From: Halodesulfovibrio spirochaetisodalis
GTDB taxonomy: Bacteria > Desulfobacterota > Desulfovibrionia > Desulfovibrionales > Desulfovibrionaceae
NCBI RefSeq assembly: GCF_001672295.1
Contig: NZ_JXMS01000035.1
Coordinates: 1 to 36,135, forward strand
Reading direction: 5' to 3'
DNA length: 36,135 nucleotides
The notes under the pieces were generated by a model. That model made no database searches and was not told where the DNA came from. It was given only the letters and a program-made list of their open reading frames with translations. Position numbers and translations under genes: made by a program. Below, in pieces: positions 1 through 36,135 of the stretch. Each line of letters starts with the position of its first letter. Position 1 is the stretch's first letter.

Positions 1-528
1 ATACTGCTATAAATTTTAAATAATTATTTCTCTCTCATTAGTAGTGATCTAATAGATTGATAATCTTTACTTAATAAATAGCAGTGTAATGGATAAAAGA
101 ATAATGTATTGTTTTTTATTGCAAATAGAACACAACAGGCACGCTACTGTGAGAATGGATCCATATTGATCGTGGTATTTAAGACGAAAAACGAAGAGAC
201 ATATGCCTCGAACATTTTGTTACGTTATTTCTGCTAGTTGTTGTTTGGCAAAGCACTGCGGGCAATAGAACAGATGATGCGGGAGGGGGATGCCGGCAAA
301 ACAGGCACAGTACGCCTGTTTTTTGTGTTTCTAGCGTGCTTAGATAAAAAGAGAAATCCTAGACGTCAGTTGCTTGCTGAGGGATGATAATTCCTGTGTA
401 GAATTGCTTTGCAGAGTCTGGAAAGTTACTGCAAAATACGGCGGGTACAACAAGTACATATCTCGTCGAATTCTCGGTAATGCTGTAAAAGCATTGACCT
501 GCAAGTAATCATATTCTAGGGCGACTGC
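1..528. other. Intergenic region without a supported gene
   Basis: This stretch is AT-rich in its first 240 bases and carries no ORF with a convincing start and ribosome site. It contains one terminator-like hairpin (300-325) and, on the minus strand at 220-330, an open segment resembling a small zinc-ribbon protein but lacking a start codon (see findings). The folC promoter should lie in the last 150 bases; no strong sigma-70 hexamer pair was identified. Confidence 0.6.
300..325 (+). terminator. Rho-independent terminator-like hairpin
   Basis: A 7-bp stem AACAGGC/GCCTGTT with a 7-base loop is followed by a run of six T on the + strand. It may end a transcript entering from the left or a small RNA. 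No coding gene upstream was recognised. Confidence 0.5.
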
Positions 529-1794
529 ATGAGCGAAACAGAACGCATTTTTTTTGCAACGTATGAAGATTTTGAAGCGCATTTATTAAAGCTTGGCCTG
601 TTCCATATGGACTTGGCGCACAGCAGGATTGATGCGGTATTGGAAGAAGCTGAACTGAAACGGCCTGATTATCCGGCTGTTCAGGTTGTGGGTACAAACG
701 GAAAAGGTAGCACAAGTTCGTTCTTATCTGCTTTCGGGCAGGCGACCGGACTGACTGTAGGGTTGTACACTTCCCCGCATTTTGTGACGCCGCGTGAGCG
801 TATTCTTATTAACGGCCAGATGCTGGACGAAGAAGAATGGTGCGATGTAGCTAATGATGTCATGGAGTGCGGCGGCGAGACTCTTACCTATTTTGAGCTT
901 CTCACCGTGATGGCAGTCTTCTTCTTCTCAGATTATGAAGTTGATCTGGCTATTTTTGAAGCAGGGCTTGGCGGCACACATGATGCGACATCAGCCATTG
1001 AACGCGATCTGGTTGTGTTTACCCCGATCGGTCTCGACCATGTGGATGTGCTTGGGCACAGTATAGAAGATATTGCACGGGACAAAGCGGGGGCAATGCG
1101 AAAAGGTTTGACTGCCATTACGCATGTGCAGGAGCAATCCGCCATGAGTGTATTGAAGGAAGAAGCAAAGAACATTGGCGCTATCTTGCTTAAAGCAGAA
1201 GGTACTGTCACCTTGCCGCAAACATCCCGAATTGGGCTGACTGGACAGCACCAGAAGGACAATGCCTTACTTGCACTGGGTGCATTTAGACAGCTTGTAG
1301 ACATGTACGGCTGGACCCCTGCTGATATTATGGACTGGGATGACGTAAAGGAAATCGGTATTGCTGATGCATGGATCGCAGGGCGCTTCCAGCATATTGC
1401 AGCAACGGATTCCCTGCCAAATCTGTATCTTGATGGTGCGCATAATGTACCTGCATTTGATGTGCTGACAGCAACCCTCAAGGAAACAGGGACTGAGCCC
1501 GCAGCTATTATCTTCGGCTGCATGGAGAATAAGGATATTGAAACTCTTGCTCCGAAAGTTCAGTCGCTGACAAAAGGGGCTATTCTGCTTCCGCAGTTTG
1601 TTCAGATGAACCGGGCAGAACCTGCGGCACGTCTTGCCGAACAATTTGATGATCGTACACAGGTCTGCGAGTCATTGCAGGATGCGCTCACTCGTAGTAA
1701 AGAAATAGCAGGAGATAAGCCTGTTTTGCTATGCGGGTCTCTCTATTTACTTGCAGAATTTTTTGCTCTGTATCCGGAATTTTTACAGCGTTAA
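529..1794 (+). CDS. folC: Bifunctional folylpolyglutamate synthase / dihydrofolate synthase
   Basis: This is a cytoplasmic Mur-ligase-superfamily enzyme that adds glutamate to dihydropteroate or tetrahydrofolate with ATP, giving dihydrofolate and polyglutamylated folates. The 421-residue length is normal for FolC. The P-loop GTNGKGST is at residues 55-62, followed by TSPH at 81-84, the family's substrate-loop motif; LDGAHN near residue 302 is the typical C-terminal domain signature. The ATG at 529 follows a weak AGGGCG Shine-Dalgarno. The stop codon lies next to the ribosome site of selA, so the two genes are probably co-transcribed and translationally coupled. folE2 in the same window belongs to the same folate pathway. 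Identification is secure; dual function is inferred from the family. Confidence 0.93.
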   Translation: MSETERIFFATYEDFEAHLLKLGLFHMDLAHSRIDAVLEEAELKRPDYPAVQVVGTNGKGSTSSFLSAFGQATGLTVGLYTSPHFVTPRERILINGQMLDEEEWCDVANDVMECGGETLTYFELLTVMAVFFFSDYEVDLAIFEAGLGGTHDATSAIERDLVVFTPIGLDHVDVLGHSIEDIARDKAGAMRKGLTAITHVQEQSAMSVLKEEAKNIGAILLKAEGTVTLPQTSRIGLTGQHQKDNALLALGAFRQLVDMYGWTPADIMDWDDVKEIGIADAWIAGRFQHIAATDSLPNLYLDGAHNVPAFDVLTATLKETGTEPAAIIFGCMENKDIETLAPKVQSLTKGAILLPQFVQMNRAEPAARLAEQFDDRTQVCESLQDALTRSKEIAGDKPVLLCGSLYLLAEFFALYPEFLQR

Positions 1795-1804
1795 GGAGCT
1801 GTGT

Positions 1805-3211
1805 GTGTCTATTCTTTTCCGCGCGTTGCCGTCTGTAGATAAAGTACTTGATGCCCTTACTGCTTCAGGGGAATTTGCGAATGTCCCCCGTTCTATTGTG
1901 CGTGAACATGTGAACGGATTTCTTGATGTCTGCCGTGAAGAAATTCGTGCTGAAGTCATCCTTGAGCCGGAACAACTGGCACTGGAAAACATTCTTCCAC
2001 GCATGAAAGCCTACATTCGTGCGCAGTCCCGTCCGCATTTCAGACGGGTACTGAATGGAACCGGCGTTGTGGTGCATACTAACCTTGGACGTTCTCTCCT
2101 TGCAGAGTCTGCGGTTGAAGCTGTGACCGAAGCATGTGCGCATTATTCGAATCTGGAATTTGATCTTGCCACAGGTGAACGCGGGAGCCGTTACAGCCAT
2201 GTAGAAGAACTGCTTTGTCAGGTCTGCGGTGCTGAAGCAGGACTTGTGGTGAACAATAATGCTGCGGCGGTATTGCTTGTGCTCGATACCTTATGCAAAG
2301 GGAAAGAGGTTCCTGTTTCACGCGGGCAACTGGTTGAAATCGGCGGCAGTTTCCGTATTCCGGAAGTTATGGAAAAGAGTGGAGCCACGTTGCGAGAAGT
2401 GGGGGCGACCAACCGTACGCATGTAAAAGATTATGAGCAGGTCATTGGTGAAGAAACCGGTGCGCTGCTGCGCGTGCATACCTCCAATTACCGTATTGTT
2501 GGTTTCCACAAAGAGGTTACGCTGGAAGAGATGGTTGCCTTGGGTAACAAGCATGATCTTCCTGTAATTGAAGATTTGGGAAGCGGCAGTTTTACAGATT
2601 TTTCTTCCCTGCGCATCGGTGAGGAGCCGACTGTGCAGCAGGTTGTCGGAGCCGGTGCGGATGTTGTTACCTTCTCCGGTGACAAAGTTCTTGGTGGACC
2701 TCAGGCGGGGATTATCGTCGGTAAAAAGAAATATATCGACATGATTAAACGTAATCCGATGAACCGTGCGTTGCGTATTGATAAAATGACGCTTGCCGCT
2801 CTGGAAGCCACCATGCGTTTGTACCGCGAGCCGGAACTGGCACGCACAGAAATCCCAACTCTTTCTATGATGTTTGCAGATCAGCCTTCGTTAAAGCAAC
2901 GTGCGCGTCGTCTTGCTAACAGAATCAAAAAAGCATTCGGTGATCAGGTGAAGGTTGCCGTTCTGGATGGAAATTCCCGTGTAGGCGGTGGTTCCTTCCC
3001 TGAGCGGGATTTGCCAACAACGCTTGTGGCGATTACGCCGTCTTTAGTGTCGGAAACAGCTCTTAAAAAAGCACTGCTTGATACTGATCCGCCGCTGGTT
3101 GGGAGAATTGAGCATCAGGCATTCTGTTTAGATCCGCGCACCTTGACCGATAAAGAATTTGCACTGGTTATCGAAGCGCTTAAGCAGGCACTGCAGACCC
3201 TTTCAAAATAA
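1805..3211 (+). CDS. selA: L-seryl-tRNA(Sec) selenium transferase
   Basis: SelA is a PLP enzyme that converts seryl-tRNA(Sec) to selenocysteyl-tRNA(Sec) using selenophosphate. The product has 468 residues, close to E. coli SelA. The PLP-binding lysine is K294 in the motif FSGDKVLGGPQAG; the upstream block NGTGVVVHTNLGRS (84-97) is a family hallmark. I chose GTG at 1805 because AAGGAG at 1793-1798 lies six bases upstream; the in-frame ATG at 1751 lies inside folC and has no ribosome site. Only 10 bases separate it from folC. SelA implies selenoproteins in the genome, common in sulfate reducers (formate dehydrogenases, [NiFeSe] hydrogenase). No selB or selC is in the window. Confidence 0.95.
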   Translation: MSILFRALPSVDKVLDALTASGEFANVPRSIVREHVNGFLDVCREEIRAEVILEPEQLALENILPRMKAYIRAQSRPHFRRVLNGTGVVVHTNLGRSLLAESAVEAVTEACAHYSNLEFDLATGERGSRYSHVEELLCQVCGAEAGLVVNNNAAAVLLVLDTLCKGKEVPVSRGQLVEIGGSFRIPEVMEKSGATLREVGATNRTHVKDYEQVIGEETGALLRVHTSNYRIVGFHKEVTLEEMVALGNKHDLPVIEDLGSGSFTDFSSLRIGEEPTVQQVVGAGADVVTFSGDKVLGGPQAGIIVGKKKYIDMIKRNPMNRALRIDKMTLAALEATMRLYREPELARTEIPTLSMMFADQPSLKQRARRLANRIKKAFGDQVKVAVLDGNSRVGGGSFPERDLPTTLVAITPSLVSETALKKALLDTDPPLVGRIEHQAFCLDPRTLTDKEFALVIEALKQALQTLSK

Positions 3212-3248
3212 ATATTCCCATAGCATGCTGTGGGTAGGAGATATTTCT

Positions 3249-4637
3249 ATGACCTCTACAAAATTGACCAGCGAGCCGAAAAACTGCTGGGAAGTGTATT
3301 CTAGCGACAGCGACCTTGCAGCAATGGACTCCCTTGCTGCGCGTTATGTTGAATTTCTTTCTACCTGCAAAACTGAGCGCGAGACCATTGCTTACGCAGT
3401 ACAGCGTCTTGAAGAAGCAGGATTTTCAACGGATGCTTCCACAGGAAAATACTACACCATTCTACATGATAAAACCTTGTTTGTTGCCCGTAAGGGGACA
3501 AAGTCATTAGCGGAAGGCGTGCATCTTATCGGTGCTCATGCGGATACTCCGCGTGTCGATTTCAAACAGCACCCACTGTATGAAACCTGCGCTGTCGCAC
3601 AGGCAAAGACGCACTACTACGGTGGTATTCGTAAATACCAGTGGCTTTCCCGTCCGTTGGCATTGCACGGTGTTGTCATAAAAGAAAATGGTGAAAAAGT
3701 TATTGTGAATATTGGGGAAGATGCCACTGATCCGGTATTCACAATTGCAGATCTTTTGCCGCACCTTGCACAAGATCAGTCCAAAAAGGTTCTTGCAGAA
3801 GCATTTGAAGCAGAAAAGCTGAACATCATTCTTGCCCATCGTCCGGTTGAAGGCGAAGAGGAAGAAGATAAGGATGCACCGAAAGACAAAATTAAACAGC
3901 GTGTGCTGAACATTCTGCACGATAAATACGGTATTGATGAAGAAGACCTGTACTCTTCCGAATTACAGGCAGTACCGGCAGGCCCAGCCCGTATGGTTGG
4001 TCTGGATGAATCCATCATCGGCGGCTACGGTCAGGATGACCGCATCTGCTGTTTTGCAGCACTGGAAGCATTGCTTGAAACCGGAGCACCTGAGAACACG
4101 CAGGTTGTTGTTCTGTGGGATAAAGAAGAGATCGGTTCAGAAGGTTCCACCGGTGCCAAATCCCGTTTCTTTGAATACTGCATTGAAGACATCATTGAAG
4201 CATGGAACCCGAATGTACGGTTCCGTCAGGTAATGCTGGCGACACGTGCGCTGTCTTCTGATGTGCACGGCGCAATGGATCCTGACTATCAGGAAGTACA
4301 TGAAAAACTGAACTCTGCGACACTTGGGTACGGTCCGTGTTTCTGCAAATTCACAGGGCATCGTGGTAAGTATGAAGCAAACGACGCGCATCCTGAATAC
4401 CTTGGCTGGCTGCGTGGTGTTATGAACTCTGCAGGTGTGCCGTGGCAGATGGCTGAGCTTGGCAAAGTGGATCATGGTGGCGGTGGTACCGTTGCAATGT
4501 ATCTTGCCATGTACGGTATGAACATTGTGGACTTTGGTCCGGGGCTGCTGGCAATGCACAGCCCGTTCGAACTGGCAAGCAAAGCGGATTTATACGCAAC
4601 AGTGAAAGCATTTTCTGCTTTCCTCGAAGCTAAATAA
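3249..4637 (+). CDS. M18-family aminopeptidase (aspartyl aminopeptidase-like)
   Basis: This is a 462-residue cytosolic dinuclear zinc aminopeptidase of clan MH, releasing N-terminal residues from peptides. Visible motifs are GAHADTPRVD (metal ligands H97 and D99), WDKEEIGSEGS (catalytic and metal Glu pair), DVHGAMDP, and the C-terminal GKVDHGGGGT with the last His ligand. An acidic insert rich in Glu and Asp is near residues 202-215. ATG 3249 is chosen because AGGAG at 3236-3240 lies eight bases upstream; the longer frame overlapping selA has no ribosome site. It lies 37 bases after selA, probably as the last gene of folC-selA-pep, and is followed at once by a terminator. Substrate preference (acidic or broad) cannot be read from sequence. 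Confidence 0.88.
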   Translation: MTSTKLTSEPKNCWEVYSSDSDLAAMDSLAARYVEFLSTCKTERETIAYAVQRLEEAGFSTDASTGKYYTILHDKTLFVARKGTKSLAEGVHLIGAHADTPRVDFKQHPLYETCAVAQAKTHYYGGIRKYQWLSRPLALHGVVIKENGEKVIVNIGEDATDPVFTIADLLPHLAQDQSKKVLAEAFEAEKLNIILAHRPVEGEEEEDKDAPKDKIKQRVLNILHDKYGIDEEDLYSSELQAVPAGPARMVGLDESIIGGYGQDDRICCFAALEALLETGAPENTQVVVLWDKEEIGSEGSTGAKSRFFEYCIEDIIEAWNPNVRFRQVMLATRALSSDVHGAMDPDYQEVHEKLNSATLGYGPCFCKFTGHRGKYEANDAHPEYLGWLRGVMNSAGVPWQMAELGKVDHGGGGTVAMYLAMYGMNIVDFGPGLLAMHSPFELASKADLYATVKAFSAFLEAK

Positions 4638-4644
4638 TATGACT

Positions 4645-4675
4645 AAGCGATGGGACATGTTTCCATCGCTTTTTG
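4645..4675 (+). terminator. Terminator of the folC-selA-aminopeptidase unit
   Basis: A 9-bp stem AAGCGATGG/CCATCGCTT is followed by a T-rich tract, beginning eight bases after the aminopeptidase stop. Confidence 0.85.
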
Positions 4676-4708
4676 TTTTTGAAGAGTTTTTTGAAGCAGC
4701 CTGTTGTT

Positions 4709-5014
4709 GCCTCTGGTGGGTCTTCGACGAGCAGGAGGGCGTTGCCCCTTGCACCCCCACAAGGGGACGCGTCCCCTTGACCCCAGCTATACGCGAATCT
4801 TTCCGTTATGTATGATGTTGGATGCCGCGTATGAGCTACCTTTCCGTGACGAGAGAAAAAGCCTGCCCTTCAGGTAATGGGTAGTCTAATGACTAGAAAG
4901 GTAGTGAAGCAAATGCTGTGGGGTTCATCAAAAAAACGAGCTGGCATCGTGAATAAAAGTTTTTGGAGAGTCCAGAGAAGCCTTTTTCAAAAAGGTTCTC
5001 TGACCGCCGGAGGC
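4709..5014. repeat. MITE-like intergenic element, copy 1 (306 bp)
   Basis: The element starts with GCCTCTGGTGGGTCT (4709-4723) and ends with TGACCGCCGGAGGC (5001-5014), imperfect terminal inverted repeats. Next to the left end is a block with a GGGGACGCGTCCCC palindrome; next to the right end is a long hairpin (AGAGAA..CCTTTTT / AAAAAGG TTCTCT, about 4974-5001). Nested inside are CTACCTTTC and GAAAGGTAG, again inverted. Copy 2 at 10446-10826 has the same order of parts. It carries no transposase. An ORF can be drawn through it but looks spurious. Confidence 0.75.
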
Positions 5015-5121
5015 TTGAAGTCTTCAAAAGCTTCTATAAATCTGGTTAGAAAGAGAGAAGGCGGCGAGCATTGCCGTTATACAATAGGTGCAACATGCAC
5101 AAAGCTGTAAGGAGTTTGGAT

Positions 5122-6303
5122 ATGATAGATTTTATGTTTCACATGCCGACAAAGTTGATTTTCGGCAGCGGCAAGCTGAAAGAACTGGCAAATCCAGAAA
5201 ACGTTCCCGGTAAAAAAGCGTTTATTGTTATCAGCTCCGGCGGTTCCATGATTCGCCACAGCTACCTTACCTTTGTGCAGAATATGCTGAACCATAACGA
5301 CGTGGAAAGCGTGGTGTACAACAAGATTCAGGAAAATCCTGTTCTCGACCACGTCACAGAGGGCGCAAAGCTGGCAAAGCAGCATGGCTGTGATTTTGTT
5401 ATCGGTCTTGGCGGTGGTAGCTCCATAGACTCTGCAAAGTCTATTGCCCTGATGGCAAACAACGACGGCAACTACTGGGATTACATGCAGGCCGGTACAG
5501 GTGGTAAAAAGACGCCTAAAAATCCAGCACTTCCGATTGTTGCTATTCCGACAACAGCAGGTACAGGAACCGAAGCTGACCCGTGGACAGTCATCACCAA
5601 CAGCGAAACCAATGAAAAGATTGGCTGGGGAAATGACTCCACCTATCCAACCCTTTCCATTATCGACCCGTGGTTTACCCTTACTGTGCCGCCAAAAGTA
5701 ACCGCGTTCACCGGTATGGATGCCTTTTTTCATTCCGTAGAAACATATCTTTCTATGCAGCGTCAGCCGACAAGTGATCTGCTGTCACAGCAGGCAGTAC
5801 AGCTTATCAACACTTTCCTGCCGGAAATCGTGAAAGAAGGGCAGAATATCGAAGCGCGTACAATGGTTTCATGGGCTTCAACTGCTGCTGGTGTCTGTCA
5901 GTCACTTTCTTCCTGTATGTCGCTGCATTCAATGGAACATGCGCTTTCAGCGTACTATCCGCAGATTCCGCATGGAGCAGGTCTGATTCTGCTTTCCCGT
6001 GCATACTTCAAACATCTTACCCCGCATATGCCGGAGCGCATGACTGACCTCGCATACTTTATGGACGTAGACGTTGATGCTCTGCCGGAAGAAAAGCGTC
6101 CATTTGCGTTTGTCGATGCACTCGACAAGCTCATCAAAAACATCGGCATGGGTGAGCTCTCCTTAGCCGATTACGGCGTGGAGAAAGAAGACTGCGCTAA
6201 GATGGCAAAGAATGCCATGGAGACAATGGGCGTGCTCTTTACATGCACTCCGGTTGAAATGTCCGAAGAAGAAGTAACAGCAGTCTTTGCTGACTCATTT
6301 TAA
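5122..6303 (+). CDS. Iron-containing alcohol dehydrogenase
   Basis: This is a 393-residue group III (Fe-dependent) NAD(P)H alcohol dehydrogenase, interconverting alcohols and aldehydes. The nucleotide-binding glycine motif GGGSSIDSAK is near residue 96. The metal-site region shows GMDAFFHSVE followed by HSMEHALSAYYPQIPHG, giving the Asp/His/His/His ligand set of the FucO/AdhB family. ATG 5122 has TAAGGAG at 5108-5114. It is monocistronic, between repeat copy 1 and a bidirectional terminator. In Desulfovibrio such enzymes work in ethanol oxidation for sulfate reduction or in fermentation. The exact substrate is not readable; the sequence resembles the butanol/1,3-propanediol dehydrogenase branch. 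Confidence 0.92.
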   Translation: MIDFMFHMPTKLIFGSGKLKELANPENVPGKKAFIVISSGGSMIRHSYLTFVQNMLNHNDVESVVYNKIQENPVLDHVTEGAKLAKQHGCDFVIGLGGGSSIDSAKSIALMANNDGNYWDYMQAGTGGKKTPKNPALPIVAIPTTAGTGTEADPWTVITNSETNEKIGWGNDSTYPTLSIIDPWFTLTVPPKVTAFTGMDAFFHSVETYLSMQRQPTSDLLSQQAVQLINTFLPEIVKEGQNIEARTMVSWASTAAGVCQSLSSCMSLHSMEHALSAYYPQIPHGAGLILLSRAYFKHLTPHMPERMTDLAYFMDVDVDALPEEKRPFAFVDALDKLIKNIGMGELSLADYGVEKEDCAKMAKNAMETMGVLFTCTPVEMSEEEVTAVFADSF

Positions 6304-6369
6304 CAGAACTGCTTTCGTAAGCCTCTCTGAAACTCTTAAGAGTACAGGTGAGGAATAATTTGGAAAATA

Positions 6370-6408
6370 AAAAAGTTCTCATCGTCTTGATGAGAACTTT
6401 TTTTATTT
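6370..6408. terminator. Bidirectional terminator between adh and the XRE regulator
   Basis: A stem GTTCTCATC/GATGAGAAC has A-runs before and T-runs after it, so it can terminate the + strand alcohol dehydrogenase and the - strand regulator. Confidence 0.85.
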
Positions 6409-6475
6409 TTCCATGTTGATGCTGGAGTGGTAAAGGCAAGTTGCTAGTCAACGCAGCCGGTTTGTTGTTTATTTT

Positions 6476-6709
6476 CTAACAAAGGCCAGCCTTGCGTAAA
6501 ATGGTAACACCATCTTTTTGCATTGCATTGCAGATATGGAAAAATTCAACAATATCAAGGCGACGCTCTCTACTCTCAATCTTGGAAATATAAGACTGAG
6601 GCTTACCCAGACTATCCGCAAGTTGCTTTTGGGTTATTCCGGCATGTTTGCGCTCTGCTACGAGTGTGTCGATAACAGCTTTGTACTCAATTGAATGTAT
6701 TGATTTCAC
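6476..6709 (-). CDS. Small XRE-family helix-turn-helix regulator
   Basis: This 77-residue protein is almost entirely a Cro/C1-type HTH domain. The recognition-helix region reads ITQKQLADSLGKPQSYISKIESRERR (spanning about residues 25-50, shown only in part as a motif), the usual XRE pattern ending with a basic patch. The start is GTG at 6709, with GGAGG six bases upstream. A perfect 25-bp palindrome sits 44 bases upstream of the start, which suggests autoregulation. Proteins of this size are chromosomal repressors, antitoxins or phage-type regulators; no toxin partner is adjacent. Its regulon is unknown. Confidence 0.85.
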   Translation of the reverse strand: MKSIHSIEYKAVIDTLVAERKHAGITQKQLADSLGKPQSYISKIESRERRLDIVEFFHICNAMQKDGVTILRKAGLC

Positions 6710-7020
6710 CGCATTCCTCCATATTGATAGAGGGAAGGGTAGGATGTATTTACAAATATCCCAAAATGGGATATTTGAATCAATACTAGTGCATTATTTT
6801 TTGGAAATCCCTACGTGCTAATAAACAATCGCAGTCGTGTAATTACATTACGGTAACTGACTACGCCGCATTACCAAGTTCCCAGTCGTACTCCCTACAT
6901 GACTGGGCATAGTAAAGCCCTTGTTTACACAAGGGCTTTCTTAGATTTGTCGTAGTGTATTGGTAATACAAGATCCCTACCCGATTTTCGGCAGGGATTT
7001 TGTAGCTTATAGTAAGAAAA
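6710..7020. other. Intergenic region with hairpins, no gene
   Basis: Besides the palindrome there are three hairpins: CCCAGTC/GACTGGG (about 6880-6907), AAAGCCCTTG/CAAGGGCTTT (6915-6940) and ATCCCT.CCGA/TCGG.AGGGAT (about 6970-7000). T-tracts are short on both strands, so orientation is unclear. They may end the bioY-bioM transcript or form a short RNA. Confidence 0.5.
6753..6777. promoter_or_regulatory. Perfect palindromic operator candidate for the XRE regulator
   Basis: CAAATATCCCA (6753-6763), three bases, then its exact complement TGGGATATTTG (6767-6777). It overlaps the expected promoter of the - strand regulator gene at 6709. Perfect 11-bp arms fit binding by a dimeric HTH protein. 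Confidence 0.65.
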
Positions 7021-7755
7021 CTATTCCCAAGGCGAAATATTTTGTTCACGTAACCATGAATAGGGCGGTCTGATGCCGTATTGCAGGAGGGTACCAAGCT
7101 GACTGTCGGGTGATCCGGTGCCTTTCAGGTCTCCTTGATGCAGGACGATCATGGAGTCTGCCAGATCAAAGACGGGCTCAAGATCGTGCACAGAGACGAT
7201 CTGGGTGAGTCCTTGTTTCTTGTTTTCCTTCATTATTGAACGCATCTCGAGCATAGCGGGATAGTCCAAGCCTGAGAAAGGTTCGTCCAGCAAAAGAACA
7301 GATGGTGTTGAAAGAAGGGATACAGCAAGGCAGAGCTTTCTTTTTTGTCCGTAGGAAAGTGCATGAACAGGGGACTCCCAATGTTCGAGTAAAGAGAAGC
7401 GCTCTGCCATTGAGCGGCAGGTCGCTTCTGCTTCCACGTCGTTGATCGGGAATGCGAGCATCATGTCTTCAGCAACAGTAGCGCCGATGATTTGTAAGTC
7501 AGCATCTTGCAGAACCAGTGCACTTTGTGCCCGTAACTGCTGTTCATTTCCTTTGGCTTCTACGCCGGCAATATTCAGTGTTCCTTCAGACGGAGTCTGC
7601 AAACCTGAAAGCAGAGAGAACAGGGTTGATTTGCCGCTTCCGTTCACTCCGCACAGGCAGACAAGTTCCCCTTTGCCAATGGTAAAGGACAGCTCGTTAA
7701 GTGCTGGCGAGGTATTGCCACGGTACGTAAAAGAAAGGTTCTCTGCTTTTATCAT
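7021..7755 (-). CDS. bioM: ABC ATPase of a biotin ECF transporter (BioM-like)
   Basis: This 244-residue ATPase powers substrate uptake by the membrane S-component BioY. Walker A GVNGSGKST is at residues 36-44, the signature is LSYGQKRKL, Walker B is VLLLDEPFSGLD, and the switch His is in VSVHDLEP. This is the A-subunit type of energy-coupling-factor transporters (CbiO/EcfA family). Its start overlaps the bioY stop by four bases, so the pair is translationally coupled and the biotin role is inferred from that. No BioN (T-component) gene follows. Cobalt or another vitamin as substrate is less likely because of the BioY partner. Confidence 0.85.
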   Translation of the reverse strand: MIKAENLSFTYRGNTSPALNELSFTIGKGELVCLCGVNGSGKSTLFSLLSGLQTPSEGTLNIAGVEAKGNEQQLRAQSALVLQDADLQIIGATVAEDMMLAFPINDVEAEATCRSMAERFSLLEHWESPVHALSYGQKRKLCLAVSLLSTPSVLLLDEPFSGLDYPAMLEMRSIMKENKKQGLTQIVSVHDLEPVFDLADSMIVLHQGDLKGTGSPDSQLGTLLQYGIRPPYSWLREQNISPWE

Positions 7756-8288
7756 TCCGGCAATAATCCTTGTTTACGCAAAAAGCGTAACGCAACCGTT
7801 GCGGCGGCAACCTTCGCCAGATCTGCCCAGATGAAAGGAACAATGCCAATGGCAGCAGCTTTTGCGTAAGAAATATCCAGAACAAACTTTAAGCGGATAA
7901 ATCCCACAAGGTAGACAAATGCCAGTCCGAGTATTCCCCAGATGAATGGCATGAGAGCGCTTTTGCTGCGTTTCCCGAAACCGGCAAGGTATGCTGTGCC
8001 AATAAAGCCGAGAAGGTAACCGCCAGTAGGGCCGAAAAGAATGGCAAAGCCGGCTTTACCGCCTGCAAAGATTGGGAGTCCGATGGCACCTGCCAGAATG
8101 TAGAGTATCATTGCGGCTGCACCGCTGACAGGGCCGAGAATGAATCCTGCCAGAACGATGAAGAAGGTCTGCAGGGTTACCGGAACCGGGCCGATTGGAA
8201 TCTGGATAAGAGCGCCGACTGCGATAAGAGCGGCAAGCAGTGCAGTCCAGACCTGTGTGTGAAGTCCTTTAAGTGGTGAAGATTGCAT
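7752..8288 (-). CDS. bioY: Biotin transporter substrate-binding component BioY
   Basis: This 178-residue integral membrane protein has six hydrophobic segments. The N-terminal block LLAALIAVGALIQIP, followed by IGPVPVTLQTFFIVLAG, and the GPTGGYLLGF motif near residue 87 are diagnostic for BioY. It captures biotin at the membrane and hands it over with the ATPase encoded immediately downstream. It is first in a two-gene minus-strand operon, divergent from the methyltransferase gene at 8539. I saw no BirA-type operator in the divergent 250 bases, so regulation is unresolved. Confidence 0.93.
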   Translation of the reverse strand: MQSSPLKGLHTQVWTALLAALIAVGALIQIPIGPVPVTLQTFFIVLAGFILGPVSGAAAMILYILAGAIGLPIFAGGKAGFAILFGPTGGYLLGFIGTAYLAGFGKRSKSALMPFIWGILGLAFVYLVGFIRLKFVLDISYAKAAAIGIVPFIWADLAKVAAATVALRFLRKQGLLPE

Positions 8289-8538
8289 ACGTATCCTTAC
8301 AAATGGTGCCCGAAGATACGGGCAGGGTGTGTCTGTGTGTGCACTTTGTACGGCAAAGTGCTGTGCAGGGATAACCTGCTGAAAGCTATACTAACGGGGA
8401 TATGCAAAGGTCACAAGTATGACTAGGCAAACATGGATTGCATATATGTGCAGTTTCGGACAGGTGTCTTTTGTAGACGGATGAAACAAGGTGCGTTATT
8501 GAACGTTTTTCTGCAAAACTCAATGGTAGTTTTAAGTA

Positions 8539-9204
8539 ATGAAGCAACTTTCTGAATATACTCCGCGTCTGGAAGTCCCGTTGTGCGGCCGTAACTGGGT
8601 ACTGGATAGAGCCGCTGATCTTGAAACATTATGGGAATCCATGGTGGATGATGAGTTTGGCGATGACGAGCGTCTGCCGTACTGGACAGAGCTTTGGCCT
8701 TCCAGCCTTGTGCTTGGCGAGCACCTGTTTGTCCACAAAGAAGAAATCGTCGGTAAACGTTGTCTGGATATCGGGTGCGGGCTTGGTTTGACAGCAATTA
8801 TTGCATCGTGGCTTGGTGCACATGTTATTGCAATGGACTATGAGTTCGAAGCCTTACGTTTTGCCCGAAAGAACGCGGCGCTTAATGATGTTCCCCAACC
8901 GGTATGGACGCTTATGGACTGGCGTTTTCCAGCTGTGCGTCCTCAGTCTGTTGATGTCATGTGGGGCGGGGACATTATGTATGAAGTACGTTTTGTAGAA
9001 CCGGTACTGTCGTTTCTGGAGCATTGTCTTGTCCCTGGCGGGCGCGCCTGGGTAGCAGAACCCAATAGAAACGTGTACAAGGAATTTAAAGCGCAGCTTG
9101 ATAAAAGGGGATGGAAATCCCGCAAGTTGCTTACTGAGAAAACATCGGCCATCTACGAGCAGCCGTCTAAAGTTACTGTTAATCTTTGGGAACTGTCCCG
9201 CTAG
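8539..9204 (+). CDS. Class I SAM-dependent methyltransferase (lysine-methyltransferase-like)
   Basis: This 221-residue protein has SAM motif I CLDIGCGLGLT near residues 75-85 and an acidic motif II (MDYEF) near 100. The upstream LPYWTELWPSS (46-56) is typical of the METTL/ETF-beta lysine methyltransferase-like branch (PF10294 or related), so a protein substrate is possible but not shown. The ribosome site before ATG 8539 is weak. It precedes nikR by 24 bases, so it could lie in the same transcript. No gene symbol can be justified. Confidence 0.75.
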   Translation: MKQLSEYTPRLEVPLCGRNWVLDRAADLETLWESMVDDEFGDDERLPYWTELWPSSLVLGEHLFVHKEEIVGKRCLDIGCGLGLTAIIASWLGAHVIAMDYEFEALRFARKNAALNDVPQPVWTLMDWRFPAVRPQSVDVMWGGDIMYEVRFVEPVLSFLEHCLVPGGRAWVAEPNRNVYKEFKAQLDKRGWKSRKLLTEKTSAIYEQPSKVTVNLWELSR

Positions 9205-9228
9205 AAATCAGGCAAGTCTGGAGGTAAT

Positions 9229-9648
9229 ATGGGACGTACAATCCGCTTTGGTGTATCCCTCGATTCTGAACTGTTAGAAAAGTTTGATGATTTATGTGAA
9301 GACCGTTGTTACCAGACACGCTCAGAAGCTATCCGCGATTTGATTCGTAATACGCTTGTGCAGCAGGAATGGGAACAGGATGAGAAAGAATTAGCAGGAA
9401 CACTGACCCTTGTGTACGATCACCACAAGAGTGATCTTGCGCAGCGGCTTACAGAAATTCAGCATGACGCGCATGATATGATCATTACCTCCCTGCATGT
9501 GCACTTAGATCACGACAACTGTCTGGAAGTTCTTGTTCTTAAAGGAAATGGAGCCGATATTCGCGCATTGGCTCAAAGGCTTACCTCCACTAAAGGTGTT
9601 AAGCACGGAAAATTAAATTTAACCACAACAGGACAAGACATTGCCTAA
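9229..9648 (+). CDS. nikR: Nickel-responsive transcriptional regulator NikR
   Basis: NikR is a ribbon-helix-helix repressor that binds DNA when loaded with nickel. The 139-residue protein has the N-terminal RHH ([18 protein letters not shown]) and a C-terminal ACT-like metal domain. The nickel ligands of E. coli NikR (H76, H87, H89, C95) correspond here to H79, H90, H92 and C98. GGAGG precedes the ATG. It overlaps folE2 by eight bases. The regulon probably includes nickel uptake genes outside the window; the [NiFe] Coo hydrogenase and HypA in this window create nickel demand. No NikR operator was identified by eye. Confidence 0.95.
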
Positions 9649-10420
9649 GCAGCTGCAAGATATTCAGATGAGTTCGTCCGAGGTGGCTATTCCTATTGAT
9701 AGCGTCGGCGTGAAGAACCTGCGCGTTCCCCTTTCAGTACGTGACCGTGAGAAAGGCGCACAGCACACCATTGCTCAAGTGGAAGTTGGGGTTGATCTTC
9801 CAGCGGCCTTTAAGGGCACGCATATGAGCCGTTTTGTGGAATCACTCGAAAGCTTTGGTGAAAAACTTGATTACCACAGCTTAAAGGAACTGCTCGCGCA
9901 GATTCAGGAACGTCTCAGCGCACGAAACGCATTCATTTCCTTTACCTTCCCGTATTTTATGACACTGCCGTCACCGGCAACAAAGCGTGAAAGCCGTATG
10001 GACTACGAAGTAACGCTTACCGGCGCACTTGAAGACAACCATATGAGTTGTATGCTTGAAGTGTGTGTGCCAGTCATGACAGTGTGCCCATGCTCCAAAG
10101 CGATTTCAGATGAAGGCGCACATAGCCAGCGTGCAGAAATTCGTCTTCAAATCAGCATGAGCGGCTTTGCATGGATCGAAGAGTTTATTGAGATTGCAAA
10201 CAACTCAGGCTCTTCTCCAGTATACTCACTTCTTAAGCGCGAAGACGAAAAATACGTGACCGAGTACGCATTTGCGAACCCGACTTTCGTAGAAGACGTA
10301 GTGCGCACAGTCGCAAAGCAACTCAGTGACCATGAAAAAATTGACTGGTACAGAGTGGAAGTGGAAAGCTTTGAATCTATCCATAACCACAGTGCCTATG
10401 CCGTGATCGAGAGTAAATAG
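9641..10420 (+). CDS. folE2: GTP cyclohydrolase IB (FolE2)
   Basis: This metal-dependent enzyme makes 7,8-dihydroneopterin triphosphate from GTP, the first step of folate synthesis, replacing zinc-only FolE. The 259-residue protein has the conserved CPCSK block (C149/C151), GAHSQRAE (H161) and IHNHSAY (H248/H250), matching the known Cys/His/Glu/His metal site. The frame starts with TTG 9641, overlapping nikR, with AGGA seven bases upstream; ATG 9668 is the alternative but has no ribosome site. Coupling to nikR may tie folate synthesis to metal status, or may simply be operon packing. It is followed directly by repeat copy 2. Confidence 0.93.
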
Positions 10421-10445
10421 CGGAGATTTGCTTTTAGTTTTTTTT

Positions 10446-10826
10446 GCCTCCGGCGGGTCTTCGACGAGCAGGCGGGCGCTGCCCCCTGCACCCCCACAAG
10501 GGGACTCGTCCCCTTGACCCCAAGTAAACGCGAGGCCAGCACGTTTTTAACATCACTGGAAGCCGCGAATACGTTACCTTTCTGATAATAAAATGGGCTG
10601 TTCTGCATAACGCAGGGCAGCCTTTTTTTATGAGTTTACGTAACTGACTCGCAAGGTGTGATGTTGAAAGGTAGCTTCACGCGACTCCCATCTGATGGAA
10701 ACAACGTAGTGAATGCGCACATAAAGTTTTTAGGAAGGGGGGCTGGGGGAAAGCCCTTTTTTCAAAAAGGGTTTCCCCCAGCCGTCGGAGACATTTTCTT
10801 TAAAGCGTCGCAGACCCGCCGGCGGC
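10446..10826. repeat. MITE-like intergenic element, copy 2 (381 bp)
   Basis: It begins with GCCTCCGGCGGGTCT (10446-10460) and ends with AGACCCGCCGGCGGC (10812-10826), inverted termini matching at 14 of 15 positions. Inside, in order: a CCCCCTGCACCCCC / GGGGACTCGTCCCC block, TTACCTTTC, a terminator-like hairpin (about 10596-10629), GAAAGGTAG, and a 43-base hairpin at 10741-10783. The order matches copy 1. No coding capacity is convincing. The ends lie 25 bases after folE2 and 15 bases from the bacterioferritin stop. Confidence 0.8.
10594..10630 (+). terminator. Terminator-like hairpin inside repeat copy 2
   Basis: GGCTG..CTGC / GCAG..CAGCC forms a stem followed by seven T. It can end the nikR-folE2 transcript. 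Confidence 0.65.
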
Positions 10827-10840
10827 ACTTATCCCAAAGG

Positions 10841-11380
10841 CTATTCGCCGCCACCAGAGATTGCAAAGCCTTGATCGGCAAGCCCTGTTGAGGCAGGTGT
10901 TCCTGCTATTTTGCTCAGGAACACGTCACCGAGTTTTTGGATATGTCCTGCTATCGAATCGAAGTAGTTGTAATGCATCTGCTCTTCTTCGAGGATTGTT
11001 TCAAAGACTTTCTGGCTCACACTGTCGCCGTTTTCGCGACAGACCATGAGGAACTGGTTATATTTGTCTATGGTGTCGTCTTCCTGATTGGCATCAAACG
11101 GGAAGATGCGTTCTACAGCTTGCTTTCGTTCCACTGGACAGCAAAGGTCGGCTGTTGGTTCACCGCCGAGTTCTTTTATGCGTTCTGCAAACATTTCCGC
11201 GTGGCGCATTTCGTCGAGCGCTATCAGCTTAACTTGCTTGGCAAGTTCCCCGTAATCCATGTCATCCAGTCCATAGTGCTGGTTCATGTACTGAGTGATG
11301 GCATGCAGCTCCATGCTGCGTGCTTTGTTCAATACTTCAATGACCTTTTGGCGACGGGCATCTTTATCTGAGTTACTCAT
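10841..11380 (-). CDS. bfr: Haem-type bacterioferritin
   Basis: This 179-residue ferritin-like four-helix protein stores iron and detoxifies Fe2+/O2. Di-iron ligands are visible as E24 (helix A), E57 and H60 in DEMRHAE (helix B), and EEEQMHY in helix D. M58 aligns with the haem-bridging methionine of bacterioferritin, so it probably binds haem at the dimer interface; in Desulfovibrio desulfuricans this is Fe-coproporphyrin. GGAG precedes ATG 11380. The gene is alone between repeat copy 2 and the peptidase gene. A short Gly/Ser-rich C-terminal tail extends past the ferritin fold. Confidence 0.9.
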   Translation of the reverse strand: MSNSDKDARRQKVIEVLNKARSMELHAITQYMNQHYGLDDMDYGELAKQVKLIALDEMRHAEMFAERIKELGGEPTADLCCPVERKQAVERIFPFDANQEDDTIDKYNQFLMVCRENGDSVSQKVFETILEEEQMHYNYFDSIAGHIQKLGDVFLSKIAGTPASTGLADQGFAISGGGE

Positions 11381-11476
11381 ACAATCTTCTCCTGAAAAAG
11401 GTAGCGAGTTCCTGTTTCTATTTGGGAAAGACTGTAACGTATTCTCAGTATGAGAGACTATGATAGTCGCGGAGCT

Positions 11477-12901
11477 CTAGCACCCGCACAGGCGTTGTGA
11501 ACTGGCGTGCATGCGTCCTTCAATTCCGGCAATGGTTTTAGGAATCTGCTGTCCGAGAATGCGGTGACCGTCGCGGGATATGTATACATCATCTTCAATG
11601 CGGATGCCGCCGAATTCGCTGAATTGCTTGGCGGTTTCAAAGTTGATGAAGTCTTTGCAGGTACCTTCTGCTTCCCATTGTTCCATGAGAGCCGGAATAA
11701 AGTAGCATCCCGGTTCAACGGTGACGACAAACCCACGCTGGAGCTTACGGGCAAGACGCAGTCCGCGCAGTCCGAATTGCTCGGAGCGTTTGTAGGTTTC
11801 ATCGTATCCTACGTAATCTTCACCGAGTCCTTCCATGTCGTGTACGTCCAGACCGAGCATATGACCGAGTCCGTGCGGGAAGAAGAGGGCATGGGCTCCT
11901 GCATCAACAATATCCTCCACAGCACCTTTTAAAAGACCGAGGTCACGCAGACCGGATGCAATTGTGGTTGCAGCGGTGAGGTGGCAGTCCACAAACGGAA
12001 TTTCCGGCGCACATTTTGCGATGGCTGCTTCCTGTGCTGCAAGAACAATGGCGTACACATCACGTTGCTGGTCGGTGAAGGTGCCGGATACAGGGAATGT
12101 TCGAGTAATGTCGGATGCGTAGTGGTTTGGTGATTCTGCTCCAGAATCGATGAGCAGCATGTTTCCAGAGTGAAGAATGTGTGTGTAGTCGTGGTTATGC
12201 AGAATCTGGCCACGGCCTGTGCATATAGGTGTGAACGATGCAGTGCTGCCTGCAAGTGCCAGTGTTGAGTGAAGGATGGAGGCTATCTGGCGTTCGGATG
12301 CACCGGGGCGGGTTGCGGCAAGTGCATTAGCGTACATGGCATAGGATGTTTCCAGAGCCAGTTCAATTTCCATGACTTCTTCAATGGATTTAATGGAACG
12401 CATGGCAACCACTTCTTGAATCAGCGGTTCGGAAATATAGGTGTTAGCCTCGGTGACACCGCAATCAAGCAGGTGAACAAGGCGCATGCGGGTGTCAGCT
12501 CGGTAGATTGGTAAAATATGTATCGGACGCTGTTTTTTTTGTGCGTCTGCGATCATTTGTTCGAGTGTATTTTCTGCCCCGTATTTTTCTGCTCCGCACC
12601 GTGCTGCAAGCTCTTCTGGAGTTGCAAGCGCGCCGGACCAGATAATGTCGTCCATGGAAAATCCCTTATCAAAATACCATGATTCTTCGGCATCAAGGTC
12701 AATGACTCCGGTTAGTCCTTCATGGTCATGCCCGAAGTAATAGAGAAAGGATGAATCTTGACGGAAAGGGTACGCGTTGTCTGTGTAGTTCATTGGAGAA
12801 GCAGAATGCCCCGGCAACAGTACCAGACCTTTTTCACCGCGCTCTGAAAGACGCGCGCAAAGTGTTTTGCGTCGCTCAGCATACGTAGCAGCAGAAAACA
12901 T
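11477..12901 (-). CDS. pepP: Xaa-Pro aminopeptidase (M24B)
   Basis: This 474-residue cytosolic metallopeptidase removes N-terminal residues preceding proline. The N-terminal aminopeptidase-P domain (about residues 1-135) precedes the pita-bread catalytic domain. Metal ligands are in LLIDSGAE..SDITRTF (two Asp), HGLGHMLGLDVHD (His), VTVEPGCYF (Glu) and GGIRIEDD (Glu). ATG 12901 is preceded by TGGAGG seven bases upstream; the longer frame runs into the small-RNA terminator region and is rejected. It is probably monocistronic, with its own promoter between 12902 and 13000. Confidence 0.92.
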   Translation of the reverse strand: MFSAATYAERRKTLCARLSERGEKGLVLLPGHSASPMNYTDNAYPFRQDSSFLYYFGHDHEGLTGVIDLDAEESWYFDKGFSMDDIIWSGALATPEELAARCGAEKYGAENTLEQMIADAQKKQRPIHILPIYRADTRMRLVHLLDCGVTEANTYISEPLIQEVVAMRSIKSIEEVMEIELALETSYAMYANALAATRPGASERQIASILHSTLALAGSTASFTPICTGRGQILHNHDYTHILHSGNMLLIDSGAESPNHYASDITRTFPVSGTFTDQQRDVYAIVLAAQEAAIAKCAPEIPFVDCHLTAATTIASGLRDLGLLKGAVEDIVDAGAHALFFPHGLGHMLGLDVHDMEGLGEDYVGYDETYKRSEQFGLRGLRLARKLQRGFVVTVEPGCYFIPALMEQWEAEGTCKDFINFETAKQFSEFGGIRIEDDVYISRDGHRILGQQIPKTIAGIEGRMHASSQRLCGC

Positions 12902-13006
12902 GAAGCCTCCAGTTCGTCTTGTGAATGGTATTGTCACAAGTAATGCAGGAAAGGGAAATGTGTTGTGGTGGCGAGATGATAGCTTCTTATGAAGGGTTTG
13001 GAAATC

Positions 13007-13046
13007 AAAAAAGGCTTCATGACTCGCTGACGTCATGAAGCCTTTT
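13007..13046 (-). terminator. Strong terminator of the candidate sigma-54 small RNA
   Basis: Arms at 13009-13023 and 13032-13046 form a 15-bp stem (AAAAGGCTTCATGAC with its complement) around an 8-base loop. Read on the - strand it continues to a run of six T. It lies about 106 bases upstream of the pepP start, so it separates the upstream transcript from pepP. Confidence 0.75.
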
Positions 13047-13219
13047 CTGTTCCAGTGCCGGATGATGGGTGGTGGTGGGTGTGGAGGTGGGTCCTCCGCG
13101 CGACACTGAAACCTTGTGAGAGGAGCACTATGTGCAGTTTAACGTAACTCGGTTGCCGACGAATCACGTTACTGGATAGACAATTTGGAGGAGGTCCAAA
13201 TGAGCCTAGTTACTGTTCA
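13007..13219 (-). ncRNA. Candidate sigma-54-dependent small RNA (about 213 nt)
   Basis: The transcript is inferred to run from the sigma-54 promoter at 13230-13245 to the terminator at 13007-13046. Near the 5' end a hairpin (13183-13201) presents CCUCC in its 5-base loop between ATTTGGA and TCCAAAT arms. A second hairpin pairs GGAGG with CCUCC (13083-13097). An 11-bp stem joins 13101-13111 to 13050-13060, enclosing a C-rich single-stranded stretch. The exposed anti-Shine-Dalgarno motifs suggest an RNA that pairs with ribosome sites. No ORF with a ribosome site exists on this strand; a His-rich open frame (five His in seven residues) is present but lacks one. Existence and size are inferred, not shown. 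Confidence 0.5.
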
Positions 13220-13229
13220 GTTTCTATTA

Positions 13230-13245
13230 TCCAAATGCCGTGCCA
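13230..13245 (-). promoter_or_regulatory. Sigma-54 promoter of the candidate small RNA
   Basis: On the - strand the sequence reads TGGCACG-GCAT-TTGGA. The -24 element is a perfect match to TGGCACG, the spacing is correct, and the -12 element matches TTGCA at 4 of 5 positions (C to G at the -12 base). Predicted start is about 13219. Confidence 0.6.
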
Positions 13246-13320
13246 AAACTTTATTTTTGTCTAAATACTTGAAATATAACGATAAATAATATTGTTCACA
13301 AAAAGGATGAAAAAAGAAAA

Positions 13321-13339
13321 GCGTTGCATAGTGCAACGC
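13321..13339. promoter_or_regulatory. Upstream activator palindrome 1
   Basis: GCGTTGCATAGTGCAACGC, core GTTGCA-N3-TGCAAC, is centred about 85-90 bases upstream of the sigma-54 -24/-12 box, a normal enhancer distance. It could also act as a weak hairpin downstream of the regulator gene. Confidence 0.65.
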
Positions 13340-13391
13340 TTTGAAAAAATCCTATTGAAAACCACTGTCATTTAGGGAAATGCAGCCGTTT

Positions 13392-13406
13392 GTTGCATAA
13401 TGCAAC
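13392..13406. promoter_or_regulatory. Upstream activator palindrome 2
   Basis: GTTGCATAATGCAAC has the same 6+3+6 pattern as the other two sites and lies 69 bases from site 1, centre to centre. Confidence 0.65.
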
Positions 13407-13408
13407 GT

Positions 13409-13423
13409 GTTGCAAAGTGCAAC
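13409..13423. promoter_or_regulatory. Upstream activator palindrome 3
   Basis: GTTGCAAAGTGCAAC is 17 bases from site 2, centre to centre, and lies 28 bases beyond the 3' end of the adjacent activator gene. Confidence 0.65.
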
Positions 13424-13450
13424 GCAGATTTTCTGAGTAATTGATTGAAT

Positions 13451-14800
13451 TTACAAAGAATACTTTTTTAGTTTTCGCCACAGGGTAGCGCGATCAATTC
13501 CTAAGATTTTTGCGGCGGTGGCTTTGTTGCCCTCTACGCTTTGCAATACTTGCGTAATATGCTCTTGCTCGACATCTGCAAGCGTTCTGTGGACATTGTC
13601 TACAGTGGCTTTTTGCTTTTTGCCGGTGCCTTTGGAAAATTCCTGCGGAAGGTGATGCAGTTGGATTGTGCCGCTGTCACACAGAACCACGGCGCGTTCT
13701 ATAATGTTTTCCAGCTCTCGAACGTTCCCCGGATAGGAATGACGCATCAGGGCAAGCATTGCATCTTCAGAAAGGGCTGTTACCTCTTTGTCGAAGGACT
13801 TTGAATATTTATCCATAAAGAAGTTGCAGAACAGCGGAATGTCATCTGGACGTTCACGCAATGCTGGGAGACGCAGGGTAAAGACATTAAGGCGGTAAAA
13901 GAGATCCTGCCTGAACTGTCCTTTTTCTACCAGTTGCTCAAGGTTACGGTGTGTTGCGGCAATAACGCGTACATCAATGGTTATGTCGGAGGTTCCCCCG
14001 ACGCGAGTGATTGTGCGTTCCTGCAAGACACGGAGTAGCTGAACCTGCATGTTTACAGGCATTTCACCTATTTCGTCGAGCAGCAGTGTGCCGTTGTTTG
14101 CAGCTTCAAAAATGCCTTCCTTGGTTGACTGGGCGCCGGTAAATGCGCCTTTTTCGTGCCCGAAGAGTTCATTGGCAAGAAGTTCTGCACTGAAGACCCC
14201 TGCGTTGATTGCGTAGAAACGTTTTTGTGCCCGCGAGCTGAGCTTGTGGAGCATTTTAGCGACCATTTCTTTACCGGTGCCTGTTTCTCCCTGAATAAGG
14301 ACGGTACAGTCCAACGGGGCAATACGCGCAATTTCTTTTTTAAGCTCCTGCATGGCAGCACTTTTGCCTATTAAGGTAGGCATAGTCTGCTGCTTTTTCA
14401 GCATCTGGCGCAGTTCGTTAACTTCTGATTGCAGGAGGCTTTTCTCCATTGCCTTTTCAATAATTACAAGGAGGTCAGCAGGGTTTTCAGGTAGAGATAA
14501 GAAGTGGAACGCACCCATTTGCATAGCACGCACGGCAGCATCTACACGGGCGGCGCGGGAAACCAGAATAACTTCCGTGTCCGGTGTATTCGCTTTAATG
14601 GATTTAAGGAGATCCTGTTTTTGGGCGTGGTGCTCTTCAAGACCGGCTATGACAACTGCAAAATCTTCTTTTGCAAGGGTTGCTCGTGTTTCATGGTGGT
14701 TATGTACATGAATTACTTCATAGCCCGCATCCTTCAGGAGTTCCGGAAGGGCGGCAAGTGAGCCGTTATCTTTATCTACTACTAAAATATTGCGTCGCAT
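13451..14800 (-). CDS. Orphan sigma-54-dependent activator with degenerate receiver domain
   Basis: This 449-residue protein has the order receiver (1-120), AAA+ (about 140-375) and Fis-type HTH (C-terminal, ending GIDRATLWRKLKKYSL). The AAA+ domain has Walker A GETGTGKEM, the sigma-54 contact loop GAFTGA and DEIGEMP, so it should drive sigma-54 open-complex formation. The receiver is abnormal: the phospho-acceptor Asp position (residue 53) reads Gly and the conserved Lys (103) reads Leu, although the acidic pair D9/D11 and S81 remain. No kinase is adjacent. ATG 14800 was chosen for homology to receiver starts; its ribosome site is weak. It probably binds the three palindromes just downstream and activates the candidate small RNA. 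Confidence 0.85.
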   Translation of the reverse strand: MRRNILVVDKDNGSLAALPELLKDAGYEVIHVHNHHETRATLAKEDFAVVIAGLEEHHAQKQDLLKSIKANTPDTEVILVSRAARVDAAVRAMQMGAFHFLSLPENPADLLVIIEKAMEKSLLQSEVNELRQMLKKQQTMPTLIGKSAAMQELKKEIARIAPLDCTVLIQGETGTGKEMVAKMLHKLSSRAQKRFYAINAGVFSAELLANELFGHEKGAFTGAQSTKEGIFEAANNGTLLLDEIGEMPVNMQVQLLRVLQERTITRVGGTSDITIDVRVIAATHRNLEQLVEKGQFRQDLFYRLNVFTLRLPALRERPDDIPLFCNFFMDKYSKSFDKEVTALSEDAMLALMRHSYPGNVRELENIIERAVVLCDSGTIQLHHLPQEFSKGTGKKQKATVDNVHRTLADVEQEHITQVLQSVEGNKATAAKILGIDRATLWRKLKKYSL

Positions 14801-14898
14801 ATGGCATAAAAAGTAGAGGAGAGTGGAATCAAGGTCAATGGCTATGTACAGGAAGGAAAGGAGTTGCGCATGCTGTGTGTGGGAGCTACTATAGTTAG

Positions 14899-15828
14899 AT
14901 GATCGAAGAAATTCTTTTATATGTACAAGCATTGCCTGTGACCACGATCATAACAGCTTGTCTGGGTGTGATCACTGTGGTGTGGGCAAAAAAGAAAATT
15001 GATGATGCAGAGTCTCAGCGACAGCAGAGAATTTCAACTCTCGATAAATTTTTAGCTAAAAATACAGACACGCCTGAAGATCGCCCGAACCGGAGTGCCC
15101 GCAAGAAAGCGATGCAATCCATTGAGAATCGCTTTTCGATTATTCGGCGCATTTCACTGTTCTTCCTGATTCTTATATGGATAATCGCGTTGATCTTTCC
15201 GTATATTGGGAACATCCCGGCAACATATATTTCAGTGTTCGCAGCCTCTGTGGGTGTGGTTGTGGGTATCATGGCGCGTCCGCTTATTGAGAACACCATT
15301 GCCGGTATGGTGATTTCCTTTTCACAGCCTTTTCGGGTGAATGACACCGTTATTGTAGACGGTCACTACGGAACTATCGAAGACATCACGACTATCCATA
15401 CTGTATTGAAGTTATGGAACTGGAAGCGGGTAATTTTTCCCAATAGCATGATGCTGACGCAGAAGGTCATTAACTATACGAAAACAGATTTGTACCAGTG
15501 GGTGAACATAGAGTTTCTTGTTTCGTATGACTGCGACCTCGATCAGGTAGAGCGGTTGGTTAAGCGTGAAGTCGTTCAGTGCGATCACTTTGCTGATTAT
15601 GAGGATCCGAGGTTCTGGGTTATTGGCATGGAAGAGCGGAGCTTTAAGTGTTGGGTTGTGGCGTGGGCTGATAATCCGCCTGCGGCATGGGAACTGGGAC
15701 ATGAGGTTCGCTCTAAGATTATTAAGGTATTCCATACCCACGGAATAAATGCGTCCAAGATTGAGTTTAACTGTTCACCAGAAGCACCAGAAGCTTCTGA
15801 GCGTTTGGGGATATCATCAGAACAATAA
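14899..15828 (+). CDS. MscS-family mechanosensitive channel
   Basis: This 309-residue inner-membrane protein has three hydrophobic segments (about 12-30, 86-105, 109-140). The pore-lining helix region, ISVFAASVGVVVGIMARPLIENTIAG, is followed by FSQPFRVNDTV and the IEDITTIHTVLKLWNWKRVIFPNS beta domain, typical of small MscS channels (quoted motifs are within about 113-185). It releases solutes upon hypo-osmotic shock. It is divergent from the sigma-54 activator, with 98 bases between starts. The ribosome site is weak and distant. Confidence 0.85.
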   Translation: MIEEILLYVQALPVTTIITACLGVITVVWAKKKIDDAESQRQQRISTLDKFLAKNTDTPEDRPNRSARKKAMQSIENRFSIIRRISLFFLILIWIIALIFPYIGNIPATYISVFAASVGVVVGIMARPLIENTIAGMVISFSQPFRVNDTVIVDGHYGTIEDITTIHTVLKLWNWKRVIFPNSMMLTQKVINYTKTDLYQWVNIEFLVSYDCDLDQVERLVKREVVQCDHFADYEDPRFWVIGMEERSFKCWVVAWADNPPAAWELGHEVRSKIIKVFHTHGINASKIEFNCSPEAPEASERLGISSEQ

Positions 15829-15880
15829 AATAGTCGCGGTTGTGAATTGAGCCTGCAGCGAGTTAGTAAACAAGGAATAG

Positions 15881-15921
15881 CGTCAAATCGAACAGATATT
15901 GTGTTCGATTTGACGTTTTTT
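15881..15921 (+). terminator. Terminator after the MscS gene
   Basis: A 14-bp stem CGTCAAATCGAACA/TGTTCGATTTGACG is followed by six T. Confidence 0.88.
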
Positions 15922-16366
15922 ATTGTCGTATGAGTTGTAGCAATCATCTGGGAATGTGTGGTTTCGGCCTCTGTTGAGGGCTGTTTTGTTTGACGCTTTA
16001 TAAGCCACTCGTGTGTTGTTACGATTTTTCACGAGCATGGTTCTGTAAACTGCGCATACTTCTGGCATGTTAGCTCGGTGCGTGCTGCAAAGTTATGTTT
16101 ACAATCTTCTAACTGTTTAAAATTAAAAGCTAAAACAAAAGTGAGATTTGTTTTGTGTTAGATGTGTCTGTAAACTGAAGTATGCACTTTCAGGTGTTCT
16201 GCTAAAGTGGTATTACACGATTTTTTTATAACATACTTATTTTGCATGTCTTTTTGTTTGTGAAAAAAGTGGCATCCTCCTTGCTAGATATGAAGAAAAC
16301 CTGCGGGGTTGATTCGTGGGGTGTAATGAAGAAGGAAGCGCCGATTTGCAAAGGAGGAAATGCATA
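15922..16366 (+). promoter_or_regulatory. Long regulatory region of the YeiH exporter gene
   Basis: The region has no gene. It holds an 11-base direct repeat TCTGTAAACTG (16042-16052 and 16167-16177), each followed by GAAGTATGCRC in opposite orientation (16052-16062 minus, 16177-16187 plus). These are candidate enhancer sites 85-230 bases upstream of the sigma-54 promoter at 16270. Confidence 0.5.
16270..16285 (+). promoter_or_regulatory. Sigma-54 promoter of the YeiH exporter gene
   Basis: TGGCATC-CTCC-TTGCT matches the -24/-12 consensus with correct spacing and perfect GG and GC dinucleotides. Predicted start is near 16297, 70 bases before the ATG. Confidence 0.8.
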
Positions 16367-18103
16367 ATGGCTGAACAAAAAAATATTGTAGTTGATGAGG
16401 GGAATTCCAGCATCTCCGATTTATGGCTTAAAGAAGATTACTGGGCGATTTGGCTCGGTGCTCTTATTTTGCTTGTAGGTAGTCTTATCTACTTTAACAA
16501 TGCGCCTAAAGATCTTGATGCTAAAATTGCGAAAGCAAACTCCATCATGCAGGAACAGGCTGAGTACGCACCGTTTAAAACCGTTGCTTACTACGATGCA
16601 CAGGACAGCAAAGGTAAGCTCAAAGCTACTGGTTCTCCTGTAGGTAAAATGATCAAGTCCTGGACCAGCAAGCCGAAAAAATGGAAATCCAATCCAATTG
16701 ACGCTTTCTACATGGACAAAGCTACTGCAGATGCTCTGAACGCAAAGTACAAGCCTAAATACGACGCTTCTGCTGCAAAAACTAAAGCTGCTAAAATGGC
16801 TGCGTTAACTGCTCAGGAAGCCGCTGCACAAGCTTCCTTTACAAACGCTGCTCTTAACGACGAAGCTATTTCTAAAATCGCTACATGGCGTAAAGCTCGT
16901 CAGGCTACCAAAAAAGCTAAAAAGAAAATTAAACATAAGCCTTACAACCTGTTCCCATCCCTTATCGGACTCTGCCTTGCTATGGCAGTTATGTTCTCCT
17001 TGGGTATCAAAGTTATGGGTAAAGATGCAGCCGGCTTCCTTAAAGGCTTCTTCGCTGTATTCTTTGTGGGTGTGCTCGCATACCTCATGGGTTACCAGGC
17101 TACCATGAAACACTACGGTATCGGTTACGCTGCATGGGCTATTGCTATCGGTATGCTTATCGCTAACACCATCGGTACCCCTAAGTGGATCAAGCCAGCT
17201 CTTGAGGTTGAATACTACATTAAAACCGGTCTCGTACTTCTCGGTGCTGAAGTGCTCTTTAGTAAAGTTATCGCGATTGGTGTTCCAGGTATCTTCGTAG
17301 CATGGGTTGTTACTCCGGTTGTTCTGATCTCTACCTTTATTTTTGGTCAGAAAATCCTCAAGATGCCTTCTAAAACTTTGAACATGGTTATTTCTGCTGA
17401 CATGTCCGTATGTGGTACTTCCGCTGCGATCGCTACTGCTGCTGCATGTCGTGCGAAAAAAGAAGAACTTACTCTTTCAATCGGTCTTTCCCTCGTGTTT
17501 ACTTCCATCATGATGATCGTGATGCCTGCAGTTATTAAAGCAACTGCAATGCCACACGTTCTCGGTGGTGCATGGATGGGTGGTACCATTGACGCAACTG
17601 GTGCTGTAGCTGCTGCGGGTGCATTCCTTTCTGAGAAAGCGATGTTCGTTGCTGCTACCATTAAAATGATTCAGAACGTACTTATCGGTGTGACTGCATT
17701 CTGCGTAGCGGTATACTGGTGCACCAAAGTTGAAGCTGAAGCAGGCAAGAAAGTTGGCTGGATGGAAATCTGGCACCGCTTCCCTAAATTCGTTATCGGC
17801 TTCGTTATCGCTTCTGTAATCTTCTCTACAATCTACACCAGCCTTGGTTCCGATGCAGGTTTTGCAATGGTTGACCATGGTGTAATCCGCGGCTTCTCCA
17901 AGATCTTCCGCGGCTGGTTCTTCTGCCTCAGCTTCGCAGCTATCGGTCTTGCTACTAACTTCCGTGAGCTCGCTGGCTACTTTAAAGGCGGCAAACCACT
18001 TATCCTGTACGTTTGCGGTCAGTCCCTTAACCTCGCACTGACTCTTACAATGGCGTACCTTATGTTCTACGTGGTCTTCCCAGAGATCACTGCGAAGATC
18101 TAA
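16367..18103 (+). CDS. YeiH-family putative sulfate/sulfite exporter with long N-terminal extension
   Basis: This 578-residue membrane protein belongs to the Cons_hypoth698 (YeiH/YadS-type) family, annotated as putative sulfate exporters without firm biochemical proof. A first membrane helix (about 28-46) is followed by about 140 Lys/Ala-rich residues, probably extracytoplasmic, then about ten helices with the family core ([30 protein letters not shown]). Typical family members are about 340-350 residues, so the extension is notable. AAGGAGG precedes ATG 16367. Codons are strongly biased to GCT/GGT/CTT, suggesting high expression. Downstream is a small membrane protein, and beyond that a sigma-54 two-component system that probably controls it. 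Confidence 0.82.
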
Positions 18104-18113
18104 ATGCATACTC

Positions 18114-18141
18114 GGTGGGAGAGGTTCGTGGCCTCTCCCAC
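18114..18141 (+). other. Intercistronic hairpin
   Basis: GTGGGAGAGG and CCTCTCCCAC form a 10-bp stem between the exporter and the small membrane protein. There is no T-tract, so it is more likely an mRNA stability or processing element than a terminator. Confidence 0.55.
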
Positions 18142-18195
18142 CACTATAAAATTTCATCCTCTCCGGTGTAACTACACCGCATAAGGAATGGGCTT

Positions 18196-18462
18196 ATGAC
18201 AATTAATAAGACAAGCGCTTTATACAGATGGACTAAGTTTTTTGCGGGCCTCGCAATCTTCTGGTCTTTTACCTACGTTCTTTGTCCTGCCATTACTGCG
18301 AGTTCAGACGATTTTACGACTATGGCTAAATTCATTGATGACAGTGGCATTGAGACAGGTGAGTTTTTCTACACTGATATTGAAGTCTGCGGCGAAGCTG
18401 ATTTAGGCGCCCGTTCGACTTTTGAGCACATGCCCCGCTCAACAAACGTAGCAGTGAAGTAA
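18196..18462 (+). CDS. Small single-pass membrane protein, function unknown
   Basis: This 88-residue protein has a positively charged N-terminus, one hydrophobic segment (about 14-35) and an acidic, probably periplasmic, tail with a single Cys in DIEVCGEADLG. It follows the exporter by 92 bases, with a GGAATGGG-type ribosome site, and ends just before a terminator, so it probably shares the sigma-54 transcript. I do not recognise the family. It could be an accessory subunit of the exporter. Confidence 0.65.
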   Translation: MTINKTSALYRWTKFFAGLAIFWSFTYVLCPAITASSDDFTTMAKFIDDSGIETGEFFYTDIEVCGEADLGARSTFEHMPRSTNVAVK

Positions 18463-18492
18463 CGTTTTTCAGCTTGGCTTGTTTTTTGTCTT

Positions 18493-18524
18493 AGACCCCG
18501 TAGTGCACACCTGCGGGGTCTTTA
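18493..18524 (+). terminator. Terminator of the exporter operon
   Basis: The stem AGACCCCG/CGGGGTCT is followed by a short T-rich tract, 30 bases after the small protein stop. Confidence 0.75.
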
Positions 18525-18587
18525 TGTATTTTTATCCTGTAGCGGTGCAGCCGGAAATTGTGGTGCCAATTCGGTTGTAGGCCTATA

Positions 18588-18647
18588 CGTTCTGCGCTAC
18601 GGTGCTGTATTGCAACTATGTGTAGCCACATAATTGCGGGCAGAACG
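18588..18647 (+). other. Long leader hairpin before the sensor kinase
   Basis: Outer arms CGTTCTGC/GCAGAACG and inner arms TTGCA..TATGTG / CACATA..TGC(G) fold into one extended hairpin about 55 bases upstream of the kinase ATG. There is no T-tract. Confidence 0.45.
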
Positions 18648-18701
18648 GCGCTGAGCTGCTCATTTATTTAGCGCTAAAGTTTCTGGAGACACACCCACTC
18701 T

Positions 18702-21128
18702 ATGCTTTTTCGTAAACCGTATTCGTTGCAAAAGCAGTTTCTTAGCGGACTGGCTTTGGCTTCTCTTGTGCTTGGGGTAATTTTTGCCATTGGTTTCTAT
18801 ATTCACATGCGTACAGTGCTTGAGGATGAAGTAGAGGCAAAGGCAACCCTCACGTTCACACAGGTTGATGCTGTGCAGAATTATGTGCGCAAAGTGCTGC
18901 GCCCTAAGATGTACGAGATGATACCTGGTACGTTTATTATTGAAGCAATGAGCTCTTCCTACATCTCCCGCAGTGTCATGGAGCATTTTAAAGGCGAGGA
19001 CGGCTATCTGTACCGCCGTGTTTCCATTAATGCCCGTAATCCCCGTTCAGAAGCAAATACTCTTGAACGCGGCTTTGTTGATTACTTCAGGGCACACCCC
19101 ACTGAATCTCTCTGGAAAGGATATAAAGACATAGCAGGACAGCGTTATTATGTAATGGCGCGTCCTGTAACCTATGGTGAAAGCTGTATGCGCTGCCACG
19201 GTGACATTAATGATGCCCCTGTGGAAGTTGTGCAGCAATATGGCAAGCGCGGGTTTAATAAAGACGTGAATTCCATTGGCGGGGTTGATCTGGTCGGTAT
19301 TAACGTCATGTCCAGCCTAAGCCAGCTTCAGCAGACCATTATCGGGTATTTTGCGTTTTTTGTAGTAGGTGCCATTGTCTTTTTCTCCACCACTCATGTG
19401 CTGTTTAAAGTTTTAGTTGTAGATAATATTAAACGAATCTCCTCTGTGTTCCGAAAGAATTTAGAAGAGACCGGTGGAACCGGCTTGTTGGACAGCATGG
19501 CGGAGCAGGACGAGATCGAAGAGCTTGAGTCCGGTCTGCTGGAGTTGAACAATCACTTGTTCAGCGCCAGAGCACAGCTCAAAGAGTATGCGGAAAACCT
19601 GCGTACAATGGTTGATGAGCGGACAGAGGAGCTGACACACGAAGCTTTGGAACGTCGTTCTGACGTTGCGTTGTTTATCACCATGCTTTCGCTGATGCAG
19701 AAAAGCCGTTCCCGTGGCGAATTGATGAATCTTGCCATGCCTGAAATTGGAAACCGTTTCAGAGCGACTACGGTAACATATATATGTACGTTTGCTTCCA
19801 ACAACAGCTATTCATGGCCGAGCGGGGCAGAAGCGCAAAAGTTGCCGGAAGACTGGCTTGATATCATTACAGAAAGCGGTATCAAGTTTGAAGACAACCG
19901 TATCATTATCTCTGTAGAATCCAGTGCGGGCAATGCTGAAGGGCTGCTTATCCTGTACTGGGATGACCCGCACTATGTGAAGTTGCAGGATCACGGTTTG
20001 ATGCGTGCTCTTGGCAGACAGCTTGGAGCGGCAGGTGAGAACCTTGTTGCTCTTGATAACATGATGCGTCAGATGCAGACATTGCAGACAATTGTAGAAG
20101 GCATCACAGACCCTCTGGTTCTTATGGATGCTTCTTGTAATGTTCTGACAGCAAACCGTGCCGCATGCAATCTTTCGACTGAGTTGAGTGGCGGTCGCGA
20201 TAACAGCGGAAATATTTTGAGTATGCTGTCGGATTACAATGCGGCTGACGGATGCTCAATGCAGTTGGCGCTTTCCCGCAAGTCACCATTTGTGGATGAA
20301 GTGGTGATTGATGACACCCGTACATTCTCTATTGGTATCTACCCTGTAATACAGGGGAATAACCTGCCGGATCGTGTGGTTGTTCATGTGCGTGAAACCA
20401 CGCTTGAAAAACGTATGCTTGCCCAGATGCAGCAGCATGAGAAGCTGGCGACTACCGGTAAGCTTGCCGCAGGTCTTGCCCATGAGATCAACAATCCACT
20501 TGGTGTGATCTTATGCTATGCCGAATTGCTGAAAGAAGACGCAGCGGATGAGCAGCAGAATCTGGATATTGATATTATCCTGCGCCATACCCGGCATGCG
20601 CAGCGTATCTTGCGTGACCTGCTTGATTTTGCACGTCCGAAGGTAAGCCGGAATGGTACAGCTGATGCTGCGCAGGTGGTGCAAAGTATCTCTGAGGTAT
20701 TCTCCGTACAGGCGGCAGCCAAGCGTGTGGATCTTCGTGCGTCGGTTATGACAGAACAGGTGTTTGTCCCGATGGGCGAACAGGAGTTGGAGCAGGTTCT
20801 TTCTAACCTTGTGATCAACGCTATTGATGCTGTGGAAGAGAATAAAGGAAAGATTCATTTAAGTGCGGTGACGCAGGAAGATTCTGTCCTCATCAGCATT
20901 GAAGATAACGGCGAAGGTATTTCGTCTGAGAATATGAACAGAATTTTTGATCCGTTCTTTACTACAAAAGGGCCGGGATCCGGTACTGGATTGGGACTTG
21001 CCATTGTATATGGCATGGTGACTGACCTTGGCGGAAAGGTCGAAGCAACATCCAGTACTGCATTAGGCGGGGCAAAGTTCGTTGTGGAGCTTCCAGTAGC
21101 AACGTCTTGTGCCCTTGGAGAAACGTAA
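18702..21128 (+). CDS. Haem-binding (Tll0287/DUF3365-type) sensor histidine kinase
   Basis: This 808-residue membrane kinase has TM1 at about 14-34, an extracytoplasmic DUF3365/Tll0287-like domain (about 40-205) with a c-type haem motif CMRCH at 162-166, and TM2 at about 212-235. A helical linker and coiled coil follow (about 245-320), then a GAF-like segment, a PAS-like segment (about 465-580), HisKA with the phospho-His H594 in GLAHEINNPL, and HATPase with DNGEGIS and GTGLGLAIVYG. Haem attachment suggests sensing of redox state or a gas ligand outside the membrane. The stop overlaps the start of the regulator gene by one base, so the pair is coupled. The likely target is the sigma-54 exporter operon upstream. 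Confidence 0.88.
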   Translation: MLFRKPYSLQKQFLSGLALASLVLGVIFAIGFYIHMRTVLEDEVEAKATLTFTQVDAVQNYVRKVLRPKMYEMIPGTFIIEAMSSSYISRSVMEHFKGEDGYLYRRVSINARNPRSEANTLERGFVDYFRAHPTESLWKGYKDIAGQRYYVMARPVTYGESCMRCHGDINDAPVEVVQQYGKRGFNKDVNSIGGVDLVGINVMSSLSQLQQTIIGYFAFFVVGAIVFFSTTHVLFKVLVVDNIKRISSVFRKNLEETGGTGLLDSMAEQDEIEELESGLLELNNHLFSARAQLKEYAENLRTMVDERTEELTHEALERRSDVALFITMLSLMQKSRSRGELMNLAMPEIGNRFRATTVTYICTFASNNSYSWPSGAEAQKLPEDWLDIITESGIKFEDNRIIISVESSAGNAEGLLILYWDDPHYVKLQDHGLMRALGRQLGAAGENLVALDNMMRQMQTLQTIVEGITDPLVLMDASCNVLTANRAACNLSTELSGGRDNSGNILSMLSDYNAADGCSMQLALSRKSPFVDEVVIDDTRTFSIGIYPVIQGNNLPDRVVVHVRETTLEKRMLAQMQQHEKLATTGKLAAGLAHEINNPLGVILCYAELLKEDAADEQQNLDIDIILRHTRHAQRILRDLLDFARPKVSRNGTADAAQVVQSISEVFSVQAAAKRVDLRASVMTEQVFVPMGEQELEQVLSNLVINAIDAVEENKGKIHLSAVTQEDSVLISIEDNGEGISSENMNRIFDPFFTTKGPGSGTGLGLAIVYGMVTDLGGKVEATSSTALGGAKFVVELPVATSCALGET

Positions 21129-22543
21129 TGGGACACGATGAACAAAAACAAGTCATCCTGCTTGTAGATGACGAACAGGATTTTGCCCGCGGGTTGCAAC
21201 GACTGATTGTGCGCAAATTTTCAGACCTCGAAGTGTTGCTTGCGCATACTGCGGAAGACGCGCTTGAGGTGTTAAAAGTAACCCATGTGGACATTATGCT
21301 TACAGATATGCTCATGCCGGGAATGACCGGTATGGAACTGCTGCCGCTTGCGCTTGAGCAGCGTCCAGATCTCTCAATGGTGATGTTGACTGCTCACGGA
21401 ACCATTGAAACTGCTGTACAGGCTGTTAAGCACGGTGCATATGACTTTTTAACCAAGCCTGTGGAGCCTGCTGAGCTGTTCAGGGTTGTGGCAAAGAGTC
21501 AGGAGCGCGCTAAACTGATGAATGAGAATCGCCTGCTCAAAGAACAGGTTCGTTCATTCAATACCTCTGACGAGCTTATTGGCGAGTCACCTGCCATGCA
21601 GCAGCTTAAGCTTTCAATTCAAGCTGTGGCGCATTCCGATTACACCGTGCTTGTTCGTGGTGAGTCCGGAACGGGTAAAGAGATGGTAGCCCGTATGATT
21701 CATCAGCTGAGCACTCGTAATGACAATAATTTTTTAAGCGTGAACTGTCCTGCCATTCCTGAGCAGCTTCTGGAAAGTGAGCTGTTTGGTCATGTAAAAG
21801 GGGCATTCACCGGTGCAGATAAAGATCACAAAGGGCTTTTTGCTACAACAAACGGCGGTACCCTGCATCTGGACGAGATTGGTGATATTTCATTTCAGGT
21901 TCAGACAAAACTGTTACGTGTGTTGCAGGAAGGCGAAGTGCGTCCTGTGGGGGCAAATTACAACGAGCATGTTAATGTCCGTGTTGTTGCCTCAACAAAT
22001 CAGGAGCTGGAAAAGCGTATTCAGGATAAGGCATTCCGTGAAGACTTGTATTATCGCCTGAATGTGCTCACTGTGATGATTCCACCGTTACGTGAACGAG
22101 TGACGGATATCCCGTTGCTGACGTATCATTTCCTGCGTCAGTCCTGTAAGGAAATGGGACTGCCGGAAAAGAGTATTGCACCGGACGTGCTGACCTATCT
22201 GTCTACAAAACAGTGGCAGGGGAACGTGCGTGAATTGCAGAACTACGTGCGCCGCCTGACTGTGTTCTGTTCCGGTAACTCTGTGGACATGAGTGTTGTA
22301 CGCCTTGTGGATAGCGGGACATTACCGACTGTGGTTGCTGCGGACAGTGATGCTTCAGGAATTACACAGTACAAGGAAGCGAAGAATAAAGTTATCGATG
22401 ACTTTACACAGGCGTATGTGTCTGACCTGCTGAAAAGTACAAAAGGAAATATCTCGGAAGCGGCTCGTGCCTCGGGTCTTTCCCGTGTGGCTCTGCAGAA
22501 GATTCTGGGCAGGCTTAATATGGATGCTGCAAGTTTCCGGTAA
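21128..22543 (+). CDS. NtrC-type sigma-54-dependent response regulator
   Basis: This 471-residue regulator has an intact receiver (acidic D14/D15, phospho-acceptor D60 in IMLTDMLMPGM, Lys in LTKPVEPAE), an AAA+ domain with Walker A GESGTGKEM near 178-186 and GAFTGA at 225-230, and a C-terminal Fis HTH (SEAARASGLSRVALQKIL). It is partner of the haem-binding kinase (TAATG stop/start overlap). It should activate sigma-54 promoters; the nearest good one is at 16270 before the YeiH exporter. Unlike the activator at 13451-14800, all phosphorylation residues are present. Confidence 0.92.
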   Translation: MGHDEQKQVILLVDDEQDFARGLQRLIVRKFSDLEVLLAHTAEDALEVLKVTHVDIMLTDMLMPGMTGMELLPLALEQRPDLSMVMLTAHGTIETAVQAVKHGAYDFLTKPVEPAELFRVVAKSQERAKLMNENRLLKEQVRSFNTSDELIGESPAMQQLKLSIQAVAHSDYTVLVRGESGTGKEMVARMIHQLSTRNDNNFLSVNCPAIPEQLLESELFGHVKGAFTGADKDHKGLFATTNGGTLHLDEIGDISFQVQTKLLRVLQEGEVRPVGANYNEHVNVRVVASTNQELEKRIQDKAFREDLYYRLNVLTVMIPPLRERVTDIPLLTYHFLRQSCKEMGLPEKSIAPDVLTYLSTKQWQGNVRELQNYVRRLTVFCSGNSVDMSVVRLVDSGTLPTVVAADSDASGITQYKEAKNKVIDDFTQAYVSDLLKSTKGNISEAARASGLSRVALQKILGRLNMDAASFR

Positions 22544-22566
22544 AAGATGTTTGCCACACTCAGTGG

Positions 22567-22592
22567 CTTGCTGTAAAATAAGCAAGCTTTTA
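22567..22592 (+). terminator. Weak terminator after the response regulator
   Basis: CTTGCT/AGCAAG stem followed by four T, about 25 bases after the stop. Confidence 0.5.
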
Positions 22593-22626
22593 CGGCAGTA
22601 TTGTCTGCCGCTAATCATATGGTTTG

Positions 22627-22664
22627 CAGGCTTCCGTCGTTGTGACGGGAGCCTCTTTTTTTGT
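22627..22664 (+). terminator. Strong terminator after the two-component operon
   Basis: AGGCTTCCGTC / GACGGGAGCCT arms are followed by CTTTTTTT. Confidence 0.85.
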
Positions 22665-22723
22665 CTGAAGCCTAGATTGGTTGGATTTACGGTGCAACTA
22701 TATAGTGTTTGCCAGTCACAGAA

Positions 22724-22771
22724 AAAACGAAAGTCCTCAATATCTGCATGGTATTGAGGACTTTCGTTTCT
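22724..22771 (-). terminator. Terminator of the FTR catalytic-chain gene
   Basis: A 14-bp perfect stem CGAAAGTCCTCAAT/ATTGAGGACTTTCG ends with TTTTTT on the - strand, 17 bases after the gene. Confidence 0.88.
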
Positions 22772-22787
22772 AGCATAAAGAAAATTT

Positions 22788-23165
22788 TTATTTCGGCGGA
22801 TTGTATTTTTCCGGAGCAGGGTCTTTGGTTACGCCGTACGTAGCGATACCTTCATGACCTTCCGGAAGGTGTTCTGTCACAGGCATGCCGTCTTCATTAA
22901 CAAAGAGCATACAGTGGCAGTATTTATATTTTTTCATGTCTTCGCATGGGCAAAGCCATGTACGGGATTTAATTTCTTCCGCTTTGTCCGGATAAAAACG
23001 GCATGGACAAAGAGGTTTCCCCAATGTGTCAATGTGATTAGCGAGACCGGCAACAACCGCATCTGTCACTTCTGGCATGGAGTGGGTAGTCAGCCCTGTT
23101 TTTGCGCAGTACTTCGTAACGTAGTTACGTACGCGGTGAAGAGTCTCTTCCTTTGGTTCGCTCAT
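22788..23165 (-). CDS. ftrB: Ferredoxin:thioredoxin reductase catalytic (beta) chain
   Basis: This 125-residue iron-sulfur protein reduces a thioredoxin disulfide with electrons from ferredoxin. The full family signature CPC-X16-CPC-X8-CHC is visible (C53/C55, C72/C74, C83/C85), giving the [4Fe-4S] ligands plus the redox-active disulfide. ATG 23165 has AGGA upstream; the longer frame adds unconserved sequence. No variable (alpha) chain is encoded nearby, as usual for FTR-like proteins of anaerobes. It is monocistronic. Confidence 0.92.
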   Translation of the reverse strand: MSEPKEETLHRVRNYVTKYCAKTGLTTHSMPEVTDAVVAGLANHIDTLGKPLCPCRFYPDKAEEIKSRTWLCPCEDMKKYKYCHCMLFVNEDGMPVTEHLPEGHEGIATYGVTKDPAPEKYNPPK

Positions 23166-23780
23166 TTTTGGTGTCCTGAAAGGTGAATTTAGCGGGATAT
23201 AATCCCGATGAAATTGGTAAGTATTTTGACGTGCCCTGTCAAGGGTTGAACGGTGTGAGAACCGTTTGAATTCCAAGAATATTTCATAATATGCTGTAAA
23301 GAATCGTAACTTGATTTCAATGAAAAGCCGTAGCAGCGCAGTAGATTAAATTCCTTCTTATTTAGTATAAATTATGAAGTGATACATAGTTCTAAAAAAG
23401 TAGAGCTACAGTTCATTGTCATGTCTTTTTTGCTTTTTTGTGGTGCCGGCACATTCTTTTATCTTGCTGTAAGATTGATTCAAGAAATGTTTTATGGTCA
23501 GGCAAACTGTTCCAGGGTTTTAGTAAAGCATAATAAAAAGTAGTGGTTGAATCAGGAACGCTAGACAATCGGGCGTTTATAGCGTTAAGTATAGTATCGG
23601 ATAATTTCCACTATGCTATATTCACAGATACAATATTTGTATTGTGTAGAAGCTGTGTTGGGCTTTTGTACTGACAAAAGTGGAACAGACTTAAAGCGTT
23701 ACTGTTTCTATGGCTATTTATGCGAATAGAGGTAATGCATCGTATTTTTTGATTATTAGCCGGCTTGGACAGGAGAGAAT
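23166..23780. other. Long intergenic region between ftrB and the SGNH gene
   Basis: No ORF is supported. It is AT-rich and includes a palindrome ACAATA-TTTG-TATTGT (about 23631-23646) and GTGCCGGCAC (about 23451-23460). A GACAGGAGAG ribosome site ends the region before the + strand gene. No sigma-54 box with correct spacing was found. Confidence 0.5.
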
Positions 23781-24377
23781 ATGAAAACTTTTTTCTTTTT
23801 TGGTGACTCCTTAACTCTCGGTGTGAACGACCCCTCCCTGAGTGGTTGGATTGGGCAGTTAAGCGTAATCTCCGGTGTACCGGTGCCTCCTAGTACCTTT
23901 TACAATATGGGAGCCCGTAAACATTCAAGCCTTGCCATAGCAAAACGGTGGAAACAGGAAGTCGAAGCCCGACTTATTCCGGAAAGTGATCCGCGTCTGC
24001 TTTTTTGTTTTGGCGTAGTGGATATGGCTGCCCCTGCTGGTGTGCAGACCGTTTCTATTGAAGATTCTATTAACGCTGCACGCACCATCTTGGTTGATGC
24101 AGTGGAAACGTACGGTAAAAGTAATATTGTTATGGTCAGTCCGTTTCCGGTTGTGGACATTACCCACCGTGAGCGAATTGGCAAACTTTCTGCGGCATAT
24201 CTTGATATGTGCGCGGATTACGATATTCCTTACGTGGATGTATTTACCCGACTGGAACATCACGAACCGTACTTGAACACGTTGTCTGATGGCATTCACC
24301 CCGACAAAGATGGCAATGCACTTATTGCGAACGCGCTTCATGAGCATGAGCATATTGTGTTGTGGATGAATAGCTAG
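23781..24377 (+). CDS. SGNH/GDSL-type hydrolase
   Basis: This 198-residue protein has block I FFGDSLTLG with nucleophile S10 and block V SDGIHPDKDGN with D170 and H173, completing the catalytic triad. The Gly and Asn oxyanion blocks are less standard (FGVVDMA where GxND is usual). No signal peptide is present, so it is cytosolic. Esterase or acyl hydrolase activity is expected; the substrate is unknown. AGGAG precedes ATG 23781. It is monocistronic and terminated immediately downstream. Confidence 0.87.
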   Translation: MKTFFFFGDSLTLGVNDPSLSGWIGQLSVISGVPVPPSTFYNMGARKHSSLAIAKRWKQEVEARLIPESDPRLLFCFGVVDMAAPAGVQTVSIEDSINAARTILVDAVETYGKSNIVMVSPFPVVDITHRERIGKLSAAYLDMCADYDIPYVDVFTRLEHHEPYLNTLSDGIHPDKDGNALIANALHEHEHIVLWMNS

Positions 24378-24436
24378 TTTAGGCATTCAACGGGTGCTTC
24401 GTATTGCCGCTGGCAAGCCCGTATGTAATGTATATG

Positions 24437-24470
24437 GAGGCTGTGCAATGGGTGCACAGCCTCTTTTTTT
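24437..24470 (+). terminator. Terminator after the SGNH hydrolase gene
   Basis: GAGGCTGTGCA/TGCACAGCCTC stem is followed by seven T. Confidence 0.9.
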
Positions 24471-24562
24471 GTCTGTTTTATGCGATGGGATAACTGTGAC
24501 TGTTTTCTTATGTCTTGATTTTATTGATTAAAGTTTTGTATTAAAAATTTTTCATGAAAAAG

Positions 24563-24628
24563 GTGAATTCTTTGAATTTTACAATGAACCTCCCCGGGCA
24601 TAGATAGAGATCAACGGAGGGAAACGAC
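24563..24628 (+). promoter_or_regulatory. Promoter/leader of peptide gene 1
   Basis: It holds the block GTGAATTCTTTGAATTTTAC shared with copy 2, then GCATAGATA and the leader ending AACGGAGGGAAACGAC. TTTTAC, an 18-base gap and TAGATA can be read as a weak -35/-10 pair. The strong GGAGG lies eight bases before the ATG. Confidence 0.55.
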
Positions 24629-24745
24629 ATGAAATACATTATGAGTGCTTGGAAAAAATTAGAGACTGCTCTGGTAGACGCAACTTTTGCTGAAGTTGGT
24701 TGTGGAACCATTTGTACTTGCTGCAACAAACGTTGCGGAAAGTAG
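24629..24745 (+). CDS. Cys-rich microprotein, array copy 1 (38 aa)
   Basis: The product starts MKYIMSAWKKLETALVDATF and ends in a Cys cluster, CGTICTCCNKRCGK, with five Cys (25, 29, 31, 32, 36). The N-terminal 24 residues look like an amphipathic helix. A GGAGG ribosome site and its own terminator frame the gene. Copies 2 and 3 share residues 1-10 and 20-27 exactly; differences concentrate in the last 10 residues. I do not recognise the family. A RiPP-like precursor or a metal/Fe-S-binding microprotein are both possible; no maturation enzyme is adjacent. Confidence 0.8.
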   Translation: MKYIMSAWKKLETALVDATFAEVGCGTICTCCNKRCGK

Positions 24746-24746
24746 A

Positions 24747-24769
24747 AAAAGCGCCGAAAGGCGCTTTTC
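24747..24769 (+). terminator. Terminator of peptide gene 1
   Basis: AAAGCGCC-GAAA-GGCGCTTT stem with a GAAA tetraloop, directly after the stop. Confidence 0.88.
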
Positions 24770-24825
24770 TGCGTTTTAGAGGGGTGAATGTTTTCATGTA
24801 AGCTCTCATGTCATGTTTGAGATAG

Positions 24826-24851
24826 CCTGTAGTTGAACTACAGGTTTTTTT
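24826..24851 (+). terminator. Second terminator in the spacer after peptide gene 1
   Basis: CCTGTAG/CTACAGG stem followed by seven T, 57 bases beyond the first terminator. A counterpart exists after copy 2, so a second short transcript per unit is possible. Confidence 0.7.
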
Positions 24852-24983
24852 GTGCGTTCCAGCCTGGTATTTTGAGTATACGCGGTATAAAAAATGTCGT
24901 TTTTATCCGTGGTGTTATGTGGTTGTAACCGTAGTTGCCTGATTTGTAAGTAGATATGAATATCATAAAAAAATATTATGAAT

Positions 24984-25052
24984 TGGATGAATTCTTTGAA
25001 TTTTACTTTGTACCCCCTCAGGCATAGATAAAGATCAACGGAGGGAAACGAC
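24984..25052 (+). promoter_or_regulatory. Promoter/leader of peptide gene 2
   Basis: It holds ATGAATTCTTTGAATTTTAC followed by GGCATAGATA and an identical AACGGAGGGAAACGAC leader. Nearly all bases match copy 1 from the EcoRI-like GAATTC onward, except about 15 bases in the middle. Confidence 0.55.
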
Positions 25053-25166
25053 ATGAAATACATTATGAGTGCCTGGAAAAAATTAGAGACTGCTCTGGTA
25101 GACGCAACCTTTGCTGAAGTTGGTTGTGGAACCTATTGTACTGGCTGTAATCGTTGCAGAAAGTAG
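25053..25166 (+). CDS. Cys-rich microprotein, array copy 2 (37 aa)
   Basis: The first 27 residues are identical to copy 1; the tail is CGTYCTGCNRCRK with Cys at 25, 29, 32 and 35. The spacing C-X3-C-X2-C-X2-C offers four ligands and includes the CX3CX2C pattern of iron-sulfur sites, although nothing proves metal binding. Strong GGAGG ribosome site, own terminator. It is too short for standard gene calling. Confidence 0.8.
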   Translation: MKYIMSAWKKLETALVDATFAEVGCGTYCTGCNRCRK

Positions 25167-25190
25167 AAAAAGCGCCGAAAGGCGCTTTTC
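25167..25190 (+). terminator. Terminator of peptide gene 2
   Basis: AAAAGCGCC-GAAA-GGCGCTTTT stem, almost identical to that of copy 1. Confidence 0.88.
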
Positions 25191-25465
25191 TTTTTGTGTC
25201 TTGAACGAAAAAAGATAATGTGAATATTTTCACTAACTGTGTGTTCTTTTGCACGCATCTATATATACGATAACAGTGATCAGATTTTTCCTGCGGAAAT
25301 GCTTCTGCAGGTTTTTTTGTGGATAAAATTTACTTCAAATTATGAAACTGAAGTCTTCTCCTATATATTTTTACGGGCAATATATGCCTAAATCAAAAAG
25401 ATGATCTGCTCAACTATCCGATATTGTATGATAAATGTGTTTAATGAAAAAAACTTATGAACATA
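25191..25465. other. Spacer between peptide genes 2 and 3
   Basis: No ORF is supported. The terminator at 25290-25319 lies in it, with AT-rich sequence (about 25320-25465) after it. Confidence 0.5.
25290..25319 (+). terminator. Second terminator in the spacer after peptide gene 2
   Basis: CCTGC.GAA/TTC.GCAGG stem followed by eight T-rich bases, 100 bases after the first terminator. It is equivalent to the one at 24826-24851. Confidence 0.7.
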
Positions 25466-25531
25466 CTAAAAAGTTTGAATTTTACTTCAGGCCATCTCAT
25501 GCATATTTAGTCTCCAACGGAGGGAAACGAC
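25466..25531 (+). promoter_or_regulatory. Promoter/leader of peptide gene 3
   Basis: GTTTGAATTTTACTTC and the CCAACGGAGGGAAACGAC leader are conserved with copies 1 and 2, but the GAATTC block is lost and the -10 region reads GCATATTTAG. Confidence 0.5.
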
Positions 25532-25645
25532 ATGAAATACATTATGAGTGCTTGGAAAAAATTTGAAGAAGCTTTGGTAGACGTAACTTTTGCAGAAGTA
25601 GGTTGCGGAACCATGTGTACTGGCTGCAGACGTTGCAGAAAGTAA
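25532..25645 (+). CDS. Cys-rich microprotein, array copy 3 (37 aa)
   Basis: It starts MKYIMSAWKKFEEALVDVTF, has Cys at 25, 29, 32, 35 in CGTMCTGCRRCRK, and differs from copies 1-2 at residues 11, 13 and 18 and in the tail. Several third-base changes keep the amino acid, e.g. in GAAGTAGGTTGC, suggesting selection on the peptide. It is the most diverged copy. It sits 126 bases upstream of the C_GCAxxG_C_C gene, behind its own terminator. Confidence 0.8.
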   Translation: MKYIMSAWKKFEEALVDVTFAEVGCGTMCTGCRRCRK

Positions 25646-25647
25646 AA

Positions 25648-25672
25648 AGTGCCGAAAGGCACTTTTTTTTTG
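25648..25672 (+). terminator. Terminator of peptide gene 3
   Basis: AAAGTGCC-GAAA-GGCACTTT stem followed by seven more T. The stem base pairs are covaried relative to copies 1 and 2 (C-G to T-A), supporting a real hairpin. Confidence 0.88.
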
Positions 25673-25771
25673 CCTGATGAAAAATGCCTACGGTAGCGCT
25701 TGACTTTGCAGGTGTAAGACGGGCAGAAATTGGTGTCCGGATACGTAGAAGTAAATCAGGTAGGAGAGATG

Positions 25772-26533
25772 ATGACTCGTTCTATAGAAAATAAGGTGCA
25801 TGAGACCCTGTCACAGCTGGGAAGCAGCACCGGTTCACATAAAAAGAAATCAGTAACGCTGGAAACCGTGTTTCCTGAAAATCCGGCGTGGCAGCCACAG
25901 GTTGTTGACCCTGGCCGTGGGGAACGTATGGCGTATGATGGCTGTATCGGTGGATATGGTTGCTGCTATGCTGCGTTCTATAGCATCATCGGGCAGATGG
26001 CTGAAAAATACGGTGCTCCGTACAAAGATTTTCCGTTTCACAGCATGAAGGCAGGGCGCTCCGGTGTGGGCGGCTGGGAGTCCACATGCGGTGCACTCAC
26101 AGGCGCAGCATTTGCCTACGGCCTCTTCTACGAGAAGAAAGAGCACAACGAGCTGGTGCGTGAATTATTCCAGTGGCACGATGTAACCGCACTGCCAGTG
26201 TACCGTCCGGCTGTTAACTGTAAGCTGGATGTAGATATTCCAACCAGCATCAGTGGTAATGTGTTGTGCACAACATCAAAAGCCCGCTGGGCGTATGTAT
26301 CAGGCTTTCCTGTTAAATCAAAAGAGTGCTCAGAGCGCTGTGCACGTCTTACAGCAGATGTCGCTCGCAAGGCCATTGAGATTTTGAATGCGAAAATTGA
26401 CGGTACCTTCGTGCCGACAGTTGATAAGAATGCCAAGATGCAGTGCGACTTGAGTACAGATTCTACACAAGACGATGCTGGTTCAGTTATTCTTGTAAAA
26501 CAACCTGAGTTTCGTTCTGTAAAGGCTGGCTAG
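25772..26533 (+). CDS. C_GCAxxG_C_C family putative redox protein
   Basis: This 253-residue protein contains the family pattern with Cys at 58, 64, 65, then C106 in CGALTG, and C186/C190 in KECSERCA; further Cys at 150, 166 and 225. The domain is described as a putative redox-active protein and is related to the split-Soret cytochrome c group, but no CxxCH haem motif is present here. ATG 25772 is chosen for the AGGAG five bases upstream; ATG 25769 is too close. It follows the peptide array on the same strand. No signal peptide or Tat motif was seen, so a cytosolic Fe-S protein is likely. Confidence 0.8.
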   Translation: MTRSIENKVHETLSQLGSSTGSHKKKSVTLETVFPENPAWQPQVVDPGRGERMAYDGCIGGYGCCYAAFYSIIGQMAEKYGAPYKDFPFHSMKAGRSGVGGWESTCGALTGAAFAYGLFYEKKEHNELVRELFQWHDVTALPVYRPAVNCKLDVDIPTSISGNVLCTTSKARWAYVSGFPVKSKECSERCARLTADVARKAIEILNAKIDGTFVPTVDKNAKMQCDLSTDSTQDDAGSVILVKQPEFRSVKAG

Positions 26534-26654
26534 ACTGAGACCTGTTGACTGCCTGCCAAAGATATTTCGAATGACTCTACCCAGTTTTAGGTACGAAGAA
26601 AATTCACGTATCCTGAAACGCTGTGGTTGAGCACCATTCATTGTTTATAGATAA

Positions 26655-26691
26655 AAAAAGGGCTGCCCTTCATATGAGGGGCAGCCCTTTT
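26655..26691. terminator. Bidirectional terminator between the redox gene and cooF
   Basis: AAAAGGGCTGCCC/GGGCAGCCCTTTT 13-bp stem. It ends both the + strand redox gene and the - strand Coo operon. Confidence 0.9.
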
Positions 26692-26713
26692 ACTGTTTGT
26701 AATCGAGCTGAGT

Positions 26714-27283
26714 CTAGTTGATAGACTGCTGTTCGTCACTGCTGGCGTCTACGCAGCAGCGTGCTGCTTCAGCAGCTTTCTGTGCCTGATATTCGTGGAT
26801 TTCAACGAATTTGATTGCGCCGAACTTACATGCTTTAGCACATGCGGTGAGTTCTTCACCGTTTTTAGCACGCCACTCAGAGCACTGGTCGCATTTAATA
26901 GCAACTTTGCGGGAAGTTGGTGCTGCATCACCGATGATAGGCTCGTTGTGATCAACGCTTACTGCGCCGAACGGACAAACCATAACGCACATTTTACAAC
27001 CTACACAAAGATGCTGGCGTACGCGTACCATACCAGGTTCACGAACGAGAGCAGCAGTAGGGCAAACGCGTGCACATGGTGCATTGTGGCACTGACGGCA
27101 CTGTACAGGAACCTTAGCTTTCTCAATTTTGCATACCTTGATGCGGCTCAAGTTAGTAGCTTTGTTCTTAATGATTTCCTTACGGGTAAGGCTGGTGTGT
27201 GCTTCAACACATGCGATTTCACATTTTTTACAGCCTTTGCATTTCTCAGCGTCAACAACCAATGCGTACTCTTTAGTTTCCAT
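26714..27283 (-). CDS. cooF: Ferredoxin-like electron carrier CooF
   Basis: This 189-residue polyferredoxin has Cys sets for four [4Fe-4S] clusters: C15/C18/C21/C25, C62/C65/C70/C74, C93/C96/C99/C103, and C131/C134/C148/C152. In Rhodospirillum rubrum CooF passes electrons from CO dehydrogenase to the hydrogenase. ATG 27283 overlaps the hypA stop by eleven bases, with AAGGA upstream, so translation is coupled. It is last in the operon. Without cooS nearby, the donor here may be ferredoxin-linked pathways instead. Confidence 0.9.
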   Translation of the reverse strand: METKEYALVVDAEKCKGCKKCEIACVEAHTSLTRKEIIKNKATNLSRIKVCKIEKAKVPVQCRQCHNAPCARVCPTAALVREPGMVRVRQHLCVGCKMCVMVCPFGAVSVDHNEPIIGDAAPTSRKVAIKCDQCSEWRAKNGEELTACAKACKFGAIKFVEIHEYQAQKAAEAARCCVDASSDEQQSIN

Positions 27284-27638
27284 GAGAATCATCCTTATTA
27301 ACAGGTTCCACTTCGAGACTCTTAACCTGAAGTTCTCGACCGGTAACCATGGTGAGATTTGTATGAGAACATCGCGGACACGCGTCCACGACGCGTTGTT
27401 CGAACGTGTAGTGACACTCTTTGCATTTCCAGCTTGCTGGAATATCAATGAATGTCAGCTGTACACCTTTAAGAGGAGTGTTCTCTGTGCAGACTTCAAA
27501 GCAGCCTTCAAGGGTGTGCTTTTCAATGCAGGTATGTTCACCGACTTCGATGCGTATTTCGCGGACGATTACGTCTTTGCCTTTGACCGTCTCGTTGACG
27601 ATGGTGATCATGCTCTGGGTAATTGCTAATTCATGCAT
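27273..27638 (-). CDS. hypA: Hydrogenase nickel-insertion protein HypA
   Basis: HypA delivers nickel to the [NiFe] large subunit. The 121-residue protein begins MHELAI, where His2 is the nickel ligand, and has the zinc site CKEC..CPRC near residues 72-91. GAGGA precedes the ATG. It is separated from cooH by repeat copy 3, unlike the tight spacing elsewhere, and overlaps cooF. Its placement inside coo suggests it serves this hydrogenase first. Confidence 0.93.
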   Translation of the reverse strand: MHELAITQSMITIVNETVKGKDVIVREIRIEVGEHTCIEKHTLEGCFEVCTENTPLKGVQLTFIDIPASWKCKECHYTFEQRVVDACPRCSHTNLTMVTGRELQVKSLEVEPVNKDDSHGN

Positions 27639-27675
27639 CAGATAGTTCCTCTTATTCTACTAGACTCTGCTGGTT

Positions 27676-27778
27676 GCCTCTGGTTCTCATTAAGAGAACA
27701 CCTACTTCGAGGTCGAGGGGGCGTCCCCCTCGTGGGGTGCAGGGGCAAAGCCCCGCCCGTCGGAGACCCGCCGGAGGC
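27676..27778. repeat. MITE-like element, short copy 3 inside the coo operon
   Basis: The ends are GCCTCTGG (27676-27683) and AGACCCGCCGGAGGC (27764-27778), the same terminal repeat as copies 1 and 2. It contains GGGGGCGTCCCCC and GGGGCAAAGCCCC hairpins. It equals the A-type half of the longer copies, in reverse orientation, and fills most of the 172-base gap between cooH and hypA. Confidence 0.75.
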
Positions 27779-27810
27779 AAACAACACAGCGTAACCTTAA
27801 GACCGACTCG

Positions 27811-28896
27811 TTAGCGCTCTGTACAGGAGAGGCAAGGGTCAATGCTGTTTACGATAAGTGCGATATCCGCAACTTTCGCTTTATCCAGCATTACGCGCAG
27901 ACCTTCCCAGTTTACGTAGGTTGGTACGCGCCACTTAAGGCGTTCAGGGTACATGGTACCGTTGGTACGCATGTAGTAGATAAGTTCGCCGCGTGGTGCT
28001 TCGGAGCGAGCCACAGCCTGACCTGCAGGGATATCCGGAAGCGGATCACAGCAGATTGGGCCTTTTGGCATCTGGTCGAGGCACTGTTCGATAAGGCTGA
28101 TGGATTCGAAAATCTCGCCGAGGCGGACAAGCGCGCGTGAGCGAACGTCGCAGCCTTCACCAAGAACAACATTGAATTTGAGCTTGTCGTACGCAGCGTA
28201 CGGGGTTTCCTTACGTACATCGTTATCGATGCCGGAACCACGTGCTACAGGACCACCAAGGCCGTACTCAATGGCAGCTTCCGGAGGAAGGATGCCTACG
28301 TCTTTGGTACGTGCTTTTACCTGCGGGTGAGTTGCGTACATGTGTTTGAACTCTTCCACTGGCTTTTTAAGCTCTTCAAGTGTTTTGCGAAGGTAGGCTT
28401 CAAGTTCATCGTCAAGGTCGTACTTGGCGCCGCCAATGGTGTTGGCGGAAATATCCATTCGGTTACCCCAAATGGACTCTTTGAGATCCTGCATGGTTTC
28501 ACGAACTTCCATGGCGTGCATGAAGAGTGTGTTGAAACCGATAACGTGCAGGCCGATACCCACGTTAAACATGTGAGAAGCAATACGTTTTACTTCATCT
28601 GCAATTACGCGCAGGTACTGACCGCGTTCAGGAACCTGAATCTGTGCGATGTTCTCCAGTGCCATGCAGTATGTCAGCGGGTGGTTGTTGGAACAGAGGG
28701 AACATACGCGCTCTGTGAGTACGATGTTTTGGAAAAAGTTGCGTTCAAGCGCAAGGCTTTCCATACCGCGGTGGGAGTGTCCTGCGAACATTTCAATGGA
28801 CTGGACAACTTCACCTTTTACGTCCACCTGAAAGTACATTGGCTCTTCAAGCGCAACGTGCAGCGGACCTACCGGAATTGTGTATGTATTAGACAT
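27811..28896 (-). CDS. cooH: [NiFe] hydrogenase large subunit CooH
   Basis: This 361-residue catalytic subunit, homologous to NuoD and EchE, carries the Ni-Fe site that reduces protons. N-terminal ligands C65 and C68 are in RVCSLC; C-terminal C355 and C358 are in DPCLSCTER, which ends the protein, so there is no extension for protease maturation, as reported for R. rubrum CooH. Its ATG is one base from the cooU stop, with GGAGAGGAG upstream. It pairs with CooL. Confidence 0.95.
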   Translation of the reverse strand: MSNTYTIPVGPLHVALEEPMYFQVDVKGEVVQSIEMFAGHSHRGMESLALERNFFQNIVLTERVCSLCSNNHPLTYCMALENIAQIQVPERGQYLRVIADEVKRIASHMFNVGIGLHVIGFNTLFMHAMEVRETMQDLKESIWGNRMDISANTIGGAKYDLDDELEAYLRKTLEELKKPVEEFKHMYATHPQVKARTKDVGILPPEAAIEYGLGGPVARGSGIDNDVRKETPYAAYDKLKFNVVLGEGCDVRSRALVRLGEIFESISLIEQCLDQMPKGPICCDPLPDIPAGQAVARSEAPRGELIYYMRTNGTMYPERLKWRVPTYVNWEGLRVMLDKAKVADIALIVNSIDPCLSCTER

Positions 28897-28897
28897 G

Positions 28898-29425
28898 CTA
28901 GTTCTCCTCTCCTTTCTCACCCATGATCTTTTCCCACAGTGCGTTTGTGGACGCGCTGTTGGTCATGGTGGAAAGAGGAACAAGGCGTTCAATAGCTTCG
29001 GACTGTACAGTCTCATGCAGGAACAGCGGACGCGGGTTAGGGTGGTCGGTTACGGTAATACCGTAGCTTTCCGCCATTTCGCGTTCTGTCCAGTCTGCAG
29101 ACTTATGCCACTGGGTAATGGAAGGTACAGTCGGTTCAACACCGGTCGGCAGTACAGTTACAGTTACGGACAGACCTTTCATAACAAAGTGGTAGCACAC
29201 TTCATGGAAGGCTTTAGCGTCTTCTGCTTTAGCGTTACATGCGGAGATAGTTACAAGACGTCCTTCCGGCAGAATTTTTTCTGCAAACAGAGGAAGGTCT
29301 GCAACGTTCTTAAGAGTGACCCAGCCGTACTGGTTCTCTTTAAGGTCGTCAGTCCAGCTAAGTTCTGCACCGTTAGGCATGGTATCAACGAGTTCGATAA
29401 CTCGCTGTTTCATTGTATTAATCAT
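28898..29425 (-). CDS. cooU: Hydrogenase subunit CooU (NuoC-like)
   Basis: This 175-residue protein is like NuoC/EchD, with a C-terminal block AESYGITVTDHPNPRPLFLHE that matches the 30-kDa subunit signature (quoted parts at about 128-150). It has a structural role in the hydrophilic arm. ATG 29425 is chosen for GGAG nine bases upstream; the longer frame lies inside cooX. It overlaps the end of cooX by eight bases. Confidence 0.88.
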   Translation of the reverse strand: MINTMKQRVIELVDTMPNGAELSWTDDLKENQYGWVTLKNVADLPLFAEKILPEGRLVTISACNAKAEDAKAFHEVCYHFVMKGLSVTVTVLPTGVEPTVPSITQWHKSADWTEREMAESYGITVTDHPNPRPLFLHETVQSEAIERLVPLSTMTNSASTNALWEKIMGEKGEEN

Positions 29426-29942
29426 GGATCTGAGCTCCAAACTGTTGTGCGGCTTTCTGTCTTCTGCACTCAGGACAAAGTTTGTAGATAGCTTCGAGTT
29501 CTTCGGTCGGTGCGCCATAAATGTGGTCAAGCATTGCATGCGGCATATTCGGCATGGCCTGATCACACTGAGGACAGCGTGCGTACGCTACAAACTCGTG
29601 CTCTTTCATCTTGTACTTGTCTTCGTTGCGGTGCGCTGTCGACCAGTTGTTGGTCAGGCGGATCGCGTCAGTTGGACAGTAGTGCTGGCACAGCCCGCAG
29701 AATGTACAGGTGTTGTGCCAAACGTAGAAGTCTTTACCGGAACCGTCTCCACGCTCAACGTGCTTGATTGCGTTACCTGCACATACAGTTGCACAGACAC
29801 CGCAGCCAACACATGCTTCAGGGTCTACAGCGACCTTGCCGCGAAGGCGTGCCGGGGTGAAAGTTTCACCGAACGGAAACGGATCGGTGGAAGGGCCTTG
29901 TTTCAGGTTGTTCCAGAGAACTTTAAAGATACTAAGCACCAT
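29418..29942 (-). CDS. cooX: Hydrogenase iron-sulfur subunit CooX (NuoI-like)
   Basis: This 174-residue subunit has two [4Fe-4S] ferredoxin motifs: C44/C47/C50/C54 and C79/C82/C85/C89. The C-terminal part adds CPQC (123/126) and CPEC (156/159), a possible extra zinc ribbon beyond the NuoI core. It carries electrons to the CooL cluster. It lies seven bases after cooL. Confidence 0.9.
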   Translation of the reverse strand: MVLSIFKVLWNNLKQGPSTDPFPFGETFTPARLRGKVAVDPEACVGCGVCATVCAGNAIKHVERGDGSGKDFYVWHNTCTFCGLCQHYCPTDAIRLTNNWSTAHRNEDKYKMKEHEFVAYARCPQCDQAMPNMPHAMLDHIYGAPTEELEAIYKLCPECRRQKAAQQFGAQIHD

Positions 29943-29949
29943 TACCCCC

Positions 29950-30387
29950 TTAGATCCGTGTTTTCCAAATATCCAGTGCCATAGCTACACCTTCAAGAAT
30001 AGCCTGAGGGCGTGGAGGACAACCCGGTACGTTCACATCAACAGGAATAATATCATCCAGCATAATCGGTACGGAGTAGCTGCCGCGGAATACACCGCCG
30101 GAGATAGGGCATACGCCCACAGCAACGGTCACCTTCGGATCTGGAATCTCTTCATAAACACGCAGCACCTTTTCTTTAACCATGGAGGTTACAGGGCCGG
30201 TGATAAGAACAATATCAGCATGCTTCGGACTGCCGCAGTATTTGCAGCCGAGGCGTTCAACGTCGTAGCGCGGAATAAGCGCTGTGGTGGCAAGTTCTAC
30301 GTCACAGCCGTTACAGGAACCCGCGTTAATGCGGTACAACCACGGAGAACGGACTGCCTTGCTTTTGATTGCATCGATAATAGACAT
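29950..30387 (-). CDS. cooL: [NiFe] hydrogenase small subunit CooL (NuoB-like)
   Basis: This 145-residue subunit holds the proximal [4Fe-4S] cluster with C25 and C28 (CNGC), C93 (GVCPISGG) and C123 (PGCPPRP). It lacks a Tat signal, consistent with a cytoplasmic-facing complex. It follows cooK by eleven bases. Confidence 0.93.
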   Translation of the reverse strand: MSIIDAIKSKAVRSPWLYRINAGSCNGCDVELATTALIPRYDVERLGCKYCGSPKHADIVLITGPVTSMVKEKVLRVYEEIPDPKVTVAVGVCPISGGVFRGSYSVPIMLDDIIPVDVNVPGCPPRPQAILEGVAMALDIWKTRI

Positions 30388-30398
30388 TTCAGCTTTCC

Positions 30399-31358
30399 TT
30401 ATTTGAACAGAAGGGTCAGTCCGAGACTCACGTACGCCAGTACAGACGGGTACTTGAGGTAGAACTTGAAGGTCTGGTCAGTACGCAGGCGTCCGGTAGC
30501 AGTGCGAACAATGGTCACGGACACGAGCATAAGCATGAAGCATTTGAAGATGAACCATGCAAGGTTCGCCACTGCGCCGCCCGGGATGGTACCCGGGAAG
30601 AAGAGAGCTACGCCGAGACCCATCACAACAACCAGCTTGAGCGCGCTCATGAGGTTGAACATGGCAAGTAACGGACCGGAGTACTCAAGCAGCGGGCCTT
30701 CAAGCAGTTCTGGCTCAGCTTCCGGAAGGTCAAATGGTACAACGCCCATTGTGCCCGGAATAAAGCAGAGGAATGCAATGAATGCTGGAAGCATGCTCAG
30801 GTTGAAGCCGAATGAGCCGTTTTCGTGCTGGAACGCTACAACCTGTGCAAGGGAGAACTCGGAACCGTCTGCGCCGCCTGCTTTAAGTGCAACTGTGAGA
30901 AGCACAACAAGCAGAGGAATTTCATACGCAAACATGAGTACCATTTCACGGGATGTACCAATTGCACCGTACGGGGAGCTGGACGCGGAACCTGCAAGCA
31001 TGAATGCAATTGCAGGAATCGGCAGCAGGTACAGAAGCATCAGCATGTCACCAAGACCGGAGGCACCGTTCCATACACCCGGAACAGGAATAAGCATGGC
31101 TGCCACCATCATGCCCATGAAGCCGAATACAGGAGCAAATTTGAACATTGCTTTGTTTGCGGTGTCAGGGATGATTGTCTCTTTCTGGCTCAACTTAATG
31201 ATATCGTAGAAAGGCTGCAGGATCGGAGGACCTACGCGGCGCTGGAGGCGCGCGCAGATCTTACGGTCAAACCCTTTCAGGAGAAGTCCCAGAAGGAGGG
31301 CAAAAAGCCCACCCGGGAATATGAGTAAGTGAAAGCTATGTGAAAGCATATCTAACAT
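30399..31358 (-). CDS. cooK: Hydrogenase membrane subunit CooK (NuoH-like)
   Basis: This 319-residue integral membrane protein has about eight helices. The cytoplasmic loop RRVGPPILQPFYDIIKL (about 40-56) is the NuoH/EchB signature, as is the later DLPEAEPELLEGPLLEYSG loop. It anchors the catalytic arm to the antiporter-like CooM. The start lies two bases from the cooM stop. Confidence 0.93.
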   Translation of the reverse strand: MLDMLSHSFHLLIFPGGLFALLLGLLLKGFDRKICARLQRRVGPPILQPFYDIIKLSQKETIIPDTANKAMFKFAPVFGFMGMMVAAMLIPVPGVWNGASGLGDMLMLLYLLPIPAIAFMLAGSASSSPYGAIGTSREMVLMFAYEIPLLVVLLTVALKAGGADGSEFSLAQVVAFQHENGSFGFNLSMLPAFIAFLCFIPGTMGVVPFDLPEAEPELLEGPLLEYSGPLLAMFNLMSALKLVVVMGLGVALFFPGTIPGGAVANLAWFIFKCFMLMLVSVTIVRTATGRLRTDQTFKFYLKYPSVLAYVSLGLTLLFK

Positions 31359-31360
31359 GA

Positions 31361-34300
31361 CTATTTGTTCCTTTTACCGGAAAGGAACTCGGCCGGAAGG
31401 TTCAGCCACTGTTCCAGAACGGTCAGTGCAGGTTCGTAGAAGTTTGAGCCGCTGACATGAGACTTCTCTGTGCTGATGTCTGTTACACCACAACCGTGTG
31501 TGTGACAGATGCGCTCAGATTTGTTCATGAAGGAAAGGATCAAACGAGCCACACCGTAGGAAATTGCCATCACCAGTGCGCAGGAAATAGCGTCCCATGC
31601 GCCGGAACCGGTAGCGATACCGCCAAGGTTGATATCAAGCGGAGCAAAGCCGGTTGATGCGATGATGGAGTTTACAGGAGCCAGCAGGAGTCCCGGGAAT
31701 ACGCCGAACAAAATGGACGCACCAGCCAGAACTGCCATTGGCATGCGCATAAGCTTGCCTACCTCTGTTACATTCTCGAGAGCCGGATTGAGCTTGCCGA
31801 AGAATGCGGAGTGCAGGAACTTGATCATGTATGCAAGGGTAAGCACGGAGCCGGAAAGCGCAAGCAGTGCAAGCAGCACTTCGCCTTCATCCATAAGGCC
31901 GTGGTAGAGCATCCACTTGGAGGTAAAGCCGCTGAGTGGCGGAACACCTACAGCAGAGAATGCTGCAATGGCGAATACGGTGAGTGTGAACGGCATCTTG
32001 CGACCAATACCGGACAGCTCGTCGAGTGTGTCGGCATGGGTACGGTACATGATTGCGCCTGCTGCAAGGAACAGAAGGTTTTTAAAGAACATGTGGTTAA
32101 CAAAGTGCATCAGACCACCGGATACGGTCAGCGAGGTAGCCATACAGATACCGAGCAGAACGTATGCCATCTGGGAAACGGTGGAGTAAATCAACACGCG
32201 TTTGATAGAGGTCTGCATTACTGCTTTGAGAGCAGCAAAGAAGATGGTGATGCCTGCAACCCATGCAAGAGTGTACATGATTGCCGGCTGCGCCCAGTAA
32301 CCGGATTTGCCTGCAAAGAATCCTGCACCGCCGATGATGAAGAAGAGCTTCATCAGTCCGAAAGGACCAGTTTTAAGCAGTACGGAGGAAATGTAACCGG
32401 ACACCGGAGTCGGTGCGGTTGCAGGGTGCATCCAGATATCGATTCGCAGTGGAAGCATTGCTGCTTTCATTGTGAAGCCGAGAGCAATGAATGCCATTGC
32501 GTACATACCGGTGGAACCCGGCATGGTGCTGAACGCTTGAGCAAGTTCACTGAATCCGAACACACCGGACTCTGCTGTGAGCATTGCTACGCCGAAGAAC
32601 ATGAAGGAAGCGCCGAGAATGTTGAATGCGAAGTACTTGAAGCCTTCACGCAGAGCACTCTTGGATTCTTCATGAATGATGATGGAGTAAAGCGGCCAAC
32701 TGGACATGATCTCCCAGAAGAGGAAGAACGTGAAGATGTTGGAGCTTGTTGCAACACCCAGCAGGCCGCCGATCATCAGCAGGAACAGGGTGAAGAAGCG
32801 CCACTGGGTGTGGCTGTGATCCATGTAGTTCGCAGAGTATACAACGTTGAGGATACCCATGAGGATAATGAGCAGGCTGTAGCTGATGCTCAGCGCGTCA
32901 AGTGAACCCCATGAGAAACCAAGACCGATGAATGCAAGAACCAGAACGCCTACTGTGCCCCATGCAGATTTTTCCAGATTTTCACGCAGGATGTACGGAA
33001 CTACTGCGCCAATCATTGGAATTGCTGCATACAGTGGCCAGCCGATGGCTAGATCCGGTAACGGCTGTGCTGCAATTTTACCTGCTGCAAGCAGGGATTG
33101 GAGTACAGGAACGATAACTACATAGTTTAGCTGCGGGAACACGCCAAGCAAGAGACATGCTGTAGCGAGTACGCCCATAGGAATAAGACAGGTAAGCGGT
33201 GCTTCTGCAACCGGCTTGCCTTCGTATTTTTCAAAGAAGAGGACGCGGACAAGACGGGTGTAGTAGAATACGCCCATTAAGCCACCGGCAAGAATCAGTG
33301 CTGCCAGAAGCGGCTGACCTGCATCCATTGCTGCGTACACCATGAGGAACTTACTTACGAAACCGCCGAATGGTGGAAGTCCCATAATACCCATAAGTCC
33401 CACAAACAGACAGAGACCGGTCAGCGGCATTGCGCGTCCGAGACCTTTCAGTTTGTTGATGGAGTATGTTCCGGAGCGCATGATAAGCATACCAACGCCG
33501 AGGAACAGCAGGTTTTTCATGATTGCATGGTTTACAACGTGCGCCATGGAACCAGTAAGGGAAAGGTATGTGCCAAGGCCGAGCACTGCTGCAATCTCAC
33601 CAACTTGCGCCATGGTGGAGTATGCGAGCATGCGCTTAACGTTGGTCTGCGTAAGTGCTTTAACTTCTGCAAACAGCAACGTTGTTGCGCCGAGCACAGT
33701 GATCAGCGTTGTGATATCAAATGCGCCTTCCTGATTAAAGTATCCAGCTCCGAAGAGGGCAAAGCATACCATGAGCATGCCGTAGATACCGGTCTTGGTA
33801 AGAATACCGGAGAGCGGGCCGGAAATGGAGGAAGGTGCCACAGGGTGCGCAGCAGGCAACCAGCTGTGGAATGGTACCAGACCTGCTTTTACGGCAAAGC
33901 CGAAGAAGCAGAGCAGTGCAGCGATGCCGGCAAGGACAGGGCTCACGTTCCCTGTTGCCTGCGCAATAGCAGCATATTCAAAGCTGCCTGTTGCACTGTG
34001 GATAAGGAAGATACCGAACAGCAGAGCATATGCACCGGCCGCACACATGAAGAAGTACTTGAAACCGGCGTCAAATGCGTCCTTAGTTTCTTCGTGGATA
34101 ACGAGGAAGTAGGAGCTGAAGGTCATGAGTTCCCAGAAACCATAGAGAGAACCAAGGTTCTGGGTAAGTGTAAGACCGATAAGGGACCCCTGCATGAGCA
34201 GCAGGAAGAACCAGTATCTGGTCGCGTTTTCTTTATGAATGTATCCGCCGGAGTACACGGTAACAACAAGGCCGATACAGGCCATGATGCATGCAAAAAG

Positions 34301-35146
34301 CTTTGAGAGCGCAGGTGCGCCAGTAGCGGCTGTTGCGATAAGTGCAACTACGGAAAGTGTGGTTGCAAGTACGAAACGCCAGTCAAAGCGTTTAAGCGCT
34401 TCCGGAATGAATCTGGACGGAATAAACAGCAGGAATGCGCCAACATACGGAAGCGAAGCAGCGAGCGGCCAGTGAGCTTCAAACTCAGGGAAGCTTGCTT
34501 CGGAACCGAATATTGTCAGAACCGGATTGAGAATCAGGTCCGGGAAAACATGCGATACAGCAACAACTGCGCCGAGAAGGAGGGTAATACCGCCGAGCAC
34601 AGTTGAAGTAGCAGGTTTGTCGTCTGCGTTTTCCGGAGATTCAAAACAGATGGTTTGAACAATTTTGATGGTGTACCACAAGGCAATACAGTTGCTTACA
34701 AGCATCATAATTGCCGGAAGGTACATTTCTGCGCTGACAAGACCGTATGTCAGAGCCAATTTGCTTACTGCACCTTTAAACGGAGTAAATCCGATGGCGG
34801 AAAACATGGCAAACCCGAAAATACCTGCGAAGAGCGGAGCGCGTTTAAAGGCACCGCGGAGGTTGGTGAGATCAAGTTTGCCGAACTGTGTTGCCAGCCC
34901 GATAAGTGCAAAAACAGCCAGACCTCTGATAGAGAGCTGATAGAAAAGATGTAATGCAGCACCTGCATTACCGGAGATTGTTCCTGTCCCGAACCCTGCA
35001 AGGACAGCCCCGATTTCCGCAATGCTGGAAAAAAGGAGAACAGTTGTTAATTTGTTGAACTGCTTACAGGCCCAATACTGAGCAAGCAGTAGAATCAAAC
35101 ACCCAATGTAGACTGAGAAGTGAGAAGTGGTAACTTCAAGTAACAT
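31361..35146 (-). CDS. cooM: Giant ion-pumping membrane subunit CooM (fused NuoL/M-like modules)
   Basis: This 1261-residue polytopic protein is the ion-translocating subunit of the Coo complex. It shows one N-terminal half module (about 1-190) and two full antiporter modules. Each full module has the TM5 Trp-Glu (FWELMTFSSYF; FWEIMSSWPLY) and TM7 Lys (VKAGLVPFHSWLP; MKAAMLPLRIDIW). Module ends contain VNHAIMKNLLFL and VNHMFFKNLLFL. ATG 35146 was chosen over the longer frame because AAGGAG lies 10-11 bases upstream and the hydrophobic segment starts soon after. Length is close to R. rubrum CooM. It is first in the operon. Confidence 0.92.
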   Translation of the reverse strand: MLLEVTTSHFSVYIGCLILLLAQYWACKQFNKLTTVLLFSSIAEIGAVLAGFGTGTISGNAGAALHLFYQLSIRGLAVFALIGLATQFGKLDLTNLRGAFKRAPLFAGIFGFAMFSAIGFTPFKGAVSKLALTYGLVSAEMYLPAIMMLVSNCIALWYTIKIVQTICFESPENADDKPATSTVLGGITLLLGAVVAVSHVFPDLILNPVLTIFGSEASFPEFEAHWPLAASLPYVGAFLLFIPSRFIPEALKRFDWRFVLATTLSVVALIATAATGAPALSKLFACIMACIGLVVTVYSGGYIHKENATRYWFFLLLMQGSLIGLTLTQNLGSLYGFWELMTFSSYFLVIHEETKDAFDAGFKYFFMCAAGAYALLFGIFLIHSATGSFEYAAIAQATGNVSPVLAGIAALLCFFGFAVKAGLVPFHSWLPAAHPVAPSSISGPLSGILTKTGIYGMLMVCFALFGAGYFNQEGAFDITTLITVLGATTLLFAEVKALTQTNVKRMLAYSTMAQVGEIAAVLGLGTYLSLTGSMAHVVNHAIMKNLLFLGVGMLIMRSGTYSINKLKGLGRAMPLTGLCLFVGLMGIMGLPPFGGFVSKFLMVYAAMDAGQPLLAALILAGGLMGVFYYTRLVRVLFFEKYEGKPVAEAPLTCLIPMGVLATACLLLGVFPQLNYVVIVPVLQSLLAAGKIAAQPLPDLAIGWPLYAAIPMIGAVVPYILRENLEKSAWGTVGVLVLAFIGLGFSWGSLDALSISYSLLIILMGILNVVYSANYMDHSHTQWRFFTLFLLMIGGLLGVATSSNIFTFFLFWEIMSSWPLYSIIIHEESKSALREGFKYFAFNILGASFMFFGVAMLTAESGVFGFSELAQAFSTMPGSTGMYAMAFIALGFTMKAAMLPLRIDIWMHPATAPTPVSGYISSVLLKTGPFGLMKLFFIIGGAGFFAGKSGYWAQPAIMYTLAWVAGITIFFAALKAVMQTSIKRVLIYSTVSQMAYVLLGICMATSLTVSGGLMHFVNHMFFKNLLFLAAGAIMYRTHADTLDELSGIGRKMPFTLTVFAIAAFSAVGVPPLSGFTSKWMLYHGLMDEGEVLLALLALSGSVLTLAYMIKFLHSAFFGKLNPALENVTEVGKLMRMPMAVLAGASILFGVFPGLLLAPVNSIIASTGFAPLDINLGGIATGSGAWDAISCALVMAISYGVARLILSFMNKSERICHTHGCGVTDISTEKSHVSGSNFYEPALTVLEQWLNLPAEFLSGKRNK

Positions 35147-35364
35147 GCAATTCTTGCTCCTTATGAAAGAAGACAATACCGATTGCCCAGACGCACCTAT
35201 AGCAGGTACATCCACGGTATTCTTCCGATACAACACAGAGGAAACCCCATTTTCCTCTCATAGCCAGGCTATGTTCAACCTGTGTTGTTGGTTCTTTCAA
35301 TCCGAATCCAATTCGCCGTCTCAATACGGCGCAGTACTTCCTGTAAATCGAACTGATCACCTGC

Positions 35365-35370
35365 ACTATT
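35365..35370 (-). promoter_or_regulatory. Candidate -10 element of the cooM promoter
   Basis: On the - strand AATAGT lies about 32 bases downstream of the CooA-like site centre; a start near 35358 would put the site at about -42, the class II activator position. Confidence 0.4.
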
Positions 35371-35391
35371 GCCCGTTTGTGCAGGGAAAAC

Positions 35392-35407
35392 AGTCGTACA
35401 CATGACA
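35392..35407 (-). promoter_or_regulatory. CooA-like operator upstream of cooM
   Basis: On the - strand the sequence reads TGTCA-TGTGTA-CGACT, matching the R. rubrum CooA half-sites TGTCA-N6-CGACA at 9 of 10 positions. It lies about 250 bases before the cooM start. CooA is a CO-sensing haem Crp/Fnr-type activator. Confidence 0.6.
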
Positions 35408-35544
35408 CTTGGTTCAAAAAAGCGGGTCGGCACTCCCACAAGTCTGAATAGTGTGATGAAGTATCTGGCAGCTCGTTACTTTCTTTTAGTTTGGTGACTA
35501 CCTTCTTCAAAGAAGGAAAAGAAAATAGAACTGATAGGATGCGA

Positions 35545-35562
35545 TTGTGAGAGATTTCATAA
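35545..35562. promoter_or_regulatory. Crp/Fnr-type palindrome
   Basis: TTGTGA-GAGATT-TCATAA matches the TGTGA-N6-TCACA pattern at 9 of 10 half-site bases. It could bind HcpR or another Crp/Fnr regulator; it is about 150 bases upstream of the CooA-like site. Confidence 0.35.
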
Positions 35563-36135
35563 ACACAAATCTAATCAGCAACCTAGTTCTTTTACACTTC
35601 TTTACAATTGAATGAGTAATCAAATAAGCAAGTTAGTGGCAATTTTGCTCTTTTTTGGGTCGGTTTTCCCGGTGTACAAAAAGAGTGTCGCGCTGCTCTT
35701 TAGTTTAACGTATTGTAATTAAAGGTTTTGTCTGCAAAAGTTGTGTTTTTTGTGAAGGAGTACTTTCGCAAAACAGCGTTTGTGCCCATTTACTTATGGG
35801 GTGTTAATCTTATGGATTAGTGGATTGATGTATTTCCTTGGTTGATCATGCAGTGAACGTATAGCTTTTTTTGATTGATCGCACAATCTTTCTTTTTGCT
35901 ATGCGATTCAGATGTAACTCTATGAAAATAAAAGAATAAGTAGGTGTGTGTCAGTTTGTGCGCAAGGTGTTGTTACGGAAAAGTATAATGATATCTGAGG
36001 GATGAGGTGTGGTTATTGGAATGTGAAAAAAATCCTTAGAAAGCTAACTTGCTGTGAAAATGACAGAAAAAAATTATCATTACATTATAAAACAAGAGTC
36101 ATGGATAAGATCGCAACGCATAAATGCAAAAAAAT

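Follow-up and report, generated by a model that had tools for sequence, protein, structure and literature searches.

Bacterial metallothioneins are small Cys-containing proteins, and the Ldr and Ibs arrays are tandem repeats of the type I toxin-antitoxin class. The homologues of split-Soret cytochrome c share four Cys residues, which we take to be the holder of an iron-sulfur centre. Here we analysed a window of 36,135 nucleotides from the marine sulfate-reducing bacterium Halodesulfovibrio spirochaetisodalis (contig NZ_JXMS01000035.1), in which a tandem array encodes microproteins with a predicted helical front and a Cys cluster at the end. Profile searches (Pfam and NCBIfam) and a PDB search gave no usable match of the peptides to a known family (best PDB E-value 1.2), and Rfam yielded no match in the window at the gathering threshold. 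The literature covered on Halodesulfovibrio, split-Soret cytochromes and Desulfovibrio microproteins, excluding supplements and most subscription papers, does not name the peptides, nor do the passages considered from PMC5701242.

Organization of the tandem array

Three open reading frames follow one another on the forward strand of the window. Gene 1 (first type, 24629..24745) encodes 38 residues with five Cys, and gene 2 (middle type, 25053..25166) and gene 3 (last type, 25532..25645) each encode 37 residues with a C-x3-C-x2-C-x2-C pattern. All three open with MKYIMSAWKK. Each has AACGGAGGG as its ribosome site, with AACGGAGGGAAACGAC located 5' of the ATG, and, likewise on the forward strand, a terminator-like stem (24747..24768, 25168..25189 and 25644..25667, respectively) that overlaps the stop codon or begins no more than 2 nt from it. 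The positions, the shared start, the Cys patterns and the signals around each copy agree with the preliminary description, and the observation of three tandem genes for Cys-tailed microproteins is confirmed. The repeat proved to be tandem as described, but larger: the unit spans 214 nt with the promoter-like block included, and the other two copies are 80% and 77% identical to the middle copy.

Distribution and history of the array

A search of 59 genomes, the window's own included, gave 22 matches in six genomes, all of Halodesulfovibrio. Two of them, G001 and G002, have contigs broken within the array, with ends that form exact overlaps of 136 and 99 nt respectively, so that each contributes one copy twice. 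The distinct copies are thus 20, with three in the window's genome, three in G001, three in G002, two in G005, four in G008 and five in G009, where the numbers for G001 and G002 could be higher, as exact repeats may have been lost in assembly. The array, of two to five copies, occupies a single syntenic location in six of the ten genus genomes examined; one of the four negative genomes, G003, is only 86% complete. The expected homologues beyond the window locus were found in five further genomes of the genus, whereas the 347 genomes of the order gave no other strong match. With a 17-peptide profile, E-values below 1e-20 were confined to the same six genomes, and 26 other genomes gave matches of 3.9e-4 or weaker (limit 0.05). 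Of two scans of further genome contigs, the first returned nothing and the second a single relative, a Halodesulfovibrio metagenome-assembled genome with its match at the same position as in G002.

The synteny of the array region is real. A GDSL-type hydrolase gene (23781..24377, forward strand) precedes the array, and a split-Soret-like gene (25772..26533, forward strand) lies directly 3' of it, followed by convergent hydrogenase-type genes; this order was assigned by Pfam for the window and by eye from the open reading frames of the relatives, with the flanks split between two contigs in each of G001 and G002. Of the ten genus genomes, only the six with the array have the GDSL gene and a close split-Soret-like gene (at least 74% identity), and the region marks one clade. 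Co-occurrence of array and split-Soret-like gene is therefore not independent evidence of a functional tie. Elsewhere in the window, positions 18702-22543 hold a histidine kinase, whose Tll0287-like sensor domain contains CxxCH, and then a sigma-54 response regulator. Positions 31361-35236 hold a single membrane open reading frame of 1291 residues, by eye a fusion of two antiporter-like hydrogenase subunits, which has a similar length in L029 and L031.

When 19 units were placed in a tree, the last-position copies group together in five of six cases (98/92), and so do the middle copies (five of six, 96/96), which suggests that the array positions predate the species. First-type copies cluster within G008 and within G009, and the three copies of G001 break the positional grouping in a weakly supported part of the tree (78/72).

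Coding constraint on the peptide frame

All 20 copies keep the frame open across their first 32 codons, and each of the other five frames is stopped in 6 to 20 of them; the frame-destroying changes that would have spoken against a gene were absent from the relatives in this stretch. The suggested comparison of replacement with silent changes, made over the same 32 codons, gave a pS of 0.366, a pN of 0.096 and a pN/pS of 0.26 (all pairs of the 20 copies, which are not independent), and the variable columns are distributed over the three codon positions as 11/11/23. When the same changes were placed at random, more replacements than observed resulted for seven of the nine pairs selected (P below 0.05), whereas two pairs gave P-values of 0.21 and 0.20. 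The peptide frame is under purifying selection overall. Altogether, homologues in six genomes of the genus, the open frame and the pN/pS ratio support the reading of these genes as microprotein genes.

Promoter-like blocks, terminators and spacers

Every array copy examined has a promoter-like block, a ribosome site and a terminator. In the window, the blocks read TTGAATTTTAC ... GCATAG for copy 1 (24572..24603), TTGAATTTTACTT ... GCATAG for copy 2 (24996..25027) and TTGAATTTTACTT ... GCATAT for copy 3 (25475..25506), all on the forward strand. TTGAATTTTAC is kept in all 20 upstream regions, and a GCATAG-like element lies 15 nt after it beyond a variable spacer, with CATA in 19 of the 20; the third copy of G008 deviates. 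We read the conserved block as a putative promoter. A scan of the array for sigma-70 promoters found three candidates against 3.8 expected, none of them at the conserved block. The exact 13-base TTGAATTTTACTT occurs 21 times in ten genomes. Because 19 of these matches sit at arrays, no wider regulon was found; the two others are at G001:C4:120257 and G007:C16:364488.

Between positions 24380 and 25760 there are eight terminator-like sites of all kinds, compared to 0.9 expected by shuffling. The Cys codons lie just 5' of the terminator that overlaps or closely follows the stop codon, an arrangement that would suit Cys-rich leader peptides attenuating a downstream gene. Nevertheless, with a promoter-like block and a terminator for every copy examined, only the last copy could affect another gene. 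Moreover, no structured 5' leader emerged (the consensus fold of 18 aligned rows has 0 pairs), and the helix is conserved as part of a protein module (see below). Attenuation is the least probable of the readings considered here.

Besides the stem at the stop codon, a second terminator-like hairpin occurs in spacer 1 (24824..24846) and in spacer 2 (25290..25311), both on the forward strand. In all 13 spacers folded, such a hairpin of -7.3 to -13.3 kcal/mol stands before a T-run, once with a mismatch in the stem. In addition, a GTGAAAATTTTCAC-like palindrome, in the window GTGAATATTTTCAC at 25220..25233 (forward strand), lies 3' of all six middle-type units, although imperfect in G008 and G002. 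The second hairpins, together with units of ~420-500 nt in most genomes that carry one short open reading frame each, recall type I toxin-antitoxin repeats whose spacers encode a small RNA. We regard this as highly improbable: the peptides lack a hydrophobic membrane segment by hydropathy (19-residue means of at most 1.32 in 18 distinct peptides) and carry a net charge of +3 to +5, and the T-run of the second hairpin lies on the forward strand, so that the hairpin would not end an antisense RNA. Nor was there consistent pairing of spacer and mRNA, with z-scores from -2.7 to +1.0 over the 13 spacers (two at -2.7 and -2.4), in a rough test whose spacer ends were set by pattern and in some cases cut short.

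The front half shares a helical module of the phylum

AlphaFold predicted a helix over residues 2-23 and a tail without regular structure. The best model has a mean pLDDT of 78 and a modest pTM of 0.39, the other four having mean pLDDT values of 64-70. Rather than being a leader peculiar to these genes, the front half belongs by profile comparison to a short helical module, here termed FAEAGE, that is found throughout the phylum: in small proteins, in stress-protein-like proteins and in the tails of response regulators. Weak matches of the peptide profile outside the genus fell repeatedly on response-regulator tails and on a small protein, the others being chance-like; Pfam confirmed a receiver domain in both of the two response-regulator-type proteins scanned. 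In the reverse direction, a FAEAGE profile from which the peptides had been left out placed exactly these three at the top of 826 open reading frames of the window (E-values 2.2e-5 to 5.4e-4, the next frame having 0.72), and a model from free-standing proteins again ranked them as the top three (0.0015 to 0.0078). This reverse test is not fully independent, since several rows of the model had been found via profiles containing the peptides.

Among 395 genomes of the phylum, 55 (the window's own included) matched a FAEAGE profile at E-values up to 0.01, and 40 regions chosen from these matches, together with five further loci, contain 98 matching open reading frames, often several per region. 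In L162, L179, L155, L163 and others, several FAEAGE frames lie beside stress-protein-like, receiver-like and permease-like ones, most of these names being assigned by reading. Among the FAEAGE frames of fewer than 110 residues in those regions, at least four Cys after the motif occur only in the genus peptides. Ten proteins were scanned in each of Pfam and NCBIfam, and in these proteins no model of either library scored at its cut-off within the module: TPR_4 matched only marginally (E-value 0.0067, under the cut-off), and a Usp domain in one protein lies outside the module. No literature on FAEAGE was found in the sources covered, with supplements and most subscription papers outside the scope. 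A free-standing member was predicted to have two helices, H3-18 and H22-29 (AlphaFold, mean pLDDT 80). By alignment and predicted structures, the second helix, which follows FAE-x-G, is absent from the peptides and the Cys tail stands in its place, so that they may be regarded as a truncated variant of the module.

In the window's own genome, a stress-protein-like gene carries FAEAGE too, as does a small protein encoded two genes before an open reading frame that reads like a TauE/SafE permease. This cluster would fit peptides that act through the helix only, as adaptors or competitors, for instance on FAEAGE-bearing stress or transport regulators, with a Cys tail that is merely structural. 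We consider this rather unlikely, as the Cys are among the most conserved positions of the tail in the 17-peptide alignment.

The conserved Cys tail and the RiPP question

Throughout the alignment of 17 peptides, C25, C29, C32 and the last Cys do not vary. The preliminary description had read a conserved front and a variable Cys tail as the pattern of RiPP precursors. On such a reading, the front would be the leader, and an enzyme encoded elsewhere would modify the tail as the core. The tail instead is conserved across the species of the genus, and the interpretation in the description is as a whole partly supported; its alternative, Fe-S or metal-binding microproteins, may hold. The peptides are indeed small and multi-copy with a Cys-rich end, and a PqqD-like (RRE-type) gene exceeds the cut-off in each of the six array genomes and, of the four negative ones, in G006 only, with a match under the cut-off in the array-negative G007. 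In the window's genome, the PqqD-like gene lies on another contig than the array, and no maturase-like frame was found in the 13 kb around it by reading of open reading frames and by a CxxxCxxC pattern rather than by profiles. By contrast, the array-negative G006 has a CxxxCxxC frame that reads like a radical SAM protein at ~2.7 kb from its PqqD-like gene. YcaO genes are present in all ten genus genomes. The array genome G001 carries six YcaO matches, which would favour a precursor function, but the other five array genomes have one each, of a kind also present in the array-negative G004, G006 and G007. In G001 alone, four YcaO-domain matches lie within 7 kb (G001:C14:73506-80446). As the tail is conserved rather than hypervariable, and as none of the 12 flanking proteins of the window scanned with Pfam proved to be a modifying enzyme, the RiPP reading is not favoured and seems to us improbable.

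A split-Soret paralogue without CxxCH sites follows the array

The gene directly 3' of the array encodes 253 residues that match split-Soret cytochrome c (PDB 1h21) with an E-value of 3.6e-50, and score 228 bits against NF047622, below its NCBIfam cut-off of 400. Of the 347 order genomes, 118 contain relatives, and 36 loci were examined. All six array-linked proteins keep C64, C106, C166 and C190, the Cys common to split-Soret homologues, and have neither a CxxCH nor a His after C166. The other 30 loci have one or two CxxCH each, and the His in 29, the remaining one being a fragment. A simple pattern detected a TAT-like motif in 23 of these 30 and in none of the six. A normal split-Soret copy, with two CxxCH and a TAT-like start, is located elsewhere in the genome (L072:6826-7623).

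A proposed adaptor function

We tentatively propose, as a guess at function to which we give somewhat less than even weight, that the array yields an abundant cytosolic adaptor with a docking helix and a metal, Fe-S or thiol site. Each array gene would be its own transcription unit, and the array would supply large amounts of a small cytosolic protein; such a high output is suggested by the multiple copies, each with a promoter-like block to itself. The amphipathic FAEAGE helix of residues 2-23 would serve as the docking element, and the basic tail of four or five Cys (C-x3-C-x2-C-x2-C), which replaces the second helix of the module, would bind a metal ion or Fe-S cluster or act via its thiols. 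The helix of a recurring module joined to a tail of four invariant Cys suggests a carrier or adaptor, in which the helix would bring the tail to a partner; as a further guess, this partner might be the adjacent split-Soret-type protein that lacks CxxCH. Against this proposal count the terminator that separates the array from the paralogue, the lack of a match to any known family, and the PqqD-like gene of the array genomes, which leaves some weight on the RiPP reading. More speculatively, and with little likelihood in our view, FAEAGE might be a general docking code of Desulfobacterota, from which Halodesulfovibrio made a mass-produced Cys-cluster carrier that docks on the haem-less split-Soret protein, an exchangeable peptide-borne centre replacing the covalent haems.

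Whatever the function, the locus holds a family of conserved microproteins that is multi-copy, has a promoter-like element of its own and is absent from all libraries scanned. It also indicates a helical module of wide occurrence for which these libraries gave no model, and shows a branch of split-Soret cytochromes without CxxCH.

Comparison with known systems

The peptides resemble bacterial metallothioneins in being small and Cys-containing, but have only four or five Cys in 37-38 residues, all in the tail, and gave no profile match in Pfam or NCBIfam. The likeness to split-Soret cytochrome c (1h21; NF047622) concerns the neighbouring gene only, which shares its sequence relationship and four Cys, and differs in the absence of CxxCH haem sites, of the His after C166 and of a TAT-like motif. 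With the FAEAGE proteins of Desulfobacterota, the peptides appear to share an amphipathic helix that ends in FAE-x-G and, with the free-standing forms, the small size, whereas those proteins carry a basic tail, a stress-protein domain or a receiver domain.
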